The notes under the pieces: generated by a model | Databases searched by the model: none | Told to the model about the DNA's origin: nothing | The model's input: only the letters and a program-made list of their open reading frames with translations | Origin: Caballeronia concitans | GTDB lineage: Bacteria; Pseudomonadota; Gammaproteobacteria; Burkholderiales; Burkholderiaceae | Assembly: GCF_001544615.1 (NCBI RefSeq) | Contig: NZ_FCNV02000003.1 | Location: 496,001 to 560,000, forward strand | Length of the DNA: 64,000 nucleotides | Reading direction: 5' to 3' | Position numbers and translations under genes: made by a program | Shown: one piece after another, positions 1 to 64,000 of the stretch | How the letters are laid out: each line of letters opens with the position of its first letter | Numbering within the stretch: the stretch's first letter is position 1

Positions 1-618
1 CATGAACATCAGTTGCCAGGCGGCGGGGTTGAAGTCCCAGAGCGTGTCGTCGGCGGACGGCATGTATTCGCCGATCTGCGGCGCGCACGCCCACAGCGCG
101 AGGCTTAAGCCCAGCAGCAGCCACGGCTTGCTGCGCGCGAGCGGCAGCGCGAGCGGCACCGACAGCGCGAAGAGCGCGTACATCGGCAGGACGGCTGCGA
201 GATACGGCTGGCGCTCGAACGTCAGGATTTGCGCGAGCGAAGCCAGCGGCGCCGAGGTCACGCTGTCCAGATCGTGCAGCACGAGATTCGGCGCGTGACC
301 GTAGAACGGGCGCAGCAGGAAGGTCGCGACCAGCATCAGCACGGCCGTGACCAGAAACGCGCGATAGATTTCGAACGCGCGCTTGACGAAGCGCATGCGC
401 GCGGCGCTTTCCGAGCGGCGTTCGGCGAGCGACGCGTACGCGGTCGCGGTTGCGAAGCCGCCGAGAAACACGAAGACTTCGGCGGCGTCGTTGAGCGCGA
501 ACGCGTGCAGCGTGAAGCGCGACAACATGCTCCCGCCGATATGATCGACGACGATGATCAGCAGGACGAGTCCCCGGAAGAAGTCCAGCTCGACGAGGCG
601 TTGCGATTTTCCGGACAT
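1..618 (-). CDS. OpgC-domain membrane acyltransferase, 5' part only
   Basis: The gene reads right to left off the window edge, so only the first 206 codons are present. The N-terminus MSGKSQRLVELDFFRGLVLL followed by IIVVDH is the hallmark of OpgC-type proteins, which are polytopic inner-membrane acyltransferases; the founding member succinylates osmoregulated periplasmic glucans. Several hydrophobic segments are visible at about residues 14-30, 45-60, 80-97 and 125-165. The ATG at 618 is the first in-frame start directly before the conserved motif; its ribosome site is weak. The substrate cannot be told from the sequence, and many OpgC-domain proteins in this family have no assigned role. 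The divergent neighbour is the TerC gene. Confidence 0.75.
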   Translation of the reverse strand, partial: MSGKSQRLVELDFFRGLVLLIIVVDHIGGSMLSRFTLHAFALNDAAEVFVFLGGFATATAYASLAERRSESAARMRFVKRAFEIYRAFLVTAVLMLVATFLLRPFYGHAPNLVLHDLDSVTSAPLASLAQILTFERQPYLAAVLPMYALFALSVPLALPLARSKPWLLLGLSLALWACAPQIGEYMPSADDTLWDFNPAAWQLMFM

Positions 619-802
619 GCGGCGTATGGTGGTTTTCTGCGGCGCGCAGGAGGTTTAGGCGGCGACCGCGCGGACGCGGCATCGAAGCGTAGGAGTTTAC
701 CCTTAAATGCGGCGGTGCATCATCGGAACAGACGCAGTTTTCCGTTTCAAATCCGTTATTTGTGGCTTTCCGGACTTCCCGAAGCAGTTCTGACCGCCCG
801 AT

Positions 803-840
803 ATCCCGAAAAGTTTTCACTTTGCTTTCATTTTCGGGAT
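803..840. promoter_or_regulatory. Perfect inverted repeat in the terC leader
   Basis: The arms ATCCCGAAAA (803-812) and TTTTCGGGAT (831-840) are exact reverse complements around an 18-base loop, ending 48 bases before the TerC start. It can form a stable RNA hairpin or act as a dyad operator. No U-run follows, so it is not a standard terminator. TerC genes elsewhere are often under metal-sensing leaders (yybP-ykoY), but I do not see that aptamer consensus here. Confidence 0.5.
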
Positions 841-888
841 CGATCAGGCTAAGATCACGCCCTCTCCCCAAACGACTGGCACGCTCGC

Positions 889-1647
889 ATGGACTATTTT
901 GCCGCCCTCGTCACCGATCCCGCCGCCTGGGCCGCCCTGGCGACCCTCGTCGTGATGGAAGTCGTGCTCGGCATCGACAACCTGATCTTCATCTCGATTC
1001 TCACGAACAAGCTGCCCGCCGCGCACCGGACGCGCACGCAACGCATCGGAATCGGGCTCGCGCTCGTGATGCGGCTCGGCCTGCTCGGCACCGTCGCGCT
1101 CATCGTGCGGCTCACCACGCCGATCTTCGAGGCGTTCGGCCACGGCTTTTCGTGGCGCGACCTGATTCTGATCGCGGGCGGCGCGTTTCTCGTCTGGAAG
1201 GCGACGACCGAAATCCACCATCACGTTTCGCACGACGACGACCACGCCGGCCCCGCGACGAGCGGCGGCCTCACGCCGTTGTCGGCCATCGGCCAGATTC
1301 TGGTGCTCGATCTCGTGTTTTCCATCGACAGCATCGTGACGGCGGTCGGCATGACCGAACACATTCCGATCATGTTCGTCGCGGTGATCGCGGCGGTCAC
1401 GGTGATGCTGTTCGCGGCCGGGCCGCTGTCGCGCTTCATCGAGCGCAATCCGACCATCGTGATGCTCGCGCTCGGCTTCCTGCTGGTCATTGGGATGACG
1501 CTGATCGCCGAAGGCTTCGGATCGCACGTGCCGAAGGGCTACATCTACGCGGCGATGGCGTTCTCCGCGCTGGTCGAGGGCCTCAACATGCTGGCGCGCA
1601 GGGCGAACAACAAGCGCCGTGAGAAAAGCAGCATCGAACGCGGATGA
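889..1647 (+). CDS. TerC family integral membrane protein
   Basis: This 252-residue polytopic membrane protein opens [14 protein letters not shown] and has the TerC signature [15 protein letters not shown] near residues 22-36, repeated in inverted form as [16 protein letters not shown] near 137-152. The paired acidic GIDN and SIDS motifs in membrane helices are typical of the family. TerC relatives are linked to tellurite resistance and to manganese or calcium export at the membrane. A His/Asp-rich cytosolic loop ([12 protein letters not shown], about residues 105-116) could bind metal. The gene stands alone, with a hairpin in its leader. Substrate is inferred only from the family. Confidence 0.9.
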
Positions 1648-1653
1648 CGTGAC

Positions 1654-2061
1654 CTAGAACGGCAATTCGCGCTGCGGGTTATCGTTCGCGGCCGGTTCCG
1701 ACGATGACGGCAACGGCTGCGCGCGCAGCCATCGCGCGATGGCATCGACAACGTGCTGGCGCTCCGCTTCGTCGAGCGCCTTGCCTGCCGCGATGCCATG
1801 CCACTTCGCAAGACACGTCCTGCAGCACGTCGCGGTCGCGTGTTGAGCGATGAAAACAGGATGACCGCGAAACGGCGTCTGCTTGCCGTCGTTCAGCGGG
1901 GCTTGCGGCGCAAGACGCTTCGCGATCAAGTCATGCGCCTGCAACAGCACCGTTTCGATTCCACGTTCCCGCAGATAGCGCCCTTCTCGCACGTCCAACG
2001 CAAATCGCCGGCGAAACGCCGATTTCACGAGAGCTTCGAACACGGCATCGAGGTCGCGCAT
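1654..2061 (-). CDS. DUF4186 family protein
   Basis: The predicted 135-residue protein begins MRDLDAVFEALVKSAFRRRF and contains the DUF4186 core: DGKQTPFRGHPVFIAQHAT, then a CCRTCLAKWHGI segment whose Cys and His residues could bind metal. The start at 2061 is chosen because GAAGGA lies about nine bases upstream and because it begins only five bases after the cobM stop, suggesting translational coupling at the end of the cobM-cobK-cbiD-cobL transcript. The longer in-frame ORF up to 2433 is only read-through over cobM. The molecular function of DUF4186 is unknown to me; the operon position may mean a link to cobalamin synthesis or mere co-transcription. Confidence 0.75.
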   Translation of the reverse strand: MRDLDAVFEALVKSAFRRRFALDVREGRYLRERGIETVLLQAHDLIAKRLAPQAPLNDGKQTPFRGHPVFIAQHATATCCRTCLAKWHGIAAGKALDEAERQHVVDAIARWLRAQPLPSSSEPAANDNPQRELPF

Positions 2062-2066
2062 GCGGA

Positions 2067-2792
2067 TCAGTCCTTCGCGTAGAGCGTGGAATCGGCGAAA
2101 CCGTGGGCGTCCAGCACGCGTCCGACGATGATCATCGCCGTGCGCTCCACGCCCGCCGCGCGCACTTTCTGCGCGATATCCGCGAGCGTGCCTTCCACGC
2201 GCGCTTCGTCCGGCCAGCTCGCGCGGAACACGACCGCGACCGGGCAATCCTCGCCGTAATGCGGCACGAGATCGGCGACGATACGCTCGATATGACGCAC
2301 GCCGAGATGAATGGCGAGCGTCGCGCGATGGCGTGCCAGATCGGCAAGCGATTCGCCCGGCGGCATCGACGTCTTCGCGGCATAGCGCGTGAGAATGACC
2401 GTCTGCGAAATGCCGGGCAAGGTCAGCTCGCATTTGAGCGCCGCCGCCGATGCCGCCGCCGCCGTCACGCCCGGCACGATTTCATAAGGAATCCATATCT
2501 TTTCGATACGGCGAATCTGCTCGCCGATCGCGCCGTAAAGCGATGGATCGCCCGAATGCACGCGCGCGACATCCTCGCCGTTCGCATGCGCCTGCTGCAG
2601 CAGTGCGACGATGGCATCGAGATCGAGCTCGGCCGTGTTGATCACACGCGTCGCGCGATGGCCCGCCAGCACGCCTTCGGGCACGAGCGAACCTGCATAG
2701 AGAATCACCGGACACGAACGAATGAGCCTTTGCCCTTTGACGGTGATGAGTTCGGGATCGCCGGGTCCGGCGCCGATGAAATAGACGGTCAT
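2067..2792 (-). CDS. cobM: Precorrin-4 C11-methyltransferase
   Basis: CobM transfers a methyl group from S-adenosylmethionine to C11 of precorrin-4 in corrin ring synthesis. The 241-residue protein starts [20 protein letters not shown], the glycine-rich SAM-binding start of the tetrapyrrole methylase fold. It also has the second signature VHSGDPSLYGA near 78-88 and PGVTAAAASAA near 107-117. The length fits the family. It overlaps the upstream cobK by four bases and is followed by DUF4186 five bases on, so the genes form one tight minus-strand operon. Confidence 0.95.
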   Translation of the reverse strand: MTVYFIGAGPGDPELITVKGQRLIRSCPVILYAGSLVPEGVLAGHRATRVINTAELDLDAIVALLQQAHANGEDVARVHSGDPSLYGAIGEQIRRIEKIWIPYEIVPGVTAAAASAAALKCELTLPGISQTVILTRYAAKTSMPPGESLADLARHRATLAIHLGVRHIERIVADLVPHYGEDCPVAVVFRASWPDEARVEGTLADIAQKVRAAGVERTAMIIVGRVLDAHGFADSTLYAKD

Positions 2793-3523
2793 TGCAGGTT
2801 GAAGTCGTAGGCGAGCAACGCATCGCGCGCGCTCGCAGGGTCGTCGAATTCGCGATCGGCTGGGGGCAGCGCGGGCCGCGCGAGCATTACAACAGGCAGG
2901 CCGCGTTCCCGCGCAACAGTCAGTTTGGCTTCCGTCGCCTTGCCGCCGCTGTTCTTGCTGACGACCACATCGATACGCGCGGAATCGAAAAGCGCGCGTT
3001 CGCCGGCGATATCGAAAGGTCCGCGTGCATCGACGATATCGGCGCGCGCATTGCCTTCATGCGGATCGAGACAGCGAACGGTCCAGCGCTGCGACGCGGG
3101 GATCTCGCTGAGATGCGCAAGCGGCTCGCGTCCGAGCGTGAAGAGCGGCCGATGAAACCGCGCGATGCGTTCCACGATACCGTTCCAGTCCGCCGCCTCG
3201 CGCCAGTCGTCGCCGGGCTGCGGCTGCCATGCGGGACGCCTCACCGCCCACAGCGGAACGTCCGCGCGCGTGCATGCTTCGCGCGCGTGCCGGCTCATTT
3301 GCGCGGCATACGGATGCGTCGCATCGACGACGAGCGCGATCTCATTCGCGCTCATATAGTCGATAAGCCCCGGCACGCCGCCGAATCCGCCGACGCGCAC
3401 GTCGCACGCGAGATCGGTCGGCACGCGCGCGAGGCCCGCAATGCTGTAGATATGCGGCTTCGTCATGCCGCGCGCGATGATCAGCGCATCGCCGGTGCCG
3501 CCGAGTAACAACGCGCGCTTCAT
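2789..3523 (-). CDS. cobK: Precorrin-6A reductase
   Basis: CobK reduces precorrin-6A to dihydro-precorrin-6 using NADPH. The 244-residue protein begins [20 protein letters not shown], with the GGTGDA nucleotide-binding start typical of CobK/CbiJ. It also has [13 protein letters not shown] near residues 65-77 and the late motif [15 protein letters not shown] near 191-205. It overlaps cbiD upstream and cobM downstream by four bases each (ATGA-type coupling). Assignment to CobK rather than CbiJ follows from the presence of oxygen-dependent cobG in the same locus. Confidence 0.93.
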
Positions 3524-4635
3524 GTTGCCCTTCCCACGATCACCCCTTGCCTGTCGATGGCGAATGTCTCCACGACGACGCCGTGCGGCACGACATCGCG
3601 CGCGACATCACGCGCCCGCGCGCACACGACATCGCCTAGTTGAATGCCCTCGCCGCGCGCCAGCTTCAACGCTTCCTGGCTCGTGTTGGCCGCGCGAATG
3701 GCTGATTGAAGGGCATTGCTCGCGCCGGCATCCGCGGCCCACACGGCAAGCAGCGGAAGGTCGATGCTCGAATTGCGGCTATGCAGATCCATGTGCCCCG
3801 CCGCGAGCTTGCTCAGCTTGCCGAAGCCGCCGCACAAACTCAGCTTGTCGACGGGCGCGCGCCGCAAGTGCTTGAGCACCGCGCCCGCGAAATCGCCCAT
3901 TTCGATCAGCGCGATATCCGGCATGCCGTAAAGCGCGCGCATCGCGTCTTCGCTCTGATTGCCCGTGCACGCCGCGATATGCCGCACGCCGTTGGCCCGC
4001 GCGACATCGATGCCCTGATGAATCGACGCGATATACGCCGAACAGGAGAACGGCCTGACGATGCCCGTCGTTCCCAATATCGACAGCCCGCCGACGATGC
4101 CGAGCCGTGGGTTCATCGTTTTGAGCGCGAGCGCTTCGCCGTCCTCGACGCCGATCGTCACATCGAAACCGCCTGCATAGTTCGAGAGCGCCGCGAGCCG
4201 TTCGAGGTGCTCGGTCATCATCTTGCGCGGCACGGGATTGATGGCCGGTTCGCCGATCGCGAGCGCAAGTCCCGCACGCGTCACGGTGCCGACGCCCGGT
4301 CCCGCGTGAAAGCGCACGCCCGCATCCGCCGACAACTGCACGCGCGCGAAGACCAGCGCGCCATGCGTGACATCGGGATCGTCGCCCGCGTCCTTGATGA
4401 CGCCCGCTTCGGCTGCATTACGCGTGTCGCTTATCACGCGGCAGAACTCGAGTTTCATCGTGACGTGCTGGCCCTTCGGCAACACGATCTCGGCGCGCTC
4501 GCTTGCATCGCCCGTCAACAGAAGGCGCGCGGCCGCGAGACTCGTCACGGTCGCGCAGCTTCCGGTGGTATAGCCGCTTCTGAGCGGCGCGGGGGTTTCG
4601 GGCGTTTCGTCGCGCATGCGGCTCGTTCGATCCAT
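3520..4635 (-). CDS. cbiD: Precorrin-5B C1-methyltransferase (CbiD type)
   Basis: CbiD carries out the C1 methylation linked to loss of the two-carbon fragment from precorrin-5. The protein has 371 residues; [20 protein letters not shown] near 18-37 and [14 protein letters not shown] near 187-200 are family signatures. The aerobic pathway of Pseudomonas denitrificans uses the unrelated CobF here; no cobF is visible in this window, so CbiD most likely replaces it, as in several other proteobacteria. ATG at 4635 is used, although a second in-frame ATG six codons later would also fit. It overlaps cobK by four bases and lies 13 bases after cobL. Confidence 0.93.
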
Positions 4636-4648
4636 TAATTAGGATCGC

Positions 4649-5857
4649 TCACGACTTTTTAACGTGCAGCACGGTGATCGGCAATGCTTGCCGCCACGTA
4701 TCGAAACTGCCGAGCGGTTCCGACTGCGCGATGCCGATGCGCGTCAGTTCGCCGCCATATCGCGCACGCCAGTCGATGAGCGCCGCTTCGCTCTGCAACG
4801 TCACCGCGTTGACAATGAGCCGCCCGCCCTGACGCAGCTTCGCCCAGCACGTATCGAGCACGCCCGGCACGGTGGCGCCTCCGCCGACGAACACCGCATC
4901 CGGCGCGGCGAGGCCCGCGAGCGCGGCGGGCGCTTCGCCTTTCACGAGCTCGAGCGCGGGCACGCCGAGCGCATCGCGGTTATGTTCGATGAGACGCTGC
5001 CGGCCTTCATTCGCTTCGATTGCAATCGCGCGGCAAGCGGGATGCGCACGCATCCATTCGATGCCGATGGAACCGCAGCCCGCGCCCACGTCCCATAGCA
5101 GCTCGCCCGGCTGCGGCGCGAGATGCGCGAGCGTGATCGCGCGCACGTCGCGCTTGGTGAGCTGGCCATCGTGACGGTAAGCGTCATCGGGCAAACCGGG
5201 TGTCAGCGGCGGTCCCGCGTGCCCCGCGTGCGTCCTGCATTCGATAGCCACGAGATTGAGCGCGGCCACTTCGGGCTCGCGCCAGTCGTCTGCACGTTCG
5301 TCGATGCGTCGCTCGTTCATGCCGCCCAGATGCTCGAACACCGTCATGCGGCTTGCGCCGAAACCGTGCGCGGTCAGCATCGATGCGATCGCAGCGGGCG
5401 TCGCGCCATCGGCGCTCAATACGAGGAGGCGCGCGCCGCGAAACGTATGCGCGAGCAGCTCGGCGACAGGCCGCCCGACGAGCGATACGCACTGCGCATC
5501 CTGCAGCGCCCAATGCAGCCGCGACGCCGCGAGCGACAGCGACGAAGGCGCGGGAATCACGCGCATTTCGTCGTGAGAAAGCTCGCGTGCGAGCGTCGCG
5601 CCGACACCATAGTGCATCGGATCGCCGCTCGCGAGCACGCATACACGCGCGCCGCTCTTGCGTTCGGCGAGGACGGCATCGATGGAAAAGGGCTTGGGCC
5701 ACGGCACGCGCCGCGCCGCGATGCGTGCGGGCAAGAGCGCGAGATGACGCTCGCCGCCATGGATCGAACCGGCTTCGACGAGCGCGCAACGCGCCTCGCG
5801 GCTCAAGCCATGCCAGCCGTCCTCGCCGATGCCTACCACGGTCAGCCAGGTCGACAT
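4649..5857 (-). CDS. cobL: Precorrin-6Y C5,15-methyltransferase (decarboxylating)
   Basis: CobL methylates C5 and C15 and decarboxylates the ring C acetate. The 402-residue protein is the usual fusion. A CbiE-like tetrapyrrole methylase half ([20 protein letters not shown] at the start) is followed by a CbiT-like SAM methyltransferase half with [17 protein letters not shown] near residue 250 onward. The start at 5857 has GAGGAG seven bases upstream. A longer open frame to 6637 runs antisense over the riboswitch and cobG and is not real. It is the first gene of the cobL-cbiD-cobK-cobM-DUF4186 operon and is divergent from cobG. Confidence 0.94.
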
Positions 5858-5952
5858 GCGCCGTCTCCTCGTTGCGGTTCGCCGCGCGCAATGCGAGAAA
5901 ACAGCATGCGCGAAGCGGTCTGATGGTCGATAAAAGCGGGCATAATAACGTC

Positions 5953-6116
5953 CGTCGGTGCCTGATGGGGTGAAACCCTGAAGGCCTAACAGGGAACACA
6001 GAGAAACTGTGGCTGCCCCCGCAATTGTACGCAGCGAGTCCGCGCTCCACTGCCACTGGTTTATACCGGGAAGGCCGGCGCGGATGGCGACCTGCCAGCC
6101 AAGAGACCTGCCGACG
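5953..6116 (+). promoter_or_regulatory. Cobalamin riboswitch ahead of cobG
   Basis: Conserved parts of the B12 aptamer appear in order: GGTGCC, a GGGAACACAG segment, GCTGCCCCCGCAATTGTA, GCCACTG, GGGAAGGC and the B12-box AGCCAAGAGACCTGCC. The outer stem is formed by CGTCGG (5953-5958) and CCGACG (6111-6116). By family knowledge it binds adenosylcobalamin or a related corrinoid and lowers expression of the cobG-cobH-cobI-cobJ transcript. No U-run terminator follows, so translational or Rho-dependent control is more likely (inference). Confidence 0.93.
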
Positions 6117-6200
6117 CAATCATCAACGCTTATTTCGCGCGACGCCGACCGGGCGGGGTGTACCGGTCTCTTCATACGCGATACCGCACCGGCCACGCTT

Positions 6201-7463
6201 TTGAACGCATTCTTGTCCACACCGCGGCCCTCGGCCTGTCCGGGCCTCATGCGCATCGTGCAGGCACGCGATGGCGGTCTGGCGCGTCTGCGTCTCGCGG
6301 GCGGCGAACTGAACGCGCATGCGGCGCACGCCGTCGCGCGCGCTGCGATTCGCTGCGGCTCGGGCGTCATCGACATCACGAACCGCGCGAACCTGCAACT
6401 GCGGGGCATTCGCGACGATGCACACGCGGAACTCATCGGCATCGCGCTTGAAGCCGGCCTCGGTCCGCAAGCCGAAGGCGGCGACGATATCCGCAACGTC
6501 ATGCTAAGCCCGCTCTCGAACGACGGCACGCGCACGCTCGCCGCTGACATCATCGCCGCGATGCAACGCGATGCCGCGCTGCATGCGTTATCGCCGAAGT
6601 TCGCGTTGCAGCTCGATGGCGGGGAACCGCTTGCCATGCTCGATCATCCGCATGACGTGTGGCTGTCCGCGCTCGAAGACGGCGCGCGTTTCGCGTTCGG
6701 TCTCGCAGGCTCGATGCCGCATCGCGCAAACGACATGCCCGCGCTCGGCAGCATTGCACGCGATGGTGTCGTGGCGTTCGTCATCGCGGTGCTGCATGCG
6801 TTTCTTGCGCATGCATCGCCTGAAGAGCATCGCATGCGTGATGTGCTCAAGCGCATCGGCATCGCGCGCTTTCTCGATTCGCTGACATTCGACGCCGCAT
6901 GCGATGCATGGCGCCGCGTGCCGTCCGATGCATCGCTGCGTCTCGGCGCACATGCGAACCCACAGGGCGACGCGTGGTACGTCGGCGCGCAACCGCCGCT
7001 CGGCCGTCTCGATGCATCGACGCTCGATGCGCTTGCTGATCTTGCGACATCGCACGCGCAAGGCCGGATCATCATGACGCCGTGGCAAAGCGTGTTGCTG
7101 CCGGGCGTTGCGTTGCAGTCGACGCAATACGTGATCGATCGATTGCAGGCGCTCGGCCTCGTCACGGACCCGCGTGATCCGCTTGCGCGCGTGATCGCGT
7201 GCACGGGATCAACGGGTTGCGCGAAGAGTCACGCCGACACCAAAGCCGACGCATACCGCATCGCGCCGTTGCTGCCCGCGCATATCGAAGCGCATTTGAG
7301 CGGCTGCGATCGTTCGTGCGCGGCGGCGCATCCCGTCGCCGTGACGCTGTTCGCCGTCGAACCCGGACACTATGACCTGCACCTGCATGCGCGCCGCGTC
7401 GCACAGAACCTTTCCATCGAAGAGGCGGCCGCGTGGCTCGCCCGGAGCCATGCCGATGCTTGA
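6201..7463 (+). CDS. cobG: Precorrin-3B synthase
   Basis: CobG is the oxygen-using iron-sulfur/non-haem iron enzyme that makes precorrin-3B, the committed aerobic step. The protein resembles the sulfite/nitrite reductase family: [15 protein letters not shown] at the start, [12 protein letters not shown] in the first half, and C-terminal cysteine motifs [14 protein letters not shown] and [14 protein letters not shown] for the Fe-S cluster. No ATG lies between the riboswitch and the conserved N-terminus, so a TTG start is needed; 6201 (420 residues) or 6213 both fit. An in-frame ATG at 6009 lies inside the aptamer and is rejected. The stop overlaps cobH. Confidence 0.9.
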
Positions 7464-8082
7464 TTACATCCGCGACGGCGCGGAGATCTATCGTCAGTCG
7501 TTTGCGACGATCCGCGCCGAAGCCGACCTGAGCGCCCTTCCCTGCGACATCGAAAAGCTCGCCGTGCGTCTGATTCATGCATGCGGCATGGTCGATATCG
7601 TCGACGATCTGCGGTTTTCTAAAGGCGCGGGCGATGCGGGGCGCGCCGCGCTCGCCGCCGGCGCACCGATTCTCTGCGATGCGCGCATGGTCGCCGAAGG
7701 CATCACGCGCGCGCGCCTTCCCGCCGATAACCGCGTGATCTGCACGCTGGGCGACCCGTCCGTGCCCGAGCGCGCCCGCGCGATGAACAACACGCGCTCG
7801 GCCGCCGCGCTCGAATTGTGGCGGCCGGAACTCGAAGGCGCGATCGTCGCTATCGGCAATGCGCCGACTGCGCTCTTTCATCTGCTCGACATGATCGATG
7901 CCGGCGCACCCAAGCCCGCGCTCATTCTCGGCTTTCCCGTCGGCTTCATCGGCGCGGCGGAATCGAAAGCGCTGCTTGCCGCCGATAGTCGCGGCGTGCC
8001 GTTCGTCGCGCTGCTCGGACGGCGCGGCGGCAGCGCGATGGCTGCCGCGGCCGTGAACGCACTTGCTTCGGAGAACGAATGA
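7456..8082 (+). CDS. cobH: Precorrin-8X methylmutase
   Basis: CobH moves a methyl group from C11 to C12 to form hydrogenobyrinate. The 208-residue protein begins [20 protein letters not shown] and contains [18 protein letters not shown], with the catalytic His of the family (H41 or so), and [12 protein letters not shown] near the C-terminus. The ATG at 7456 is preferred over 7450 because GGAG lies eight bases before it. It overlaps the cobG stop by eight bases and the cobI start by four, so it sits within the riboswitch-led cobGHIJ transcript. Confidence 0.94.
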
Positions 8083-8807
8083 TGAGCGGAAGGCTCTACG
8101 GCCTGGGCGTCGGCCCGGGAGACCCCGAACTCATCACCGTGAAAGCGCTGCGGCTATTGAAGTCCGCGCCGGTGGTGGCGTATTTCGTCGCGAAGGGAAA
8201 GAAAGGCAATGCGTTCGGCATTATCGAAGCGCATCTCGACGATGCGCAAACGCGCCTGCCGCTTGTGTATCCGGTCACGACCGAAGCGCTCGAACCGCCG
8301 CTGTGCTACGAGACGATCATCAGCGCGTTCTACGATGAAGCCGCGCTCGCCATTGCAGATCATCTCGAAGCCGGGCGCGATGTCGCCGTGATCTGCGAAG
8401 GCGACCCCTTCTTTTACGGCTCATACATGTATCTCCACGATCGTCTCGCCGGACGGTTCGATGCGCATGTCGTGCCCGGCGTGTGCTCGATGCTGGGCGG
8501 TGTGTCGGTGCTGGGCGCGCCGCTCGTGTATCGCAATCAGAGCCTTAGCGTGCTGTCGGGCGTGCTGTCCGAGGATGAACTCAAACACAAGCTCGAATCT
8601 TCGGATGCCGCCGTCGTGATGAAGCTCGGCCGCAACTTCGAGAAAGTGCGCCGCGTGCTGCGCGAACTCGGCCTCGACAAGCGCGCGCTTTACGTCGAGC
8701 GCGCGACAATGGCGAATCAACGCATCGTGCCGCTGGATGAAGTCGATCCGATGGCATCGCCCTATTTCTCGCTGCTCGTCGTGCCGGGTGAAAAATGGCA
8801 GGCATGA
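8079..8807 (+). CDS. cobI: Precorrin-2 C20-methyltransferase
   Basis: CobI methylates precorrin-2 at C20 to give precorrin-3A using SAM. The 242-residue protein has [20 protein letters not shown] at its start and [16 protein letters not shown] near 105-120, both tetrapyrrole-methylase signatures, plus [12 protein letters not shown] at 8079 is followed at once by a second ATG at 8082; either could serve. It overlaps cobH by four bases and ends inside the cobJ start. Confidence 0.95.
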
Positions 8808-10423
8808 AGACGTTTTCGACGCTTGCAATCGTCGTGCTCGGCGGCAGCGCGATGCAGACCGCGCGGCGCATACAAGCGCGTTTCGCCGAATCGCGCGTGC
8901 ATGGTCTTGCAAGCCGCGTTAACGCCGACATCGCTTATGACGATTTCGGTGCGCACGTGCGCGCGCTGTATGCGGCTGGCACGCCGATCGTCGCGTTGTG
9001 TTCGGCGGGCATCGTGATACGCGCGCTTGCGCCGTGTCTTGCCGATAAACAAGCCGAACCGCCCGTGCTAGCCGTCGCGCAAGATGGAAGCGCGGTGGTG
9101 CCGCTCGTCGGCGGCATGAGCGGCGTCAACGTGCTGGCGCGTGAGATTGCCGCGACGCTAGGCGTTGCGCCCGCGATCACCACGAGCGGGGAATTGCGCT
9201 TCGGCACGTGTCTGCTTGCGCCGCCTGAAGGTTATGCGCTCGCGGATATCGAACGCGGAAAGCGCTTCGTGTCCGATCTGCTCGCGGGCGAAGCGACGCG
9301 CATCGAAGGCCATGCGCCCTGGCTCGATCACGCCGACCTTCCTCGTGACGATGACGCGCGTCTCGCGGTGCGCGTCACACCGCATATCGATGACGACAAC
9401 GACAGTCTCGTCATTCATCCGCGTTGCGCGGTTGCGTGGGTTCGCAAAGTAAACGAGTCCGTCACGGAACGCGTGCGCGATGCGTTGCGTGAGCATCGAC
9501 TATCTCCGCTTGCGCTCGCCGCACTCGTCGCGCCGATGCACGCCATGACTTGCGACGCCCTCGCCGATGCCGCGCGAGCGCTGCACGTACCGCTGCGTTT
9601 CAGCGACGACGTGCCTTCGCACGACATTGTCATCACCGTCGCGAACGAACCCGTCGATGCGCAAACCATCGGCCGCGCGCGCGGGACGTTGACGGTCATC
9701 GGCCTCGGTCCCGGCAACGTCGACTTCATGACGCCCGCATCGAAAGCCGCGCTCGTCGCTGCACAGGACGTGCTCGGCTACGAAACGTATTTGCGCATGG
9801 CGGGGCCGTATCGCGCGGACCAGCGTGTGCACATGACGGACAACCGCGAGGAATTGCAGCGCGCGCGCCACGCATTCGAACTCGCGAGCGAAGGACGCAA
9901 CGTCGTGGTGGTCTCATCGGGCGATCCCGGCGTCTTCGCGATGGCCGCTGCCGTGCTCGAAGCATTGGACGAAGGCCACGCGATGCATCCCGAATGGCAC
10001 GCGGTCAAGCTCTCGATCTTGCCGGGCGTGTCCGCATCGCTCGCAACGGCTGCACGCGCGGGCGCACCGTTGGGCCATGACTTTTGCGTGCTATCGCTAT
10101 CGGATAACTTGAAGCCGTGGGACGTGATCGAGAAACGCATCCGTCACGCTTGCGAAGCGGATCTCGTGATGGCGTTCTATAACCCGCTGTCGAAAGCGCG
10201 GCCGTGGCAGTTCGATCGCGCGATGGACATCGTGCGGGAACATCGCGATGCAGCAACGCCCGTGGTGCTCGGCCGGGACGTGGGACGTCGCGCGGAAACC
10301 ATGCGCACGGTCACGCTCGGCGAACTGCATGGCGGACTCGTCGATATGCGGACGATGGTGATCGTCGGTTCATCGCGAACGCGCACGATCGGCGAATGGG
10401 TCTATACGCCGCGCTGGTATTGA
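8804..10423 (+). CDS. cobJ: CbiG-like/precorrin-3B C17-methyltransferase fusion
   Basis: The C-terminal half (from about residue 290, [20 protein letters not shown]) is CobJ, which contracts the ring and methylates C17 of precorrin-3[35 protein letters not shown] and [14 protein letters not shown] are its signatures. The first 290 residues match the CbiG N-terminal and central regions ([48 protein letters not shown]). This is a natural fusion seen in other proteobacteria, where the CbiG part has no proven separate activity in the aerobic route. The start at 8804 makes a four-base ATGA overlap with cobI; an ATG three codons earlier (8795) is possible. Confidence 0.92.
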
Positions 10424-11166
10424 AGCAGCGCATCCGCCGGCACATAGTGCGCTTGCCACGACGCGGCCAATACTTCGGCACCACCCACACGCAAGGGCCC
10501 ATCCTCGAAGTCCACCACGATAATGCGATCCGCACCCGCAGGCGCGACCGGGCGATCGTTCACGCGGCCATCGGTCAGTACCCATAGCCAGCGGCGTTGA
10601 TGAGGCCGGCGACGTGACACGCGCACGAGCACCGTCGCCGCGCTCGATATGCCGAGCGTGAGCGGCGTGCCGCCTCCGCCACCGATCGGCGCGATCCATC
10701 GTTCATTGAACCAGTGCGCCGCGCCCGGTTGCCGACGCACTTCGGCATGTCCGCCGCCGAAGCATACGAGCGCCACTTCAGCACGCTCGCGATAAGCGCG
10801 GTCGAATAGCGCGATGAGCATGCCCTTGGCGCGTGCAAGGCGCGCGCCGCCGAGCATCGAGCCGGAGCAATCGAGCAGGAAACAATGCAGCGCGCTCGCA
10901 TCGGCATCGGTACGGCGAAAGCGCACGTGCTGCGCATTGAACGGCGCGGCGCGCTTGGCTCGCAATGTCGCCATCCAGTCGATGCGAGCGCTCTTCACGC
11001 CCTCGCGTGCAGCGAAGCGGCCTTGTGAACGCGCGTTCTGCCATCGAAGACGATGCGCTTGCGCATCGGCGTCGAGCCTTCGATGGCTCAGGCTTTTTTT
11101 GCGGCGAGCGGCCTGACTTGCTTGACCTTGGCCGTGCCTGCCGGCTCGGGCGGCACATAGCCCCAC
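10402..11166 (-). CDS. ChlD-like VWA protein of a cobaltochelatase
   Basis: The conserved part runs from SHRRLDADAQAHRLRWQNAR onward: a basic stretch, then a von Willebrand A domain with the MIDAS motif CFLLDCSGSML (DxSxS), GGGGGTPLTLGI and VLTDGRVND. Such proteins partner a ChlI-like AAA ATPase and CobN to insert cobalt, in place of CobT. The true start is unclear. The only ATG (11166) lies 79 bases inside the ChlI gene, a GTG at 10998 would cut off conserved sequence, and a CTG beside the ChlI stop is possible. Its 3' end overlaps the convergent cobJ end by 22 bases. Confidence 0.8.
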   Translation of the reverse strand: MGLCAARAGRHGQGQASQAARRKKSLSHRRLDADAQAHRLRWQNARSQGRFAAREGVKSARIDWMATLRAKRAAPFNAQHVRFRRTDADASALHCFLLDCSGSMLGGARLARAKGMLIALFDRAYRERAEVALVCFGGGHAEVRRQPGAAHWFNERWIAPIGGGGGTPLTLGISSAATVLVRVSRRRPHQRRWLWVLTDGRVNDRPVAPAGADRIIVVDFEDGPLRVGGAEVLAASWQAHYVPADALLQYQRGV

Positions 11167-12089
11167 TCGCCGTCCTGCTCGCTTGCACCGTTTGCCTGAC
11201 GAGGCGGCGTCTCGCGCGGCGGCGCTTCAGTCTCGCGACGCCGGTGACGCAAGACAGCTTCGGCCACGCATTCGACGTGCTTGGTTTCCACGTAATCCGC
11301 GCCTTCGAGCGCCGCGAGCGCACGCGCCGCGCGCAACATCACGAGGTCCGCGCGCAGACCATCCACTTGTGCGGCGATGCAAAGCTCGCTGACGCGCGCA
11401 TGAACGGCATCGTCGAAATCGAAGTCGTTCAGCGCGGCGCGGGCCGCATCGATGCGTTCGCCGAGCGCCGCCTGATTCTCTTCATGAAGCGCACGAAATG
11501 CTTCGGGGTCCGTATCGAATGCAAGACGCGACTTCACGATCCGCTGCCGCACGCTCGCATCGAAGCAGTTATTCAGTTCCACCGCGAGCCCAAAGCGATC
11601 CAGCAGTTGCGGACGCAACTCGCCTTCCTCCGGATTCATCGTGCCGATCAACACGAAGCGCGCATCATGCCGATGCGAAATGCCGTCACGCTCGATGATA
11701 TTCACGCCGCTTGCCGCAACGTCGAGCAATTGATCGACGAGCGGATTCGGCAGCAGATTCACTTCGTCGACATACAGCACGCCGCGATGCGCCTTTGCCA
11801 GCAAACCCGGCGAGAACTTCACGCCGCCGTCGCGTAGCGCGCTTTGAATGTCGAGCGTGCCGATCAATTGCTCCTCGCTTGCGCCGAGCGGCAACGTCAC
11901 GAGCCGTCCTTCCGGAAGAAGCTCGGCAAGCGCGCGCGCCGCCGTCGATTTGGCCGTGCCGCGCGGTCCGCTGACGAGCACACCGCCAAGCGACGGATCC
12001 ACAGCCGCGAGCAGCAACGCCTGCTGCAACGGCGCCTGTCCGACGAGCGCGGTGAAAGGAAACACTGGAAATAAAGAGGTTTCGTTCAA
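11088..12089 (-). CDS. ChlI-like AAA ATPase of a cobaltochelatase
   Basis: The protein (about 333 residues) is a magnesium-chelatase-type AAA+ ATPase. It has FPFTALVGQAPLQQALLLAA, Walker A GPRGTAKSTAARAL, the Walker B stretch GVLYVDEVNLLPNPLVDQLL and sensor FVLIGTMNPEEGELRPQLLD. The C-terminal tail is Pro/Glu-rich. In this context it should power CobN-dependent cobalt insertion, acting as CobS does elsewhere. I choose the TTG at 12089: it makes a four-base TTGA overlap with the cobN stop and has GAAGG eight bases upstream. A GTG seven codons later is the alternative. It is co-transcribed after cobN and before the VWA gene. Confidence 0.88.
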   Translation of the reverse strand: MNETSLFPVFPFTALVGQAPLQQALLLAAVDPSLGGVLVSGPRGTAKSTAARALAELLPEGRLVTLPLGASEEQLIGTLDIQSALRDGGVKFSPGLLAKAHRGVLYVDEVNLLPNPLVDQLLDVAASGVNIIERDGISHRHDARFVLIGTMNPEEGELRPQLLDRFGLAVELNNCFDASVRQRIVKSRLAFDTDPEAFRALHEENQAALGERIDAARAALNDFDFDDAVHARVSELCIAAQVDGLRADLVMLRAARALAALEGADYVETKHVECVAEAVLRHRRRETEAPPRETPPRQANGASEQDGEWGYVPPEPAGTAKVKQVRPLAAKKA

Positions 12090-15000
12090 ATCTGTCGGCC
12101 TTCGAGTTGCTGCTCGACATCGAGCAGATGCCGCGTCACCGCATCGCGATACGCGCCCGGCTCTTGCCACAAGCCGCGCTCCATCGCTTCGAGCAAACGC
12201 TCGCAGATAGCGTGCAGCGCATGCGGATTGTGCTGCGCGATGAAGTCGCGCGTGCCGGCATCGTTCACATAAGCATCGGTGACGAGCGCATATTGATGAT
12301 CCGACACGACGCGCGCAGTGGCGTCGTAGCCGAAGAGATAGTCGACCGTCGCGGCCAGTTCCGATGCGCCCTTATAGCCGTGGCGCTTCACACCATCGAT
12401 CCATTTCGGATTCACGACGCGCGCACGCACCACGCGCGCGATTTCTTCGTCGAGCGTGCGCACGCGGGGCGCGGCGGGATTGCTGTGGTCCGCGTTATAC
12501 GCTTGCGGCTGCAGGCCGGACAAGTAACGCGCCGCTGCAATCATGCCGCCCTGAAACTGGTGATAGTCGTTCGAATCGAGTATGTCGTGTTCGCGGTTGT
12601 CCTGGTTTTGCAGGACCACATCGAGCGACGAAAGCCGCGTGCCGAAGCTCGCGCGTGCTTCGACACCATCGCCGCCCTGCGAGTAAGCGTAACCGCCCGT
12701 GCTTTGATACGCAGCGGCGAGGTCCGCATCCGTTTCCCATTGACGCGCGTCGATCAGTTCCTGCAAGCCCGCGCCATATGCGCCGGGTTTCGTGCTGAAC
12801 ACGCGCCATCCCGCGCGCCGTCGCGCTTCTTTCGCATCGACGCCACGGCCGATGAGTTCATCGCGCTCACGAAGAATCCGCGCGCGGATAGGGTTCACGT
12901 CCTCGGGTTCGTCATCGAGTTCGGCAACGGCTTGCACTGCTGCATCGAACAAATGCATGAGGTTCGCGAATGCATCGCGAAAGAAGCCCGATACGCGCAA
13001 GGTCACGTCGATGCGCGGACGATTGAAGATGGAGATCGGCAGAATCTCGAAGTCCGTCACGCGATGACTGCCCGCCGCCCACTTGGGCCGCACGCCGATG
13101 AGCGCGAACGCCTGCGCGATATCGTCGCCGCCGGTTCGCATCGTCGCCGTGCCCCACACTGAAAGACCGATTGCGCGCGGATAATCGCCGTGATCCTGCA
13201 CATGCCGTTCGACGAGCATGTTCGCGGACTTGAGCCCGAGCGACCAAGCCACTTGCGTCGGCAAGGCGCGCGTATCGACCGAATAGAAGTTGCGGCCCGT
13301 GGGCAAGACATCGGGCCTGCCGCGCGATGGCGATCCACTCGGTCCCGGCGGCACGAAGCGTCCTTCCAGACCGCGCTTGAGCTGCATGAGTTCTTGCGGC
13401 CCGCATGCATCGAGACGCGCGAGCACATCGCATTTCAAGCGTTGCAGCACGAGCGCGGTGTGCGGCCCCGGTGCGGGTGTGAGTGCGTGTGCATCGTCCT
13501 GCAACAGCTGCATGGCAAGACATTCGAGCCGCTCGCGCGTGTCGCCATGATGACGCCACGGCGCATCGCTTACGGCTTGCAATGCTTCGGGGCGCGGGCC
13601 GGTCCATGACGCGGACCAGTCGGCATCGAGCGGATTGAACGCATCGCCCAATTGCAGGTCGCGTGCGAGCGCGGTGATGAGGCTCGCGTTCGCGCCTTGA
13701 CCGTCACCAATCGGAAAGCGCCCGAGCGCGAGCAGCGTATCGCGGCGTTGCGTGCCTTGCGGCGATACGCCGAACACATGCAAGCCGTCACGTATCTGCG
13801 CTTCCTTCAGTTCGCAGAGATAGGCATCGGCGCGCGTGAGCAACGCATCTTCGCCCGCAATGTCACGCGGCGCATCGAGCCCGAGTTCTTCATGCAACCT
13901 ATGCTCGACGATGTTCTCGAGTATCGACTTGCGCAAGAGCTTTGCGCGGCGAGTATCGACCATCAATGCTTCGTAGTATTCGTCGACCTGCCGCTCGAGA
14001 TCCTGCAACGGTCCGTAGTTTTCAGCGCGCGTGAGCGGCGGCATCAGATGATCGATGATGACCGCCTGCGCACGACGCTTCGCCTGACTGCCCTCGCCCG
14101 GATCGTTGACGATGAACGGATAAAGATGCGGCATCGGCCCGAGAATCAGATCGGGCCAGCATGATGCCGATAATGCCACGCTCTTGCCGGGAAGCCATTC
14201 GAGATTGCCGTGCTTGCCGACATGCACGAGCGCATCGGCATCGAAACGCATGCGCAGCCAGAAATAAAACGCGAGATAAGAATGCGGCGGCACGAGTTCG
14301 GCATCGTGATAGCTCGCATAATCATTGCGCTCGCGCGAACGCGACGGCTGAATGCCGACGAAGATTTCACCGCAGCGAAAGCCCGCGATCATGAAGCGGC
14401 CGCGCCTGATCGTCGGATCATGCTCGGGCGCGCCCCACGTTTTCTCGAGCGCGGCGCGTGCATCGGCGGGCAGCGCATTGTAGGCATCGAGATACTCTTC
14501 GAGCGAAAGACTTTGCAGCGCGGGACGCAGATCACGCACGACGGGATCGTTCGTCACGCCTTGCGTCAGAGCAGCGATGAGCGCATCGCCATGTTCGGGG
14601 ATATCGCCCACGCGATAGCCCTCACGCGCAAGCATCGACAGAATGCCGACCGCCGATGCCGGCGTATCCAGACCCACGCCATTGCCGATTCGCCCCTCGC
14701 TTGCCGGATAGTTCGCGAGCACGAGCGCAATGCGTTTCTTCGCATTCGGCGTATGCCGCAGCGCGCACCAGCGTCGGCTCAGTTCCGCGACGAAGCGAAC
14801 GCGTTCGGCATCGGCCTGATAACGCACGACATCCACTTGCGTATGCGGACAGTGATAAGCAAGTCCTTTGAAACTCACTGCACGCGTGATGATGCGGCCA
14901 TCGACTTCGGGCAATGCAATATGCATCGCGACATCGCGCGAATTCAGGCCGTGATTGTCCTTCTCCCAATCCTCGCGATTGCCGCCGCTCAGAATGACTT

Positions 15001-15871
15001 GCAGCACGGGCGCATCGCCTGCGACTTCGAATGCTTCGCTTTCGCCGATAACGCCCGCTGCAAATGCCGTCGTATTCAATACGAGCGAGGCGCGATGCTC
15101 CGCGCACAAGCGTTCCACGACTTCGCGGCTGACGCTTTCCTTGAGCGACGCAATGGCAATGGGCAGTGGATTGAGGCCTTCTTTCTCGAGCGCTTCGATG
15201 AGTGAATCGAATACCGCCGTGTTTCCCGACTGCAAATGCGCGCGATAAAAAAGAATCGCGACGACAGGCGCGCCTTCGGTCCATCGCGCGCGCCAGTCGT
15301 CGATCAGGGCGACATCGCGCTCGGGGTGATAAATGGCAACGGCGGGCAACGTACTCGGCGGCTGCGGCTCGCGACCGAAACCGAACGAGCGATGAGCGAT
15401 TGCGCGCAAGAATTCCTCGGCATTGCGCGCGCCGCCTTCGCGCAGATAGCGCGATAACTCGCGGCAAAACGCGGCATCGGCGGTGCTCTTCGCAATCAGG
15501 TTCGGGTCTTCAGTGAGATCGCCGGAGAACATCGCAAGCACTTGCCTCTCGCTCTTCGCAAGCGACACGAGCCGCTCGATGCCATAAGGCCAATACGATT
15601 CACCGCCGAGATGATCGACGACGACGACCTTCGCATGACGCAATACGTCATCGACATAAAAGTCCACTGACGCCGGCTGGCGCAAGAACGATTGATTCGC
15701 CAGCCGCACTTCGGGAAACCCGGCTTCGAGGCGCGGAAAGACGCTTGCAAGCAACGCAAGCGTGGTGTCGGCGGAACTGAGCACGACAATGGGCGCGCGC
15801 GTCTGCTCGATACGCATGACGCCTGCGGCATCATCGACGAATCCTCCCGGGGTCGTGCGTAGCAAATGCAT
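12086..15871 (-). CDS. cobN: Cobaltochelatase large subunit CobN
   Basis: CobN is the large subunit that binds hydrogenobyrinate a,c-diamide and cobalt. The 1,261-residue length fits the family. Recognisable stretches include VVVVDHLGGESYWPYGIERL, VVAILFYRAHLQSGNT, ALVLANYPASEGRIGNGVGL, HVGKHGNLEWLPGKSVALS and TAMRTGGDDIAQAFALIG-like sequence in the last third. The ATG at 15871 (MHLLRTTPGGF) is used because it lies four bases after the cobW stop; the longer frame to 15952 overlaps cobW. The order cobW-cobN-chlI-chlD forms one minus-strand operon led by a B12 riboswitch. Confidence 0.95.
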   Translation of the reverse strand: MHLLRTTPGGFVDDAAGVMRIEQTRAPIVVLSSADTTLALLASVFPRLEAGFPEVRLANQSFLRQPASVDFYVDDVLRHAKVVVVDHLGGESYWPYGIERLVSLAKSERQVLAMFSGDLTEDPNLIAKSTADAAFCRELSRYLREGGARNAEEFLRAIAHRSFGFGREPQPPSTLPAVAIYHPERDVALIDDWRARWTEGAPVVAILFYRAHLQSGNTAVFDSLIEALEKEGLNPLPIAIASLKESVSREVVERLCAEHRASLVLNTTAFAAGVIGESEAFEVAGDAPVLQVILSGGNREDWEKDNHGLNSRDVAMHIALPEVDGRIITRAVSFKGLAYHCPHTQVDVVRYQADAERVRFVAELSRRWCALRHTPNAKKRIALVLANYPASEGRIGNGVGLDTPASAVGILSMLAREGYRVGDIPEHGDALIAALTQGVTNDPVVRDLRPALQSLSLEEYLDAYNALPADARAALEKTWGAPEHDPTIRRGRFMIAGFRCGEIFVGIQPSRSRERNDYASYHDAELVPPHSYLAFYFWLRMRFDADALVHVGKHGNLEWLPGKSVALSASCWPDLILGPMPHLYPFIVNDPGEGSQAKRRAQAVIIDHLMPPLTRAENYGPLQDLERQVDEYYEALMVDTRRAKLLRKSILENIVEHRLHEELGLDAPRDIAGEDALLTRADAYLCELKEAQIRDGLHVFGVSPQGTQRRDTLLALGRFPIGDGQGANASLITALARDLQLGDAFNPLDADWSASWTGPRPEALQAVSDAPWRHHGDTRERLECLAMQLLQDDAHALTPAPGPHTALVLQRLKCDVLARLDACGPQELMQLKRGLEGRFVPPGPSGSPSRGRPDVLPTGRNFYSVDTRALPTQVAWSLGLKSANMLVERHVQDHGDYPRAIGLSVWGTATMRTGGDDIAQAFALIGVRPKWAAGSHRVTDFEILPISIFNRPRIDVTLRVSGFFRDAFANLMHLFDAAVQAVAELDDEPEDVNPIRARILRERDELIGRGVDAKEARRRAGWRVFSTKPGAYGAGLQELIDARQWETDADLAAAYQSTGGYAYSQGGDGVEARASFGTRLSSLDVVLQNQDNREHDILDSNDYHQFQGGMIAAARYLSGLQPQAYNADHSNPAAPRVRTLDEEIARVVRARVVNPKWIDGVKRHGYKGASELAATVDYLFGYDATARVVSDHQYALVTDAYVNDAGTRDFIAQHNPHALHAICERLLEAMERGLWQEPGAYRDAVTRHLLDVEQQLEGRQI

Positions 15872-15875
15872 CGTG

Positions 15876-16955
15876 CTAGGCCTGCACGAGCGCGTTGGCG
15901 AGCGCGGCGTCGAATGCCCGCTGAAGCGCCGGCTGATCGAGGTCTTCACCAATCAGCACGAAGCGGCTCGCGGCTTCGCCTTCGGACCAGCGACGGTCGA
16001 AATAGCTGTCGAAACGGCGTCCCACGCCTTGCACGACGAGACGCATCGCAGCGCCGGGCAGCGCGGCGAAGCCCTTCACGCGATAGATCGTGTGTTGCTC
16101 AACGAGGGTCTGCAAGGCCGCGATGGCCTGATCGCGCGATTCGATATGCGCGTTGACGACGACCGAATCGAAGTCGTCGTGATGATGATCCGCGTGGCCT
16201 TCATCGTCCACGGAACCATGATGATCGTGCCGCAAGTGAATCGTCTCTTCGGATGCCGCCTGCAAGCCGAGCAACGCATGCAGATCGAGCTTGCCCATCT
16301 GCGCGGGCACGATCTTTACTTCGGGCGGAATCTCCGGCCGCACGAGTGCTTCGACTTTTGCAAGCGCATCGGCGTCCATGAGGTCGGTCTTGTTGACGAT
16401 CACGAGATCGGCAGACGACAACTGATCCTCGAACAATTCATGCAGCGGCGATTCATGATCCAGATTCGGGTCGGCCTTGCGTTGCGCATCGACTGCATCG
16501 GGATTGGCCGCGAACTGTCCGCTTGCGGCAGCAGGACCATCGACGACGGTAATGACCGCATCGACCGTAAAGGCATTCTTGATCGACGGCCAGTTGAACG
16601 CTTGCACGAGCGGCTTGGGCAATGCGAGGCCCGACGTTTCGATCAGCACGTGATCGATGCGCTCTCGCCGCTCGAGCAATTGCTCCATCACCGGATAAAA
16701 CTCTTCCTGCACGGTGCAGCACAAGCAGCCGTTCGCAAGCTCATAGAGATTGCGGTCTGCTGAAGCCGCCTCGTCATCGCAGCCGATACCGCAGCCCTTT
16801 AGAATTTCCCCGTCGATGCCCAACTCGCCGAACTCATTGACGATCACGGCCAGGCGCAAGCCCTGCGCATGGGACATGATGTGGCGCATCAAAGTGGTCT
16901 TGCCGCTGCCGAGAAAGCCGGTCACGACGGTGACGGGAATCTTGCGGGTTTGCAT
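15876..16955 (-). CDS. cobW: CobW family metal-chaperone GTPase
   Basis: This 359-residue G3E GTPase begins MQTRKIPVTVVTGFLGSGKT, with Walker A GFLGSGKTT. The metal-binding NGCLCC motif of the family follows at about residue 72, then the GTPase motif VNKTDLMDA. A His/Asp-rich segment (LRHDHHGSVDDEGHADHHHD) before the CobW C-terminal domain would bind metal ions such as cobalt or zinc. The start at 16955 has GGAG six bases upstream; the open frame extends to 17123 only through the leader. It is the first gene of the cobalt-insertion operon under riboswitch control and likely delivers cobalt to CobN (inference). Confidence 0.93.
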   Translation of the reverse strand: MQTRKIPVTVVTGFLGSGKTTLMRHIMSHAQGLRLAVIVNEFGELGIDGEILKGCGIGCDDEAASADRNLYELANGCLCCTVQEEFYPVMEQLLERRERIDHVLIETSGLALPKPLVQAFNWPSIKNAFTVDAVITVVDGPAAASGQFAANPDAVDAQRKADPNLDHESPLHELFEDQLSSADLVIVNKTDLMDADALAKVEALVRPEIPPEVKIVPAQMGKLDLHALLGLQAASEETIHLRHDHHGSVDDEGHADHHHDDFDSVVVNAHIESRDQAIAALQTLVEQHTIYRVKGFAALPGAAMRLVVQGVGRRFDSYFDRRWSEGEAASRFVLIGEDLDQPALQRAFDAALANALVQA

Positions 16956-17094
16956 CGTTGCTCCGTGGCTCGTGTGTGCGTGCGCCGCGCATCGTGCCGA
17001 TGGCGGCGTCGAATGCGGTGTCAAACGGGAAAGCGCACGGCTTCGTGGATCATGGGTCGAGCCGCATCCCCGCGGCGTCGGTCCTCGCGAAAGT

Positions 17095-17283
17095 CTGGCC
17101 GGTATCCGGGCTTGCGGCTTCATTGCGCGGCCTTCCTGCCATGCTTATGACAGTGGCCTTTAGCGCAATGCGCGGAATCGATATTGCCGATGCCGCCAGT
17201 CGCTTACCGTTGCGGGGGCAGCGCAGGTTGGCGCGTGCTTTCCTTAGAAAAAAGCCGGGCGCTTCCTGCTTCCCGTTTAACTG
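17095..17283 (-). promoter_or_regulatory. Cobalamin riboswitch ahead of cobW
   Basis: On the minus strand the aptamer elements read GTTAAACGGGAAGCAGGAAG, GCTGCCCCCGCAACGGTA, GCCACTG, GGAAGGCCGCG and the terminal box CAAGCCCGGATACCGGCC. It lies between the promoter at 17326-17354 and the cobW start at 16955. Boundaries are approximate. A second AAACGGGAA-complementary stretch (TTTCCCGTTT in RNA sense, 17021-17033) lies about 240 bases downstream and could pair with the 5' part of the aptamer. Confidence 0.9.
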
Positions 17284-17325
17284 TGCGCGAAAGAAGCTCG
17301 CGCACGAGCACCAAAACTGCGTGAA

Positions 17326-17354
17326 AGTCTAGGCTGAGCGCGAGAGAGCGTCAA
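17326..17354 (-). promoter_or_regulatory. Sigma70-type promoter of the cobW operon
   Basis: Read on the minus strand, TTGACG (17354-17349) and TAGACT (17331-17326) are separated by exactly 17 bases, a good match to the vegetative consensus. Transcription would start near 17318, about 35 bases before the aptamer, giving a leader of roughly 360 bases before cobW. Confidence 0.65.
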
Positions 17355-17424
17355 GGAAACACGCGCTATTAACAGGCGCATATGGTATCTTTGGCCCGCG
17401 ACTGGTGCTCGCGCGTTCGAACGC

Positions 17425-17622
17425 AACGCGCAGTTAAACGGGAAACAGGAAGCCGTGAGTTCTATGATCGAACGAAGCGTGCCAGCCTGTGCTGTCCCCG
17501 CAACGGTACGCGACCGGCGGCATTGCATGCGTGCAATGCCGCACATCGTGCGAACACGCCACTGCCGCTCGCGGCGGGAAGGCCGCGCGATGAGGTCGCA
17601 AGCCCGGATACCGGCCAGCGCA
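17425..17622 (+). promoter_or_regulatory. Cobalamin riboswitch ahead of cobE
   Basis: The plus strand carries a second copy of the same aptamer type: CAGTTAAACGGGAAACAGGA, GCTGTCCCCGCAACGGTA (one base off the usual CCCCC), GCCACTG, GGGAAGGCCGCG and CAAGCCCGGATACCGGCC. It is near-identical in its core to the cobW riboswitch on the other strand, so the two form a large imperfect inverted repeat around a shared 140-base promoter region. It should control cobE-cobO-cobB-DUF1289. Boundaries are approximate. Confidence 0.9.
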
Positions 17623-17629
17623 GGGGACG

Positions 17630-17660
17630 AAGCGCATCGCTTATGCATGGCGATGCGCTT
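17630..17660 (+). promoter_or_regulatory. Strong hairpin, likely expression platform of the cobE riboswitch
   Basis: AAGCGCATCGC (17630-17640) and GCGATGCGCTT (17650-17660) pair perfectly over 11 bases around a nine-base loop. The hairpin starts eight bases after the B12 box and ends 22 bases before the GAGGGA ribosome site of cobE. There is no U-run, so it is not a classic terminator; it may switch ribosome access or Rho entry (inference). Confidence 0.6.
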
Positions 17661-17690
17661 TGCCAAACGCCGCGCATCCGCGAGGGACGC

Positions 17691-18137
17691 ATGCGCCGCT
17701 CGCACCGCCCATTCTTTTCGATGAAGTCTACTTGCGCCAATGAGCGCGGTCTTGCAGTCGGCATCGGTTGCAGGCGAGGCGCAAGCGCCGACGCTATTGA
17801 AACCGCCGTGCGTGCCGCGCTGAACGAATCGAGCCTTCTTTTTGAGGACATTTCTTTGGTGGCCAGCATCGACGCTAAAGAAAACGAAGCCGGTTTGCTG
17901 GCGTTTTGCGCGCGCCATGAATTGCCCTTGCGCTTTTTCACAGCGGAAGACATTGCTCGCGTGCCCAGCAGTTATTCGCGTCACGCCGACGAGCACATGA
18001 ATGTGGATGGCGTGTGCGAGCCTTGCGCGCTGCTTGCGAGCGGCGGCGGGCGTCTTCTGGTGGGCAAGACTATCGTGGGCGGCGTGACCGTCGCCATTGC
18101 AAGGAATCAGACTCTGTCGAGCACGAAAACCTCATGA
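17691..18137 (+). CDS. cobE: CobE / CbiG C-terminal domain protein
   Basis: The protein matches the CobE/CbiG C-terminal family: GLAVGIGCRRGASADAIETA, VASIDAKENEAGLLAFCARH, RVPSSYS and a late GVCEPCALLASGGGRLLVGK. CobE is needed for cobalamin synthesis in Pseudomonas, and it probably binds a corrin intermediate; its exact role is unsettled. The ATG at 17691 has GAGGGA directly upstream (148 residues); ATG 17721 ten codons later is an alternative with no ribosome site. The upstream open frame to 17382 is riboswitch sequence. It ends in a four-base overlap with cobO. Confidence 0.88.
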   Translation: MRRSHRPFFSMKSTCANERGLAVGIGCRRGASADAIETAVRAALNESSLLFEDISLVASIDAKENEAGLLAFCARHELPLRFFTAEDIARVPSSYSRHADEHMNVDGVCEPCALLASGGGRLLVGKTIVGGVTVAIARNQTLSSTKTS

Positions 18138-18736
18138 AAACCGATACCGAATCGCATCTGCGCATGACGCAGCGTCGCAAGGAAGGGCACGAAAAGAAGC
18201 AGGCCGCCGCCGATCATGAGAAAGGTTTATTGATCGTCAACACGGGCAACGGCAAGGGCAAGACAACGGCCGCATTCGGCATGGCAGTGCGTGTACTCGG
18301 CCACGGCATGAAGCTCGGTGTCGTGCAGTTCATCAAGGGCGCTTTGCATACATCGGAGCGTGACTTCCTGAGCGCAGTGGCGAACTGCGATTTCGTCACG
18401 ATGGGCGACGGCTACACATGGAACACGCAGAACCGCGAAGCCGACATGGCGACCGCGCGCAAGGGGTGGAATGAGGCGCGGCGCATGATCGAAAGCGGCG
18501 ATTATCAAATGGTCGTGCTCGACGAACTCAACACCGTGCTCAAGTACGAGTATCTGCCGCTGGATGAAGTGCTGGATGTACTCAAGGCGCGGCCCGCGAT
18601 GCTGCATGTGGTCGTGACAGGCCGTCATGCGCCCGATGCGCTCGTCGATATTGCGGATCTCGTCACCGAAATGCGGCTCGTGAAGCATCCGTATCGCGAG
18701 CAAGGCGTGAAAGCACAACGCGGCGTCGAATTCTGA
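18134..18736 (+). CDS. cobO: Cob(I)yrinic acid a,c-diamide adenosyltransferase
   Basis: CobO attaches the adenosyl group from ATP to the reduced cobalt. The 200-residue protein has the P-loop LLIVNTGNGKGKTTAAFGMA near residues 36-55, VVQFIKGALHTSERDFL and VVLDELNTVLKYEYLPLDEV, all typical of the CobA/CobO/BtuR family. ATG 18134 gives a four-base overlap with cobE, and its stop shares a base with the cobB start. This tight spacing supports one cobE-cobO-cobB transcript. Confidence 0.96.
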   Translation: MKTDTESHLRMTQRRKEGHEKKQAAADHEKGLLIVNTGNGKGKTTAAFGMAVRVLGHGMKLGVVQFIKGALHTSERDFLSAVANCDFVTMGDGYTWNTQNREADMATARKGWNEARRMIESGDYQMVVLDELNTVLKYEYLPLDEVLDVLKARPAMLHVVVTGRHAPDALVDIADLVTEMRLVKHPYREQGVKAQRGVEF

Positions 18737-20034
18737 TGCTGCGCTGCCCTGCACTCTTTGTCGGCGCGAGCGCATCGCATCAAGGCAAGACCACGGTGAC
18801 CGCCGCGATTGCGCGCCATCATGCGCGGCTCGGCCGGCGCGTGCGCGTCTTCAAGACGGGGCCGGATTTCCTCGATCCGATGATTCTCGAACGCGCGTGC
18901 GGATCGCCCGTCTATTCGCTGCATTTATCGATGGTCGGACTCGATGCATGCCGCGCCTTGCTCGCACAAGCGGCGCGCGAAGCGGATCTCATTCTGATCG
19001 AAGGCGTAATGGGTTTATTCGATGGCACGCCGAGCAGCGCCGATCTCGCCGCCGCCTTCAACGTGCCCGTGCTCGCGGTGATCGGCGCGCATGGCATGGC
19101 GCAGACCTTCGGTGCGGTCGCGTTCGGGCTTGCGCGCTATCGGCCGGATGTGCCGTTCTACGGCGTGCTCGCGAACCGCGTTGCATCGGCGCGTCATGCG
19201 CAAATGCTGTCCGAAGCCATCCCCGAAGGGCTGCGCTATTGCGGGCATGTGTCGAATACGGACAATATCGCATTGTCCGAGCGTCACCTCGGCCTCACGC
19301 AAGCGCAGGAAATCGCGAGCCTCGATGCACGCCTCGACCGTGCCGCCGATGCCATCGCAGCAACCGCGCTTGCTGAATTGCCGCCGCATGTGGACTTCGA
19401 AGACGCGATGCCTGAAGCGCCGCCGCGTCTGCTCGCTGGTCTGCGGATCGCCATAGCGCGCGATGCAGCGTTCTCTTTCATCTATCCGGCGAATATCGAC
19501 TTGCTGAAAGCGATGGGCGCAACCATCGCCCCGTTCTCTCCGCTCGCCGACGAACCCGTGCCTGCCGATGCCGATGCGCTCTATCTTCCCGGCGGCTATC
19601 CCGAGCTGCATGCGGCGACGCTTGCATCGAATGCGCGCACGCGGGCATCCATTCGCGAACATGTTGCGCGTGATCGCGCGGTTCTGGCGGAGTGTGGCGG
19701 CATGCTCTATTTGCTCGACACGCTGACCGACCTCGAAGGCACAAGACACGCCATGCTCGGCGTGCTGCCCGGCAATGCATTCATGCAGCGGCGTCTTGCC
19801 CGCCTCGCGATGCAGCGCATCGACACCGCACATGGCGCGCTTACCGGCCACACGTTTCATTACTCCACGCTCGACACGCCGATGCAGCCGCATCTCAACG
19901 CGACACATGCAACGACGGGCGCTGCGGGCGAAGCCCTTTATCGACACGGCCGCGTGACGGCCACTTATATGCACGCGTACTGGCCGTCGAATCCCGCCGC
20001 AGCCGCTGCGCTTTTTCGCGGCACCACACTATGA
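18736..20034 (+). CDS. cobB: Cobyrinate / hydrogenobyrinate a,c-diamide synthase
   Basis: CobB amidates the a and c carboxylates using ATP and glutamine. The 432-residue protein has an N-terminal ATP-binding domain (LFVGASASHQGKTTVTAAIA, KTGPDFLDPMILE, LILIEGVMGLFDGTPSSADL) and a C-terminal class I glutamine amidotransferase domain. In the latter, ALYLPGGYPELHA and AVLAECGGMLYLLD contain the nucleophilic Cys, and a late GHTFHYS gives the His. The length fits the family. It starts at the cobO stop and overlaps the DUF1289 gene by four bases. Confidence 0.96.
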   Translation: MLRCPALFVGASASHQGKTTVTAAIARHHARLGRRVRVFKTGPDFLDPMILERACGSPVYSLHLSMVGLDACRALLAQAAREADLILIEGVMGLFDGTPSSADLAAAFNVPVLAVIGAHGMAQTFGAVAFGLARYRPDVPFYGVLANRVASARHAQMLSEAIPEGLRYCGHVSNTDNIALSERHLGLTQAQEIASLDARLDRAADAIAATALAELPPHVDFEDAMPEAPPRLLAGLRIAIARDAAFSFIYPANIDLLKAMGATIAPFSPLADEPVPADADALYLPGGYPELHAATLASNARTRASIREHVARDRAVLAECGGMLYLLDTLTDLEGTRHAMLGVLPGNAFMQRRLARLAMQRIDTAHGALTGHTFHYSTLDTPMQPHLNATHATTGAAGEALYRHGRVTATYMHAYWPSNPAAAAALFRGTTL

Positions 20035-20276
20035 CGACGACAGACCTGGCTTTCACCATCGAACGCGCAAAGAATCAAGAGCCAATCGGTTCGCCGTGTA
20101 CGGGCGTATGCAAGCTCGATCCCGCGCACGGACTGTGCGCGGGATGCTTTAGAAGCCGCGAGGAGATAAAGGGCTTTAGATCAATGGACGATATCGCAAA
20201 GCTGACGCTGCTCGATCAACTACTCGCGAGACGATCGACCATTGCGCCATCACCCGCGCCATCACCCGCGCCATAA
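20031..20276 (+). CDS. DUF1289 small protein
   Basis: This 81-residue protein has the DUF1289 four-cysteine motif: GSPCTGVCKLDPAHGLCAGC followed by FRSREEI. The Cys spacing (CxxxC...CxxC) looks metal-binding. ATG 20031 overlaps the cobB stop by four bases, so it is the last gene of the riboswitch-led cobE-cobO-cobB unit. The C-terminal tail is a short Ser/Pro/Ala repeat. Function is unknown; co-transcription points to cobalamin or metal biology. Confidence 0.85.
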   Translation: MTTTDLAFTIERAKNQEPIGSPCTGVCKLDPAHGLCAGCFRSREEIKGFRSMDDIAKLTLLDQLLARRSTIAPSPAPSPAP

Positions 20277-20283
20277 CTCGCGC

Positions 20284-21054
20284 TCAAATCGCCGCCATCG
20301 TCCGTAATGCTGGACGCTCCAGTTCCCGCGCGGCAAGCGCGCCGAACAAGAGACCAAGCGTGGTCCAGATGATCGCTTGTATGCCGATAGCGGCCACGCG
20401 GAAATTCCAGAGAAGCGATGCGGAGAAATCCGCGGGCACTTCATCGACGCGCGGCAACACGAACTGCGCAAGCAGCATCAGCGCGATATAAGCTATGCCC
20501 GCGATGACCGTCGCGCGCCAGTTGCCTTGACGCGCATGCATGCGCCTTTGCAGCCATACGGCGAAGACGGCCGCCGCAATCGACGTCGCCATCATGCCGA
20601 AGAACAATGCGGTGCGCGGTCCAATGGTTTCGGGATTGCCGACAGCGGGCGGATTCGGCGGGTACTTGAGAAACGGCACGATCGCCACGCTCACGAATCC
20701 CAACATGGCAAGCAATGCCGATGCACCCCGCGCGCGCAATGCGCCGAGCCGTCCATAAGCAAACGCGAAGACAAGCGAGAAAATGCCGCCCAGCGCAGTG
20801 CCGAATACCGCGACGCCCGTGAGCAGACCCAGGCCCGCTTGAGTATCGCGGCTAACGATTTCCTCGTCGCCTTCATGTTCATGTGACTGCGCAGCGCCTT
20901 CGTGATGCATATGCGTATGCGCATGCTCGTGCCGTTCTTCGAATGCAATGGCGCGCTCGACCGACGACTCACCGACGATCTTTGCAAACGCGAAGCCGAG
21001 CAGGCCCGCGACAAGTCCCGCGATCATGCCGCGTATCAACAAACTGCGAATCAT
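20284..21054 (-). CDS. cbtA: Cobalt transporter subunit CbtA
   Basis: CbtA is a predicted membrane component of a B12-regulated cobalt uptake system. The 256-residue protein begins MIRSLLIRGMIAGLVAGLLG, has about five membrane segments, and carries a His/Glu-rich loop (EERHEHAHTHMHHEGAAQSH, about residues 39-58) that should bind metal. It lies nine bases after cbtB, downstream of a short cobalamin riboswitch. It converges on the DUF1289 gene with seven bases between stops. Confidence 0.92.
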   Translation of the reverse strand: MIRSLLIRGMIAGLVAGLLGFAFAKIVGESSVERAIAFEERHEHAHTHMHHEGAAQSHEHEGDEEIVSRDTQAGLGLLTGVAVFGTALGGIFSLVFAFAYGRLGALRARGASALLAMLGFVSVAIVPFLKYPPNPPAVGNPETIGPRTALFFGMMATSIAAAVFAVWLQRRMHARQGNWRATVIAGIAYIALMLLAQFVLPRVDEVPADFSASLLWNFRVAAIGIQAIIWTTLGLLFGALAARELERPALRTMAAI

Positions 21055-21063
21055 GGCGCGTCC

Positions 21064-21300
21064 TCAGTGGCACGGAAAGCCGAGCAGATGCCGGCCATCG
21101 TGAACAAATTCGTGGACGTACGTGCCCGAAATAACGGAAGTCGCGCCTTGCTCCGCGCCGACGAAGTAAATGGCGATTAGCAGAATGAGGCCGATAAACA
21201 CGGCCCAAGGCAGCACTTCGCGCACCGGAATGGGGACAGGCGCATCGATTGCAGGCAAAGAGGAAGCGGCGGAATAGGCCGGCGCGTTGGAAGCGTTCAT
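21064..21300 (-). CDS. cbtB: Cobalt transporter subunit CbtB
   Basis: The 78-residue protein has one membrane helix (VREVLPWAVFIGLILLIAIY) and the C-terminal His-containing signature YVHEFVHDGRHLLGFPCH that defines CbtB. Together with CbtA it is thought to take up cobalt. The start at 21300 has GGAG nine bases upstream; the longer frame to 21468 runs through the riboswitch and is not coding. Confidence 0.93.
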   Translation of the reverse strand: MNASNAPAYSAASSLPAIDAPVPIPVREVLPWAVFIGLILLIAIYFVGAEQGATSVISGTYVHEFVHDGRHLLGFPCH

Positions 21301-21341
21301 TGAAAGTTCTCCAAGGGAAAAGCGCGTCCCGATAGACGAAG

Positions 21342-21442
21342 AGCATGCAGCGGGGTCTGACTCGCGAGTGGCTTTAACAACGAACTCGCATACAGTGGCG
21401 CGACCGTGCCGGGTTTTCACCGGCTTCCTCGCATTGCAAGCT
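21342..21442 (-). promoter_or_regulatory. Short cobalamin riboswitch ahead of cbtB
   Basis: On the minus strand the leader reads GAGGAAGCCGGTG, then AAAACCCGGCACGGTCGCGC, CCACTGTATGCGA, GCCACTCGCGAG and TCAGACC. This is the compact B12 aptamer form often found before cbtAB. The outer stem pairs AGCTTGCA (21442-21435) with TGCATGCT (21349-21342) with one T-T mismatch. It ends 42 bases before cbtB. Family knowledge predicts lower cobalt uptake when cobalamin is plentiful. Confidence 0.85.
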
Positions 21443-21446
21443 TGCC

Positions 21447-21474
21447 ATTCTATGACGATTGCCGGCAAAGTAAA
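21447..21474 (-). promoter_or_regulatory. Candidate promoter of cbtBA
   Basis: On the minus strand TTTACT (21474-21469) and TAGAAT (21452-21447) are 16 bases apart, placing the transcript start at about the first base of the riboswitch stem. The -10 matches five of six consensus bases; the -35 is weaker. Confidence 0.4.
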
Positions 21475-21502
21475 GCAACGATATTCATAGCCGCCGATTC
21501 AA

Positions 21503-22096
21503 TTGAACGTCATTCTGCTCTGCCACGCCGCCACGCATGCAATGAAAGCCGCGCGCTTTCCGAACGGCACCGAACCCGCCGCGCACGATGAACGCGCCGC
21601 ACTTGCTGATCGTTTCGCTGCGCAAAACTATGCCGTCATTTCAAGCGCTGCCGCAGCGGCGCGCGAGACGGCTGGCTGGCTGACGAGTGAGTTCGACATC
21701 GATCCCGCGTTCGACGACATCGACTATGGCCGTTGGCGCGGCCATGAGATTCGCACGATCGCACAACAGGACCCCGAAGGCGTTGCCGCATGGCTCGCGG
21801 ATATGCATGCGCGTCCGCATGGCGGCGAAAGCATCGCGATGCTGGCCGAACGCGTCGGCGAAGCGCTTCAGCGCATGGCGGCCGATGCATCGCATGAACG
21901 CTGCCTCGTGGTCACGCATGCCATCGTCGTGAAAGCGGCGCTCGCGCATGTACGCGCGGAACCGCTCGCATCGCTCGCTAAGATCGATCTCGCTCCTTTG
22001 TCCGCGATATGGCTCGAGTACGATGCATCGCGCGGCGCATGGTCGGAACGAAACTTCGATTCACGCGACAGGCTCAAACGCATCGACAGCACCTGA
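21503..22096 (+). CDS. CobC-like histidine phosphatase family protein with altered RHG motif
   Basis: The protein (197 residues) has the phosphoglycerate mutase-like layout: NVILLCHAATHAMKAARF at the start, DDIDYGRWRGHEI in the middle, HGGESIAMLAERV and LVVTHAIVVKAALAH near the end. CobC in cobalamin synthesis removes the phosphate from alpha-ribazole phosphate. Here the usual RHG is CHA: the catalytic His is kept, but the phosphate-binding Arg is Cys. The second His (THA) and Glu of GGES are present. A TTG at 21503 is the only suitable start. The place beside the cob locus suggests a corrinoid role, but activity is uncertain. Confidence 0.75.
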   Translation: MNVILLCHAATHAMKAARFPNGTEPAAHDERAALADRFAAQNYAVISSAAAAARETAGWLTSEFDIDPAFDDIDYGRWRGHEIRTIAQQDPEGVAAWLADMHARPHGGESIAMLAERVGEALQRMAADASHERCLVVTHAIVVKAALAHVRAEPLASLAKIDLAPLSAIWLEYDASRGAWSERNFDSRDRLKRIDST

Positions 22097-22124
22097 TGCT
22101 GCCGCATCCCTCAAGGAGACTCTC

Positions 22125-22496
22125 ATGGCGCATTACGTTGACGGTTTCGTCGTACCCGTGCCGATCGAAAAGATCGACGCCTACCGGATCATGGCCGAGG
22201 AAGCCGGCAAAATCTGGCTGGAACATGGCGCGCTGCAATTCGTCGAGTGCATCGCCGATGACGTCAAACCAGGCGAACTCACTTCGTTTCCGCAGAGCGT
22301 GCAAATGAAGGAAGGCGAGACCGTTGCGTTCTCGTGGATACTTTACGATTCGCGCGAGCAACGCGACGCGGTGAACGAGAAAGTCATGAATGACCCCCGT
22401 CTGAAGGCCATGATGGAAAAAGGGGAGCCGCCGTTCGACGCGAAGCGCATGTTCTTCGGCGGATTCAGGACGCTGGTCGAACTCGGACGCGCCTGA
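22125..22496 (+). CDS. DUF1428 domain protein
   Basis: The 123-residue protein begins MAHYVDGFVVPVPIEKIDAY and matches DUF1428, a small ferredoxin-like (dimeric alpha-beta barrel) family with no settled role. FSWILYDSREQRDAVNEKVM and DAKRMFFGGFRTLVEL are typical. The start has AAGGAG seven bases upstream. The next gene, 32 bases later, is another small dimeric alpha-beta barrel protein, so the two may be co-transcribed. Confidence 0.88.
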   Translation: MAHYVDGFVVPVPIEKIDAYRIMAEEAGKIWLEHGALQFVECIADDVKPGELTSFPQSVQMKEGETVAFSWILYDSREQRDAVNEKVMNDPRLKAMMEKGEPPFDAKRMFFGGFRTLVELGRA

Positions 22497-22528
22497 GCGA
22501 ATCTCTTTATAAAAGGAACGACATCGAC

Positions 22529-22843
22529 ATGTTTATCGCCATGAATCGCTTCAAGATCGTACCAGGCGCCGAGGCTGACTTCGAACGTCTATGGACGAGC
22601 CGCGACACTTATCTGAAGGGCGTCCCCGGCTTCGTCGAATTTCATCTGCTCAAAGGCCCGGCGAAAGACGACCACGTGCTCTATTCGAGCCATACGATCT
22701 GGGCGAATCGGGCGGCTTTCGATGACTGGACGCGTTCGGACGCGTTTCGAAACGCTCATCGCAGTGCGGGCGGCGAAACGCGCCAGCTTTATCTGGGACA
22801 TCCGGAATTCGAAGGCTTCGAAGTCATTCAGACGGTCAAGTAA
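22529..22843 (+). CDS. IsdG/ABM-type monooxygenase
   Basis: This 104-residue antibiotic-biosynthesis-monooxygenase-fold protein has N6, W67 and H77. That matches the Asn-Trp-His triad of the haem-degrading IsdG/IsdI enzymes in spacing and order. IsdG proteins open haem to release iron in the cytoplasm. Haem activity is therefore a reasonable inference, although many family members act on other substrates. AAAGGA lies upstream of ATG 22529. It follows the DUF1428 gene in the same direction. Confidence 0.75.
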   Translation: MFIAMNRFKIVPGAEADFERLWTSRDTYLKGVPGFVEFHLLKGPAKDDHVLYSSHTIWANRAAFDDWTRSDAFRNAHRSAGGETRQLYLGHPEFEGFEVIQTVK

Positions 22844-22897
22844 CACGCGCGTTTTACACACCTATGAAAAAAGCGCGCTAATCGACTGTTTGAGAAG

Positions 22898-23275
22898 CTA
22901 GGCCTTCGCGCCGCGTGCCATGCGTTGCAGCGTCGAGGAATCGATCGCGGCGGCGCAAATGCGCACGGCTTCGTTCAGCGTGCGCGGCCGCCCCTCGCCG
23001 AACTGCGACTCGAGCATGGCGACCGCGCGCACACGCTCCTCATTGCCGAGCTTCTCACCCGTTGCAAGCTCGAGCACCGAGATAAAGTAGGCGGCAGGAG
23101 GCGTAGCCCGCCCTGCCGGACTACAATGTCCACCGTCGGCGGTGTTCGTTTCGCCGTCGCGGTGGCCATCGAACGCCATGCGGCGCGCAGGACGCGTCGT
23201 CCATTCTGTGTCGTTTCGACTGGTCATTGGTCTGATCATCGCTGAAGTGCTCTGCGCTCTCGCGCGCATCGTCAT
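22898..23275 (-). CDS. Hypothetical protein
   Basis: I do not recognise this 125-residue frame. The C-terminal half (AAYFISVLELATGEKLGNEE, VRAVAMLESQFGEGRPRTLN, EAVRICAAAIDSSTLQRMAR) looks like an ordered helical domain; the N-terminal half is polar and less convincing. In-frame ATGs at 23275, 23239 and 23227 are possible starts, and none has a clear ribosome site. It lies between the IsdG-like gene (convergent) and the ketimine reductase gene (same strand). Confidence 0.45.
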   Translation of the reverse strand: MTMRARAQSTSAMIRPMTSRNDTEWTTRPARRMAFDGHRDGETNTADGGHCSPAGRATPPAAYFISVLELATGEKLGNEERVRAVAMLESQFGEGRPRTLNEAVRICAAAIDSSTLQRMARGAKA

Positions 23276-23312
23276 CTGATTGAAACTTCAGCAAGGACCG
23301 TTCCAACTCATG

Positions 23313-24236
23313 TCAGACGCTTGCGCTTTCATCTGACAAAACAGCCTTGGCGACGCGGCATGCAGCCAGATCCCAGGCTGCACAGCCAACCGATTTGAAG
23401 ACCATTGGGCGTCCCGACGGCTCTTTGGACACAAGCGCCGTCGCAAGCGGAATCACGTTGGCCCACTCGACGCCCGCGAGAATGAAATCTCCCGCCTCGT
23501 GCCGCGCGCCTGCGGGATCGTCCACATACAGCTCGCTTGCATGAACGGTCGATGGTGCGATCTCAGCGGCATCCGCCGTGAATGCGCCCACGCCGATCAC
23601 AAGCCGATCCGCCTGCGCGGGCATCGTATAGACCGGCGACTTGCTCGTGGTGGCGGCGATCACTACGTCGATCGAATCCGGAATAGCCGCATTGTCCAGC
23701 GGTTCGATGTTGGGCGATAAGCCCGCGTTTTCCTCGAAGAACACACCTGCACGGCCGGCACGCGAGCCGAGCACATGGATGCGGGCATCGGGATACAGCG
23801 CCGCGAGTGCTTCGACGTGATGCGCGGCCTGCTTGCCCGTGCCGATGACGAGCACTGCGCGCGGCGGCTTCGCAGCGAGCGTGCGGATGGCGAGCATCGA
23901 TACCGCTGCGGTTCGCCTGCCCGTTACCGTGGGACCATCGAGCATGAATTGCAGCGCGCCCGTCGATGCATCGAACGCACTCACTTGACCGTGTATCGTC
24001 GGCAAGCCGAGTGCGCCGTTGCCGGGGCAAACGTTCACGAGCTTATGGATTGCGATATCGGCGGCGGTCGCGGGCATCGACAACATCACGCCGCCGTGCG
24101 GAAGCGGCACGACCAGGCGCTCGGGACTGGCAATGCGGCCCGCTGCGTAATCGAGCATGGTCGCGGCGAGCGTATCGACGAGACGGTCATACGGAAGAAG
24201 GCGCGCGGTTTGCGCCGCATCGAATGTGTCGGTCAT
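23313..24236 (-). CDS. Ornithine cyclodeaminase/mu-crystallin family ketimine reductase
   Basis: The 307-residue NAD(P)-dependent protein begins MTDTFDAAQTARLLPYDRLV and has the family's Rossmann motif AVLVIGTGKQAAHHVEALAA near 135-154, with DGPTVTGRRTAAVS just before it. The closest group I recall is the delta-1-pyrroline-2-carboxylate/piperideine-2-carboxylate reductases, which act in trans-hydroxyproline or lysine/proline breakdown. True ornithine cyclodeaminase activity is less likely. No pathway genes lie beside it. ATG 24236 is the natural start. Confidence 0.85.
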   Translation of the reverse strand: MTDTFDAAQTARLLPYDRLVDTLAATMLDYAAGRIASPERLVVPLPHGGVMLSMPATAADIAIHKLVNVCPGNGALGLPTIHGQVSAFDASTGALQFMLDGPTVTGRRTAAVSMLAIRTLAAKPPRAVLVIGTGKQAAHHVEALAALYPDARIHVLGSRAGRAGVFFEENAGLSPNIEPLDNAAIPDSIDVVIAATTSKSPVYTMPAQADRLVIGVGAFTADAAEIAPSTVHASELYVDDPAGARHEAGDFILAGVEWANVIPLATALVSKEPSGRPMVFKSVGCAAWDLAACRVAKAVLSDESASV

Positions 24237-24454
24237 CGCGGATCGGCTCCCTTATTGAATGTATGCGCGGGACTATTCTAACGGCGGCGAAACGCGTGTC
24301 ATAAAGCGCGAGCCTTTCTACAATGGACGCTTGAACGCGGCGTCATGCGGCTGCCATGCGAAACCGTCATAATCGGCCATTCGCGCCGCTCAAACGAACG
24401 CCAATAAACGCTCAACCAAAATCGCGCGATTTCAACTGCATTCCGGAGCCGGAC

Positions 24455-25351
24455 ATGAACATGACGGACAAGCAGCGCCGCTTTCACGCCGACGTGATCG
24501 ACAGCTACGACGAAGAGTTCGAGATGGAGATCGACGACCGTCTGCTGGACGGCGAAGCGGCGTTTTCCGACGAAGAGCGCGAGCTTCGCAAGACCTATTT
24601 TCGCGAGTTGTTTCGTCTGCAAGGCGAGCTCGTCAAATTGCAGGACTGGGTCGTGCATACGGGGCACAGGCTCGTCGTGATATTCGAAGGACGGGATGCT
24701 GCCGGCAAAGGCGGCGCGATCAAGCGCATCACGCAGCGGCTCAATCCGCGTGTGTGTCGCGTGGCTGCCCTGCCCGCGCCGAACAATCGCGAACGCACGC
24801 AATGGTATTTCCAGCGCTATGTATCGCATTTGCCGGCGGGCGGTGAAATCGTACTGTTCGATCGAAGCTGGTATAACCGCGCGGGCGTCGAGCGCGTCAT
24901 GCATTTCTGCACTGACGATGAATACGAAGAGTTCTTTCGCTCAGTGCCCGAGTTCGAAAAGATGCTCGTGCGCAGCGGCATTCAGATCATCAAGTACTGG
25001 TTTTCGATTACCGACGACGAACAGGAAGTGCGCTTTCAGGCGCGCATCGAAGATCCGCTCAAACAGTGGAAGCTGAGTCCGATGGATCTAGAGAGCCGTC
25101 GCAGATGGGAAGCCTATACGGCGGCGAAGGAAGTCATGCTGCAACGCTCGCATATTCCCGAAGCGCCGTGGTGGGTGGTGCAGGCCGTCGACAAGAAGCG
25201 CGCTCGTCTTAACTGTATTCATCACCTGTTGAGTCAGGTGCCTTATCACGAGATCGAGCATTCCTCCATCGAACTGCCTGAGCGCGTGTTCAATCCCGAC
25301 TATTTGCGCCAGCCGGTGCCGCAGGAAATGTACGTGCCGGAGATTTATTAA
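24455..25351 (+). CDS. ppk2: Polyphosphate kinase 2
   Basis: PPK2 uses polyphosphate to phosphorylate nucleotides. The 298-residue single-domain protein has Walker A LVVIFEGRDAAGKGGAIKRI near 83-102, Walker B EIVLFDRSWYNRAGVERVMH, and the lid-like RFQARIEDPLKQWKLSPMDL. The length and motifs fit class I PPK2. ATG 24455 has GGAG six bases upstream; the open frame to 24356 lacks one. It overlaps the convergent small gene by four bases. Confidence 0.93.
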   Translation: MNMTDKQRRFHADVIDSYDEEFEMEIDDRLLDGEAAFSDEERELRKTYFRELFRLQGELVKLQDWVVHTGHRLVVIFEGRDAAGKGGAIKRITQRLNPRVCRVAALPAPNNRERTQWYFQRYVSHLPAGGEIVLFDRSWYNRAGVERVMHFCTDDEYEEFFRSVPEFEKMLVRSGIQIIKYWFSITDDEQEVRFQARIEDPLKQWKLSPMDLESRRRWEAYTAAKEVMLQRSHIPEAPWWVVQAVDKKRARLNCIHHLLSQVPYHEIEHSSIELPERVFNPDYLRQPVPQEMYVPEIY

Positions 25352-25578
25352 CCGCCCTGGCAGCAGTGATGGCAGGCGATACGTTCGATGGCCTGCTCGC
25401 GCTGACGTGACACCGCCTGGCGTGCGACGAATTGATAAGCGTGCTGCGACCCTTTGAACAGCATCACGAACATGACTTGCGCGAGATTGAAGTCCAGGGT
25501 GACCATCAGGCGCATCAACAACAGCAGCGGCAAGACCACGGCTGGTTGATAGAACTGTCTAGCGATCAAGGCTTTCAT
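25348..25578 (-). CDS. Small membrane protein with Cys-His tail
   Basis: I do not recognise this 76-residue protein. It has a hydrophobic stretch (VVLPLLLLMRLMVTLDFNLA and on through MFVMLF) consistent with one or two membrane segments, then a polar helix, and ends in ACHHCCQGG, a dense Cys/His cluster that could bind metal. ATG 25578 has GGGAG six bases upstream, which supports translation. Its 3' end overlaps the convergent ppk2 stop by four bases. Confidence 0.6.
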   Translation of the reverse strand: MKALIARQFYQPAVVLPLLLLMRLMVTLDFNLAQVMFVMLFKGSQHAYQFVARQAVSRQREQAIERIACHHCCQGG

Positions 25579-25686
25579 TGGCGGCTCCCGTTCCCATGAT
25601 TGAAATTCTATGGATTCAAGGGATCGGGATAAATGGCCCGCACATGAAGACATATGTTCCTTGACGCGAACAATCGGTAGTGAAAG

Positions 25687-25711
25687 AAAAAAGCCCCGCA
25701 TCGAGCGGGGC
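25687..25711 (-). terminator. Rho-independent terminator of the ceo efflux operon
   Basis: On the minus strand GCCCCGC (25711-25705) pairs with GCGGGGC (25699-25693) around a five-base loop and is followed by a T run (25692-25687). It lies 12 bases after the opcM stop, as expected for the operon end. Confidence 0.85.
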
Positions 25712-25722
25712 CATGAAGTGCA

Positions 25723-27228
25723 TCAGTTCTTCGCGAGGCTCGGTTCGGGCACGGGGGCCGGCATGGCATCGCCCCATCCGCCGCCGAGCGCGCGTATCAG
25801 ATTCACCGTCGATACCGCCTGCGTCCCCGCAAGCTGAACCGCCGCGCGCTGCGATTGCAGCACCGTACGTTCCGCGTCGATGACATCGAGATAATTCACT
25901 GCGCCTTCCGTGTATTGCGTGCGTGAAAGCTGCGCGGCGCGCACCGATGCATTCACCGCATCCGCTTGCGTTAATGTTTGCGTTTCGAGAATACGCAAGT
26001 CCGACAGATTGTCTTCCACTTCTCGGAACGCAACGAGCACTTGCTGACGATAATTCGCCACGTCCTCTTCATACACCGCCCGCGCATTCGCGAGGTTGCC
26101 CTTGCGACGCCCACCATCGAAGATCGGCAGATTGAGCATGGTGCCCGCGAACGGACCGAGCAGGAACGTACGGCTCGACCAGTTGAAGAGATCGCCGAGC
26201 GTCGCCGATTCGAAGCCGCCCGAGCCGGTCAACGTCAACGAAGGAAAGAACGCCGCCTTGGCCACGCCGATTCGCGCATTGGCCGCCGCCATCGATCGCT
26301 CCGCTGCCGCGATATCCGGGCGACGCTCCAGCAACGAAGAAGGCAAGCCCGGCGGCACGCGCACCGTCACCGGCTTCAGCGGGTTCGAAGCCATGTTGAA
26401 TTGTGCGGGCGTCTTGCCGAGCAGCACCGCGAGACTATGCTCGGATGCGGCGCGCAGGCGTTGAACCGTCATCGCGTCCGACCGTGCCGTCGCGAGTTCG
26501 GACTTCGCGCGCGCCACGTCGAGCTCGCTGATGTCGCCTTCTGCAAAGCGACGCTGCACGAGCTTGAGTGCTTCCTCGCGCAACGACACGGTGCGCGTGA
26601 ACACATCGGCTTCTGCATCGAGCTCGCGCAAGTTGAAGTAGTTTTGCGCGACGTCCGCCTGCAATGCGAGCTGCACCGATCGGAACAGCGCCTCGCTTTG
26701 CTGCGTGTCCGCGTTGGCGGCTTGCACGCTATTCGACACGCGCCCGAACAAATCCACTTCATACGACACGCTCGCCTGCGCACGCCACAACGTCTGCGCG
26801 GGAATGTTCGCGTCGGGCGGCTGGAATTGCGAGGCCGGCGACAACTTCTCGCGCGTCGGACCGAAGCCCGCATCGAGTGTCGGGAAGAGACCCGCGCGCG
26901 CCGTCTGGTTGATCGCACGCGCTTCCTTCACGCGCGCCGCCGCAGCCTTCAGGTTCTGATTGGCTTCTTGCGCCTGGCGTTCGAGATCGTTGAGCGCGGC
27001 GTCATCGAAGATCGTCCACCATTCGCCGCGCAGCATCTCTTCCGAAGGCTGCGCGGTCTTCCACGTGCCCGCTTCCGATTGAGACAGCGAAGGCGTTTCC
27101 TTATAGGCAGCCGGTGCATTTACATCGGGCTTTTCATATGTCGGCGCAAGCGAGCAACCCGCGATCACCAGCAGCGACGCCATCAAGGCGGGCAAGCCCA
27201 ACCATCGTTTCATTAGCAGCTTCTTCAT
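25723..27228 (-). CDS. opcM: RND efflux outer-membrane lipoprotein OpcM
   Basis: This TolC/OprM-type channel of 501 residues has a lipoprotein signal (MASLLVIAGCS, lipobox Cys near residue 22), then SLAPTYEKPDV and two OEP repeats with SYEVDLFGRVSNSVQAANAD and RRPDIAAAERSMAAANARIG. It completes a tripartite pump with the adaptor and permease encoded upstream. ATG 27228 is chosen with GAGG six to eight bases upstream; 27231 is equally possible. The long frame up to 27663 is antisense noise. It is the last gene before the terminator. Confidence 0.92.
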   Translation of the reverse strand: MKKLLMKRWLGLPALMASLLVIAGCSLAPTYEKPDVNAPAAYKETPSLSQSEAGTWKTAQPSEEMLRGEWWTIFDDAALNDLERQAQEANQNLKAAAARVKEARAINQTARAGLFPTLDAGFGPTREKLSPASQFQPPDANIPAQTLWRAQASVSYEVDLFGRVSNSVQAANADTQQSEALFRSVQLALQADVAQNYFNLRELDAEADVFTRTVSLREEALKLVQRRFAEGDISELDVARAKSELATARSDAMTVQRLRAASEHSLAVLLGKTPAQFNMASNPLKPVTVRVPPGLPSSLLERRPDIAAAERSMAAANARIGVAKAAFFPSLTLTGSGGFESATLGDLFNWSSRTFLLGPFAGTMLNLPIFDGGRRKGNLANARAVYEEDVANYRQQVLVAFREVEDNLSDLRILETQTLTQADAVNASVRAAQLSRTQYTEGAVNYLDVIDAERTVLQSQRAAVQLAGTQAVSTVNLIRALGGGWGDAMPAPVPEPSLAKN

Positions 27229-27236
27229 CATCGACC

Positions 27237-30200
27237 TCATTGCGCTTCGTATGAAGCACCGATACCGCGCATCTGCGGATGCGTGCCGTGCTTGTCCGTC
27301 ACATGCTCCGCGCGGCTCAGCTTGCGCAGGATCACGTAGAAGACCGGCGTCAGCATCAAACCGAACAGCGTCACGCCCAACATGCCGAAGAACACCGCGA
27401 CGCCCATCGCATGACGCATTTCCGAGCCCGCACCCGACGACAACACGAGCGGCACCACGCCCATGATGAATGCGATGGACGTCATCAGAATCGGACGCAG
27501 ACGCAGACGGCTTGCTTCGATCGCAGCCTGCACGATGGACCGGCCCTGCATTTCCAGCTCGCGTGCGAACTCCACGATCAGAATGGCGTTCTTCGCGGAC
27601 AAGCCCACCAGCACCATCAAGCCGATCTGCGTGAAGATGTTGTTGTCGCCATCCGTGAGCCATACGCCGAGCAGCGCCGACAAAATACTCATCGGCACGA
27701 TGAGGATCACCGCGAGCGGCAACGTCAGGCTTTCATACAACGCAGCGAGCACGAGGAACACGAGCAGCACGCTGATCGGGAACACCCACAGCGCAGCGTT
27801 GCCCGCGAGAATCTGCTGATACGTGAGGTCGGTCCATTCGAACTTGATCCCGCGCGGCAGCACTTCAGCCGCGATGCGTTCCGCCGCCGCCTGGGCCTGA
27901 CCCGACGAATAACCGGGCGCAGGACCGCCGTTGATATCGGCTGCCGTATAGCCGTTGTAGCGCACGACCATTTCCGGGCCATATGTCGGCGTCACCTTCA
28001 CGAGCGAGGAAAGCGGCACCATGTCGCCGTTCGCGTTGCGCGTCTTCAACAGGCCAATGTCCTCGGGATTCGCGCGGAACGGCGCATCCGCCTGCACGCG
28101 CACCTGATACACGCGTCCGAAGCGGTTGAAGTCGTTCACATAGAGCGAGCCGAGATAGACCTGCATCGTGTCGAACACGTCGGTCACGGAGACGCCCAGT
28201 TGCTTCGCCTTCACGCGATCCAGATCCACATTCAACTGCGGCACGTTGATCTGATAGCTCGAAAACGTCGGTCCCAGTTCAGGCGTTTGCGATGCGCGCT
28301 TGATGAAGGCTTGCGTTGCATCGGCGAGTGCGGCGTAGCCTAGCGCACCGCGATCTTCGAGCTGCATCTTGAAGCCGCCAAGCGTCCCGAGGCCAAGCAC
28401 CGGCGGCGGCGGGAACACCGCGATGAACGAGCCCTTGATGCCCGCGTACTTCTGGTTCAACGCGCCTGCGATGGCATTGGCCGAAAGCGCCTTGTCCTTC
28501 ACGCGATCCTTGAAAGGCTTGAGCGTGACGAACACAATGCCCGCGCTCGATGAATTCGTGAAGCCGTTCACCGACAAGCCCGGAAACTCCACCGCGCTTT
28601 CCACGCCCGGTTGCTTCAGCGCGATATCGCTCATCTGGCGAATCACGCCTTCCGTGCGATCGAGCGATGCGCCATTCGGCAATTGCGCGAAACTGATCAG
28701 ATACTCCTTGTCCTGCGCGGGCACGAAGCCACCCGGCACGATCTTGCCCATCAACACCGCACCGCCGAGCAACACCGCATAGATGACCATCATGATCGCC
28801 TTGCGGTTGATGACGCTCGTCACGCCCTTGCCGTATGCATCCGATCCGCGATGAAAGACCTTGTTGAAGCCGCGGAAGAAACCCCCGAACACGCGGTCCA
28901 TGCCACGCGTGAGCCAGTCCTTCGGTTCGTCGTGGCCCTTGAGAAGCAGCGCCGCGAGCGCAGGCGAAAGCGTGAGTGAGTTGAACGCGGAGATCACCGT
29001 CGAGATGGCGATGGTCATCGCGAACTGCTTGTAGAACTGACCCGTCAGACCGGACATGAACGCGAGCGGCACGAACACGGCAACGAGCGTGAGCGCAATC
29101 GCGATAATAGGTCCGCTCACTTCGCGCATGGCCTGATACGTGGCATCTCTCGCCGATAAGCCCGCCTCGATGTTGCGCTCCACGTTCTCGACGACGACGA
29201 TCGCATCGTCGACCACGATACCGATGGCGAGCACCATGCCGAATAGCGAGAGCGCGTTGATCGAGAAGCCGAATGCCAGCAAGAGCGAGAACGTCCCGAC
29301 AATCGACACCGGCACTGCAAGCAGCGGAATGATCGAGGCGCGCCACGTCTGCAGGAACACGATCACCACGAGCACGACGAGCGCAATCGCTTCAGCGAGC
29401 GTATGAATCACTGCCTCGATACTCGAACGCACGAATTGCGTCGGGTCATAGACGATCTGATATTCGAGGCCCGCGGGCATGTCGGCCTGCAATTCCTTCA
29501 TCGTCTTGCGCACTTCATCGGAAATCTGCAGTGAGTTCGCGCCCGGCTGCTGATTGATCGCGATCGCGACAGCCGACTTGTTGTCGAGCAACGAACGCAG
29601 GCCGTATTCGGATGCCGCGAGTTCGACACGCGCGACATCGCTGAGATGCGTGACGGCGCCATCGGGCGAAGTCTTCAGCACGATATCGCGGAACTCCGAC
29701 TCGTTCTGCAAGCGGCCGCGCGCATTCACGTTCAATTGCAGCGGCACGTTGGGCAGCGTGGGCGATCCGCCGATCACACCCGCCGCGACCTGCACGTTCT
29801 GCTCGCGAATGGCGTTGACCACATCGGTCGCCGTCATGCCGCGCTGCGCGACCTTCTGCGGGTCGAGCCATACGCGCATCGAATAGTCGCCCGATCCCCA
29901 CAACTGCACTTCACCCACGCCCGCAATACGTTCCAGCCGATCCTTGACGTTGATGAGCGCGTAGTTGCGCAGATACGTCATGTCATAGCGGCCGTTGGGC
30001 GAGTTCAAGTGCACGACCATGGTGAGCGTCGGCGATGACTTGATCGTCGTCACACCGAGACGCTGCACGTCCTGCGGCAAGCGCGGCAATGCCTGATTCA
30101 CGCGGTTCTGCACGAGCTGCGTGTTCTTGTCCGGGTCCGTGCCGAGCTTGAACGTGACCGTCGTGGTGAGGTTGCCGTCGCTATTCGCCTGCGACTGCAT

Positions 30201-30437
30201 GTACAGCATGTCCTCCACGCCGTTGATCTGCTCTTCGAGCGGCGAAGCCACGGTCTCTGCAATCACCTTCGGGTTCGCGCCGGGATATTGCGCATGCACG
30301 ACGACCGATGGCGGCACCACTTCCGGATACTCGGAAATAGGCAGCTTGAACATCGCGATGATGCCCGCCAGCAGCACGACCACCGATAGCACGCCCGCGA
30401 AGATCGGGCGGTCGATGAAGAATTTGGATATGTTCAT
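27237..30437 (-). CDS. ceoB: RND multidrug efflux permease CeoB
   Basis: This 1,066-residue inner-membrane pump of the HAE1/AcrB family begins MNISKFFIDRPIFAGVLSVV. It has the proton-relay aspartates in IGIVVDDAIVVVENVERNIE (TM4) and the GLSAKNAILIVEFA lysine motif (TM10). ERIAGVGEVQLWGSGDYSMR and the two large periplasmic loops are in place. It takes drugs from the membrane/periplasm and passes them to OpcM. Gene order and neighbours match the salicylate-inducible ceo locus described in Burkholderia cenocepacia, hence the symbol. Confidence 0.93.
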   Translation of the reverse strand: MNISKFFIDRPIFAGVLSVVVLLAGIIAMFKLPISEYPEVVPPSVVVHAQYPGANPKVIAETVASPLEEQINGVEDMLYMQSQANSDGNLTTTVTFKLGTDPDKNTQLVQNRVNQALPRLPQDVQRLGVTTIKSSPTLTMVVHLNSPNGRYDMTYLRNYALINVKDRLERIAGVGEVQLWGSGDYSMRVWLDPQKVAQRGMTATDVVNAIREQNVQVAAGVIGGSPTLPNVPLQLNVNARGRLQNESEFRDIVLKTSPDGAVTHLSDVARVELAASEYGLRSLLDNKSAVAIAINQQPGANSLQISDEVRKTMKELQADMPAGLEYQIVYDPTQFVRSSIEAVIHTLAEAIALVVLVVIVFLQTWRASIIPLLAVPVSIVGTFSLLLAFGFSINALSLFGMVLAIGIVVDDAIVVVENVERNIEAGLSARDATYQAMREVSGPIIAIALTLVAVFVPLAFMSGLTGQFYKQFAMTIAISTVISAFNSLTLSPALAALLLKGHDEPKDWLTRGMDRVFGGFFRGFNKVFHRGSDAYGKGVTSVINRKAIMMVIYAVLLGGAVLMGKIVPGGFVPAQDKEYLISFAQLPNGASLDRTEGVIRQMSDIALKQPGVESAVEFPGLSVNGFTNSSSAGIVFVTLKPFKDRVKDKALSANAIAGALNQKYAGIKGSFIAVFPPPPVLGLGTLGGFKMQLEDRGALGYAALADATQAFIKRASQTPELGPTFSSYQINVPQLNVDLDRVKAKQLGVSVTDVFDTMQVYLGSLYVNDFNRFGRVYQVRVQADAPFRANPEDIGLLKTRNANGDMVPLSSLVKVTPTYGPEMVVRYNGYTAADINGGPAPGYSSGQAQAAAERIAAEVLPRGIKFEWTDLTYQQILAGNAALWVFPISVLLVFLVLAALYESLTLPLAVILIVPMSILSALLGVWLTDGDNNIFTQIGLMVLVGLSAKNAILIVEFARELEMQGRSIVQAAIEASRLRLRPILMTSIAFIMGVVPLVLSSGAGSEMRHAMGVAVFFGMLGVTLFGLMLTPVFYVILRKLSRAEHVTDKHGTHPQMRGIGASYEAQ

Positions 30438-30468
30438 GACGAGTTCTTTCCGTTGCGGATCACGCGCG

Positions 30469-31665
30469 TTACTGCGCCGACGCCGTCTTCACGACAGGCG
30501 CGTCACCGCTGTTGTTCATCGCGACGCCATTGACCTTCACGACATCGTTCGGGCGCACGCGCTGCAGGCCGTTCACGACGATGCGCTCGCCCGAGGCAAG
30601 TCCCTTCGCAATCACACGCAGGCCGTCATGCGTTTGCCCGAGCGTGACTTCGCGGTACTGCACGCGGTTGTCTTTATCGACGACCATCACGTACTTCTTG
30701 TCCTGATCGGTGCCGATAGCGGCATCGTCGATGAGCACCGCCGGATGCGGCGTGCCGCCGCCGACCTTGATGCGCGCATAGAGACCCGGCACGAGCGAGC
30801 CATCGGGATTGTTGAAGCGTGCCCGCACGCGAATGGTGCCGGACGTCGTATCGAGGCGGTTATCGACGGAATCGACGACGCCATCGCGCGAATAACCGTC
30901 TTCGTTCGCAAGCCCGAGCGACACCGGCACCGTGTTGCCCGCATCGCGGCCGAGATAGCGCAAGTAAGTTTGTTCGTCGACATCGAACGATGCATAGATC
31001 GGCGATACCGAAACGAGCGTGGTCAGCAAAGGCGCGTTCGCACCCGTCGACACGATGTTGCCGACGGTGAGTTCCGCACGCGACACGCGCCCCGACACGG
31101 GCGCCGTGATATGCGTGTAGGCGAGATTGATCTTCGCGGCTTCGAGCGCGGCCTGCGCGGCCTTCAGGTTGGCGACGGCCTCGCGCGCGGCGTTCTGCTT
31201 CTCGTCGTAATCGCGCTTGGCGATGGCGTTATCCGCAAGCAGACGTTCGGCGCGCGCGGCATCCGTCGATGTGTAACCGTTGCGCGCCTGCGCCGCCGCG
31301 AGTTGAGCCTGTGCGCGATCGACTTCGGCTTCGTACGGACGCGGATCGATGGTGAAGAGCGCATCGCCCTTCTTCACGAGCGCGCCATCCTTGAAATGCA
31401 CCGCGACGATGGTGCCCGGCACGAGCGGGCGAATGTCCACGTGATCGACCGCTTCGAGCCTGCCGGAGTAGCTTTGCCAGTCGGTGATGGTCTTCGAAAT
31501 GACGGTCGCGACATCCACTTCGGTGGCGGTCGGGCTGTGCGCGGCGGCCTTGGCCTCGTTGATCGCCGCGTCGCCGTGGCCGCGCCAGGCGGTATAGCCG
31601 CCCGCGCCGGCGATGACCAGCGCAGCGCCTAGCGCGGCGTAGATGCGTTTGCGAGTGAAGAACAT
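30469..31665 (-). CDS. ceoA: RND efflux periplasmic adaptor CeoA
   Basis: This 398-residue membrane-fusion protein begins MFFTRKRIYAALGAALVIAG, with one N-terminal membrane anchor. It has the lipoyl half-motif VDHVDIRPLVPGTIVAVHFK, a coiled-coil hairpin around residues 95-165, the second half-motif LAYTHITAPVSGRVSRAELT and the C-terminal VVNGLQRVRPNDVVKV. It links CeoB to OpcM. It lies 31 bases before ceoB and 55 bases after the hydrolase gene. Confidence 0.93.
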   Translation of the reverse strand: MFFTRKRIYAALGAALVIAGAGGYTAWRGHGDAAINEAKAAAHSPTATEVDVATVISKTITDWQSYSGRLEAVDHVDIRPLVPGTIVAVHFKDGALVKKGDALFTIDPRPYEAEVDRAQAQLAAAQARNGYTSTDAARAERLLADNAIAKRDYDEKQNAAREAVANLKAAQAALEAAKINLAYTHITAPVSGRVSRAELTVGNIVSTGANAPLLTTLVSVSPIYASFDVDEQTYLRYLGRDAGNTVPVSLGLANEDGYSRDGVVDSVDNRLDTTSGTIRVRARFNNPDGSLVPGLYARIKVGGGTPHPAVLIDDAAIGTDQDKKYVMVVDKDNRVQYREVTLGQTHDGLRVIAKGLASGERIVVNGLQRVRPNDVVKVNGVAMNNSGDAPVVKTASAQ

Positions 31666-31720
31666 GATGGAAGCTCCGGTTGCGTTGAGATTGTTTTTTT
31701 ATGGTGCGTGGCCTTGGCGC

Positions 31721-32539
31721 TTATTTGGTGCGCGCCAGCCGCTTTCTGAAAAAGGCGACGACATCGGCGAGGGCATCGGGATGCGCGGCGAGCGCGTGAT
31801 GCGATGCCTTGCAATGCCGAGTGACTTCGGTCGGCACGCCCGCCGAAATGAGTTCGGCTGCGTATTTCTCGGCTTCGATATGCAGCAGGTCATGCTCCGC
31901 GCTGGCAATCAATGCAGGAGGCAGGCCATGCAGACGACGCGATTCCAGCGGCGCCGCATACGGATGCAGACGTTGCGAAGGATTCGGCAAATAAGCCCGA
32001 TAGCAGCGCGCGCATTCGCTTAGTTCCAGATCGGGACACAACACCTTGCGTTCATCGGCGACGCGCGTCATGCTCGGATCGAGCAGCGGCGCGAGCAGCA
32101 CTTGCGCGGACATGCGAATATCGCCGCGATCTCGTGCGATGGCCGCGACGCACGTCGCAAGATTGCCGCCCGCGTCATGGCCGGCAACGCCTATGCGCTG
32201 CGGGTCGGCGCGTTGTCCGCGTGCATGCGCCACGGCCCATTGCGCCGCGCGATAACCGTCTTCGGGCGCGGCGGGAAACGGAAAGTGCGGTGCGAGCGAA
32301 TAGCCGACGGACACGACCCACGCAGGCGTATCGCGTGCGATAGTGGCGGCGGCGATGTCGGCGTCGTCGAGCGTGCCGTGCGTGAAGCCGCCGCCGTGAA
32401 AATAGAGGACGATGGGCAAGACGGTGCCGTCCGACGCGGGGCGATAGCTGCGCAGCACGATAGGCTGCACATGCCCCGCAATGCGCACCTCTTCGATGCA
32501 CAGTCTCGGGCCTTGCTCCAAATCCAGCAGTGATGCCAT
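31721..32539 (-). CDS. llpE: Lipase-like alpha/beta hydrolase (HSL family) LlpE
   Basis: The 272-residue protein has the hormone-sensitive-lipase oxyanion motif LYFHGGGFTHGTLDDADIAA near 45-64. A candidate acid follows in SAEHDLLHIEAEKYA, and a late His in KASHHALA. The nucleophile elbow, normally GDSAGG, reads GHDAGG, so Ser is replaced by Asp. That is either an inactive form or an Asp-nucleophile enzyme in the manner of epoxide hydrolases and dehalogenases. Its place between the LysR gene and ceoA matches llpE of the ceo operon, whose role in efflux is unknown. Confidence 0.85.
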   Translation of the reverse strand: MASLLDLEQGPRLCIEEVRIAGHVQPIVLRSYRPASDGTVLPIVLYFHGGGFTHGTLDDADIAAATIARDTPAWVVSVGYSLAPHFPFPAAPEDGYRAAQWAVAHARGQRADPQRIGVAGHDAGGNLATCVAAIARDRGDIRMSAQVLLAPLLDPSMTRVADERKVLCPDLELSECARCYRAYLPNPSQRLHPYAAPLESRRLHGLPPALIASAEHDLLHIEAEKYAAELISAGVPTEVTRHCKASHHALAAHPDALADVVAFFRKRLARTK

Positions 32540-32650
32540 GGTTATTTCCGTGCACGGCCTTGAATGTCGGGCCGTGACGCGTAAGTTGCGATGGTGCGAA
32601 TTCTGGAGTCCACGCCTTTTTTAATAAATGCCTATAATCCGGCAACACAA

Positions 32651-32665
32651 TTCGGTGACCCCGAA
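32651..32665. promoter_or_regulatory. Candidate CeoR (LysR-type) operator in the llpE-ceoR intergenic region
   Basis: The 210-base gap between llpE and ceoR holds TTCGG-TGACC-CCGAA (32651-32665). This is a perfect dyad that contains a T-N11-A spacing, as LysR-type boxes do. A TATAAT hexamer lies at 32633-32638 on the plus strand, so the dyad would fall just after the ceoR transcript start, where bound regulator could repress its own gene. The -35 for that promoter is not clear. Confidence 0.45.
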
Positions 32666-32749
32666 CAATCAATCGCTTAAGCCATGCGGCGAGTTTCTTA
32701 GCCACCCGCTTAAAACTCTCTGCCTCACTTCAATACCGAAGGGACGAAC

Positions 32750-33760
32750 ATGGATCGGCTCCAAGCAATGCAGGTCTTTACCCGCGTCGTCGACACCAAC
32801 AGCTTCTCGCGCGCAGCGGATACGCTGAACCTGCCGCGTGCATCGGTGACGACGATCATTCAAAACCTCGAAGCCTTTCTCAACGTGCGGCTGCTTCAGC
32901 GCACCACGCGCAGGCTCAATCTCACACCCGACGGCGCCGCGTATTACGAGCGCTGCGTGCGCATCCTCGCGGACATCGAGGAAGCCGAGAGTACGTTCTC
33001 GAACAACGGCAAAGGGCCGCATGGCAAGTTGCGCGTGGATATGCCGGGCGCGATCGGGCGGCTCATCGTGATGCCGCAGCTATGCGATTTCCACACGCGC
33101 TACCCGGATATCGAACTGATGATGGGCTTCGGCGACAAGCCGGTGGATCTCATTCAGGAAGGCGTCGATTGCGTGATTCGCGTGGGCACGCTGCAGGATT
33201 CGAGTCTCGTCGCGCGGCGCATCGGCGTATTTCAGGGCGTGACGGTGGCGAGCCCGCAATATCTCGAACGCAACGGTACGCCCGACACACTCGACGATTT
33301 GCAGAACCATACGGCTGTGAATTATTTTTCGAGCCGCACGGGACGCATCATGGACATGGATTTTGTCGTGGACGGCGAGACCATCGAAGTGAAGATGCGC
33401 GGCATGATCGCGGTGAACGATGCCGAAGCGTATTTGAGCTGCGGGCTCAAGGGCGTGGGCATCGTGCAGGTGCCGCGCTTCATGGCGCTGCCCTATCTGC
33501 GTTCGGGCGAACTCGTCGAATTGCTGCCGCAATGGAGTCCGCTGCCGATGCCTATTTCCGCGGTGTATCCGCACAATCGCCATTTGTCGCCGAAAGTGCG
33601 CGTGTTCGTCGACTGGGTGGCGGAGCTGTTCGAGCGCTGCCCGCTCCTGCAAGGCCAGAAGGAAGCGGAAGAGCGCTGCCTGCCGACGAGCACCGCATCG
33701 CCGATGGTCGTACGTCACGGCACACCTGAAGTCGCGGGCACGGCGGACGTAGTGGTTTGA
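32750..33760 (+). CDS. ceoR: LysR-type regulator of the ceo efflux locus
   Basis: The 336-residue protein begins MDRLQAMQVFTRVVDTNSFS and has the LysR winged HTH (RAADTLNLPRASVTTIIQNL, then LLQRTTRRLNLTPDG). A periplasmic-binding-like effector domain follows (GKLRVDMPGAIGRLIVMPQL). The C-terminal tail beyond residue 300 is longer than usual and Ser/Thr/Val-rich. AAGGGA lies upstream of ATG 32750. Divergent placement from llpE-ceoA-ceoB-opcM marks it as the likely regulator, by analogy with CeoR, whose inducer is salicylate. Confidence 0.88.
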   Translation: MDRLQAMQVFTRVVDTNSFSRAADTLNLPRASVTTIIQNLEAFLNVRLLQRTTRRLNLTPDGAAYYERCVRILADIEEAESTFSNNGKGPHGKLRVDMPGAIGRLIVMPQLCDFHTRYPDIELMMGFGDKPVDLIQEGVDCVIRVGTLQDSSLVARRIGVFQGVTVASPQYLERNGTPDTLDDLQNHTAVNYFSSRTGRIMDMDFVVDGETIEVKMRGMIAVNDAEAYLSCGLKGVGIVQVPRFMALPYLRSGELVELLPQWSPLPMPISAVYPHNRHLSPKVRVFVDWVAELFERCPLLQGQKEAEERCLPTSTASPMVVRHGTPEVAGTADVVV

Positions 33761-33900
33761 CGATTATTCGTCGATATCGATAAATCTATTCGCGGATCGG
33801 ACATTTATCCAACGCGACGACGCGACTACATTTCGTCCTGCCACGGCGCATCGCGATCAACACCGGATGCGCCGTATCCCAGGATCGAAAGGAGTCGCAC

Positions 33901-34245
33901 ATGAAACGCTATCTGGTTACGAGCCTCTCGCTCGCCGCAGTGTCCGCCGTGATTTCAAGCACCGCTTTCGCGGAAGGCGGTCAGGGAATCGGCCGAGCGG
34001 GGACGTACCTCACGCCCACGCAAACGACTGCGAGCACAAACGAAGCGCCCAAGACCCGCGCGCAAGTACGCGCCGAACTCGCAGCGGCTTATTCGGATGG
34101 CTCTTTGCCGGCGCTCAACCGCAACACGTATCCCGCGCGCAGCATGTGGGGAGACGCCGTCGCCGCGCAATCCGAAGCACGCAATCGCGCGATCGTCGAT
34201 TATGCGAACGGCTCGGCGGTGCAAACGAATCTGACATCGCGCTGA
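33901..34245 (+). CDS. DUF4148 secreted protein
   Basis: The 114-residue protein has a signal peptide (MKRYLVTSLSLAAVSAVISS then TAFA, cut before EGG) and the DUF4148 motif KTRAQVRAELAAAYSDGSLP. Small exported DUF4148 proteins are frequent in Burkholderiaceae and have no known role; they sit in the periplasm or outside. GAAAGGAG lies just before ATG 33901. It is a single gene following ceoR by 140 bases, in which I see no terminator. Confidence 0.85.
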   Translation: MKRYLVTSLSLAAVSAVISSTAFAEGGQGIGRAGTYLTPTQTTASTNEAPKTRAQVRAELAAAYSDGSLPALNRNTYPARSMWGDAVAAQSEARNRAIVDYANGSAVQTNLTSR

Positions 34246-34284
34246 TTCGTTCGGCGTTCTAATCAATCAAACCGAGCCAAAAGC

Positions 34285-34428
34285 ATGTTCGATATCGACA
34301 CCGCACTCGAGCAATTCTCTCTGCTCGATGACTTCTCTTCCTTTACGCCCGTGTGGCGACCGTTCGTGGAGCATGCGCAAACCGATGCCCACGAAGACGT
34401 CGGCAACGAGCATCGCGAAAGCCTTTAA
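34285..34428 (+). CDS. Possible 47-residue acidic small protein
   Basis: A short frame starts MFDIDTALEQFSLLDDFSSF and ends NEHRESL. It is rich in Asp, Glu, Phe and His, and its codons are GC-ending at about the level of real genes here. No clear ribosome site precedes ATG 34285, and its end overlaps the convergent regulator stop by four bases. Function unknown; it could be chance. Confidence 0.3.
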   Translation: MFDIDTALEQFSLLDDFSSFTPVWRPFVEHAQTDAHEDVGNEHRESL

Positions 34429-35927
34429 GAAGTCACTTCCACGGCCGTCAAAGCGCGTTCTATCACGCCCGCGAGTTTTCCGAAGGCGGGCGCGATTTCA
34501 TGATTCGGCACGCATGCATAGCCGAGCATCAAGCCTCTGAGCGCGGCGTCGCGATTCACGTAGTAATTCACGAGCGGCCGCGTGACGACGCCATTCGCGA
34601 GCGCATCGTCGGCGATGGCGACATCGTTCGCGCCACGCGGCAATTCCAGTACGAAATGCAGCCCCGCTTCGTCGCCGCGCACGGCAAGCGTATCGCCGAA
34701 ACGCGCGTTGATCGCATTGATGAGCAATTCGCGCCGTTCGCCATACAGCCCGCGCATGCGCCTCACATGCGAAGTGAGATGGCCATCGAGAATGAACTCC
34801 GTCAGCACCGCTTGCTGCATGAGTTGCCCTTCGCGATAAAGCTCGGCAATGCCGGTGCGGAATGTATCGACGAGATTGTCCGGCACGACCATATAACCCA
34901 TGCGCAAGCCGGGAAAAAGCATCTTGCCGAGACTGCCGACATAGATGGTCTGTCCCGAGTCGTCGAGTCCCTGCAGCGATGACAGCGGCCGGCTGCCGTA
35001 GCGAAACTCACTGTCATAATCGTCCTCGATGATCCACACGCCATGCTGCCGCGCGAATTCGAGCAGCGCACGACGCCTCGCGAGACTCATCACCATGCCA
35101 AGCGGATATTGATGCGACGGCGTGACGAGCGCGATGCGCGGCGGCGCGGTCATGTCGCGCGCGGTGGGATTGAGGCCCTCGTCATCGACGGGCACCGGCA
35201 CGAGCGTGAGCCCCGACGATTGCAGCACGCTGCGCACGCCCCAGTAGCACGGCTCTTCGACCCACGCGCGGTCGCCGGTATCGGTCAGTAGACGCACGGA
35301 GAGATCGATCGACTGATGAATGCCCGTCGTGATGATGATCTGATCCGGCGTGCATTTCACCGAGCGCGCGACACGTAAATAGTCCGACAGCGCACGCCGC
35401 AGCGGCCGATAACCGCCGCCCGGCGCATACGTCAGCAGTTCGGGACTCGCGCGCTTCCAGAGCCGCGACTGCAGGCGGCTCCATGTGCGCGACGGAAACT
35501 CGGCGACATCCGGCACGCCCGGCATGAACGCGCCCCACTGTTTCGGCGAGACGCCCGCCTGCGCAATCAGCCGTTCGCCGCGCTTCGAGATAATGCACGG
35601 CTTACGCGGCGGTTCGTCGACTGGCTCCTGCTTCTTGCGCGACGCGGCGCCGTCGCTCGGGGCGGTATCGGCGACGTAGGTGCCGCTGCCGGTCGTCGAT
35701 GTCACGTAACCCTCGGCCGTCAGCTGGTCGTAAACGTGGAGCACCGTGTTGCGCGCGATGCCGAGATCCCCGGCAAGCGTGCGCGAACTCGGCAGCTTGG
35801 TGCCGGAGGCGAGTTGGCCGGTCAAAATGGCCTGCTGCATCAAATCGAGCAATTGCCGGTAGACCGGCTCGGCGAGCGTCCGGTCGAGCCGCGTGCTCAA
35901 CCAGTCCGCAAGGATGATGGTGTCCAA
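34425..35927 (-). CDS. MocR-type (GntR HTH-aminotransferase) transcription regulator
   Basis: The protein fuses an N-terminal GntR winged HTH (EPVYRQLLDLMQQAILTGQL, LPSSRTLAGDLGIARNTVLH) to a fold-type I aminotransferase domain. WIIEDDYDSEFRYGSRPLSS and VGSLGKMLFPGLRMGYMVVP carry the PLP-binding Asp and Lys. Relatives are PdxR, GabR and DdlR. I take the TTG at 35927 (MDTIILADWLSTRLDR) because GGGGGA lies upstream and the extra 26 residues up to ATG 36005 do not look like a MocR N-terminus. It is divergent from the polyamine-type ABC operon and may control it. Confidence 0.85.
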   Translation of the reverse strand: MDTIILADWLSTRLDRTLAEPVYRQLLDLMQQAILTGQLASGTKLPSSRTLAGDLGIARNTVLHVYDQLTAEGYVTSTTGSGTYVADTAPSDGAASRKKQEPVDEPPRKPCIISKRGERLIAQAGVSPKQWGAFMPGVPDVAEFPSRTWSRLQSRLWKRASPELLTYAPGGGYRPLRRALSDYLRVARSVKCTPDQIIITTGIHQSIDLSVRLLTDTGDRAWVEEPCYWGVRSVLQSSGLTLVPVPVDDEGLNPTARDMTAPPRIALVTPSHQYPLGMVMSLARRRALLEFARQHGVWIIEDDYDSEFRYGSRPLSSLQGLDDSGQTIYVGSLGKMLFPGLRMGYMVVPDNLVDTFRTGIAELYREGQLMQQAVLTEFILDGHLTSHVRRMRGLYGERRELLINAINARFGDTLAVRGDEAGLHFVLELPRGANDVAIADDALANGVVTRPLVNYYVNRDAALRGLMLGYACVPNHEIAPAFGKLAGVIERALTAVEVTS

Positions 35928-36139
35928 GGCCTTTCCCCCGAAGCCGGAGCCGCGCGCGCAATGGCCGGAAGTGGCTCCCAGATGAATATTGAAATGGCTC
36001 CCCATTGTAGAACCGTCGCGAGCTATAGTTAGCAGAGGCAGTGGAAAAAATTTCCGGGGCCGCGCACCGTTTCAAAGGTTCCCTGCGGCCGCCGCGCACC
36101 CGGGCACACGCATTCGGCTTTCCGAAGGAGACACGGAAG

Positions 36140-37255
36140 ATGAAATCCGATCAGGTGATCGTCAGCTTTCGCGGCGTCCGCAAGACCTATGACGGCGAAA
36201 CGCTCGTCGTTAAGTCTCTGGACCTCGACATCTATCAGGGCGAGTTCCTCACGCTGCTCGGCCCGTCGGGGTCGGGCAAGACCACCTGCCTGATGATGCT
36301 CGCGGGCTTCGAATTCCCGACCGGCGGCGAGATCTGGCTCGACGGCAAGCTGCTCAACAAGGTGCCGCCGCATAAGCGCGACATCGGCATGGTGTTCCAG
36401 AACTACGCGCTCTTTCCGCATCTGTCCGTGCAGCAGAACGTGGAATATCCGCTCACGGTGCGCAAGATGTCCGCCGAGGAGCGCGCGCATCGCGTGAACA
36501 ATGCATTGAAGATGGTGCGCATGGAGAGTTTCGCGAAGCGTTATCCGGCGCAGCTGTCGGGCGGGCAACAGCAGCGCATCGCGCTGGCTCGCGCGCTCGT
36601 GTTCGAACCCAAACTCGTGCTGATGGACGAACCGCTCGGCGCGCTCGACAAGCAACTGCGCGAGCACATGCAATACGAACTGAAGTCGCTGCACGAGAAG
36701 CTCGGCGTCACGTTCGTCTACGTCACGCACGATCAGGGCGAGGCGCTCACCATGAGCGATCGCGTCGCTGTCTTCGACAAAGGCATCGTGCAGCAGCTCG
36801 ATACCGTCGATCACCTCTACGAAGCGCCCTGCAACGAGTTCGTCGCGAACTTCATCGGCGATAGCAACCGGCTGCGCGGCACCATCGAGCATGCACACGG
36901 CGACTACTGCGAAATCCGCCTCGCGGACGGCACGCGGCTCTCCGGCCTGAACGTCGCGCGGGCGAACGCGGGCGCGTCCGCCGTGGCGTGCATCCGTCCG
37001 GAGCGCATGAAGCTCGCGGCCCGCGCCGATGGCCTGAACGGCATCAGCGGCGCCAACGGCCACACCAACGCGCTCGCGGGCGAAGCGAAGAGCCTCATCT
37101 ATTTCGGCGATCACGTTCGCATGCGCTGTGGCGTGCGCGAACAGGACGAATGTTTCGTCAAGGTGCCGCTCGGCACGCAGGCGCTCGAAGGCTTCACGCC
37201 CGGCGCGCCCATCGCCCTCGAATTCGCGCCCGAGCATTTGCGCGTGTTCGCGTAA
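36140..37255 (+). CDS. Polyamine-type ABC transporter ATP-binding protein
   Basis: This 371-residue ATPase of the PotA/FbpC class has Walker A TLLGPSGSGKTTCLMMLAGF near 41-60, Q-loop MVFQNYALFPHLSV, signature QLSGGQQQRIALARALV, Walker B KLVLMDEPLGALDKQLREHM and the H-loop VTHDQGEA. A C-terminal TOBE-like regulatory domain (GDSNRLRGTIEHAHG onward) follows. ATG 36140 has AAGGAG nine bases upstream. It is the first gene of a four-gene uptake operon with binding protein and two permeases. The substrate is probably putrescine/spermidine or a related amine, inferred from the family. Confidence 0.92.
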   Translation: MKSDQVIVSFRGVRKTYDGETLVVKSLDLDIYQGEFLTLLGPSGSGKTTCLMMLAGFEFPTGGEIWLDGKLLNKVPPHKRDIGMVFQNYALFPHLSVQQNVEYPLTVRKMSAEERAHRVNNALKMVRMESFAKRYPAQLSGGQQQRIALARALVFEPKLVLMDEPLGALDKQLREHMQYELKSLHEKLGVTFVYVTHDQGEALTMSDRVAVFDKGIVQQLDTVDHLYEAPCNEFVANFIGDSNRLRGTIEHAHGDYCEIRLADGTRLSGLNVARANAGASAVACIRPERMKLAARADGLNGISGANGHTNALAGEAKSLIYFGDHVRMRCGVREQDECFVKVPLGTQALEGFTPGAPIALEFAPEHLRVFA

Positions 37256-37333
37256 CGCGTTACCGGCATGTGCGCGAGCAGGCCGTTCATCCCGCAGTCC
37301 ATCGATAAAACCAAGCAGACAGAGGAAACCATC

Positions 37334-38380
37334 ATGAGGAAGTTCGCACTGTGTTCCATGGCGGCGGCGGCCGCACTCGTGTGCGCGTCGGGCGCATCGG
37401 TCGCGTTTGCGGCGGAAATCACGGTCGTCAATTTCGGCGGGGCGAATGGCGACGCGCAGAAGGTCGCGTTCAATCAGCCGTTCGAGAAGTCGACGAACAA
37501 CAAGGTCACGGCCGTGGAATACAACGGCGAGCAGGCCAAGGTCAAGGCGATGGTCGAAGCGAAGCACGTCAACTGGGACGTGGTGGAAGTCGAATCGGGC
37601 GATCTCGGCCGCGGCTGCGACGAAGGTCTCTACGAGAAGCTCGACTGGTCCAAGATCGCGAAGAAATCGGAACTCGTGCCCGAGTCGCCGCAAACGTGCG
37701 GCGCCGGCTTCTTCGTCTGGTCGACGGCGCTCGCCTACAACGCCGACAAGCTCAAGAGCGCGCCGGCCAGCTGGGCGGACTTCTGGGACACGAAGAAATT
37801 CCCCGGCAAGCGCGGCATGCGCAAGGGCGCGCGCTACAACCTCGAATTCGCGCTGATGGCCGACGGCGTCGCGCCCAAGGACGTCTACAAGGTGCTCGGC
37901 ACGAAGGCGGGCGCGGATCGCGCGTTCAAGAAGCTGGACGAGCTGAAGCCGAATATCCAGTGGTGGGAAGCGGGCGCGCAGCCGCCGCAGTTTCTCGTCG
38001 CGGGCGATGTCGTGATGTCCACGGCGTATAACGGCCGTATCGACGCGGCGCGCAAGGAAGGCAAGAACCTGAAGGTCGTGTGGAACGGCAGCATCTACGA
38101 CCTGGATTACTGGGCGATTCCGAAGGGCTCGCCGAACAAGGACGTGGCGACGCAGTACATCGCGTATTCGGTGTCGCAGAAGCCGCAGCAGGTGTATGCG
38201 CAGAACATCGCGTATGGTCCGGTGAACAAGGCCGCGATCTCCGCGCTCGACGCGAAGACCCAGGCCGACATGCCGAATTCGCCGGCGAACGCGAAGAACG
38301 CGGTGTTGCAGGACATGGCGTTCTGGACCGATCACGGCGACGAACTGGAGCAGCGCTTCACGGCGTGGGCAACCAAGTAA
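37334..38380 (+). CDS. ABC transporter periplasmic polyamine-type binding protein
   Basis: The 348-residue protein has a signal peptide ending SVAFA (cut before AEITVVNFGGANGDAQ) and the PotD-like layout. ETHELLIGAND-like aromatic contacts are not resolvable by eye, but WDVVEVESGDLGRGCDEGLY, WSTALAYNADKLKSAPASWA and the late DLDYWAIPKGSPNKD fit the group 1 family that binds amines. AGGAAACC lies before ATG 37334. A hairpin after its stop separates it from the first permease gene. Ligand unproven. Confidence 0.88.
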   Translation: MRKFALCSMAAAAALVCASGASVAFAAEITVVNFGGANGDAQKVAFNQPFEKSTNNKVTAVEYNGEQAKVKAMVEAKHVNWDVVEVESGDLGRGCDEGLYEKLDWSKIAKKSELVPESPQTCGAGFFVWSTALAYNADKLKSAPASWADFWDTKKFPGKRGMRKGARYNLEFALMADGVAPKDVYKVLGTKAGADRAFKKLDELKPNIQWWEAGAQPPQFLVAGDVVMSTAYNGRIDAARKEGKNLKVVWNGSIYDLDYWAIPKGSPNKDVATQYIAYSVSQKPQQVYAQNIAYGPVNKAAISALDAKTQADMPNSPANAKNAVLQDMAFWTDHGDELEQRFTAWATK

Positions 38381-38400
38381 GCGATTGACGGCGGTTCGAA

Positions 38401-38426
38401 GGCCGCGCTTTTCACGAAGCGCGGCC
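38401..38426 (+). promoter_or_regulatory. Intercistronic hairpin after the binding-protein gene
   Basis: GGCCGCGCTT (38401-38410) and AAGCGCGGCC (38417-38426) pair perfectly over ten bases with a six-base loop and no U-run. Such hairpins between a binding-protein gene and permease genes often protect the upstream mRNA and raise the binding protein's level over the permeases (family knowledge; effect here inferred). Confidence 0.6.
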
Positions 38427-38455
38427 TCGCTACCGACAAGCATGGAGACACCAGC

Positions 38456-39727
38456 GTGAACACCATCACGATCGCCGCAGACGATTCACGCGAATCCACC
38501 GCGCGCCTGAAGCACGAGCTGAAAATCGCCGACGCGAAGAAGCGCGCGATGGCGCTCGCGCTCATCGCGCCGCTCGCCATCTTTCTGTTCCTGATTTTTG
38601 TCGTGCCGATCGGTGCGCTGCTCACGCGCGCCATACAGAATCCAGAAGTCGCCAACGCGCTGCCGCATACCGGCGCGGCGCTTTCCGGCTGGGATCGCAA
38701 GGCCGCGCCGCCGGACGCCGCGTATGCCGCGCTCGCGCAAGACCTGACCGCCATCCAGGACGGCGATTCGATGGGCGCCCTCGCCCGTCGCCTCAACACC
38801 GAGATTCCCGGCTATCGCTCGCTCGTGGCGAAAACCGCCCGCGCGATGCCGCTCACCGGGGACGACGGCCAGCCGCTCCCGCCGCCGCAGGTGCGCGCGA
38901 AGATCATCGAAATCGACGAACGATGGAACGATCCGGCCTACTGGCAAGCCATCGCGAAGAATGCGGGGCGGCTTTCGCCGTTCTATCTGCTGGCGTCGCT
39001 CGATCACAAGCAGGACGGCTTCGGCAGCATCGTGCATGCGGACCCGGACCAGTCCATTTACCTCAACGTCTTCGGGCGCACGTTCGTCATCGGCTTCGCG
39101 GTGACGTTCTTCGCGCTGCTGCTCGGCTATCCGCTCGCGTACTGGATTTCGACGCTGCCCGCGCGCCGCGCGAATCTCGTCATGGTGCTGGTGCTGATTC
39201 CGTTCTGGACGTCGGTGCTCGTGCGCGTCGCCGCGTGGATCGTGCTGCTGCAAAGCGAAGGGCTCGTGAACAAGGCGCTGTTGGCCAGCGGGCTGATCGG
39301 CTCGCCGCTCGCGCTGCTTTTCAACCGCGTGGGCGTCTACATTTCGATGACTCACATCCTGCTGCCCTTCATGATCCTGCCGCTGTACAGCGTGATGAAA
39401 TCCGTGCCGCCGACGTATCAGCGCGCGGCGGTCTCGCTCGGCAGCCATCCGTTCGCCGCGTTCTGGCGCGTGTATGTGCCGCAGACGTATCCGGGCATCG
39501 GCGCGGGCGTGCTGCTCGTCTTCATTCTGGCAATCGGTTACTACATCACACCCGCGCTGCTCGGCGGACCGAACGATCAGATGGTGAGCTATTACATCGC
39601 CTATTTCACGAACGTGACGATCAACTGGGGCATGGCGTGCGCGCTCGGCGCGCTGCTGCTCGCCGCGACACTGCTGCTCTACGTGGTCTACGGACGCTTC
39701 ACGCGCTCCAACGTGAGTCTGGGGTAA
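38456..39727 (+). CDS. ABC transporter permease (PotB-like) with large loop
   Basis: The 423-residue inner-membrane permease has a first helix at about residues 33-58. A polar loop of roughly 140 residues follows (AALSGWDRKAAPPDAAYAAL to QSIYLNVFGRTF), much longer than in standard PotB proteins of about 300 residues. Five more helices come after it, with the EAA-like motif SLGSHPFAAFWRVYVPQTYP that contacts the ATPase. The start is a GTG at 38456 with GGAGA upstream. It pairs with the second permease seven bases later. Confidence 0.9.
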   Translation: MNTITIAADDSRESTARLKHELKIADAKKRAMALALIAPLAIFLFLIFVVPIGALLTRAIQNPEVANALPHTGAALSGWDRKAAPPDAAYAALAQDLTAIQDGDSMGALARRLNTEIPGYRSLVAKTARAMPLTGDDGQPLPPPQVRAKIIEIDERWNDPAYWQAIAKNAGRLSPFYLLASLDHKQDGFGSIVHADPDQSIYLNVFGRTFVIGFAVTFFALLLGYPLAYWISTLPARRANLVMVLVLIPFWTSVLVRVAAWIVLLQSEGLVNKALLASGLIGSPLALLFNRVGVYISMTHILLPFMILPLYSVMKSVPPTYQRAAVSLGSHPFAAFWRVYVPQTYPGIGAGVLLVFILAIGYYITPALLGGPNDQMVSYYIAYFTNVTINWGMACALGALLLAATLLLYVVYGRFTRSNVSLG

Positions 39728-39733
39728 CGAAAG

Positions 39734-40570
39734 ATGAAACTCGCCAAACCGATGTTCGCGCCGCATACGTCCGTCGTCGAGCGCATCTGGTACTTCGCGT
39801 TGCGCATCATTTGCGTGCTGACGCTGCTCTATCTGATCCTTCCGGTGCTGGCTATCGTGCCGCTGTCGTTTTCGTCGAGCACGTTCCTCGTCTATCCGAT
39901 TCCGGGCTGGTCGATGCGCTGGTATCACAACCTCGTCATGTCCGACGAGTGGCGCATGGCGGCGAAGAACAGTTTCATCGTGGCGCCCTCGGCCACGATC
40001 GTCGCGACGATCCTCGGCACGCTCGCGGCGGTCGGCCTGACAAAAGCGAACTTCGCGGGCAAGAGCCTGCTGATGGCCGTGCTGATCTCGCCGATGATCG
40101 TGCCGGTGATCGTCGTCGGCGTCGGCATGTATCTGTTTTTCGCGCCGCTCGGCATGGCGAACACGTATTTCGGGCTGATTCTCGCGCACGCGGCGCTCGG
40201 CGTGCCGTTCGTGGTGACGACCGTCGGCGCGACGCTGCAGAACTTCAACACGAACCTCGTGCGCGCGAGCCAGTCACTCGGCGCGAATCCGCTGACCACG
40301 TTCTTCCGCGTGACGCTTCCGGTGATCGCGCCGGGCGTCATTTCGGGCGCGCTGTTCGCGTTCGCGACATCGTTCGACGAAGTGGTCGTCACGCTGTTTC
40401 TTGCCGGCGCGGACCAGACGACGCTGCCGCGGCAGATGTTCACCGGCATCCGCGAGAACATCAGTCCGACGATCGCCGCGCTGGCGACCATCCTGATCGT
40501 GTTCTCGACGAGCCTGCTGCTGGCGCTGGAGTGGTTGCGCGGGCGCGCGGCGGCGCGGGCGGTGGCGTAA
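39734..40570 (+). CDS. ABC transporter permease (PotC-like)
   Basis: The 278-residue permease has six predicted helices, a standard PotC length, and the EAA loop ASQSLGANPLTTFFRVTLPV IAPG (around residues 175-198) for ATPase contact. It lies six bases after the first permease gene and ends the operon. Just after it, AAAAGC...GCTTTT (40603-40622) is a weak hairpin that might end transcription, but the stem is too AT-rich to call. Confidence 0.92.
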   Translation: MKLAKPMFAPHTSVVERIWYFALRIICVLTLLYLILPVLAIVPLSFSSSTFLVYPIPGWSMRWYHNLVMSDEWRMAAKNSFIVAPSATIVATILGTLAAVGLTKANFAGKSLLMAVLISPMIVPVIVVGVGMYLFFAPLGMANTYFGLILAHAALGVPFVVTTVGATLQNFNTNLVRASQSLGANPLTTFFRVTLPVIAPGVISGALFAFATSFDEVVVTLFLAGADQTTLPRQMFTGIRENISPTIAALATILIVFSTSLLLALEWLRGRAAARAVA

Positions 40571-40839
40571 GCGGGCCCTGCAGACGGCCTAAGCGCATTG
40601 CTAAAAGCCTTCTTCTGCTTTTCGAATTACTTACTCGAACAAAAAAACGTCCCGGCGCGGCTTGATCGACATCACACGCAGCAAGCCGCAAACCCTTGCC
40701 AGCAAAGGCTCAGCGTGAATCGCTGCCCGCTCGCCGCGATTATTCGTGCCAACGGGACAGTGTTTTCACCGATGTCGTATTTATCGGAATATGCTTAATG
40801 GCGTACGGTCTAGGTCGAGTCAAAGCCTGGAACCATGCC

Positions 40840-41304
40840 ATGACAGCACTTTCGAAACGAGCCGACCCGTGGTCACAAACGGTTCACCAGCTCGAAACGA
40901 TTCCCGCCGACACCGGCCGCATCGCCCCATCGCAGAAAACCGCACGCGCCGAAAGCGCATTCGTCGAACGCCTGACGCGCGACTGGCATCGCGCGCACCC
41001 GCAGCCGTCCAACGACCGGCTGCCGTTTCCACAAGCCATCGTACGCGTGATCGAGCGGCCGAGCAGCGCCACCGCGCTCGTCTACTGGTCCGATCCCGGT
41101 AACTGCCATTACGGCTATCAGGGCTGGCGCGCGACCACGGCGAACGCCGAGGGCGTCTGTTCGTTGTCGGGGATGCCGATCCATCGCGGCGATCAGGTTT
41201 ATCGCCCGTCGCAGCGCGATCCGAAGCCGCAGAACGCAGCAGCGATGATTCTCGCCGCCGCCATGCCGAAGAACGAGGAAGTCGAAGCCGACGTCCACGG
41301 CTAA
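40840..41304 (+). CDS. DUF3331 protein
   Basis: The protein (154 residues from this start) has the DUF3331 features DPWSQTVHQLE near the N-terminus, IVRVIERPSSATALVYWSDP, then CHYGYQGWR and CSLSGMPIHRGDQVYRPSQR, whose paired Cys could bind zinc. DUF3331 is nearly confined to Burkholderiaceae and has no known role. ATG 40840 fits the family's usual short lead before DPW; ATG 40798 is the alternative. It stands alone and converges on the next gene. Confidence 0.8.
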   Translation: MTALSKRADPWSQTVHQLETIPADTGRIAPSQKTARAESAFVERLTRDWHRAHPQPSNDRLPFPQAIVRVIERPSSATALVYWSDPGNCHYGYQGWRATTANAEGVCSLSGMPIHRGDQVYRPSQRDPKPQNAAAMILAAAMPKNEEVEADVHG

Positions 41305-41324
41305 CTGCCGCCTTCGCTTCGCGC

Positions 41325-41939
41325 TCAGTAGCCGACCGTGAAGCGCTGGCGGACCGGCTCGCCGCGCTCGAACGCGTCGAGAAAGGCGATGGCGAAGTCG
41401 TCGAAGGAAATCCAGCTTCGGCCGCTGGCGTCGACGAGCAGTTCGTCCACGCCCAGCCGGAATCGGCGCGTGCGCGGACCGCTCACGAATTCCGCCGACG
41501 GCGACACGTAGGTCCAGTTCACGTCCCGTTCGCGCCGCAGCGCATCGAGAAAAGCCGCGCCCGCCGTCGCTTCCGCGCGATAGGCCTCCGGGAAGTCGGG
41601 CGAATCGAGCACGCGCTGCCCTGGCGCGACATACAAACTCCCGGCGCCACCGACGACCATGAGGCGCGGCACGCCCGCCCGCTTGACCGCACCGACGATC
41701 GCGCCGGCCGGCACCGATTGAAAGCGCGTCGCGCTGAACACGGCGTCGTGGCCGGCGATCGCGTCGGCGAGCGCGGCGGTGTCGAGCGCATCGACGTTGC
41801 GCGCGGTCACGCCGTCGCGCGGGGCGAGCGCGGACGTGTCGCGGGCGAGCGCCGTCACGGTGTGTCGACGGCGCAACGCTTCTTCCGCCAATCGGCTGCC
41901 GACATTGCCGGTCGCGCCGACAATCGCGATCTTGCTCAT
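41325..41939 (-). CDS. NAD(P)-dependent epimerase/reductase (NmrA/YwnB-like)
   Basis: The 204-residue Rossmann protein begins MSKIAIVGATGNVGSRLAEE with the GxxGxxG dinucleotide motif. It resembles the short atypical SDR group of NAD(P)H-binding/flavin-reductase-like proteins (PRLMVVGGAGSLYVAPGQRV, WTYVSPSAEF). Substrate unknown. ATG 41939 has AAGGAG seven bases upstream; the longer frame to 41993 is not supported. It is a single gene. Confidence 0.88.
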   Translation of the reverse strand: MSKIAIVGATGNVGSRLAEEALRRRHTVTALARDTSALAPRDGVTARNVDALDTAALADAIAGHDAVFSATRFQSVPAGAIVGAVKRAGVPRLMVVGGAGSLYVAPGQRVLDSPDFPEAYRAEATAGAAFLDALRRERDVNWTYVSPSAEFVSGPRTRRFRLGVDELLVDASGRSWISFDDFAIAFLDAFERGEPVRQRFTVGY

Positions 41940-42380
41940 GCTCGTTCTCCTTTCGTTCGCAGCGTGAAGCGCGGCGCTCGTCGCGTCGGTCATTCATACG
42001 CGATCGAAGAAAAAATGCAGCCGTGCCGCGTCGATTAAACCGTTTCCATTTTCATCTGGCGCCAGCGATGAGAAACATTGCGGCGTCGCCTCCATAGTCG
42101 AATTTCGACCGCCGATTCGCATTGCCGCAATTTCCGAGCCGGTTTTAAGCGCGTCCGCCAATAACGGGTGCGCCCGGCCATAATCCAAACCACACCATGA
42201 TGCGAGTCCGCCGACATTAAACTAGAGGCCCCGCACTCTTTCGAAACGCGTCATAACGGCGATTCCCGGCGCGCCGGACGCAGCCCGTTTCGCAAAGGGT
42301 TCCAATGGAAGTCGTCAATTTGTCATGACACTGGTTTATCTTGCAGGTCCTCGCCGCTCCATTACCGGAAGGAGTTAATC
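41940..42380. other. Intergenic region, no gene seen
   Basis: These 440 bases between the NmrA-like gene and the small acidic protein gene hold no convincing frame on either strand. They are a little richer in A/T than the genes and should contain the promoters of both neighbours; TTGTCATGAC around 42323-42333 is a small dyad near the plus-strand gene. I see no aptamer or terminator. Confidence 0.5.
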
Positions 42381-42578
42381 GTGAAGAATCCGCAATTGCA
42401 GGGTGCCATCGAAGGACGCGACAATCCGGCAGGCGAAACCGCCTTCGAGCCGATTCCGGTCGGCGCCGCGCCGGCTGAATCGGCCGATGAAGCCGACCAT
42501 GTCGATTCGCTGGACATCCCGCTCAATTACGGCATCGTCATGGACGCCGTCAGAGACGCGGTACGCGCGAATCCCTGA
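42381..42578 (+). CDS. Small acidic hypothetical protein
   Basis: The 65-residue protein begins MKNPQLQGAIEGRDNPAGET (GTG start) and ends NYGIVMDAVRDAVRANP. It is acidic, with no Cys and no membrane segment. GAAGGAG lies six to eight bases before the GTG, and a good terminator follows 24 bases after the stop, so it is very likely expressed. I do not recognise a family. It is the last gene before the AT-rich region ahead of the cellulose operon. Confidence 0.75.
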   Translation: MKNPQLQGAIEGRDNPAGETAFEPIPVGAAPAESADEADHVDSLDIPLNYGIVMDAVRDAVRANP

Positions 42579-42601
42579 GCGTTCGAATCCCCTACACGTG
42601 C

Positions 42602-42628
42602 AGCGCCCCACTCGGGGCGCTTTTTTTT
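42602..42628 (+). terminator. Rho-independent terminator
   Basis: AGCGCCCC (42602-42609) pairs with GGGGCGCT (42614-42621) around ACTC, followed by a run of eight T. It ends the transcript of the small acidic protein gene. Confidence 0.9.
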
Positions 42629-43168
42629 CGCGCTTCAAACGCCGCGATATAACGCCGCACGTAATTCTGCCCATGCTTAATTCAGCGTCCGATCGGCAAT
42701 TCATACCGCCTTCATGATGGCCGGCGGCAGCGAAATATCATATGAATAAGGATAAATAATTGACTGATGAATAATCGCCCTTACTCGCTGTGGAGCGTGA
42801 AAGTCAAGCGGTATAAAACCCGCAATATTGCTCGCCGCACCGAATTAACGCGATGGTACACTTCGCCGTCCGTGAGCGCGGACCCGCGCCACATATGGCG
42901 TCCACGTTGTCTACCGTTCGTCCAGCATCACGACGTCCAATAGTTAGAACGACCGCCGCCAGGCAATTAATTTCCCAGTATTTGCGATCGATTCTCCTTT
43001 AGATGGTTTCTTCTGGCGAAATAAACTGGCCTGAACTAACTTGGAACGAATCGCGGCATGGTGATGGATGTGAATCGAGCGCTCGAATTCGCGTCATGCG
43101 TTAGCGAAAGAAGGTAAAAATAACCGATTAACTCGCGCGCCGCGGCGCGTGCTTCCGAAACAACAATA
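42629..43168. other. AT-rich regulatory region ahead of the cellulose operon
   Basis: About 540 bases without a convincing gene and clearly richer in A/T than the surroundings. It holds a perfect 12-base palindrome TCGAGCGCTCGA (43075-43086), GTCCG-N6-CGGAC near 42870, and a 14-base GC palindrome CGCGCCGCGGCGCG (43136-43149) just before bcsD. It must carry the bcs promoter, but I cannot place -35/-10 boxes with confidence. A 58-codon frame at 42767-42943 has no ribosome site and is not called. Confidence 0.5.
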
Positions 43169-43642
43169 ATGGCTGCACCTTTCGATTACCTGCTCGACCG
43201 GCACACTTCCAGGCAATGGCGTGGCCTGCTGTCCGCGCTCGCGGATGAGTTCGAGGCGCAGATCGGCGGCGCGGAACTGCGGCAGTTGATGCACCGCGTC
43301 GGCAGCCGTTTCGCCGATGCATCGCCGTTGCCGCCGTGCGCATCGACGGCCGAACTCGCCGATGCGCTCAACGCGCGCTGGCAGGAAGCCGACTGGGGCT
43401 TCGTCGAACTGTCCGACGAGCGCGACCATCTGAGCATCGTCCACTATTGCGCGCCGCTTCGGGCGTTCGGCCAAAGCGCGCTCGCGTGGACGCCCGCGTT
43501 TCTCGAAGGCGCCTATCAGCACTGGCTCGCCGCGCTGGGCGCGAACGGGCTTGCCGTGCGGCAACACGGCCAAGCGAACGCGTCCGGCGAATTCGACGAT
43601 GGCGCCGCCATCGAATTCCGGCTCGCGCGCGGCGCGGCCTAG
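43169..43642 (+). CDS. bcsD: Cellulose synthase subunit D
   Basis: The 157-residue protein (MAAPFDYLLDRHTSRQWRGL, LADALNARWQEADWGFVELS, HLSIVHYCAPLRAFG) matches BcsD. In Komagataeibacter BcsD forms a periplasmic or cytoplasmic ring that guides glucan chains into crystalline bundles. It is the first gene of the bcsD-P-Q-A-B-Z-C operon. The start ATG 43169 lacks a strong ribosome site but is the only fit. A 123-base gap separates it from bcsP. Confidence 0.88.
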   Translation: MAAPFDYLLDRHTSRQWRGLLSALADEFEAQIGGAELRQLMHRVGSRFADASPLPPCASTAELADALNARWQEADWGFVELSDERDHLSIVHYCAPLRAFGQSALAWTPAFLEGAYQHWLAALGANGLAVRQHGQANASGEFDDGAAIEFRLARGAA

Positions 43643-43765
43643 CGCATCGTTTCAGGGTATGGGCCGCATCGGAAGAAGCGGCATCGACCGTTCAGGATCG
43701 GACGGCGAAAAAAGCACGCAGCACCGGCCACGGTTCAAGCAGGGCATCACGAGGATGCGGCATTC

Positions 43766-44314
43766 ATGAATACTTCGCGCGACATCGAAAAGCTGTTCGA
43801 TCATTTCGGCGGCAATGCAGGGGAATATCAGGAAATCGGGCGTGAGAACGAGGCCAGGAGCGCCCGCACGCGCTGGCCGCTGCTCGCGACGCTCGACTTC
43901 GCGCAACCGGCCATTCCGGAGATCGCGAAGCGCCACGATGCGCGCGCCGATGCGCCCGCGCCCGCGCCGCACGTCACGCAGCAGGCGACGCCCACGCCGA
44001 TTCATCGCGGCAAGCCGCCGCTCTTTGCGCGCTCGCATCGCCGGACCGTTCCGCCCGTCAATGCGCCCGTGAATGCGCTTGCCGCGCTCGATTCGCTGAG
44101 CGCCGCGCGATTCTCGTCGCAGGCGGATGCCGCGCCGCGCGCGCCCGCGCCCGCGCCGCAGTCGCAGCAAACGAAGCCCGAAGCGCCTCGCGTCGATCCC
44201 GCGCCGTCGATCCTCGGCAAGCTCTTCCAGCCGGCGCCCGCCGCACCGCGCGCATCGGACGATTCCCTTCCCGCGCTATTCCACCGCTTGCGCAACGGCG
44301 GCCCACGCTCATGA
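43766..44314 (+). CDS. bcsP: Cellulose biosynthesis protein BcsP
   Basis: The 182-residue protein starts NTSRDIEKLFDHFGGNAGEY followed by QEI, the short BcsR-like helix-forming motif, then a long Pro/Ala-rich disordered stretch and a conserved C-terminal SILGKLFQ...LPALFHRLRNG. BcsR-type peptides act with BcsQ in placing and activating the synthase at the inner membrane; BcsP is the longer beta-proteobacterial counterpart. It overlaps bcsQ by four bases. Confidence 0.85.
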   Translation: MNTSRDIEKLFDHFGGNAGEYQEIGRENEARSARTRWPLLATLDFAQPAIPEIAKRHDARADAPAPAPHVTQQATPTPIHRGKPPLFARSHRRTVPPVNAPVNALAALDSLSAARFSSQADAAPRAPAPAPQSQQTKPEAPRVDPAPSILGKLFQPAPAAPRASDDSLPALFHRLRNGGPRS

Positions 44315-45096
44315 AAGTCATCACGGTCGTTTCCGCGAAAGGCGGCGTCGGGAAGACGACGCTTGCCGCCAATCTCGCCTCGGTGCTCGCCGCGCGCAAT
44401 CGTCGCGTGATCGTGCTCGATCTCGATCCGCAGAACGCGCTGCGCCTGCACTTCGGCATTCCGCTCGACAGCATCGACGGCATCTCGCGCGCCACGTTGA
44501 GCCACGATCCGTGGCAAACCGTGATGTTCGACGGTGTCGATGGCGTCACCGTGCTGCCCTACGGCGCGCTCGTCGAGGACGACCGGCGGCGCTTCGAAAC
44601 GCTCGTGGATCGCGATCCCGCGTGGCTCGCGCAATCGCTGCATTCGCTCGCGCTCGACGCGAACGACATCGTCATCGTCGATACGCCGCCCGGCTCCTCC
44701 GTCTACACGCGCACCGCGCTGTCGGCGGCGAACTTCGCGCTCAACGTCGTGCTCGCGGACGCCGCGTCCTACGCCGCGATTCCCGGCATGGAGCGCATGG
44801 TCGATGCCTACGCCGCGCCGCGCAAGGACTTCGCCGGTCAGGGCTATGTCGTGAATCAGGTCGATCAGTCGCGCCAGTTGAGCAAGGACGTGCTGAAAGT
44901 GCTGCGCGACATGCTCGGCGCGAAGCTCTTTCCGGGCGTGATCCATCAGGACGAAGGCATCGCGGAAGCGCTCGCGTGCGACACGACGCTCATCCACTAC
45001 GATCCGCTCTCGCAAGCCACCGCCGATTTGCGCGCGTGCGGCGACTGGCTGCTCGCCGCCATCGATTCGATCGCCGCTTCGAGGAACGTCGCATGA
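44311..45096 (+). CDS. bcsQ: Cellulose biosynthesis ATPase BcsQ (MinD/ParA-like)
   Basis: The 261-residue protein begins MKVITVVSAKGGVGKTTLAA, the deviant Walker A (KGGVGKTT) of the ParA/MinD class, with DIVIVDTPPGSSVYTR as Walker B. BcsQ places and activates the cellulose synthase complex. The gene is intact here. It overlaps bcsP and bcsA by four bases each, so translation of bcsA is coupled to it. Confidence 0.93.
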   Translation: MKVITVVSAKGGVGKTTLAANLASVLAARNRRVIVLDLDPQNALRLHFGIPLDSIDGISRATLSHDPWQTVMFDGVDGVTVLPYGALVEDDRRRFETLVDRDPAWLAQSLHSLALDANDIVIVDTPPGSSVYTRTALSAANFALNVVLADAASYAAIPGMERMVDAYAAPRKDFAGQGYVVNQVDQSRQLSKDVLKVLRDMLGAKLFPGVIHQDEGIAEALACDTTLIHYDPLSQATADLRACGDWLLAAIDSIAASRNVA

Positions 45097-47308
45097 GTTC
45101 GGCGAAGATTCCATCGCAGGAAACGGAGGTGAGCGTCGCGACGTCGCGGCTGGAACGCATCGTCGATGCGCGTATTTGGAGCAGCCGGATCGTCGTGGCG
45201 CTCATGACGCTGTTCGCCGCGTTCGCGCTGTACTTCGTCGTCACGGTGCCGCTCGCGTTCGGTCAGCAGCTCGCGTTCGCGACCCTCTGCTTCGTCTGCG
45301 CGCTCGGCTTTCGTCGCCTGCAAGGCCAGTACGTGACGCTCGTGATGATCATGCTTTCGGTGACGGCCTCGGGCCGCTACATGTTCTGGCGGCTCACGGA
45401 AACGACGTACTGGGAGCGTCCGCTCGACGCCGCGTGGGGCCTGCTGCTCGTCGCCGCCGAAGTCTATGCGACGCTCGTGCTGATGCTCGGCTACTTCCAG
45501 ACCGCGTGGCCGCTCAAGCGCAAGCCGCTGCCCTTGCCTGCCGACCGCAACGCGTGGCCGACCGTCGACGTCTTCATTCCGACGTACAACGAGCCGCTCT
45601 CCGTCGTGAAGCCGACGATCTACGCGGCGCTCGCGCTCGATTATCCGAAGGACAAGCTCGCCATCCACGTCCTCGACGACGGCCGCCGTCCCGACTTCAA
45701 GACGTTTTGCGAGGAAGTCGGCGTCAACTGGACGATCCGCACGCACAATCGCCACGCGAAGGCGGGCAACATCAACGAGGCGCTGAAGATCACGAAAGGC
45801 GAATACCTCGCCATTTTCGATTGCGATCACATCCCGACGCGCTCCTTCCTGCAAATCTGCCTCGGCTGGTTTCTGCGCGACAAGCTGCTTTCGATGCTGC
45901 AAACGCCGCATCATTTCTTCTCGCCCGATCCGTTCGAACGCAATCTCGGCACGTTCCGCAAGGTGCCGAACGAAGGCGAGCTGTTCTACGGACTCGTGCA
46001 GGACGGCAACGATCTCTGGAACGCGACGTTCTTCTGCGGCTCGTGCGCGGTGCTGCGGCGTTCGATGGTCGAGGAGATCGGCGGAATCGCGGTGGAAACG
46101 GTCACGGAGGACGCGCATACGGCGCTCAAGCTGCATCGGCTCGGCTATACGACCGCGTATCTCGCGATACCGCAAGCCGCCGGACTCGCGACGGAAAGCC
46201 TCTCCGGTCACATCGGACAGCGCATTCGATGGGCGCGCGGCATGACGCAGATCTTTCGCATCGACAATCCGCTCACGGCAAGGGCCTGAAGCTCGGGCAA
46301 AGGCTGTGTTACCTGAACGGCATGCTGCACTTCTTCTATGGCGTGCCGCGTCTCGTGTTTCTCACCGCGCCGCTCTCTTATCTGTTCTTCGGCGCGCACG
46401 TGATCGAAGCGGCGGCGAGCACCATCGCCATTTTCGCGCTGCCGCACATGATGCACGCGAGCATCACCAATTCGCGAATGCAGCGCAGCTTCCGCCACTC
46501 GTTCTGGGCCGAAGTGTATGAGTCGGTGCTGGCGTCGTACATCACCGCGCCGACGCTGCTCGCCGTCATCAACCCGAAGCTCGGCAAGTTCAACGTGACG
46601 GCCAAGGGCGGACAGATTGCGAAGGACTACTTCGACTGGTCCATCTCGCGGCCGTATCTCTTCCTGCTGTTGCTGAATCTGCTCGGGTTCATCGCGGGCG
46701 TGGTGCATATCGGCATGAACTGGCACGTGCGCAGCGAAGTGCAGACGACCGCGCTCAACCTGTGCTGGACCGTCTACAACATGCTGATCCTGGGCGCGTC
46801 GGTGGCGGCGGCGAGCGAGCGCCGGCAGGTCCGCACGACGCATCGCGTGAGCATGACGATGCCCGTCATGCTCAAGTTTCCGACGGGGCGCACGCTCGCG
46901 TGCGAGACCATCGACTATTCGGAAGGCGGCGTCGGCGTGAAGCTGCCGAACGGCATTCAGGTGCCGATGCACGAGCGCGTCACCGTGTCGCTGTTTCGCG
47001 GCGACGAGGAATACGCGTTTCCCGCGACCGTCGGTTTCAGCGAGCCGGGGCGCGTCGGCTTGCGCTTTCTGCAACTCACGCGCGAGCAGGAATACGACTT
47101 TGTCAAGACGACGTTCGCGCGCGCGGATGCCTGGACAGGCTGGTCCGAGGGCCGTCTCGCGGATACGCCGCTGCGCGGCCTGTCGCATGTGCTGCTGGTC
47201 GGCACGCGCGGCATCGCCGGGCTTTTCGAGCATCTGTACAGCGACCTTCGGAGCGGGATGAGCAAAAGCCCCGTCGATGCAAACAAGCTGACAACCAAAG
47301 ATCAATGA
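45093..47308 (+). pseudogene. bcsA: Cellulose synthase catalytic subunit BcsA, frameshifted
   Basis: BcsA polymerises UDP-glucose and threads the glucan through the inner membrane. The first frame (45093-46289, 398 residues) carries four N-terminal helices and the GT2 motifs VLDDG, FDCDHIP (DxD), TEDAHT and QRIRW. At 46276-46279 the reading CTCACGGCAAGG lacks one G compared with the expected ACG-GGC-AAG-GGC-CTG, giving ARA-stop. The other frame continues at once with GKGLKLGQRLCYLNGMLHFF, the C-terminal helices and the PilZ c-di-GMP domain (RRQVR, DYSEGG) to 47308. The total of 2,216 bases is one short of a multiple of three. Genuine loss or a sequence error. Confidence 0.92.
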
Positions 47309-49716
47309 TGGGCAAAGGATCATCGAGGCCGCGCTCTCGCGGCGAGGGAAAGCGCGCGCGGCGTTTCGGCGCGTTGATGTTATCGATCGCGCTGGCCGCG
47401 CCGCTCGCGTCGATGGCAACGGCGAAGGCCGATACGCCAGTGAGTCCCGCCGTCGTCTATAACCCGGGCACGATTGCGCAGCCCGCGCTCGCCGTGCCGG
47501 TTCCCGCGTTCTCCGGCAAGCCTGCGACGCCGCTCACCTCGCGCATGCCGACCACCGCCGATCCCGGCACGCTCGTGCCCGGCGGACGGCGGCAGACGCT
47601 GACGTTCGCCGACTACGGCGCGCTCGATCCGCTGCAACTGCGCGGCACGGACGGCCAGAACGGCATCGCGTTTTCGGTGCGCGGCGACGAAGTCGTGACC
47701 GGCGCGGTGCTGCATCTGATCTACAGCTATTCACCGTCGCTCTTGCCGTCCATCTCGCAACTGAAGGTGCTCGTCAACGGCGAAGTGGCCGCGACGCTGC
47801 CGGTGCCGCGCGAGCAGGCGGGCACGCTCGTGGCGCGCGACGTGGCCATCGATCCGCGCTTCATCACCGAGTTCAATCACCTGAACGTGCAGTTGATCGG
47901 CCATTACACGCAGCAGTGCGAAGACCCGTCGAATTCGACGCTCTGGGCGACCGTCAGCAACGCGAGTTCGCTCGATCTCACGTATGCGTCGATTGCGAGC
48001 AAGCCCGATCTCGCCGCGCTGCCGCAGCCGTTTTTCGATCGCCGCGACGTGCGCCGTCTCGAACTGCCGTTCGTGTTCGCGGGCAAGCCGAGCCCGGGCG
48101 AACTGGAGGCGGCGGGCATGGTGGCGTCGTATTTCGGCTCGCTCGCGGGTTATCGCGGCGCGCTCTTTCCGGCGCAGACGGACGCCGTGCCGCTCGCGGG
48201 CAACGCGGTCGTGTTCGCGCTCTCCGATGCGAAGCTCGCGGGCGTCGAGATTCCGCCCGTGTCCGGTCCGACGATCGCGGTCGTCGAACGCGGCGCCGCC
48301 GCGCGCGGCCGCCTGCTCCTCGTGCTGGGACGCGACGACAACGAGCTGAAGATCGCTGCGAAGGCGCTCGGCATCGGGCAGAACACGCTGTCGGGCGCGA
48401 GCGCGACCATCACGCAGTTCAGCGAACTTCAGCCGCGCCGCCCGTACGACGCGCCGAACTGGCTGCGCACCGACCGCCCCGTGCGCTTCGGCGAGCTGGC
48501 CGAAGCGCGCGATTTGACCGCGAACGGCTACGACGCCGACGCCGTGCGCGTGAACCTGCGCGTGCCGCCCGATCTCTTCATGTGGCAGACGATGGGCGTG
48601 CCGATCGATCTCGCGTATCGCTACACGGTGCGGCCCGCGCCGGATCGCTCGTCGCTCAACATCAGCGTGAACAACGGCTTCGTGCAATCGCTGCGCATTC
48701 CGGCGGCATCCGCGTCCACGTTCGATCTCGCGCATTACTTCAGCCGCGTGCTGCCGGACGGAACCGCCGCCGCGCGCCACGATATCTATCTGCCGCCGCT
48801 TCTGATCACGCCGCGCGCGCAATTGCGCCTGCACTTTTATTACGACATCCCGAAGACCGGCGAATGTCAGGGCCGTGTGCTCGATAACGTCGTCGGCGCG
48901 ATCGATCCGAATTCGACCATCGACCTCTCCGGTTTCCCGCATTACATGGCGCTGCCCGATCTGGCCGCGTTCGCCAACGGCGGCTTTCCGTTCACGCGCA
49001 TGGCGGACCTGTCGCAGACGGCGGTCGTGCTGCCGAACGATCCGAATTCCGCCGACTACAGCCTGTATTTGCTGGAGATGGGCCGCATGGGCGCATCGAC
49101 GGGTTATCCGGTGATGGGCGTGACCGTGACGAGCGCAAACGATGTCGACCGCTTCGCCGACAAGGATCTCTTGATTCTCGGCGCGCCGGGCCGTCAGCCG
49201 CTTTTGCAGCGCTTCGCCAAGCACATGCCGTTTTCCGGCGACGGCGACGCGCGTACCTTCCAGCTAAGCGACGTGGCGTTCAGGGTCGTCGACTGGTGGC
49301 ACGGCGAGCAAGGGCCGGAGCGCTCGCCCGCGCGCGCGGATTTGTCGCTCGTGAGCGCGAACGGCGATGCGCTCCTGACCGGCTTCGAATCGCCGCTCAA
49401 GAGCGGGCGCAGCGCGGTGGCGCTCATCAGCGCGGCGGGGCAATCGGACGCGGACTTGTCCGCCGCGCTGCTCGACAACGACCTGTTGCCGTCCATCCAG
49501 GGCGCAATGGCCGTGATCCACGGCCGCACGGTCACGGTGACATCGAACGGCGAGGCGTACTACGTCGGCCATCTTTCGCCGATGCATTACATGCGCTGGG
49601 CGCTGTCGGCGCATCCGCTGTTGCTCGTGTTTTCCGCGGTGATCGCCGCGCTGATCATCGCCGCCCTGTTCTACCGTGCGCTGCGCTCGCTCGCGGCGCG
49701 GCGTCTGAAGGATTGA
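47305..49716 (+). CDS. bcsB: Cellulose synthase periplasmic subunit BcsB
   Basis: BcsB guides the glucan across the periplasm and anchors to BcsA. The 803-residue protein has an N-terminal signal (ALMLSIALAAPLASMATAKA), carbohydrate-binding-like and flavodoxin-like domains (LKVLVNGEVAATLPVPREQA, LNVQLIGHYTQQCEDPSNST) and a C-terminal membrane helix (LLLVFSAVIAALIIAALFYR). It is full length and open throughout. ATG 47305 overlaps the bcsA stop by four bases; a second ATG directly follows. Confidence 0.95.
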   Translation: MMGKGSSRPRSRGEGKRARRFGALMLSIALAAPLASMATAKADTPVSPAVVYNPGTIAQPALAVPVPAFSGKPATPLTSRMPTTADPGTLVPGGRRQTLTFADYGALDPLQLRGTDGQNGIAFSVRGDEVVTGAVLHLIYSYSPSLLPSISQLKVLVNGEVAATLPVPREQAGTLVARDVAIDPRFITEFNHLNVQLIGHYTQQCEDPSNSTLWATVSNASSLDLTYASIASKPDLAALPQPFFDRRDVRRLELPFVFAGKPSPGELEAAGMVASYFGSLAGYRGALFPAQTDAVPLAGNAVVFALSDAKLAGVEIPPVSGPTIAVVERGAAARGRLLLVLGRDDNELKIAAKALGIGQNTLSGASATITQFSELQPRRPYDAPNWLRTDRPVRFGELAEARDLTANGYDADAVRVNLRVPPDLFMWQTMGVPIDLAYRYTVRPAPDRSSLNISVNNGFVQSLRIPAASASTFDLAHYFSRVLPDGTAAARHDIYLPPLLITPRAQLRLHFYYDIPKTGECQGRVLDNVVGAIDPNSTIDLSGFPHYMALPDLAAFANGGFPFTRMADLSQTAVVLPNDPNSADYSLYLLEMGRMGASTGYPVMGVTVTSANDVDRFADKDLLILGAPGRQPLLQRFAKHMPFSGDGDARTFQLSDVAFRVVDWWHGEQGPERSPARADLSLVSANGDALLTGFESPLKSGRSAVALISAAGQSDADLSAALLDNDLLPSIQGAMAVIHGRTVTVTSNGEAYYVGHLSPMHYMRWALSAHPLLLVFSAVIAALIIAALFYRALRSLAARRLKD

Positions 49717-49717
49717 C

Positions 49718-50860
49718 ATGCGTGAGCTTATCGACAAACTCGTGGCCGTCGCGGTCCTCGGGCTTCCCGCGCTCGCCGCACAGGCCGCGCCGTCCTGCGA
49801 CTGGCCGGCGTATCGCCAGTTCATCGAGCGCGCGGTTCAGGCCGATGGCCGCGTGATCGACCGTTCCACCGACGCGCAGCAGACCACATCGGAAGGCCAG
49901 TCCTACGGCATGTTCTTCGCGCTCGTCGCGAACGACCGCGCGAGTTTCGATCGCATGCTCGGCTGGACGCGCGCGAATCTCGCCGCCAATCAGTTCGATG
50001 CCAACGACGCGCGGCTGCCCGCCTGGCAATGGGGCCGCAAGCCGGACGGCTCGTTCGGCGTGATGGACGCGAACCCGGCATCCGACGCCGATTTGTGGTT
50101 CGCCTACGACCTGCTGCAAGCCGGGCGGCTATGGAACGATCCCGCCTACACGCGGCTCGGGCGCGCGCTGGCGGCGCAGATCGCGAAGCAGGAGATCGTC
50201 GATCTGCCGGGCTCGGGGCCGATGCTGCTGCCCGGTCCGCAAGGATTTCGCGCGAACGGCGTGACGCGGCTGAATCCGAGCTATCTGCCGTTGCCGGTGC
50301 TGCGCGCGCTTGCGCACGAGATGCCCGATGGCCCGTGGACGAAGCTCGCGCAGAACGCCGCGCGGCTCGTCAAGGTCACGTCACCGCGCGGCTATGCGCC
50401 CGACTGGGCCGCTTACCGCGACGGCCAGTTCGTCGTCGATCCGAAATCCGGCGACACCGGCAGCTACGACGCGATCCGCGTCTATCTGTGGGCCGGCGTG
50501 GCATCGAGCGCCGATCCGCTCGCGCGGCCGTGGATCGACGCGCTCTCCGGCATGCAGAAGAGCGTCGCGCAAACGGGTTTCGCGCCGGAGAAAGTCGCCG
50601 CGACGACCGGCGCGGCAAGCGGCGAAGGCCCGCTGTCGTACTGGGGCGCGCTCGCGCCGTACTTCAAGGCGCTGAACGACGAGCGCGCGCTCGGCCTCGC
50701 ACGCGCGCATCTCGACGCGCTCGGCGCGCCGCCCGGCGCGCGCCGCGAGCCGGTCTACTACGACCGCGTGCTCGGACTTTTCGGCGGCGGCTTCATCGAC
50801 GGGCGATACCGCTTCGACGAATCCGGCCGCCTCGTGCCGAACTGGAGAAGCGCATGCTGA
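49718..50860 (+). CDS. bcsZ: Endo-1,4-beta-glucanase BcsZ (GH8)
   Basis: The 380-residue secreted glycoside hydrolase family 8 enzyme has a signal peptide ending LAAQAA. The catalytic acid Glu59 lies in TTSEGQSYGMFFALV, and DADLWFAYDLLQAGRLW holds a conserved acidic residue. GLFGGGFIDGRYRFDESGRL closes the domain. BcsZ trims cellulose in the periplasm during export. It starts one base after the bcsB stop and overlaps the bcsC start by seven bases. Confidence 0.94.
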   Translation: MRELIDKLVAVAVLGLPALAAQAAPSCDWPAYRQFIERAVQADGRVIDRSTDAQQTTSEGQSYGMFFALVANDRASFDRMLGWTRANLAANQFDANDARLPAWQWGRKPDGSFGVMDANPASDADLWFAYDLLQAGRLWNDPAYTRLGRALAAQIAKQEIVDLPGSGPMLLPGPQGFRANGVTRLNPSYLPLPVLRALAHEMPDGPWTKLAQNAARLVKVTSPRGYAPDWAAYRDGQFVVDPKSGDTGSYDAIRVYLWAGVASSADPLARPWIDALSGMQKSVAQTGFAPEKVAATTGAASGEGPLSYWGALAPYFKALNDERALGLARAHLDALGAPPGARREPVYYDRVLGLFGGGFIDGRYRFDESGRLVPNWRSAC

Positions 50861-53800
50861 TGCGCACGCGACAACGCATCATCGCGACGATGCTCTGTGC
50901 CGCGCCCGCGATCGTTCTCGCGCAGGCGAGCGCTGATCCGCTCAACGTGCTCATCGACCAGGGCAAGTACTGGCAGGCGCACAAGCGCGGCGACCTCGCG
51001 GAGCAGGCGTGGCAGAAAGTGCTGCGCATCGACCCGAAGCAGCCCGATGCGCTCTTCGGCATGGGCATGGTGCTCGCGGATCGCAAGGACGGCAGCGGCG
51101 CGCAGCAATACCTCGCGCAATTGCGGCAGGTCGCGCCGAACTATCCGGGCATCGACGAACTCGGGCGGCGGCTCGGCGAAGCGAGTCCGCGCGATCAGAC
51201 CGTCAACGACGCGCGCCGTCTCGCGCAAAGCGGACAGAGCGCGTCGGCGGTGCAGGAATACCGGCGCGCGATCGACGGCAAGCCCGCGACACCAGAACTC
51301 CAGCTCGAGTATTACCAGGCGCTCGCCGCGACGCCGCAGGGCTGGGACGAAGCGCGCCGCGGCCCGACCAGCTCGCGCGCCAGAACGCCGACGATCCGCG
51401 CTACGCGCTCGCCTACGCGCAGCATTTAACGTATCGCGATACGACGCGGCGCGACGGCATCACGCGTCTCGCGAAGCTCGCGGGCGACGGCAGCGTCGGC
51501 GCGCAGGCGAAGAAAAGCTGGCGGCAGGCGCTGTTGTGGCTGGGCGCGCGGGCATCGGATGCGCCGCTGTTTCAGGCGTACTTGCAGACCGCGCCCGACG
51601 ACGCCGCCGTCAAGGCCCGCTTCGACGCGATGGTCCAGCAGGACAAGACCGCCCGCGAGCGCGCGCAGGCGGACGCAGCCGTCGATGCGCGCGGCCGCGC
51701 CGTCGCCGATGGCTTCGCGGCGCTGGATCGCGGCGATCTCGTCGCGGCGCAGGCGCGCTTTTCGGCGGTGCTCGCGGCGAATCCGAACGACGCGGACGCG
51801 CTCGGCGGCCTGGGCGTCGTCGCGCTGAAGCAGGAGCGGTTTGCGGAGGCGCGCACGTATCTGGAACGCGCATCGCGTGCGGGCAACGCCGCGCGCTGGA
51901 AGGACGCGCTCACGAGCGCAACGTACTGGACCTATACGAGCGATGCCATCGGCGCGCGCAGCAACGGCGAAATCGCGAAGGCGAAGGCGCTGTTCGAACG
52001 CGCGATCGCCGTGAATCCGGCCGATGTCACCGCGCAGACGCAGCTCGGCGACATGCTGCTCGGCAATGGCGATGCGCGCGGCGCGGAAGCGGCGTTTCGC
52101 ATGGCGCTGCGCCGTCAGGCCGACAATCCCGATGCGATTCGCGGGCTCGTCGGCGCGCTGGCCGCGCAAGGACGCGGCGACGAGGCGCTCGCGTTCGCGA
52201 ACCGACTGAACGCGGAGCAGCAGGCGAAAGCGGGCGGCATCGACAAGTTGCGCGGCGAGGCGCAGGCCGCGCAGGCGCGCGCGGCCGAAGCGCGCGGCGA
52301 TCTCGGCGCGGCGCGCAGTCTTTTCGAGGACGCGCTGCTCAACATCCCCGACGATCCGTGGCTGCGTCTCGATCTCGCGCGCATCTACGTGCGGCAAGGC
52401 GCGGTCGGCAACGCGCGCAGCATGATGGACGGCCTCGTCGCGACGCATCCCGACATGACCGATGCGCTCTACGCGAGCGCGCTGCTCGCCGCCGAAACGC
52501 AGGACTGGTCGGCGGGGCTCGCGCAACTGGAACGCGTGGCGGCGGCGCAGCGCACGGCCGCGATGACGGCGTTGCAGCATCGCCTGTGGGTGCAGCAGCA
52601 GGCCGAACTCGCGACCCGTGCGGCGAGCGCGGGCCAGCGCGCGCAAGCAATAGCAATTCTGCAGCGCGCCGAGCCGGTCGCGGCGGGCAACGCGGAACTG
52701 ATGGGCGCGGTGGCGTCGGCGTATGTGAAGGCGGGGGATGCGTCGCGCGGACTCGCGCTGGTGCGCGGCGCGATCGCCCGTGCGCCGAACGACACGGGCC
52801 TGCTGCTGCAATACGCCGGCATTCTCTCGTCGACGCAGCAAACCGCCGAACTCGGCGCGGTCATGCGCCGCCTTCAGTCGATGCCGCTCACCACGCAGCA
52901 GCGCGCCGACTTCAACGATCTGAACGTGGGCATCGTGATCGCGCAGGCGGATGCGGTGCGCACGCGCGGCGATCTCGCGGGCGCTTACGACGTGATCGCG
53001 CCGTGGCTCGCCGCGATGCCCGACAGCGCGGACCTTCAAGCGGCGCTGGGGCGCATGTACGCATCGGCGGGCGATGACCGCAACGCGCTCGCGTGCTATC
53101 GCGCGGCGCTTGCGCGTCGTCCGGACGATGCCGCGTTGCAAAGCGCGGTGATATCGGCGGCGACGGGCGTGCGCGACTTCCGGCTCGCGGAATCGCTCGC
53201 GCAGCAGGCGATGGCCGCATCGCCGAACGATCCCGGACTGCTCGCCGCAATCGGACGGATGTATCGCGCACAAGGCAAGCTCGATCTCGCCGCGCAGTTC
53301 CTTCAGCGGTCGCTCGTCGCGGCGAATTCGCCTGTGGTCGCCGGAGCGGGACGCAACGGCAACGTGCCGCGCGACTGGCAGGCCGCGATGAATCGTATCG
53401 GCTCGACGCCGCTTCCCGGGACCAATCCGTTCGAAGGCAAGACGGCGGTCGGGGCGGCGGCGTCGGGGAATTCGCAGGTCAATTTCAATTCGTCTTATTC
53501 GACTCCCGTGCCGACTTATCTGCCGCCTCCACAGCCTGCGCCTTCCGCGCCCTATTCCGCGCCTTATTCCGCGCCTGCCGTTTCGCCTCGTGCTGGCGGC
53601 AGTGGAGGGTACGGGCCGGATTCGTATGGGTCCGCGCAATCGGGCGGGCCGCGTGCGGTGGCGATGCGCGGCGGTGCTACTGGACCGGATGCTTATCGCT
53701 CCGCGCAATCGGGTGCGATGCCGACAGCAGCAAGCGGCGGTTATGAATCCGACATCTACGGCTCCGCGCAATCCGGTGCGGCGCTACAGCCGTATCCAGG

Positions 53801-55388
53801 GCAGGAAGCGGACGCTTATCCGGCAAACGGCAATCAGCCGTATGCGCAGCCGGACCCCTACGCCACTTCGCCCTGGCCGATGTCCCCCGCCGCGCGCGAT
53901 GCGCAATCGGGAAGCAATGCAACGCCTTCGACGGGCAAGCGAGCGGCATCGCGCAAGGCGGCAGCAGCGCCGGCATACGGCGGCCAGCAGCCGGCGTATC
54001 AACAACCGTATCAGCCCTATCAACCGTATCCGCAACAGTACGCCCAGCGACCTTACGCCCAGCAGCCCTACATCCCGCAGCCGCCCGCCGGATACGCGCA
54101 GCCGTACTACCCCGCGCAAGCCCAACGCGCCGCGTCCGCCGCCACGATGACCGCCGGCGGCATGCCCGCGCCCGCCGCGCCCGCCAGCGGCATCGCGAAC
54201 TCGCAGACTGCGGGCGTCGCCGAAGAACTCGCGGCGATCAACCGCGAGCAGGCCAGCACGATCTCGGGCGGCGTCACGTTCCGCAGTCGCGATGGCGAAG
54301 ACGGCCTGTCGAACCTGACCGATATCGAAGCGCCCATCGAAGGCCGCATCAAGGCGGGCAACGGACACGTGATCGTGCGCGCGACGCCCGTCACGCTCGA
54401 CGCCGGCACCGCGAGCAGCACGCCGCAAACTTTGTTGCGCTTCGGATCGGGCAACGGCGCGCTCTCGACGCCGCCCGTCAACAATTACGGGTCGCAGACC
54501 GCGACGGGCGTCGGTCTCTCGGTCGGCTATGAGAATCGCCACTTCAAGGGCGATATCGGCACGACGCCGCTCGGCTTTCGCGAGACGAACGTCGTCGGCG
54601 GCGTGCAATATCAGAACGCGATCAGCGACAAGGTGTCGTATTCGATCGCCGTCGCGCGCCGCGCCGTCACCGACAGCCTGCTCTCCTACGCCGGCGCACG
54701 CGATGCCGGCGCGGGCCTCGAATGGGGCGGCGTGACATCGAGCGGCGGCCGCGCGGACCTCGGCTGGGACGACGGCACGAGCGGCGTCTACGTCAACGCG
54801 GCGTTCCAGTATCTCGACGGCCGGCATGTCGCGTCGAACACCGCCGAGAAAGGCGGCGGCGGCGTCTACACGCGCATCCTCAAGGACGCGGACCAGACGC
54901 TGACGGTCGGCGCGAACACGACGCTCATGCACTACAGCAAGAACCTGTCGTACTTCACGTACGGGCAAGGCGGCTACTTCAGCCCGCAGCAGTACGTGAT
55001 CCTCAATTTCCCGGTCGAATACATGGGACGCGCCGGGCTTTTCACCTACGATGTAAAGGGATCGGTGGGCGTGCAGCATTATCGCGAGGACGCGTCGGCG
55101 ATGTTCCCGGCCGGCGTGCCCGACTCCGTCGCCGTGCCGGACGCGAGCGCGCTGGCTTATCCGGGCCAGAGCAAGACCGGCGTGTCGTATTCGCTCAGCG
55201 CGACCGGCGAATATCAGCTCGCGCCGCAGTTGACGTTCGGCGCGACGGCGTCGTTCGGAAACGCGTATCAGTATCGCGATTGGCTGGCGGCGGTGTACGT
55301 GCGATACAGCTTCAACCGGCAGGGCAACGTGCAGCCGCTGTTCCCGCCGCAAGCGTTCAGCTCGCCGTATCTTTCGTTGTCGAATTAA
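50854..55388 (+). pseudogene. bcsC: Cellulose synthase outer-membrane subunit BcsC, frameshifted
   Basis: BcsC carries cellulose through the outer membrane: periplasmic TPR repeats followed by a beta-barrel. The first frame (50854-51429, 191 residues) has the signal peptide (MLMRTRQRIIATMLCAAPAI then VLAQA) and the first TPRs. At 51363-51366 the reading GGCCCGACCAG lacks one base compared with the expected GGC-CTC-GAC-CAG, so the frame ends at 51429. TPR coding resumes in another frame (NADDPRYALAYAQHLTYRDT) and runs to 55388. That part has about 15 TPR units, a Pro/Gln/Tyr-rich linker (53500-54130) and the BcsC barrel. The length of 4,535 bases is one short of a multiple of three. Confidence 0.9.
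53500..54130 (+). repeat. Low-complexity Pro/Gln/Tyr/Gly linker with SAQSG repeats inside bcsC
   Basis: Between the TPR part and the barrel the coding sequence holds an imperfect peptide repeat: DSYGSAQSGG, DAYRSAQSGA and DIYGSAQSGA at about 53620-53780. A Tyr/Pro/Gln-rich stretch (QPAYQQPYQPYQPYPQQYAQ) follows near 53990-54050. DNA copies of TCCGCGCAATCGGG recur about every 65 bases. This is likely an unstructured spacer in the periplasm; repeat slippage could change its length among strains. Confidence 0.8.
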
Positions 55389-55415
55389 TGGACGAAGTGA
55401 TCGGCGAGGATTGCG

Positions 55416-55437
55416 CGATGCCCGCGCGGGCATCGCT
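55416..55437. repeat. Perfect 22-base palindrome between bcsC and the next gene
   Basis: GCGATGCCC and GGGCATCGC flank a central GCGC with no mismatch, 27 bases after the bcsC stop and 18 bases before the phosphoribosyltransferase start. It has no T-run; it may be an mRNA-stabilising hairpin or a Rho-type end signal. Confidence 0.6.
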
Positions 55438-55454
55438 CATACCGAGGACAACCC

Positions 55455-56102
55455 ATGACCTCGACCTTCATCGACCGGCGCGACGCGGGCCGCGAACTCG
55501 CCGCGCTGCTTTCGGCTTACGCCGAGCGTGACGACGTCATCGTGCTCGGCCTGCCGCGCGGCGGCGTGCCGGTCGCGTTCGAAGTCGCGAGCGCGCTCGA
55601 TGCCGCGCTCGACGTCCTCGTGGTCCGCAAGCTCGGCGTTCCGTGGCAGCCGGAACTGGCGATGGGCGCCATCGCGTCCGGCAACGCGTTCTATCTCGAC
55701 GAGCGCATCGTCGACTATGCGGGCGTGTCGAAGACCGCGCTCGATGAAGTCATCGCGAACGAGCGCGCCGAGCTGCAACGGCGCGAGACGCTGTATCGCG
55801 GATCACGTCCGCCGCTCGACGTTGCACGCAAAGTGGCGATCATCGTCGATGACGGCATGGCGACCGGCGCCACGATGAAAGCGGCCGCCATCTCGCTGCG
55901 CAGAGCCCACGCGCCGCCCGCGTCGATCGTCGCGGCCGTGCCGGTTGCGCCGCTGGATTCGGAAGCGCGCGTGGCGGGCGTCGTCGACGAATTCGTGTGC
56001 GTGCTGCGGCCGTATCAGTACCTGGGCGTCGGCCAGTTCTATCTCGACTTCGACCAGACGAGCGACGACGAAGTGCGCGCCCTGCTGAGCCAGCGGCATT
56101 AA
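55455..56102 (+). CDS. Phosphoribosyltransferase family protein
   Basis: The 215-residue protein has the PRPP-binding motif VAIIVDDGMATGATMKAAAI near 121-140 and the N-terminal VLGLPRGGVPVAFEVASALD. It belongs to the type I PRT group of conserved proteins often fused to, or beside, alpha/beta hydrolases, with no proven substrate. GAGGA lies 10 bases before ATG 55455. Its stop overlaps the convergent dehydrogenase gene by four bases. Confidence 0.88.
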   Translation: MTSTFIDRRDAGRELAALLSAYAERDDVIVLGLPRGGVPVAFEVASALDAALDVLVVRKLGVPWQPELAMGAIASGNAFYLDERIVDYAGVSKTALDEVIANERAELQRRETLYRGSRPPLDVARKVAIIVDDGMATGATMKAAAISLRRAHAPPASIVAAVPVAPLDSEARVAGVVDEFVCVLRPYQYLGVGQFYLDFDQTSDDEVRALLSQRH

Positions 56103-58813
56103 CGCGTCCAGGGCGCGTCGCGTTCCGCGTGATCGCGAGCGTACTTGGCGCGCGCATCGGCGAGCAACGCGCGCGGGATCGCGCCGTCGTCCGCGAGCGC
56201 CTTCAGCGCCGCCAGCACGATCGCCACGCGATCCACTTCGAAGAACGCGCGCAACGACTGCCGCGTGTCGCTGCGGCCGAAGCCATCGGTGCCGAGCGTC
56301 ACGTAACGGCGCGGCACGTACGCGCGAATCAGCTCGGGCACGGCGCGCACATAGTCGGTCGCGGCGATCACCGGTCCGCGCGATCCTTCCAGGGCCTGCG
56401 TCACGTACGGCGTGCCGGAATCGTCGGCTAAGCGCGAGAGCCGCTCGCACGCCGCGCCATCGCGATGCAGCTCCGTGTAGCTCGTCACGCTCCACACGGC
56501 GGCGTCGATGTTCCAGTCGGCTTTCAGCATCGCGCGCGCGGCGATCGCTTCGTTCATGATCGCGCCGGAGCCGAGCAATTGCACTTGCGCGGCGGGCGCG
56601 GCGGCATCGTCCTGAATGCGATAGATGCCGCGCAGAATGCCTTCGCGCGTGGACGCGTCGAGCGTCTTGCCGGGCGCGGACGGCTGCGCGTAATTCTCGT
56701 TGCCGACGGTGATGTAGTAGAAGACGTCTTCCTGCCGCTGCATCATCGCCTGCATGCCTTCATCGACGATAGCCGCCACTTCGTACGCGAACGCGGGGTC
56801 ATACGCGCGGCAGTTCGGAATGGTCGATGCCGTCAGGTGGCTCGTGCCGTCCTGATGCTGCAAACCTTCGCCGCCGAGCGTCGTGCGCCCCGCCGTCGCG
56901 CCGATCAGAAAGCCGCGCGAACGCTGGTCCGCCGCCGCGAAAATCAAATCGCCGATGCGCTGGAAGCCGAACATCGAGTAATAGATGTAGAAGGGCAGCA
57001 TCGGCAGGTCGTGGACGCTGTACGACGTCGCCGCCGCGATCCACGATGAAATCGCGCCCGCCTCCGAAATGCCCTCCTCCAGAATCTGCCCGCGCGTGTC
57101 CTCGCGGTAGTAGAGCATCGAACCCATGTCCTCCGGCTCGTACAGCTGGCCGAGCGGCGAATAGATGCCGACCTGCCGGAAGAGATTCGCCATGCCGAAC
57201 GTGCGCGCCTCGTCCGCGACCACGGGCACGATGCGCTGCCCGAGCGTCGCGTCCTTCATGAGGCTGCCGAGCATGCGCACGAACGCCATCGTCGTGGACA
57301 TTTCCTTGCCGGCCGTGTCGATGGCGAACTGCGCCCACGTTTCGAGCGCAGGCGGCACGAGCGATTGCGACGCACGCGCCCGCCGCCGCGGCAGATAACC
57401 GCCCAGCGCCGCGCGCCGTTCGCGCAGATAGCGCATTTCGGGGGCGTCGTCGGCGGGCTTGTAGAACTTCAGTTGCTCGACGTCGGCGTCCGAAAGCGGC
57501 AAACGGAAGCGGTCGCGGAAGGCTTTCAGGTCGTCGAGATCGAGCTTCTTTTGCTGATGCGTCGTCATGCGGCCCTGGCCCACGGTGCCCATGCCGAAGC
57601 CCTTCATCGTCTTGGCGAGGATCACGGTCGGATGGCCCTTGTGCGCCAGCGCCTTCGCGTAGGCCGCGTGCAGCTTGCGCACGTCGTGGCCACCGCGCCG
57701 CAAGCGGTCGATGTCTTCGTCCGACATATGCGCGACGAGCGCCGCCAGTTCGGGATTCTGGCCGAAGAAGCGCTCGCGGTTGTAGCGGCCGTCGTTGGCG
57801 GAAAAGGTCTGGAACTGGCCGTCGACGGTATGGGCGAACGCGCGCAGGAGCGCGCCCGTGCGATCGCGGGCGAAAAGCGCATCCCAGTCCGATCCCCACA
57901 GCACCTTGATGACGTTCCATCCCGCGCCGGTGAACTGCGCTTCGAGTTCATCGACGATGCGGCCGTTGCTGCGCACCGGGCCGTCCAGCCGCTGCAGGTT
58001 GCAGTTGATGACGAACACGAGATTGTCGAGCCGCTCCCGCGACGCCAGCGAGAGCGCGCCGATCGATTCCGGCTCGTCCATTTCGCCATCGCCGAAGAAG
58101 CCCCAGACCTTGCGCCCTTCGGTCTGCTTCAGCCCGCGATTCTGCAAATAGCGCATGAAGCGCGCTTGATAGATCGAATTGATCGGACCGATGCCCATCG
58201 ATCCGGTCGGAAACTGCCAGAAGTCCGGCATCAGCCACGGATGCGGATAGGAGCACAGCCCCGGCCCCGCGATTTCGCGCCGATAGTGGCGCAAGTGGTC
58301 TTCGTCGAGAAAGCTTTCGAGAAACGCGCGCGCATACACGCCCGGCGACGAGTGCGGCTGGAAGTAGACGAGATCGCCGCCGTGGTCGTCGCCGGCGGCG
58401 CGAAAGAAGTGATTGAAGCCGACTTCGAACAGGTCCGCCGCCGACGCGTAACTCGCGATATGGCCGCCCAGCTCGCCATAGGCGCGGTTGGCGCGCACGA
58501 CCATCGCGAGCGCGTTCCAGCGCAGGACGGCCGCGAGTTTCTCTTCGATATCGAGGTTGCCGGGATACGGCGGCTGATTCCCGACGGCGATGGTGTTCGC
58601 GTAAGGCGTCGCCCGCGCCCGCGCCGATTCGACGCCCACCGACAGCGCATGCTCCGCGAGCCGGTCGAACAGATACTGCGCGCGCTCCTTGCCCACGTGC
58701 GCGACGACCGCGTCGAGCGCCTCCAGCCATTCGGCGGTTTCGCCGGGGTCCGTGTCCTCACGGCCTCGCGCGAGAGAAAGAAGCTGGCTGGTCCCGCTCG
58801 ACAAATCCGTCAT
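56099..58813 (-). CDS. Homodimeric pyruvate/2-oxobutyrate dehydrogenase E1 component
   Basis: The 904-residue thiamine-diphosphate enzyme is of the AceE homodimeric type: [20 protein letters not shown], the ThDP-binding GDG ([18 protein letters not shown]) with NCNLQ about 25 residues on, and [20 protein letters not shown]. It stands alone without E2/E3 genes and is divergent from an Lrp-type regulator. That arrangement recalls mdeB-mdeR of Pseudomonas putida, where the E1 acts on 2-oxobutyrate from methionine; no mdeA-like lyase is present here. So either a spare PDH E1 or a 2-oxobutyrate form is possible. ATG 58813 has GGAG upstream; the frame opens to 58852. Confidence 0.88.
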
Positions 58814-58862
58814 GGCACGACTCCGCATATGGGCTGAAATGCTTTCAAGCATATCCAGTTCT

Positions 58863-58888
58863 CGACAAAATATGCGTCTGATTTGTCG
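58863..58888. promoter_or_regulatory. Dyad in the divergent E1-Lrp intergenic region
   Basis: CGACAAA (58863-58869) and TTTGTCG (58882-58888) are exact reverse complements around 12 bases. A second dyad ATGCTT-TC-AAGCAT lies at 58839-58852, 25 bases from the E1 start. The 139-base gap separates the E1 gene from the Lrp-type gene, so these are the likely regulator sites (inference). Confidence 0.5.
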
Positions 58889-58952
58889 GCCGCCGCACTT
58901 TGCGATAGTGTGTTTATTCTGCGAAAACGTCCAAAACCGGAATCTTTACACT

Positions 58953-59483
58953 ATGAGCTCGCAAGCCAGGCAGCGCCTTGATCGCATCGATATCGGCATC
59001 CTCAACCAGTTGCAGCAGAACGCGCGCATCACGAATGCGGAGCTGGCGCGCGCCGTGAATCTGTCGCCGACGCCGTGTTTCAATCGCGTGCGCGCGCTGG
59101 AAAAAGCTGGGCTTTTCCGGCAGCACGTGACGCTGCTGAGCCCGGAAGCGCTGGGCTTGAGCATCAACGTGTTCATTCAGGTGAGTCTGGAAAAGCAGAT
59201 CGAGGACGCGCTGGCCCGCTTCGAGCAGGCAATCAGCGAGCGTCCGGAGGTCATGGAGTGCTATCTGATGACGGGCGATGCCGACTATCTGTTGCGCGTC
59301 GTGCTGCCCGACGTGGCCGCGCTGGAGCGTTTCATTCTGGAACGGCTCACGAAGATGCCGGGGGTATCGAATATCCGTTCGAGCTTTGCGCTCAAGCAGG
59401 TGCGATATAAGACCGCGTTGCCGCTGCCGGCTTCGGGATTGACGCTGCCCAATCTGAAGGACGATGAAACGGACTGGACGTGA
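58953..59483 (+). CDS. Lrp/AsnC family transcription regulator
   Basis: The 176-residue protein begins [20 protein letters not shown], with the Lrp [23 protein letters not shown] near 29-48 and a C-terminal RAM ligand domain ([20 protein letters not shown]). Such proteins sense an amino acid and control a neighbouring catabolic gene. Divergent placement suggests it controls the E1 gene, in the manner of MdeR or BkdR. It is followed at once by a strong hairpin terminator. Confidence 0.92.
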
Positions 59484-59498
59484 GGCTTTCGGAAAGCC

Positions 59499-59525
59499 AA
59501 AGGCCTCCGAAAACCGGAGGCCTTT
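59499..59525. terminator. Bidirectional hairpin terminator
   Basis: AAAGGCCTCCG (59499-59509) pairs over 11 bases with CGGAGGCCTTT (59515-59525) around five bases, with T-rich tails in both senses. It lies 15 bases after the Lrp-type stop and 40 bases after the end of the convergent peptide array, so it can serve both. Confidence 0.8.
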
Positions 59526-59538
59526 GACTGGTCAGTCG

Positions 59539-59558
59539 CGCTCTCAATTCAGAGAGCG
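59539..59558 (-). repeat. Hairpin just after the last small peptide gene
   Basis: CGCTCTC (59539-59545) and GAGAGCG (59552-59558) pair exactly around six bases, ending seven bases from the stop of the last peptide gene. It may add to the terminator or protect the peptide mRNA. Confidence 0.55.
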
Positions 59559-59564
59559 GCGGTC

Positions 59565-59684
59565 TTAACCGCCGGCGGAAATGTTGATTTCCACCGTAGT
59601 GTTCGACGAAGACGTACTCGACGCCTTGGCGGTGCCACCAGCGATGTTTGCCTGCACGAGAGCGGCGCGATCGATCTTTTGCAT
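59565..59684 (-). CDS. Short Ser/Thr-rich peptide, paralogue 3 of 3
   Basis: The 39-residue peptide begins MQKIDRAALVQANIAGG and continues TAKASSTSSSNTTVEINISA with a final GG. It has no Cys and no signal peptide. The first 17 residues, ending AGG, are identical to the next copy; the Ser/Thr-rich second half varies. GAGG lies ten bases before the ATG. It is the last of three same-strand copies, followed by a hairpin and a bidirectional terminator. AGG before Thr looks like a double-glycine leader cleavage site, so a secreted or modified peptide is possible. I do not recognise a named family. Confidence 0.7.
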   Translation of the reverse strand: MQKIDRAALVQANIAGGTAKASSTSSSNTTVEINISAGG

Positions 59685-59749
59685 TTGAAAACCTCTTGGT
59701 TGAAGTAACGAACGGGAATGCGAACGCTCGAAGCGAGCGTCTGCGTGGC

Positions 59750-59863
59750 TTAAGCCGTGATGGTGACGCTCACGTTGGTGGTCGACGTGGACGTGCTCGA
59801 CGCCTTGGCGGTGCCACCAGCGATGTTTGCCTGAACGAGTGCGGCGCGATCGATTTTTTGCAT
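59750..59863 (-). CDS. Short Ser/Thr-rich peptide, paralogue 2 of 3
   Basis: The 37-residue peptide starts MQKIDRAALVQANIAGG and continues TAKASSTSTSTTNVSVTITA. The ribosome site is the best of the three (TTTGGAGG, seven bases before ATG). At the DNA level its first 60 bases differ from paralogue 3 at only about three positions, so these two are a recent duplication. The C-terminal pattern N-V-S-V-T-I-T alternates polar and beta-branched residues, as in a beta-strand. Spacer to paralogue 3 is 65 bases. Confidence 0.7.
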   Translation of the reverse strand: MQKIDRAALVQANIAGGTAKASSTSTSTTNVSVTITA

Positions 59864-59915
59864 TTCAGTGCCTCCAAAGGAAAGGATCAAGAACGATGTA
59901 CTGCCAGCCCGAATC

Positions 59916-60065
59916 TCAGGACGGGGGAGGAACGGCACCGCCACCGCCACCACTAGACGTGATCGAGATGCTGACATTCGTGGTCGACGACGAGGAACTC
60001 GACGCCTTTGCCGAACCGCCCGCGACGTTCGAAAGAGCCAGAGCGGCGCGATCGATCTTTTGCAT
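59916..60065 (-). CDS. Short Ser/Thr-rich peptide, paralogue 1 of 3
   Basis: The 49-residue peptide starts MQKIDRAALALSNVAGG and continues SAKASSSSSSTTNVSISITS, then a Gly5 stretch and AVPPPS. It is the most diverged copy and has an extra Gly/Pro tail. GAGG lies eight bases before the ATG; an in-frame ATG five codons earlier (MKRFH) is possible, but the homology starts at MQKIDR. It is the first copy to be transcribed. No maturation enzyme or exporter gene lies beside it on the same strand. Confidence 0.68.
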   Translation of the reverse strand: MQKIDRAALALSNVAGGSAKASSSSSSTTNVSISITSSGGGGGAVPPPS

Positions 60066-60359
60066 GTGAAACCTCTTCATTGAACAAAGTAGCAATGGCG
60101 CGAATATGCCATCGACACGTTCAGCCGATTCAACGTTACATAGCCATCCTAATCGATGACACTTGGCCGAATGACGGAACGGAAAGAAGTCTATCGAAGG
60201 GCAACTGGAAAGCACATGCCGAAAAATCTGAACTATTAGTGACGAAACGCAACTATAGGCGGCGCGCTCCAATGTGCGCTTTCAACGCAAAGCCCGGCGC
60301 TGCGTCGTCCGCGTTTAGATAGCAAAATGAGGCCTCTCGGCAACTTTCGCTCACCGCCC
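60066..60359. other. Intergenic region between the peptide array and the Ap4A phosphorylase-like gene
   Basis: These 294 bases are divergent upstream sequence, somewhat AT-richer than the flanks. I see no further peptide copy and no long frame of quality. They must hold the promoter of the peptide array (minus strand); TTGAAT near 60133 with CATATT near 60108 is too widely spaced to call. Confidence 0.5.
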
Positions 60360-61256
60360 ATGACCTCTCCTTCGCACCCGCGCGCTCCTTCGTGGCAGCG
60401 CATCGTCGAGCAGACGGAACACGCCCTCGCGTGCGGCGCGCTGCGCTCGTTCGATACCGTGCCGCATTTCATCGACGATCACGGCGTGCGTTTTCTCGTG
60501 CGCCAGGCGGCGAATCTCGCGCGCAAGGAAGAAGCCGCGAAGCTCGCGGCCAAATCCGCCGCCGATGCCGCCAGCGAATGGCGCGATCCGTTTTCGCCGT
60601 GCGAGGAAGCGCTGCGCGTCGGCGATATCGGCGAGCGGCACTTTCTGCTGCTCAACAAGTTCAACGTGCTCGCGCATCACCTGCTCATCGTGACGACGGA
60701 CTTCGAGCCGCAAGCCGCCCTGCTCGATGCCGGCGATTTCGCCGCGCTCCTCGCCTGCCTGCGCGAGATCGACGGCCTCGGCTTCTACAACGGCGGAAGC
60801 GTCGCGGGATCGAGCCAGCCGCATAAACATCTGCAGATGGTGCCGCTGCCGCTCGACGGCCATCCGTTGCCGATCGAGCCGCTCATCGAAGCCGCCCGCG
60901 ACGCCGCGCCTTTCCGCGTGCCGCAGTTCACGTTCGCGCACGCGGCGGCGTGGCTCGGCGATACATCGTCGATCGGCGCGGCCGATGCGCTCGGCACGTA
61001 TCGCCGGCTGCTGGACGCAATCGGTATCGAACCGTTCGATGTCGCCGGGGCCGCGCATCAGTCCGCGCCGTACAACCTGCTCGTCACCCGCCGGTGGATG
61101 CTCGCCGTGCCGCGCACCGCGTCCGACGTGGAAGGCGTCGCGATCAATGCGCTCGGTTTCGCGGGATCGCTCTTCGTGCGCGACGACGCGCAGCGCCGCA
61201 TCGCCGAAACGCTCGGGCCGATGACGCTGCTCGCACGCGCATCGCGCCCGGCCTGA
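60360..61256 (+). CDS. Ap4A phosphorylase / ATP adenylyltransferase-like protein
   Basis: The 298-residue protein is of the Apa2 type: FHLLNKFNVLAHH-like sequence (HFLLLNKFNVLAHHLLIVTT), GFYNGGSVAGSSQPHKHLQM with the HxH nucleotidyl-binding site, and AAHQSAPYNLLVTRRWMLAV. Apa2 enzymes split diadenosine tetraphosphate with phosphate to ATP and ADP, or the reverse. ATG 60360 is preferred to 60327, though neither has a clear ribosome site. It is followed 84 bases later by the protease gene in the same direction. Confidence 0.88.
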   Translation: MTSPSHPRAPSWQRIVEQTEHALACGALRSFDTVPHFIDDHGVRFLVRQAANLARKEEAAKLAAKSAADAASEWRDPFSPCEEALRVGDIGERHFLLLNKFNVLAHHLLIVTTDFEPQAALLDAGDFAALLACLREIDGLGFYNGGSVAGSSQPHKHLQMVPLPLDGHPLPIEPLIEAARDAAPFRVPQFTFAHAAAWLGDTSSIGAADALGTYRRLLDAIGIEPFDVAGAAHQSAPYNLLVTRRWMLAVPRTASDVEGVAINALGFAGSLFVRDDAQRRIAETLGPMTLLARASRPA

Positions 61257-61339
61257 GACGTCGTGCGGGCGGGCCGGCGGCCATCTTGAAAAGCCCTGCG
61301 GCGGCCCGCATGTCGGCTCTCACACATTCGGAGTCCGAC

Positions 61340-62380
61340 ATGGGAAGCCGTCCTCGATTCATCGACGATCTTGCGCGCGGCTCGCAAGACGCCGCGTCAT
61401 CCGAGCCGCAGCCGCAGCCGCTCGATGACACCGCCCTGCTCGATGCCTATTCGCGCACCGTGATCGGCGCGCTGGAACGCGTGCAGCAAGCGGTCGTGTT
61501 CATCTCGGTGGAACGCGAACTCGCCGATGCGCGCGGTGCGCGGTGCCCGTCCGGCGGCACCGGCTCGGGCTTCATCTTCACGCCCGACGGCTATCTGCTG
61601 ACCAATAGCCACGTGGTTCACGGCGCGACGCGCATCACCGTGACGCTCGCGGATGGCGCGCGCTTTCACGCCGATCTCGTCGGCGACGATCCCGGCAGCG
61701 ATCTCGCGGTGCTGCGCATCGGATCGCCGGAGCCGCTGCCGCACGTCGAACTGGGCGATTCGGGCAGCCTGCGCGTCGGCCAGATCGCGATCGCGGTCGG
61801 CAATCCGCTCGGGCTCGCGCAGACGGTCACGACGGGCGTCGTGTCGGCGCTCGGCCGCTCGCTGCGATCCAACTCGGGCCGCATGATCTACGACGTCATT
61901 CAGACCGATGCCGCGCTCAATCCCGGCAACTCGGGCGGCCCGCTCATCAATTCGGCGGGACAGGTGATCGGCGTCAACACGGCGATCATCTCGGGCGCGC
62001 AGGCCATTTCCTTCGCCACCGCGATCGATACGGCGAAGTGGGTCATCATGCAGATCTTCGCTTACGGCCGCGTGCGGCGCGCGTATATCGGCGTGGCGGG
62101 CACGACCGCGCCGGTCTCGCGGCGCGTGCAGCGTTTCTTCGGACTCGCGGTATCGAGCGCGGTGCACGTGATGGAAGTCGTCAAGGGAAGTCCCGCTGCG
62201 GCAGGTGGACTGCGCGCGGGCGACCGGATCGTGGCGGTGGACGGCGTCGATGTCGATACCGTCGATGGCCTGCAGCGCGCGCTCGATGCGTCGCGGATCG
62301 ATCGCGCGGTGAAGGTCGCGGTGCTGCGCGGATCGCAGATGCTGGATATTGAAGTGACGCCGGTCGAACAGACGGGATAA
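61340..62380 (+). CDS. HtrA/DegP-like serine protease without visible signal peptide
   Basis: The 346-residue protein has a trypsin-like domain with the catalytic triad: His in LLTNSHVVHGATRITVTLAD, Asp in DDPGSDLAVLRIG and Ser in NPGNSGGPLINSAGQVIGVN. One PDZ domain follows (VVKGSPAAAGGLRAGDRIVA, VDGVDVDTVDGL). Unlike DegP/DegQ/DegS, the N-terminus (MGSRPRFIDDLARGSQDAAS) shows neither signal peptide nor membrane anchor, so it may stay in the cytoplasm. GGAG lies nine bases before ATG 61340. Confidence 0.9.
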   Translation: MGSRPRFIDDLARGSQDAASSEPQPQPLDDTALLDAYSRTVIGALERVQQAVVFISVERELADARGARCPSGGTGSGFIFTPDGYLLTNSHVVHGATRITVTLADGARFHADLVGDDPGSDLAVLRIGSPEPLPHVELGDSGSLRVGQIAIAVGNPLGLAQTVTTGVVSALGRSLRSNSGRMIYDVIQTDAALNPGNSGGPLINSAGQVIGVNTAIISGAQAISFATAIDTAKWVIMQIFAYGRVRRAYIGVAGTTAPVSRRVQRFFGLAVSSAVHVMEVVKGSPAAAGGLRAGDRIVAVDGVDVDTVDGLQRALDASRIDRAVKVAVLRGSQMLDIEVTPVEQTG

Positions 62381-62622
62381 CGGTCGCCCTGCTAGCGCCC
62401 CGCGCCTTTCATCGCAACTATAAAACGGGCGCGCGGGCATCAGGCCCACGCTTTGCGCTGTGATCGATGTTCTGGTGACTATGTGCGCTAGCAGCCGGTC
62501 CAGATTTCACCGATCCGGCTTAATGGCAGGAGCAGCAGGCGCACGAGCGGGTCACCGTTCGGCCGTCCTGCCCTACGGGGAAGGTCCCACGGTCCATTGA
62601 GAACCAAGCACAAGGGATTGCC

Positions 62623-62790
62623 ATGACCAAGCACAAGACCACTCTTTCGATGCCGCGCCGCCAGGGGTTCCGCTGCAGCGGCCAACAACTCGACGCCATC
62701 ATGCGATTCGCCGAAGAGCGCAAGCTCGACGAACAGCCGCTGCAATGGGTCGTCGCTCAGTACTGCCGTGCACGCGCCAAAGCCGCCTGA
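62623..62790 (+). CDS. Small basic hypothetical protein
   Basis: A 55-residue frame reads MTKHKTTLSMPRRQGFRCSG, then QQLDAIMRFAEERKLDEQPL and QWVVAQYCRARAKAA. It is basic, with a likely helical middle and no membrane segment. AAGGG lies seven bases before ATG 62623. The codon use is like the neighbours'. It could be a small nucleic-acid-binding or regulatory protein, but I recognise no family. The 242 bases before it hold an imperfect AGCCGG...CCGGCT dyad (62492-62519) and nothing else clear. Confidence 0.6.
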   Translation: MTKHKTTLSMPRRQGFRCSGQQLDAIMRFAEERKLDEQPLQWVVAQYCRARAKAA

Positions 62791-62811
62791 TTCGCGGCCC
62801 CGCGTTTCGTG

Positions 62812-63183
62812 TCAGCGACCTGACAGCACGCGCTGTTTCAGTACCCAGATGGCCGTCGGCACGGCGTAATAAGCGCTCACGTTGCCGGTGACGAGTTTGC
62901 CGGTGAGCTGGACGCGCGCGTCGTCCGGAGGTTCGGCATCGACGATCTGCACCGCCGATACGTTCGACTGCGTTCCCGCCGTCGCCCCCGCGATGCAGAT
63001 GGGACTCGACAGCGACAGCACCCAGGCAGGCTTCGCAGCCGCGTCGGCCTGGCGCGCAGCCTGACGCACGACCTTGCCTTCGAGCATGACGATATCGCCG
63101 TCGCTGTAGCACGGCGCAGCCCGTGCCGCATTCGCGCCTGCCAGTCCGAGCAGCAACATCCACGCGTACGCTTTCGCCGTCAT
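62812..63183 (-). CDS. DUF4431-like secreted protein
   Basis: The 123-residue protein has a signal peptide (MTAKAYAWMLLLGLAGANAA, cut near ARA) and a small beta-rich domain. CYSDGDIVMLEGKVVRQAAR, LSLSSPICIAG and VQLTGKLVTGNVSAYYAVPT fit the DUF4431 layout, with two Cys that could form a disulfide. Periplasmic or secreted; role unknown. It converges on the small basic gene with 21 bases between stops. Confidence 0.7.
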   Translation of the reverse strand: MTAKAYAWMLLLGLAGANAARAAPCYSDGDIVMLEGKVVRQAARQADAAAKPAWVLSLSSPICIAGATAGTQSNVSAVQIVDAEPPDDARVQLTGKLVTGNVSAYYAVPTAIWVLKQRVLSGR

Positions 63184-63445
63184 TCGAGCCTCGCGAAGCG
63201 CGCGCCGGAGCGGAACGCGCCGTAGTCTGAAAATAGCCCACCCACTTTAGGCGATTGCTCCTAGGGTCGCAACCCGGACAAATTCCCGCGTTTCCTTTCA
63301 AACCGCGCGTGCGGGAATGGCCGTTGCTTTCTCTTCTTACTAATCCCACACCGCGCACGTGCTGCGAGTGCCGCGCCGTTCGATCTCAACGCGACGCGAT
63401 GCCCGCATGCGACGATAGCGCATGAAACGCGGATCGGAGGCGACC

Positions 63446-63892
63446 ATGAATCAGGCGACCAATCAGGTGATAGTGGGCGTATTCGCGTCCTATCGAGATG
63501 GACACGAAGCGTTGCGCGCATTGCAACTCGCGGGACTTTCCCGCGACGATGCACACCTTTACCGGACCGCGCCCGGCAATATCGACTTCGACGCTTTCCC
63601 GCTGCCTTCGCACGAAGAAGACGAAGCCGAGTATGTGGCGCATGGCGAACATCAGGGCGTGATCGGCGCGCATAACCGTTTCGTCGCGCGCGATCCGCAG
63701 CCGCAGCGCCCGGTTACGCCGGTCCAACACGACGACGCCGTCAGACAGCGGACGCTGCTCGTCATCAGGATCACCGACGATATCAAGCCCGGCGCGATCG
63801 GCGACATGCTGCACGAACACGGCGCGATAGCCGTGAAAGATCCGGCGGGCCATTGGCGCTTCTCGCCGTTCAGGAACACCGCGCGAATATAG
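63446..63892 (+). CDS. Hypothetical stress-protein-like protein
   Basis: The 148-residue protein begins MNQATNQVIVGVFASYRDGH EALRALQLAGL, recalling the N-terminal fold of small general-stress proteins of the YflT/17M type. It then has an acidic middle and RQRTLLVIRITDDIKPGAIG near the end. The resemblance is by pattern only. GGAGG lies six bases before ATG 63446; an ATG eight codons earlier is possible. A short frame begins right after its stop. Confidence 0.55.
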   Translation: MNQATNQVIVGVFASYRDGHEALRALQLAGLSRDDAHLYRTAPGNIDFDAFPLPSHEEDEAEYVAHGEHQGVIGAHNRFVARDPQPQRPVTPVQHDDAVRQRTLLVIRITDDIKPGAIGDMLHEHGAIAVKDPAGHWRFSPFRNTARI

Positions 63893-64000
63893 ATGGCGGT
63901 CGACGCATCGCCGCCTTCAATGCATCCGCCGATGCGCACGCTCGACGCACGAAGCATCGTTCGCGGCGGATTCGTCCGTATCGGCTTGTTCGCATTCCGG
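63893..64000 (+). CDS. Possible start of a gene running off the right edge
   Basis: An ATG directly follows the previous stop (TAGATG) and stays open for 36 codons to the window end: MAVDASPPSMHPPMRTLDAR and SIVRGGFVRIGLFAFR. The last residues become hydrophobic, as in the approach to a membrane segment. No ribosome site of its own is clear. Too short to name. Confidence 0.3.
   Translation, partial: MAVDASPPSMHPPMRTLDARSIVRGGFVRIGLFAFR

Follow-up and report, generated by a model that had tools for sequence, protein, structure and literature searches.

Short double-glycine-leader peptides of Caballeronia as candidate substrates of a C39-peptidase exporter encoded elsewhere in the genome

The window, by which we mean the whole stretch of 64,000 nucleotides of Caballeronia concitans DNA that was analysed, contains a tandem array of three very short genes whose predicted peptides start alike and end differently, and this raises the question of what such peptides are for and which proteins would act on them. 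An initial annotation, made from the letters alone, had described three minus-strand frames of 49, 37 and 39 codons, each with its own ribosome site; the coordinates (Table 1) and an AG-rich site shortly 5' of the ATG in each of P1, P2 and P3 agree with this description. A common start of 17 residues had also been proposed, and the pairwise identities of P1, P2 and P3 over residues 2-17 (12/16, 12/16 and 16/16) exceed the best of 20,000 residue shuffles, which reached 9. In all three peptides the leader is 17 residues long with Gly-Gly at its end, and the three DNA copies are related as direct repeats, two of them matching the reference copy at 83% and 71% over 115 nt. Pfam assigned the array neighbours scanned as a homologue of PDH E1, a regulator of the Lrp/AsnC type and a homologue of Ap4A phosphorylase, with no maturase and no exporter among them; the earlier statement that the peptides lack Cys is correct, as is, for these neighbours, the statement that no processing or export gene lies nearby.

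Table 1. Positions of the array genes and of nearby features, in window coordinates
Feature	Position	Strand	Remarks
Peptide P1, 49 codons	59916..60065	-	17-residue GG leader, Ser-rich core, Gly/Pro tail
Peptide P2, 37 codons	59750..59863	-	Leader as P1, Ser/Thr core, terminal V/I-S/T alternation
Peptide P3, 39 codons	59565..59684	-	Leader residues 2-17 identical to P2
Two hairpins 3' of P3	59495..59561 (59537-59561; 59495-59529)	-	Second terminator-like
Lrp/AsnC-type regulator	58953..59483	+	Convergent flank of array; Pfam, synteny; site marker
Ap4A phosphorylase-like gene	60327..61256	+	Other flank of array; Pfam, synteny
Long frame, BcsC-like	51009-55388		Cellulose-synthesis TPR/beta-barrel protein, by eye

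The initial annotation knew of no named family for these peptides, and P1-P3 indeed matched no model of Pfam or NCBIfam at E up to 10. Eight members from the exporter cassettes described below gave two matches to NCBIfam, both below cut-off (TIGR04079, E 0.016; NF041144, E 0.11), and two chance-level matches to Pfam. The conserved start is widespread outside this strain, and its absence there would have counted against the earlier reading. Three further paralogs are encoded in the window genome (an assembly of 6.17 Mb in 47 contigs), a pair at C14:176 kb and a single gene at C16:121 kb. Searches with single sequences gave matches in 17/58 genomes of the genus (E up to 0.01) and a profile of 29 members in 21/58 (E up to 0.1; the weakest, 0.02, in G017), while one single-sequence match (G018, E 0.0096) was missed by the profile; in a family-level sample 50 of 398 genomes matched (E up to 0.001), belonging to 4 of 25 genera. 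There are up to seven different paralogs per genome, with cores that vary strongly within and between genomes. The 84 profile-match rows of the genus, in which one G012 peptide is counted as two, divide into 37 within 8 kb of an LPLAT-like gene and 47 elsewhere. Some members have unusual cores or surroundings: the C16 paralog of the window genome (L034 9955-11163) has a much longer core and adjoins a fatty acid hydroxylase gene (PF04116), long-core members are also present in other genus genomes (e.g. L013, L041), and in L036 (5646-9562, G012 C1) two DUF2827 genes called by Pfam and a third similar by eye stand beside a family peptide at 9900, which is also near a gene reading by eye like a trimeric autotransporter. 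Some family members might be included in the survey that Dirix and colleagues made in 2004 of double-glycine peptides from Gram-negative bacteria, which PMC4997328 and PMC5557850 cite. Within the open-access literature searched, judged mostly from listings, no paper was recognised as describing the GG-leader family, and the available parts of PMC9088363 and PMC10809759 contain nothing on the peptide or cassette genes.

A candidate exporter was found beside the paralogs at C14:176 kb. On one side of these two genes stands a chaperone-usher operon (FimA, PapD, usher, MrkD-like adhesin and minor pilin), and on the other a cassette encoding an LPLAT-like protein, HlyD, a C39-peptidase ABC exporter (PCAT) and a TolC-like protein. 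Pfam identified the fimbrial genes, HlyD and PCAT but returned no match for the LPLAT-like protein, and the TolC-like gene was recognised by eye. The PCAT, which is ~375 kb from the window array on the same contig, has a Peptidase_C39 match of 1.6e-24 (Pfam), and its closest counterparts are the exporters of Caballeronia sp. GAFFF1 and 'Burkholderia sp. 8Y'. Its residues Q6, C12, H85 and D101, which we take to be catalytic, are invariant in 9/9 aligned homologues, and its best solved-structure matches by sequence are the ABC-type bacteriocin transporter 4ry2 (presumably PCAT1) and variants, then ComA. A second C39-ABC protein of the window genome (C14:413520, L231), with a strong C39 domain, was set aside as a partner because proteins of ~28-29% identity to the PCAT also occur in many peptide-free genomes of the genus, which makes the PCAT the likelier of two candidate partners. 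By eye, cyclic-nucleotide-binding-like repeats precede the ABC protein in L231, and many genomes of the genus have relatives of it, with the peptides or without them.

This arrangement recurs well beyond the window genome. A genome scan with an alignment of nine PCATs returned 66 loci, one of which (L199, 23% identity) is no true relative and was left out. A family peptide is present at 63 of the remaining 65 loci, with 61 matches above 20 bits and two weak ones (L172, 18 bits; L179, 12 bits and on the opposite strand), and none was found at the PCAT locus in L182 and L192. The type of neighbour that the initial annotation had suggested looking for, a C39 peptidase-ABC exporter, is thus found beside paralogs in the same genome and, counting the two weak cases, at 63/65 exporter loci; of the other types suggested, LanM and radical-SAM enzymes, Pfam gave none among the neighbours scanned. 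A search of the loci for relatives of nine cassette or operon proteins of the window genome gave an LPLAT-like gene in 64/65, HlyD in 65/65 and a TolC-like gene in 62/65. The LPLAT-like gene has been relocated to 3' of PCAT in L172 and L180 and to 3' of TolC in L177, so its link to the cassette survives rearrangement. The loci belong to Caballeronia, Paraburkholderia and their relatives, outlying ones being those of Dyella (peptide match of 39 bits), Rhodanobacter and Herbaspirillum (peptide weak or none), and the cassette is also found, unannotated, on a plasmid record. In two leaf-nodule symbionts, Ca. Paraburkholderia kirkii (L192) and Ca. Burkholderia humilis (L159), the LPLAT-like frame is shortened, and the exporter cassette seems to be decaying in both.

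Peptides and exporter also occur together across the genus. Among 58 genomes, 17 have both, four the peptide only, one the PCAT only and 36 neither (Fisher p 5e-10, a value that ignores shared ancestry), where a PCAT was counted at ≥72% identity (the G065 copy is interrupted by a stop) or when present in fragments (G015, G017 and G018). The peptide-only genomes are G003, G007, G074 and G075, three of which are small and fragmented, and the match in G007 covers 21 residues; the PCAT-only genome is G018, with its PCAT in pieces. Without the three partial-PCAT genomes and G003 the counts become 15, 3, 0 and 36 (p 9e-11, again ignoring shared ancestry). A potential counterexample, G001, with an LPLAT gene and five peptides near 1.21 Mb and no PCAT alongside, was dropped when the PCAT was found at 0.50 Mb on the same contig; in this genome the parts have come apart and yet none has been lost. 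The LPLAT-like gene is present in 16/58 genomes, all 16 of which have PCAT sequence; it carries stops in G018 and G065 and is missing from G015 and G017.

We also compared the array site itself, in 30 of the 48 genomes with an Lrp match. In seven of them (the window genome, G012, G072, G073, G076, G077 and G078) the array is present with the Lrp/AsnC gene on one side and the Ap4A phosphorylase gene on the other, in two copies in six of these and in three in the window strain only; P1 is the third copy, and P2 and P3 have orthologues in six other genomes each. In G064, which has neither a PCAT of this type nor family peptides, the flanking genes adjoin and their matched parts are 128 nt apart vs 898 in the window, and the remaining 22/30 genomes have no Ap4A gene match within the stretch examined. 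Pooled over 21 non-independent pairs, pN/pS is 0.055 in the leader and 0.284 in the core for orthologues of P2, and 0.194 and 0.137 for those of P3, whose leader is therefore not more constrained than its core. As judged from these substitutions the array orthologues are under purifying selection, and this includes the leader, where its absence would have counted against the initial annotation. The hairpins 3' of P3 are apparently kept in the seven genomes with changes on both arms (alignment by eye, pairs uncounted), and their region has an MFE of -43.2 kcal/mol (z -5.29); a consensus terminator scan listed neither hairpin, and scanning the window locus for sigma-70 promoters gave none.

The leader has a recognizable form of its own. 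Its length up to GG is 17 residues in 78/81 cassette peptides. In a set of 105 distinct peptide sequences, for which GG at positions 16-17 was required for entry (as for the sequences entering alignment A1) and in whose genus part positions 4 and 6 were partly fixed by the search pattern, R6 (-12) and L9 (-9) are present in 105/105, I4 (-14) in 98/105, and V, I or L at -4 in 101/105. The canonical PCAT leader consensus is given as Leu -12, Glu -8 and Leu -7 in PMC6959990; the family has Arg at -12 in 105/105, Glu at -8 in 7/105 and Gln or Lys at -7 in 76/105. It nonetheless resembles the double-glycine PCAT substrates described there (CtA of PCAT1 and the LahT substrate) in the terminal GG of the leader, in the hydrophobic residue at -4 and in having a partner exporter with an intact-looking C39 domain, and Ile -14 and Leu -9 reproduce the five-residue spacing of the canonical Leu pair two residues further from GG.

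Behind the leader, the C-terminal half had been described as variable; the cores do vary, but not wholly, as Lys+3 is present in 99/105 peptides. A Cys directly after GG (Cys+1) is found in 61/81 cassette peptides, with at least one such member in 59/63 loci; at +1 of the window copies stands Thr or Ser. Alternating strands had been noticed in the cores of P1-P3, and the mean longest run of hydrophobic/polar alternation there (7.00) is indeed above the values of all 2000 shuffles (mean 3.46, maximum 6.33). The observed alternation of 46 peptides without Cys+1 was likewise reached by 0/2000 shuffles, with the same result after thinning to 27, whereas 61 peptides with Cys+1 show no beta alternation (1924/2000 shuffles reach the observed value).

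Our preferred explanation, which we hold to be probable with some reserve, is that P1-P3 are orphan substrates of a PCAT that acts in trans, being cleaved after GG17, exported and, more tentatively, used as surface or matrix peptides. The initial annotation had proposed a conserved leader with a variable core, as in a RiPP or a peptide secreted by way of a double-glycine motif, or else small beta peptides that self-assemble, with any processing in trans; the double-glycine and in-trans parts of that proposal gain support from the paralogs in the exporter cassette, the linkage and the co-occurrence. P1-P3 would then be precursors of short secreted peptides: the PCAT would bind the 17-residue leader and cut after Gly16-Gly17, and mature Ser/Thr-rich peptides of 20-32 residues would leave through PCAT, HlyD and TolC-like partners. 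We infer cleavage, export and the use of this PCAT by the window peptides from the patterns above. The probable founder peptides would be the members in the exporter cassettes, mostly with Cys after GG, and the window copies would be satellite substrates, Cys-less, beta-alternating and placed between two unrelated genes. More speculatively, the peptides may act outside the cell at the surface or in the matrix, in adhesion or aggregation, in a manner like EbfG and alongside the chaperone-usher pili of some lineages.

The constant presence of the LPLAT-like gene raises a different possibility, that the peptides are lipidated or otherwise modified RiPPs whose precursors are acylated before cleavage at Lys+3, or at Cys+1 of the founders, to give surface-anchored lipopeptides. 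This we regard as doubtful, though deserving of attention. The gene stands at nearly every PCAT locus and stays linked where relocated, within the genus it occurs only together with PCAT sequence, Lys+3 is almost universal, and an orphan paralog of the window genome has a fatty acid hydroxylase gene as its neighbour. The LPLAT-like protein also matches an LpxL-type acyltransferase profile over 98 C-terminal columns (hhalign, probability 94.6), and it shares with LpxL/HtrB-type acyltransferases (PF03279) a His that never varies (His133, 62/62 sequences) and whose surroundings look similar. The catalytic motif of LpxL/LPLAT acyltransferases is HX4(D/E), however, and the LPLAT-like protein has Tyr in place of the acidic residue (position 138, 61/62), in a part that the hhalign match does not cover. 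Pfam Lip_A_acyltrans was found in 2/35 members at a best E of 0.13, none reaching the Pfam cut-off, and no solved chain was matched. With an LpxL profile match but Tyr where an acid is expected, acylation is hypothetical, and any such modification is speculative. A more elaborate version, in which the PCAT cassette acylates precursors at Lys+3 and/or Cys+1 and the secreted Cys-headed and Cys-less beta peptides co-assemble at the surface, is to us decidedly improbable; the LPLAT-like enzyme would act before the cut after the non-canonical GG leader, co-assembly would involve chaperone-usher pili in some lineages, and the window array would be a dispersed set that tunes the mixture.

Other functions would use the same exporter. 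Antibiotics secreted by bacteria typically have a GG motif (PMC4997328), and the Cys-rich founders and strongly varying cores could be those of bacteriocins or microcins exported by PCAT for competition between strains, but we consider this improbable: no immunity gene was recognised among the relatives of nine cassette or operon proteins to which the locus comparison extended, the window cores are polar Ser/Thr-rich strands, a genome can encode as many as seven different paralogs, and selection on the orthologues is purifying, not diversifying. It is very unlikely that the peptides are pheromones read by a receptor in density sensing. Their small size and PCAT export would fit, as for ComA, which is said to export competence peptide; the model of KxxxW-cyclized pheromones (TIGR04079, below cut-off as stated above) has a weak likeness to the leader of a Paraburkholderia member, and a response-regulator-like gene was seen by eye nearby at L144 and L185. 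Against this, genomes contain several different cores, and no receptor or kinase gene recurs in the loci read by eye. Finally, the peptides may not be exported at all but be cytoplasmic small proteins or translated remnants, as the lack of a local exporter at the window array and the four peptide-bearing genomes without a match to this PCAT might suggest; purifying selection, the conserved hairpins after the array and the tight linkage of family and PCAT make this most unlikely.

For the preferred reading, of P1-P3 as exported PCAT substrates, the nearest working model of function would, by analogy, be the EbfG/PteB system of Synechococcus elongatus, in which small GG-motif proteins encoded together (EbfG1-4) are exported with a C39-peptidase transporter and are needed for biofilm (PMC4997328); EbfG1-3 are reported to form amyloid (PMC9981879). 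The likeness, by that description, lies in several small GG peptides with a C39-peptidase transporter. In the present family, however, the leader is nearly always of 17 residues and of another pattern, an LPLAT-like gene is added, the substrate genes lie at several separate loci, and some cassettes have a fimbrial operon next to them. A C39 protease, FapD, is also needed for secretion of the matrix-forming proteins of the Fap amyloid system in a Gram-negative bacterium, but that source describes FapD as periplasmic and outside any ABC exporter, and the Fap proteins as lacking canonical C39 sites (PMC5557850).

The fimbrial operons are not a constant part of the cassette, an idea dropped because complete FimA-PapD-usher sets are found upstream in only 13/65 PCAT loci (usher match in 16/65; some loci are short upstream). 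Ushers are few: each of 31 relatives has 0-5 matching pieces. On a tree of 62/65 exporters and that of the window genome the fimbrial label changes seven times, at least five of these required by starred branches, and clusters more strongly than in 500 shuffles; as this was a quick tree with long-branch warnings, gain and loss of fimbriae are indistinguishable. Though not constant, the fimbrial sets beside cassettes fit a surface role and point the same way.

We have thus tied very short genes without a Pfam or NCBIfam match to a specific exporter, to a specific protein that may modify their products and, in some cases, to pili, through a linkage that runs across Caballeronia and Paraburkholderia and extends to outliers in further genera. 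The double-glycine leaders of this family suggest a form that is missed by the canonical pattern, and one exporter may serve substrates scattered around the genome.
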